The notes beneath the pieces were generated by a model. The model searched no databases. It was not told the origin of the DNA and saw only the letters and a program-made list of their open reading frames with translations. From Flectobacillus sp. (lineage in GTDB: Bacteria; Bacteroidota; Bacteroidia; Cytophagales; Spirosomataceae): a DNA stretch of 7,333 nucleotides. Made by a program: the position numbers and the translations under genes. Location of the stretch: assembly GCA_029865665.1 (NCBI GenBank), contig JARXAV010000338.1, positions 1 to 7,333 of the forward strand, in the 5' to 3' direction. Shown one piece after another: positions 1 through 7,333 of the stretch. Each line of letters begins with the position of its first letter. Positions within the stretch are counted from its first letter, which is position 1.

Positions 1-192
1 AGGGATTTGCGTTTGTGGAGCGTAGCCCAAATAATCCCAAAACTCAAAGCCATTTTTCGCACCTTCCGATTTACAAGGAGCAACAATGTCAGCATCTTTT
101 GGAGCAATAAAAGGTATTTCCTTTTTGTCTTTTCCTTTGCAGGAGGCAAGAATAAGGAGCGAAAATATCAAATATACAAATTGGTTTTTCAT
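1..192 (-). CDS. Lipoprotein, N-terminal part only (runs off left edge)
   Basis: An open minus-strand frame begins with ATG at 192-190 and continues for 64 codons to the window edge without a stop. Residues 1-18 form a lipoprotein signal: basic K2, a hydrophobic core (FVYLIFSLLIL, residues 5-15) and the lipobox L15-A16-S17-C18. The protein should be exported by Sec, cleaved before C18 and acylated there. The visible mature part begins CKGKDKKEIPF and is lysine-rich, then contains a second Cys (C40) and an aromatic stretch around residues 49-57. It lacks a clear acidic cluster directly after the Cys, so it does not match the known Bacteroidota surface-export signal well. The gene lies 75 bases downstream of nadC on the same strand with no minus-strand terminator between them, so co-transcription is plausible. 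I do not recognise the family, and too little of the mature protein is visible to give a function. Confidence 0.8.
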   Translation of the reverse strand, partial: MKNQFVYLIFSLLILASCKGKDKKEIPFIAPKDADIVAPCKSEGAKNGFEFWDYLGYAPQTQIP

Positions 193-204
193 TGAAACTT
201 GTGT

Positions 205-234
205 GTTAGCCTTTACAAACTGGCTAACTTTTTT
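205..234 (+). repeat. Inverted repeat with T-run between nadC and the lipoprotein gene
   Basis: The 7-base arms GTTAGCC (205-211) and GGCTAAC (222-228) flank a 10-base loop, and T6 follows at 229-234. Read rightwards this resembles a weak intrinsic terminator, but no rightward gene precedes it. Read leftwards the T-run lies on the wrong side, so it would not end nadC transcripts, and the hairpin would sit 13 bases before the lipoprotein start. The arms share TTAGCC/GGCTAA with the outer stem of the palindrome at 6645-6672, so it may be a degenerate relative. Confidence 0.4.
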
Positions 235-267
235 ACATTATTTTTAAGGGTCAGTAATATAGAAAAA

Positions 268-1122
268 CTAATATGCCTTTAAACTTAAATCTAAACTAGC
301 TATATGGTGTGTCAAAGCTCCACAAGAGATATAATCGACACCACATTCTGCATATTCACGAATGGTCGTTTCGTTGATTCCACCTGAGGCTTCGGTCATG
401 AATTTACCGTCAATCATGGCTACTGCTTTGCGGAGGTTTTCAAAAGAGAAGTTATCCAACATGATGCGGTTTATTTGTCCAATCGCTAATACCTCTGCCA
501 ATTCTGCTAGGTTACGGACTTCAATTTCTATTTGTAAGTCTTTGCCTGTCGTTTTCAAATAGTCATTGGCTTGTGTGATGGCATTTTTGATACCACCAGC
601 ATAATCAACATGATTATCTTTAATCAAAATCATGTCATAAAGAGCATATCGGTGATTGACCGCTCCACCAATTTTGCACGCCCATTTTTCACAAATCCGG
701 AAATTTGGCGTGGTTTTACGAGTATCTAATAGTTTGGTGTTTGTCCCTTCTAACAATTTTACCAACGATGCCGTATAGGTGGCAATTCCCGACATACGTT
801 GCATACAGTTCAATACCAAGCGTTCTGCTTTAAGAATCGACTGAGACGAACCTGCAACGGTCAATACGATTTCGCCTTTTGTAATAAACGTTCCGTCTTC
901 TAGGAGTATATCTACTGCTAAATTGGGGTCAACTTCTGCAAAAATCAGCTTGGCTAATTCGACACCAGCCAAAATTCCTGTATCTTTTACCAATAATCTT
1001 GCTCGTCCTTGAGCATCGCTCGGAATGGTTGATAGGGAAGTATGGTCGCCGTCGCCAAGGTCTTCAGCAAGTGCAGTTTGAATAAAATGATGAATGTATG
1101 ACGGCTCTAAGTAGTTGAACAT
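268..1122 (-). CDS. nadC: Nicotinate-nucleotide pyrophosphorylase (carboxylating), i.e. quinolinate phosphoribosyltransferase
   Basis: NadC is a cytoplasmic enzyme of de novo NAD synthesis. It joins quinolinate and PRPP to give nicotinate mononucleotide, CO2 and pyrophosphate. The 284-residue length is normal for the family. The N-terminal domain carries EDLGDGDHTS (20-29). The barrel carries the family blocks LNCMQRMSGIAT (104-115), LLDTRKTTPNFR (131-142), GGAVNHRYALYDMILIKDNH (152-171), EIEV (199-202), IMLDNF (220-225), EASGGI (244-249) and DYISCGALTHH (263-273). By family comparison R135/K136, H157/R158 and K168 should contact substrate phosphates and carboxylates, and E201/D223 the ribose-metal site; all are present, so the enzyme looks intact. 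The start MFNYLEPSYI is preceded by A/T-rich sequence without an SD, and the TAG stop is at 270-268. The quinolinate-producing genes nadA and nadB are not in the window. Confidence 0.97.
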   Translation of the reverse strand: MFNYLEPSYIHHFIQTALAEDLGDGDHTSLSTIPSDAQGRARLLVKDTGILAGVELAKLIFAEVDPNLAVDILLEDGTFITKGEIVLTVAGSSQSILKAERLVLNCMQRMSGIATYTASLVKLLEGTNTKLLDTRKTTPNFRICEKWACKIGGAVNHRYALYDMILIKDNHVDYAGGIKNAITQANDYLKTTGKDLQIEIEVRNLAELAEVLAIGQINRIMLDNFSFENLRKAVAMIDGKFMTEASGGINETTIREYAECGVDYISCGALTHHIASLDLSLKAY

Positions 1123-1186
1123 AAAAAGGGTGTTTGAATAATGCTGAATCGTAATCAGAATTGTATAATTACTAACTTATCTCCCT

Positions 1187-1194
1187 CAAAAGTA
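1187..1194 (-). promoter_or_regulatory. Candidate nadC promoter -7 element
   Basis: On the minus strand this reads TACTTTTG, an exact match to the Bacteroidota -7 consensus TAnnTTTG. It would start transcription near 1180 and give a leader of about 58 bases before nadC. No TTTG is found at the expected -33 distance, so the call rests on the -7 element and its position. Confidence 0.4.
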
Positions 1195-1246
1195 AGACAT
1201 TTTCAAAAATCCTACCTACAGTCAGTCTTTAAATTTTACGTGGATG

Positions 1247-1278
1247 TTTGGTTTATTACCAGAAAAATTACAAATTTG
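1247..1278 (+). promoter_or_regulatory. Candidate promoter for the small exported protein (and possibly secDF)
   Basis: TTTG at 1247-1250, a 20-base spacer, and CAAATTTG at 1271-1278 match the Bacteroidota -33 TTTG / -7 TAnnTTTG pattern with one mismatch. Transcription would begin about 14 bases before the GTG at 1299, an unusually short leader. Its position in the 176-base gap opposite the nadC signal is sensible for divergent promoters. Confidence 0.35.
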
Positions 1279-1298
1279 TGAACAATAGTTAAATTTCT

Positions 1299-1664
1299 GT
1301 GCATAAAAACTCTCACATAGCTCGTACTTTCAGCACATTTTTGATGTGTTTGATGCTGATGTTTACCGTTTTTGGTAAGACATTTTCAGCATCACAACGT
1401 GTTAATGCAGGAGAAAAAAACGTAAAAACAACGCAAACGGACAAGCAAAAGCAAGATCCAAGAGCGTGTTCGGTAAGTGAATTGTCTGTGATGCAGGCAT
1501 CAACACCGATTTCGGTTGATTTTTCACCTGAATTTACGTTTACTCCACAGCTAATTTCATTTGTTGCTCCAACGCTTCATTCAGAAGTAGTAAAGGAAAC
1601 GATTTATCGTCTTTCTTTCCACGAAATTCTCTTCGAGCATTTCATCGCTACCAACGCCCCGTGA
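1299..1664 (+). CDS. Small exported protein of unknown function upstream of secDF; candidate secretion monitor
   Basis: The 121-residue protein starts at GTG. An in-frame TAA lies at 1290-1292, and the next start (ATG, residue 16) would fall inside the hydrophobic core, so GTG is preferred. Residues 1-31 look like a Sec signal: basic n-region (K3, R9), core FLMCLMLMFTVFG (14-26) and a possible cleavage around FSAS (29-32). Residues 33-55 are polar and lysine/threonine-rich, a likely flexible linker. Residues 70-121 are more hydrophobic and aromatic, ending with FHEILFEHFIATNAP. The last codons are AAC-GCC-CCG followed by TGA, so a C-terminal proline abuts the stop. No mature domain is recognised. 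Small size, signal peptide, proline-terminated C-terminus and position 165 bases before secDF resemble SecM/VemP-type arrest peptides; that role is inference. It could equally be an unrelated small periplasmic protein. Confidence 0.7.
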   Translation: MHKNSHIARTFSTFLMCLMLMFTVFGKTFSASQRVNAGEKNVKTTQTDKQKQDPRACSVSELSVMQASTPISVDFSPEFTFTPQLISFVAPTLHSEVVKETIYRLSFHEILFEHFIATNAP

Positions 1665-1703
1665 TTTTTTTCTTGTAGGTTTTGGCTTTATGCTTTAACC
1701 CTC

Positions 1704-1720
1704 TATCAGTTCAACTGATA
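1704..1720 (+). repeat. Short perfect hairpin in the secDF leader
   Basis: TATCAGT (1704-1710) and ACTGATA (1714-1720) form a perfect 7-base stem around the loop TCA. No T-run follows, so it is not an intrinsic terminator. It lies 40 bases after the stop of the small exported protein and 110 bases before secDF. The A/T-rich stem is weak. Confidence 0.35.
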
Positions 1721-1762
1721 ATATCTCCTTATGTTATTGTGAAATAGCATTAAGATTTTATT

Positions 1763-1786
1763 GCCTTTGCCCTTGTTGGCGGAGGT
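1763..1786 (+). promoter_or_regulatory. Predicted RNA hairpin burying GGAGG in the secDF leader
   Basis: Positions 1763-1771 (GCCTTTGCC) can pair with 1778-1786 (GGCGGAGGT) as a 9-base RNA stem including three G-U pairs and a 6-base loop. The right arm contains GGAGG (1781-1785), but this is 44 bases from the secDF ATG and precedes no other start, so it is probably not secDF's SD. It is the most stable structure I could find by eye in the 165-base gap and may be a regulatory leader element. Folding was done by eye only. Confidence 0.35.
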
Positions 1787-1797
1787 CTTACCTAGTT

Positions 1798-1826
1798 TAA
1801 TTTTCAATTTCATCTAATTTTCAATT
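1798..1826 (+). repeat. 12-base direct repeat immediately before the secDF start
   Basis: TAATTTTCAATT occurs at 1798-1809 and again at 1815-1826, 17 bases apart start to start. The second copy ends three bases before the secDF ATG. Bacteroidota genes often have A/T-rich unstructured start regions instead of an SD, so this may be a translation-initiation region or simply A/T-rich chance similarity. Confidence 0.45.
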
Positions 1827-1829
1827 ACA

Positions 1830-4799
1830 ATGCGTTACAAAGGTGCCATTATCTGGCTGACTGGTATCATCTCAGCCTTGTGTTTATTCTTTTTATCTTT
1901 CACATGGAAAGCAAATTCAGTTCGTGAAGAGGCGGTTAATTATGCAACCGTAAACGGTAAATTTGACCCAGCAAGAAAACTTCATTTTGTTGATTCATTG
2001 TGGAAACAACCTGTTTATTTAGGGTTTACGCTACAAGAAGTAACAACGTACAGCCTTCACAAAGGGTTGGACTTAGAAGGTGGTCTTCATGCTGTATTAG
2101 AAGTTTCTCCAGTAGAAATCTTACGTGCATTATCTGCAAAAAGTAATGATCCAAACTTCGAAAAAGCATTACAAGAAGCATCTAAGGCTCAGATAACTTC
2201 TACAAAGCCTTTCAATGATTTGTTCTTTGAAGCATTTGCTCGCATTGCTCCAAAACAACCATTGGCATCTATCTTCGCTAACTCGACTAACCGTGAGAAA
2301 TTAAATTCTCAGTCGAGCGATTCTCAAGTGAAGAAAGTAATCAACGACGAAATTGATGGTGCTGTTGACCGTGTTTACAAAACGATTCAAACTCGTATTG
2401 ATAAATTAGGAGTTGCTAACCCGAACATTCAACGTTTACCAGGTACAAACCGTATTCAAGTTGAATTACCAGGGGTTGATAATCCAGATCGTGCTAGAAA
2501 AATCTTAGCTCAAGCAGCGAAATTAGAATTTATTGAAGTAGCTGAAATTAACGAATGGGGACAAGGCTTAAACACATTAGGTGAATATTTGGCAGCAGAA
2601 GAAAAAGCATCTAAATCATCTTTATCTTCATTGTCAGCTCCAGCAGCAAGTACAGATACAACGAAAAAAGACGGTGATTTAGCAGGGAAATTAGCAGGAA
2701 CTGCGAAATCAACTACAAAAGATACTGCGAAGAAAGATACAAAAGATACAACAGCAGGTGCGGCTTTAACGAAATTGTTCTTGCCATTGGATAACCAAGG
2801 AAGAACTTGGGGTGTATTCCGTAAAGATACTGCTCGTGTAAATGAATTATTCCGTCGTCCAGAAGTACGTATGATGTTCCCAGCAAACATCACATTCCAC
2901 TGGTATGCGATTGGTATTCCTGCTAAAAACGGAGACGAAATCATTCAATTAGAAGCATTAAGACAAATTGAAGGACAAGTAGCTCCATTGACAGGTGAAG
3001 TAATTACAGATGCTGCTCAGGATTTTGATCAAAATGGTCGTCCAGAAGTGACAATGGCAATGAACGGAACAGGTGCTAGAATCTGGAAAAATATGACTGC
3101 TGCAAACGTTGGAAAACGTATTGCAATTGTATTGGATGGATATGTTTATTCTGCACCAAACATCAATGGTGAAATTGCAGGTGGTCGTTCTTCTATCTCA
3201 GGTTCATTTACAGTTGAGCAAGCAAAAGATTTAGCAAACGTATTGAAATCAGGTAAATTATCTGCTCCAACTCGTATTGTGGAAGATGCTTTCGTTGGTC
3301 CATCATTAGGTCAAGAAGCAATCAACCAAGGCTATATGTCAATGTTATTAGGTTTATTGTTAGTAGTAGTCTTTATGATTGGATACTATGGTAATCCAGG
3401 TTGGATGGCAAATGCTGCCCTTTTGTTCAACGTATTCTTTATTGCAGGGGTATTAGTTCAAATGCAAGCGGTATTGACATTACCAGGTATTGCTGGGGTT
3501 GTATTAACATTGGGTATGGCGGTCGATGCCAACGTATTGATTAACGAACGTATCCGTGAAGAATTACACAAAGGAATGGGCTTATTGGAAGCAATCAAAA
3601 TTGGTTATGAAAAAGCCCTTTCTGCGATTATTGATGGTAACGTTACAACAATCTTGATTGGTATTATCTTGATTATCTTCGGTTCTGGTTCTGTAAAAGG
3701 TTTCGGTGTTACGCTTTGTATTGGTTTGGTTACTTCGGTATTCACATCGGTATATGTGTCGCACATCTTTGTTGACTGGATGGCGAAACGTGCTATTGCA
3801 GCAGGAAAAGAGAAATCAGTAACGTTTGAAACATTTATCTCGAAAGATTTATTCAAGAATTCAAACTTTGACTTTATCGGAAAACGTAAATATTCATATA
3901 TTTTCTCTTGGGGTTTAATCGCTCTTGGTGCAATTGTATTGACAATCCAAGGTGGTTTCAACTTAGGTGTTGACTTCAAAGGTGGTCGTTCGTATGTAGT
4001 TGAGTTTGCAAAAACAACCGATGCTGCAACCGTGAAGGATGCCTTGAAAGATTCATTCGGTGGAAAAGGTGTTGAAGTAAAAACATTCAACGGAGATAAA
4101 ATGAAAGTGACTACATCTTACTTAGTTGAAGATGAAAGTACACAAGCTAACCAAACGGTTCGTAAAGCATTAGAGTCAGGTTTATCTAAATTAGCAGATG
4201 CGAAACCAGTGATTCAGTCAGAATCGAAAGTAGGAGCAACCATTGCCGATGATATTTTGACGCAATCATTCTTATCAATTGTCTATGCACTAATTGCAAT
4301 CTTTATCTATATCTTAATTCGTTTCCGTAAGTGGCAATATTCATTGGGTGGTATTATCGCCCTAGTTCACGATGCGTTAGTTGTATTAGGAATGGTTGGT
4401 ATTGCTCGTATCTTCGGATTAGAGTTAGAAGTTGACCAAGTATTTATTGCAGCGGTATTGACCGTAATTGGTTATTCAATTAACGATACCGTGGTAGTAT
4501 TTGACCGTATTCGTGAAGAAATCGGTTTAGATGCTGACTTAAACGATAAGGAGTTGATGATTAAAACAATCAACCAATCAATTAACCACACGATGAGCCG
4601 TACCGTAATGACAGCAACTACTGTATTCTTAGTAGTAACTGTGTTGTTGTTATTTGGTGGAGACGTATTAAGAGGTTTCTCTTTTGCGATGTTCATTGGG
4701 GTTGTGTTTGGTGCATATTCATCTATCTTCGTAGCAACGCCAATTGTAATTGACTTTGCAACAGGTAAAAAGAAGGCAGTAGAACCAGCAAAACAATAA
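1830..4799 (+). CDS. secDF: Fused protein translocase subunit SecDF
   Basis: SecDF sits in the inner membrane with SecYEG and uses the proton gradient to pull exported proteins outward after SecA-driven translocation. Here SecD and SecF are one 989-residue chain. SecD half: TM1 at 7-24, KGLDLEGG (78-85), a large P1 region, then TM2-TM6 over about 503-648 with GMAVDANVLINERIREE (562-578). SecF half: TM7 at about 689-706, NLGVDFKGG (711-719), the smaller P4 domain, then TM8-TM12 over about 812-975 with GYSINDTVVVFDRIREE (881-897) and SRT (923-925). By comparison with Thermus SecDF, D566, D886 and R924 should be the proton-pathway residues; all are present. P1 contains a Lys/Thr/Ala/Ser-rich insert at about 256-313. 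Start MRYKGAIIW puts TM1 at the N-terminus as expected, without an SD. The small exported protein upstream may belong to the same transcript. Confidence 0.97.
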   Translation: MRYKGAIIWLTGIISALCLFFLSFTWKANSVREEAVNYATVNGKFDPARKLHFVDSLWKQPVYLGFTLQEVTTYSLHKGLDLEGGLHAVLEVSPVEILRALSAKSNDPNFEKALQEASKAQITSTKPFNDLFFEAFARIAPKQPLASIFANSTNREKLNSQSSDSQVKKVINDEIDGAVDRVYKTIQTRIDKLGVANPNIQRLPGTNRIQVELPGVDNPDRARKILAQAAKLEFIEVAEINEWGQGLNTLGEYLAAEEKASKSSLSSLSAPAASTDTTKKDGDLAGKLAGTAKSTTKDTAKKDTKDTTAGAALTKLFLPLDNQGRTWGVFRKDTARVNELFRRPEVRMMFPANITFHWYAIGIPAKNGDEIIQLEALRQIEGQVAPLTGEVITDAAQDFDQNGRPEVTMAMNGTGARIWKNMTAANVGKRIAIVLDGYVYSAPNINGEIAGGRSSISGSFTVEQAKDLANVLKSGKLSAPTRIVEDAFVGPSLGQEAINQGYMSMLLGLLLVVVFMIGYYGNPGWMANAALLFNVFFIAGVLVQMQAVLTLPGIAGVVLTLGMAVDANVLINERIREELHKGMGLLEAIKIGYEKALSAIIDGNVTTILIGIILIIFGSGSVKGFGVTLCIGLVTSVFTSVYVSHIFVDWMAKRAIAAGKEKSVTFETFISKDLFKNSNFDFIGKRKYSYIFSWGLIALGAIVLTIQGGFNLGVDFKGGRSYVVEFAKTTDAATVKDALKDSFGGKGVEVKTFNGDKMKVTTSYLVEDESTQANQTVRKALESGLSKLADAKPVIQSESKVGATIADDILTQSFLSIVYALIAIFIYILIRFRKWQYSLGGIIALVHDALVVLGMVGIARIFGLELEVDQVFIAAVLTVIGYSINDTVVVFDRIREEIGLDADLNDKELMIKTINQSINHTMSRTVMTATTVFLVVTVLLLFGGDVLRGFSFAMFIGVVFGAYSSIFVATPIVIDFATGKKKAVEPAKQ

Positions 4800-4817
4800 T
4801 ATATTACTGAGTATGAC

Positions 4818-4853
4818 AGGGCGGGCGATTCAATAATCGCTCGTCCTTTTTTT
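4818..4853 (+). terminator. Intrinsic terminator of secDF
   Basis: A 13-base stem (4818-4830 with 4835-4847, two G-U pairs in the rightward RNA) closes the tetraloop CAAT and runs into seven T at 4847-4853. It begins 18 bases after the secDF stop. It separates secDF transcription from the permease gene, which therefore needs its own promoter. Confidence 0.92.
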
Positions 4854-4988
4854 ATGGGATTATAGGACGGTTTTGATTTTTGGATTATCTTGCAATAAGG
4901 AAAGTACAATGTATTGAGTATAAAGTACTAGAAATATTGGAACAACACAAAAAATTACATTTCATATACTAAAAAACAACAGATTATT

Positions 4989-6443
4989 ATGGCAAACATT
5001 TGGGCTAAAAAGTCGCTAACACAATTAATGGATGATGCCACCGCAGAGAAAGGTGGTCTAAAGCGAAGTCTTGGGCGAATGAATCTCTTGATGATGGGTA
5101 TCGGGGGAATTATTGGTGCGGGTATCTTCGCTCTTTCGGGTACTGCTGCTGCTAACTACGCAGGACCAGCGGTAACGTTCTCGTTCATTTTGGCAGGGGT
5201 TGCCTGTGCTTTTGCAGGCTTATGCTATGCCGAACTAGCGTCTATGATTCCAATTGCAGGTAGTGCTTATACGTATGCGTATGCAACAATGGGAGAATTT
5301 ATCGCTTGGATTATTGGTTGGGATTTAATCTTAGAATACCTTTTTGCTTGCTCAACCGTTGCTGTGGGTTGGAGTGGTTATATGATAAGTTTCTTGGATA
5401 AATTCTTAGGAATACAAATTCCTTCGTACTTAGCAGAAGCTCCAATTAAATACGATACCCTTACGGGTGACTGGACTTCAACAGGAGCATTTATTAACCT
5501 TCCTGCTGTATTGGTTATTGCTATCATCTCAGCTATTCTTTACCGTGGAGTACAAGCATCAGCGACTGTGAATAACGTGATTGTAGCGATCAAAATCACG
5601 GTGATTGCCTTGTTCATCTTGTTTGGTTTTAAATTTATCAACATGGATAACTTGACTCCATATATTCCTGATAACTCGGGCGTTTGGGGTAAATTCGGTT
5701 GGTCTGGTGTCTTCCGTGCTTCGGGAGTAATTTTCTTCTCATACATTGGTTTTGACTCCGTTTCAACTGCCGCTCAAGAAGCAAAGAATCCACAAAAAGA
5801 TATGCCATTCGCTATCTTAGGCTCGTTATTAATCTGTACGGTTATCTACATCATTTTCGCAACCGTAATGACGGGTATGGTAAGCTACAAAGACTTAAAC
5901 GTTTCAGCTCCAGTAGCAGTAGCAATCGACGCAGCAGGCGATTCATTAACATGGTTGAGTCCATTAGTTAAAATTGGTGCAATTGCAGGATTAAGTTCAG
6001 TAATCTTGATTATGGCATTGGCTCAATCTCGTATTTTCTTCACGATGTCTCACGATGGACTTCTTCCAAAATTCTTTGGTAAAGTTCACTCAAAATACAA
6101 AACTCCATACCTTTCTACGGTAGTAACAGGCGTAATGGCAGCCCTAATTGGTGGGGTATTCCCGATTGATTTATTAGGAGAATTAGTATCTATCGGTACG
6201 TTGTTCGCTTTTGCGGTTGTATGTTTGGGTGTATTATTCTTACGTTACAAACAACCAGAGTTAAAACGTCCGTTTAAAGCTCCTTTCTTCCCAGTAGTTC
6301 CTATCTTAGGCGTATTGAGTGCAGTAGGCGTAATGTCATTCTTACCAGGCGATACATGGATTCGTTTATTCGTATGGATGGCTTTAGGTTTATTGATTTA
6401 CTATTTCTACGGAAAGAAAAACAGTAAAGTTGGAAACGAATAA
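4989..6443 (+). CDS. APC-superfamily amino-acid permease, cationic amino-acid transporter-like
   Basis: This 484-residue inner-membrane protein has about 12 hydrophobic segments and is a secondary transporter of the amino acid-polyamine-organocation superfamily. A cytoplasmic N-terminus (KKSLTQLMDD, GGLKRSLGRMN) precedes TM1 with GIGGIIGAGIF (37-47), the unwound helix that binds the substrate carboxylate. TM2-TM3 carry CYAELASMIPIAGSAYTYAY (79-98). TM6 carries FFSYIGFDS (249-257), followed by QEAKNPQKDMP (263-273), and the loop after TM8 carries SRIFFTMSHDGLLPKFF (347-363). These fit the CAT/YfnA-like branch best. Exact substrate cannot be read from sequence. The gene stands alone between two terminators, so it is probably monocistronic; no convincing promoter was found in 4854-4988. 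The start MANIWAKK has no SD. The permease lacks the extra C-terminal membrane segments of the 14-TM eukaryotic CATs. Confidence 0.93.
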   Translation: MANIWAKKSLTQLMDDATAEKGGLKRSLGRMNLLMMGIGGIIGAGIFALSGTAAANYAGPAVTFSFILAGVACAFAGLCYAELASMIPIAGSAYTYAYATMGEFIAWIIGWDLILEYLFACSTVAVGWSGYMISFLDKFLGIQIPSYLAEAPIKYDTLTGDWTSTGAFINLPAVLVIAIISAILYRGVQASATVNNVIVAIKITVIALFILFGFKFINMDNLTPYIPDNSGVWGKFGWSGVFRASGVIFFSYIGFDSVSTAAQEAKNPQKDMPFAILGSLLICTVIYIIFATVMTGMVSYKDLNVSAPVAVAIDAAGDSLTWLSPLVKIGAIAGLSSVILIMALAQSRIFFTMSHDGLLPKFFGKVHSKYKTPYLSTVVTGVMAALIGGVFPIDLLGELVSIGTLFAFAVVCLGVLFLRYKQPELKRPFKAPFFPVVPILGVLSAVGVMSFLPGDTWIRLFVWMALGLLIYYFYGKKNSKVGNE

Positions 6444-6473
6444 GTACTGAAACATCAACGATATAAGCAGTAG

Positions 6474-6502
6474 AAGGATGCCCCATGGGGTATCCTTTTT
6501 TT
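6474..6502 (+). terminator. Intrinsic terminator of the permease gene
   Basis: AAGGATGCCC (6474-6483) pairs with GGGTATCCTT (6488-6497), including one G-U pair, around the loop CATG, and runs into seven T at 6496-6502. It starts 31 bases after the permease stop, as expected for a single-gene transcript end. Confidence 0.93.
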
Positions 6503-6503
6503 G

Positions 6504-6551
6504 TTTTTTCCCTTTAACAGGCGACTGAAGTCACCTGCTAAAGGGAAAAAA
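6504..6551. repeat. Long imperfect palindrome, copy A of a dispersed palindrome pair
   Basis: Two 22-base arms (6504-6525 and 6530-6551) flank the loop TGAA with only two mismatches. The core is GGCGAC-TGAA-GTCACC, extended outward by CCCTTT/AAAGGG and T6/A6. Both mismatches are C opposite A on the plus strand, so in leftward RNA they become G-U pairs and the whole stem can pair. It directly follows the permease terminator. The core matches the palindrome at 6645-6672 in opposite orientation, suggesting a REP-like family. Confidence 0.8.
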
Positions 6552-6635
6552 TCAATCAAGTTTTGAGTCGAAAGATTAATGTATTTATGAAAGTATCAAG
6601 GATATAATTTTCCATTTGGAATGTCTTTGAGGTTA

Positions 6636-6678
6636 GGCTTCTACTTAGCCAGCGACTTCAGTCGCTGGCTAACAAGCC
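6636..6678. repeat. Palindrome, copy B of the dispersed palindrome pair, inverted relative to copy A
   Basis: A perfect 12-base stem (6645-6656 with 6661-6672; TTAGCCAGCGAC and its complement) closes the loop TTCA. After a small internal bulge, GGCTT (6636-6640) pairs with AAGCC (6674-6678) to lengthen it. The loop TTCA is the complement of TGAA in copy A, so the two copies point in opposite directions. No T-run follows, so it is not a terminator. Confidence 0.82.
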
Positions 6679-6708
6679 ATAAAATTTCTCCACATCATTT
6701 CAAAACCC

Positions 6709-6745
6709 ACCTCACCGAAATAAATTCTGTGAGGTTTATTTTTTT
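6709..6745 (+). terminator. Terminator-like hairpin with no gene upstream
   Basis: ACCTCAC (6709-6715) pairs with GTGAGGT (6729-6735). After one C-T mismatch, GAA (6717-6719) pairs with TTC (6725-6727) around a 5-base loop. TTA and T7 (6739-6745) follow. This is a good rightward intrinsic terminator, yet no coding frame lies between the permease terminator and this one. It may end an unannotated small RNA, act as a backup terminator, or be a relic. Confidence 0.6.
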
Positions 6746-6758
6746 ATGAGTAATTTTG
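6728..6758 (+). promoter_or_regulatory. Candidate prfC promoter
   Basis: TAATTTTG at 6751-6758 exactly matches the Bacteroidota -7 consensus TAnnTTTG. TGTG at 6728-6731 is a one-mismatch -33 element at a 19-base spacing, overlapping the right arm of the preceding terminator hairpin. Transcription would start near 6765, giving prfC a leader of about 130 bases that contains the G/C-rich repeats. Confidence 0.45.
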
Positions 6759-6770
6759 CAAGATGAAAAG

Positions 6771-6795
6771 TTCCCTATCCTCAGAAGGGGAGCTT
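6771..6795. repeat. Possible third, diverged copy of the G/C-rich element
   Basis: A C-rich half (TTCCCTATCC, 6771-6780) followed by a G-rich half (AAGGGGAGCTTT, 6785-6796) has the same layout as the copies at 6810-6842 and 6859-6893: TTCCC, then a G run, then GCTTT. Similarity is partial and may be convergent. Confidence 0.35.
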
Positions 6796-6809
6796 TCGAG
6801 TAGCTGGTT

Positions 6810-6842
6810 AAATTCCCTTCTGGGGCTAGAGGGCTTTTTATT
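6810..6842. repeat. G/C-rich direct repeat, copy 1
   Basis: A 33-base unit starting AAATTCC and ending GGGCTTTTTATT. It aligns with 6859-6893 at 29 of 33 positions with one 2-base gap. The inner part has a C-run, then GGGGCTAGAGGG, then a T-run, so a weak hairpin with a terminator-like tail is possible. It lies in the gene-free region before prfC. Confidence 0.75.
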
Positions 6843-6858
6843 TTTTATTCGGTTTCTG

Positions 6859-6893
6859 AAATTCCTCCTTTGGGGGTTAGGGGGCTTTTTATT
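6859..6893. repeat. G/C-rich direct repeat, copy 2, abutting the prfC start
   Basis: A 35-base unit from AAATTCC to GGGCTTTTTATT, the direct repeat of 6810-6842, that ends one base before the prfC ATG. It contains two G5 runs (6872-6876 and 6880-6884) that could compete for the CCTCC at 6864-6868. AGGGGG at 6879-6884 lies 9 bases before the ATG and is the only SD-like sequence for prfC. Confidence 0.75.
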
Positions 6894-7333
6894 ATGACTA
6901 TACAAGAAGAAATACACAAACGCCGTACCTTCGGCATTATCTCTCACCCCGATGCTGGGAAAACTACCTTGACCGAAAAACTCTTGCTTTTTGGGGGGGC
7001 TATCCAAACGGCGGGTGCGGTGAAATCTAACAAAATCAAAAAGGGAGCAACTTCCGATTTTATGGAAATTGAACGCCAAAGAGGTATCTCGGTAGCAACT
7101 TCCGTGATGACGTTAGAATATAACAATGTCTTAATCAATATCTTGGATACGCCTGGTCACAAAGACTTTGCGGAGGATACTTATCGTACGCTTACTGCTG
7201 TTGACTCAGTTATCTTGGTAATTGACTGTGTGAAAGGGGTAGAGGAACAAACCGAACGTTTGATGGAGGTTTGTCGTATGCGTAATACGCCTGTAATCAT
7301 CTTTATCAACAAAATGGATAGAGAGGGGCAAAA
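6894..7333 (+). CDS. prfC: Peptide chain release factor 3, N-terminal part (runs off right edge)
   Basis: The frame opens with ATG at 6894 and stays open for 146 codons plus two bases to the edge. It encodes the G domain of a translational GTPase: G1 [10 protein letters not shown] (17-26), switch I region [15 protein letters not shown] (58-72), G3 DTPGHKDF (85-92) followed by [12 protein letters not shown] (93-104), and G4 NKMD (139-142). SHPDAGKT in G1 and the [13 protein letters not shown] block point to release factor 3 rather than EF-G, EF-Tu or LepA. RF3 is cytoplasmic and recycles RF1/RF2 from ribosomes after stop-codon release. The full protein is normally about 530 residues, so roughly the first quarter is visible. 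ATT-ATG follows a G/C-rich repeat that offers AGGGGG as an SD-like site. No in-frame start further in would keep G1 intact. Confidence 0.95.

Follow-up and report, generated by a model that had tools for sequence, protein, structure and literature searches.

A putative export-monitoring arrest peptide of the uDF_NAP-stop type encoded upstream of secDF in Flectobacillus sp.

The 7,333-nt stretch of Flectobacillus sp. DNA analysed in this study (the window) contains a short open reading frame (ORF) directly upstream of secDF. This ORF is likely a member of the uDF_NAP-stop arrest peptides, which would report on protein export through ribosome arrest and raise the translation of secDF when export is poor. 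The encoded peptide is real and strongly conserved, but its type is for the most part not new, having been described in 2024. The additions made here are the universality of the ORF among the examined regions of one family, a clade with TLAP endings, promoter-like sites in front of the ORF and an excess of CCC as terminal proline codon. The following features were assigned in the window:

268–1122, minus strand: nadC
1247–1278, plus strand: promoter-like site TTTG-N20-CAAATTTG, with one mismatch to the Bacteroidota promoter consensus
1299–1664, plus strand: ORF of 121 aa upstream of secDF, starting with GTG and ending in UGA, assigned to uDF_NAP-stop
1329–1373, plus strand: codons for residues 11–25, the hydrophobic core of the export signal at the N-terminus (Kyte-Doolittle window and alignment A1)
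1623–1664, plus strand: conserved C-terminal segment EILFEHFIATNAP and stop codon, assigned by conservation; putative site of arrest, judged from the peptides described in PMC10987492
1653–1666, plus strand: predicted 5' arm comprising the NAP-UGA codons (1653–1657 with 1832–1836; 1661–1666 with 1823–1828)
1665–1829, plus strand: leader of 165 nt between ORF and secDF, more structured than shuffled sequences
1823–1836, plus strand: 3' arm from fold prediction, overlapping the secDF start codon (1830–1832)
1830–4799, plus strand: secDF, fused SecD-SecF translocase subunit of 989 aa, presumed regulated gene
4989–6443: amino-acid permease gene
6894–7333: prfC (release factor 3), of which only the start lies in the window

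The initial annotation had described a 121-codon, signal-bearing gene with a NAP-UGA end, located upstream of and co-directional with secDF, and a 165-base leader with hairpins. Both were recovered as described: the last codons AAC GCC CCG are followed by TGA, and the leader contains a perfect 8-bp inverted repeat at 1704–1720. The most hydrophobic 15-residue stretch of the product begins at residue 11 with a mean Kyte-Doolittle value of 2.19, and 95 residues separate this core from the C-terminal end, the distance set for uDF_NAP-stop being more than 30. No Pfam match at E ≤ 1 and no NCBIfam match at E ≤ 0.01 were obtained for the 121-aa product; the SecDF of the window matched NCBIfam NF009585 with 1176.8 bits (cut-off 1037). 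The closest genome was that of a Flectobacillus MAG, with 98% identity in the upstream ORF and 99.3% in nadC, and the window belongs to the phylum Bacteroidota, as does the published type.

Two further observations concern the distal part of the window. The start of prfC lies two genes downstream of the putative termination-arrest ORF; as no prfC was detected in the flanking sequences of loci L001–L010, which are of limited reach, its proximity to the ORF is probably a coincidence. REP-like palindromes at 6645–6672 and 6495–6560 have the common core GCGACTTCAGTCGC or a near form of it, and the exact core occurs seven times in the closest genome (G001) compared to zero occurrences of a reversed control.

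Database searches with the 121-aa product retrieved 56 homologues at E ≤ 1, all of them at 2.2e-15 or better. The C-terminal end was NAP in 54 and SAP in one (P0026); another one (P0052) goes on past NAP with a tryptophan, perhaps reflecting a UGA that was taken as Trp by the gene caller. A systematic survey for SecDF covered 150 genomes from the GTDB family to which Arcicella aurantiaca (G002) belongs, 147 of them with a match. The resulting family set comprised 149 secDF upstream regions from 146 genomes, including loci L011–L040; left out were the genome G022, whose match started only at residue 135, and any additional SecDF match in a genome that was counted and not listed. A proline-ending ORF was located within 500 nt of secDF in all 149 regions, with 130 NAP, 17 LAP and 2 NGP endings, a choice that favoured proline-ending candidates and yielded none other than these three endings. 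This presence in every family region led us to reject a chance ORF. In the genomes with two secDF copies (G010, G014 and G032), the ORF precedes each copy (L016/L072, L024/L071 and L125/L133).

At the level of the order, a profile of the window's close relatives gave 44 matches in 43 of 241 genomes at E ≤ 0.01. Among the 30 loci examined from these 44 matches, secDF was always directly downstream of the ORF, and the same held for 10 of 10 loci of another homologue set. One order-level match (G205), located in a frame of 764 aa, is probably spurious. The class-level sample consisted of 60 of the 104 genomes with a SecDF match, picked for a match starting near the N-terminus. Twelve of these 60 regions contained a proline-ending ORF; six were judged by eye to be of this type, with the endings NAP, LAP, QAP (three) and KGP, and six were set aside. 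The tblastn linkage line for this sample (0/60) is uninformative, since the stretches contain only about 60 nt of secDF. Recurrence upstream of secDF, proposed in the initial annotation as a check, was borne out throughout the family and in only 6 of the 60 class-level regions: among the regions examined, the ORF is universal in the family and patchy outside of it. In more distant Bacteroidota, the loci L190, L194 and L239 end in QAP, L193 in KGP and L197 in LAP, and this variation of residue -3 suggests a wider putative x-A/G-P-stop class.

The conservation of the product is concentrated at its end. In alignment A1, composed of 27 homologues and the window, the C-terminal segment was near-invariant, as was part of the signal with the motif MFT.FGKTFSAS, and residues ~82–106 drifted. 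The 143 unique family sequences have proline at position -1 without exception, alanine at -2 in 141, asparagine at -3 in 127, isoleucine at -6 in 141 and phenylalanine at -10 in 126; residue -3 is leucine in 16. As many as 34 different 9-mers code for the last three residues of the family ORFs, which indicates that the peptide, rather than the DNA, is conserved. All family ORFs but one (148 of 149) had a hydrophobic window of at least 1.6, the remaining region being truncated by a contig end, and the distance from this core to the C-terminus had a median of 97 residues (5–95%: 87–105). A clade of small genomes (L025–L040 and L187; n = 17) carries the endings FIATLAP or YI.TLAP, and in 11 of the 17 members of this TLAP-UGA clade the leader is 55–60 nt long. 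Among the outcomes that, according to the initial annotation, would speak against it were orthologues without linkage to secDF and orthologues with divergent C-terminal residues. Neither was encountered: secDF linkage held in family (149/149), order (30/30) and additional set (10/10), and the C-terminal residues are conserved (P(-1) in 143/143, NAP in 130/149).

Peptides of this kind have already been defined in Bacteroidota as uDF_NAP-stop arrest peptides, with 396 sequences from 400 genomes, mainly of three Bacteroidota orders, and six published sequence clusters (Fujiwara et al. 2024, PMC10987492). Peptidyl-tRNA of uDF_NAP-stop amounted to 30–50% in the E. coli PURE system and to more than 50% in the B. 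subtilis PURE system; the arrest depended on residues -3 and -1, was lost when the stop was replaced by a fusion, and was mapped by toeprinting with the stop codon in the A site (PMC10987492). The claim that the type had not been described for this phylum was thus wrong. A full-text literature search for NAP-stop together with arrest peptide returned PMC10987492 alone, and further searches added no publication on the type. Better founded was the idea of an arrest-peptide-like secretion monitor stalling at NAP-stop, which agrees with the conserved C-terminus and with the published arrest of one family representative, the A site being occupied by the stop codon (PMC10987492); the mechanism put forward at that time is probably right up to the arrest. 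By its sequence, the ORF agrees with uDF_NAP-stop in each feature examined and is assigned to it, with ribosome arrest presumed from the family representative.

According to the proposed mechanism, the N-terminal signal of the ORF product would bring the nascent chain to the Sec machinery, the ribosome would arrest at NAP-stop with the stop codon in its A site, and a functional export machinery would release the ribosome by pulling on the chain. With poor export, the ribosome would remain on the end of the ORF. In the window, the parked ribosome would cover NAP-UGA codons for which pairing with the secDF start is predicted in its absence, and more secDF would be translated. For the window's own ORF we infer such an arrest, its Sec-dependent release and the control of secDF.

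RNA folding was used to assess the last step. The end of the ORF, the leader and the secDF start together had a predicted folding energy of -55.6 kcal/mol compared to -45.1 ± 3.3 kcal/mol for 400 dinucleotide shuffles of the leader, none of which was as stable. The pair probabilities predicted for the NAP-UGA codons with the secDF start of the window were 0.73–0.99, so that a stalled ribosome would disrupt this helix. Pairing of the window's start region into the footprint of the stalled ribosome reached 0.338 versus 0.082 ± 0.109 in the shuffles, 4.5% of 400 being as high. A predicted footprint/start pairing above 0.3 was found in 6 of 20, 0 of 17 and 5 of 113 members of three groups (A, B and C) set by SecDF similarity and ORF ending, and two of the six in the group of 20 (the window and L012) are near-identical. 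Over 149 leaders, the secDF start was more accessible than in shuffles (0.526 vs 0.472), and masking of the stalled footprint changed its accessibility by 0.007 compared to 0.001 in shuffles (p 0.67). Changes above 0.15 occurred in 9 of 150 versus 23 of 1500 shuffles, an enrichment in the tail only. Pairing of the 40 nt that follow the stop codon with the 45 nt that precede the secDF start was, for the window, no better than in swaps between species (rank 0.42), and for the most part this also held across the family. On the basis of these accessibility, swap and pairing tests, we rejected a leader that sequesters the secDF start throughout the family, and the predicted start-exposure step is a weak part of the mechanism. 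Long complementarity between post-stop and pre-secDF sequences was seen in L038, L094, L112, L120 and L105 and is absent in the window. Organisms of this kind are mostly devoid of Shine-Dalgarno-led initiation, so the usual step of freeing the Shine-Dalgarno sequence needs rethinking.

The organization of transcription was approached through the Bacteroidota promoter consensus TTTG-N18-22-TAnnTTTG. An exact TTTG-N17-23-TANNTTTG had no match anywhere in the window. Sites with one mismatch were present within 120 nt upstream of the ORF in 78 of 148 regions versus 5 of 148 shuffles, and in the leader in 12 of 148 regions versus 9 of 148 shuffles, the control being one mononucleotide shuffle per region. 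As promoter-like sites are found ahead of the ORF but not within the leader, ORF and secDF are probably on one transcript. Neither an intrinsic terminator in 1120–1900 nor an Rfam element at E ≤ 1 in 1100–1900 was detected.

The arrest could alternatively act on transcription, where the lack of an intrinsic terminator leaves only Rho: a ribosome parked at the stop would shield the leader from Rho in a TnaC-like manner, and without arrest Rho would terminate before secDF. The leader is structured, and RNA structure should disfavour Rho loading. The geometry in TnaC is nevertheless the same, with proline in the P site, the stop codon in the A site and a Rho site just downstream (PMC8429421), and the missing family-wide support for exposure of the start counts in favour of Rho as well. 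On balance, Rho-dependent control appears unlikely, and translational control of secDF by the arrested ribosome is preferred.

Less probable still is a peptide that arrests but responds to something other than export capacity, such as a ligand or the status of the proton gradient, its link to secDF reflecting a need for SecDF under that condition. Such a sensor has a precedent in the Pro-stop termination arrest of TnaC, which is ligand-dependent (PMC8429421), and no Sec-dependent release is described for uDF_NAP-stop in the available text of PMC10987492 and PMC13183943. The induction of a downstream gene in PMC10987492 was shown for another peptide, not NAP-stop, and a paper from 2026 presents Sec or YidC monitoring by newer arrest peptides as not yet demonstrated (PMC13183943). 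Yet arrest occurred in PURE systems without added ligand (PMC10987492), and the signal sequence and the fixed spacer fit the sensing of export. An ordinary small exported protein with a C-terminal tail that functions in the periplasm, without any arrest, would account for the secreted-protein architecture and for the conserved residues in and after the signal, but is highly improbable, as conservation peaks at the last residues and stops exactly at the stop codon, the terminal proline is invariant, linkage of the ORF to secDF held in every check and a uDF_NAP-stop representative arrests in vitro (PMC10987492).

The export-monitoring arrest peptide, as the preferred reading, does not depend on one particular stop codon. 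The 149 family ORFs end in TGA (71), TAG (42) or TAA (36), and UGA, which the initial annotation had overemphasized, was rejected as a requirement; it is favoured in the window's clade, with TGA in 13 of 19 unique ORFs versus 0 of 13 secDF stops. The LAP clade has TGA in 16 of 16 ORFs versus 0 of 16 secDF stops. ORFs of at least 250 codons in the window and L001–L010, spurious long frames included, end in TAA (24), TAG (13) and TGA (5).

The terminal proline codon was CCC in 79 of 143 ORFs compared to 244 of 996 internal proline codons of the same ORFs. The secDF genes of the window's clade use CCA for 218 and CCC for 14 of 394 prolines, versus one CCA (binomial 5e-6) and seven CCC (binomial 2e-6) among 19 terminal codons; the window's own terminal codon (1659–1661) is CCG, not CCC. 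In a test on thinned sequence sets, the terminal codon was drawn 20,000 times from the proline codons of each ORF. With sequences thinned to <80, <70 and <60% identity, CCC was terminal in 49 of 83, 29 of 56 and 23 of 38 versus 24.1, 15.4 and 10.8 expected, an excess reached by none of the 20,000 draws at any thinning, with identity thinning as the only guard in codon and stop counts that carry no tree correction. The neighbouring alanine codon exhibited only a small excess of GCC (25 vs 23.3, 21 vs 16.1 and 14 vs 10.7). We tentatively propose that the terminal proline may be under selection for CCC (GGG anticodon) and away from CCA, the arrest possibly being tuned by the tRNA(Pro) isoacceptor in addition to the peptide, and that TLAP may be a second arrest sequence which dispenses with the asparagine that matters in vitro. 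The main text of PMC10987492 contains none of the terms promoter, codon usage, synonymous and CCC. Frameshifting at CCC-U from the stop to secDF was rejected: the median length of open +1 frames was 10 codons, equal to that of the other frame, and those open +1 frames that reach secDF, 10 in number, mostly belong to short leaders.

For secDF in at least one family of the Bacteroidota, feedback control of the export machinery through a peptide that arrests its own ribosome is probably usual rather than exceptional. How termination arrest works could be tested directly and cheaply with the TLAP clade and with the excess of CCC at the last proline codon.

SecM, VemP and MifM are secreted or membrane-targeted nascent chains whose arrest controls a downstream Sec or YidC gene. 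They share this logic with the ORF and differ in elongation arrest, other motifs and other lineages. SecM is encoded upstream of secA and has the motif FxxxxWIxxxxGIRAGP with a RAGP ending (PMC10987492), whereas the gene downstream of the ORF is secDF and this motif is absent from the 121-aa product; the C-terminus HFIATNAP likewise differs from the RAPP/RQH peptides. CliM of Clostridia resembles the ORF in being able to arrest termination, the release factor being bound and not accommodated, and differs in its position upstream of yidC, its KYxIW motif and its insertion into the membrane (PMC13183943). TnaC has in common with the ORF a termination arrest with proline in the P site and the stop codon in the A site; unlike the ORF, with its 121 aa, signal and downstream secDF, it has 24 residues and no export signal, depends on tryptophan and controls tnaAB through Rho (PMC8429421). 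The uA_NSP-stop peptides are also from Bacteroidota and have a terminal proline and the stop codon in the A site, but they are located upstream of secA, occur in Sphingobacteriaceae and end in NSP (PMC10987492). The endings LAP, NGP, QAP and KGP observed here are without mention for uDF_NAP-stop in the available text of PMC10987492. Between uDF_NAP-stop and the ORF of the window itself no difference was found; they are alike in the position upstream of secDF, the N-terminal signal, the spacer of ~97 residues and the NAP-stop.
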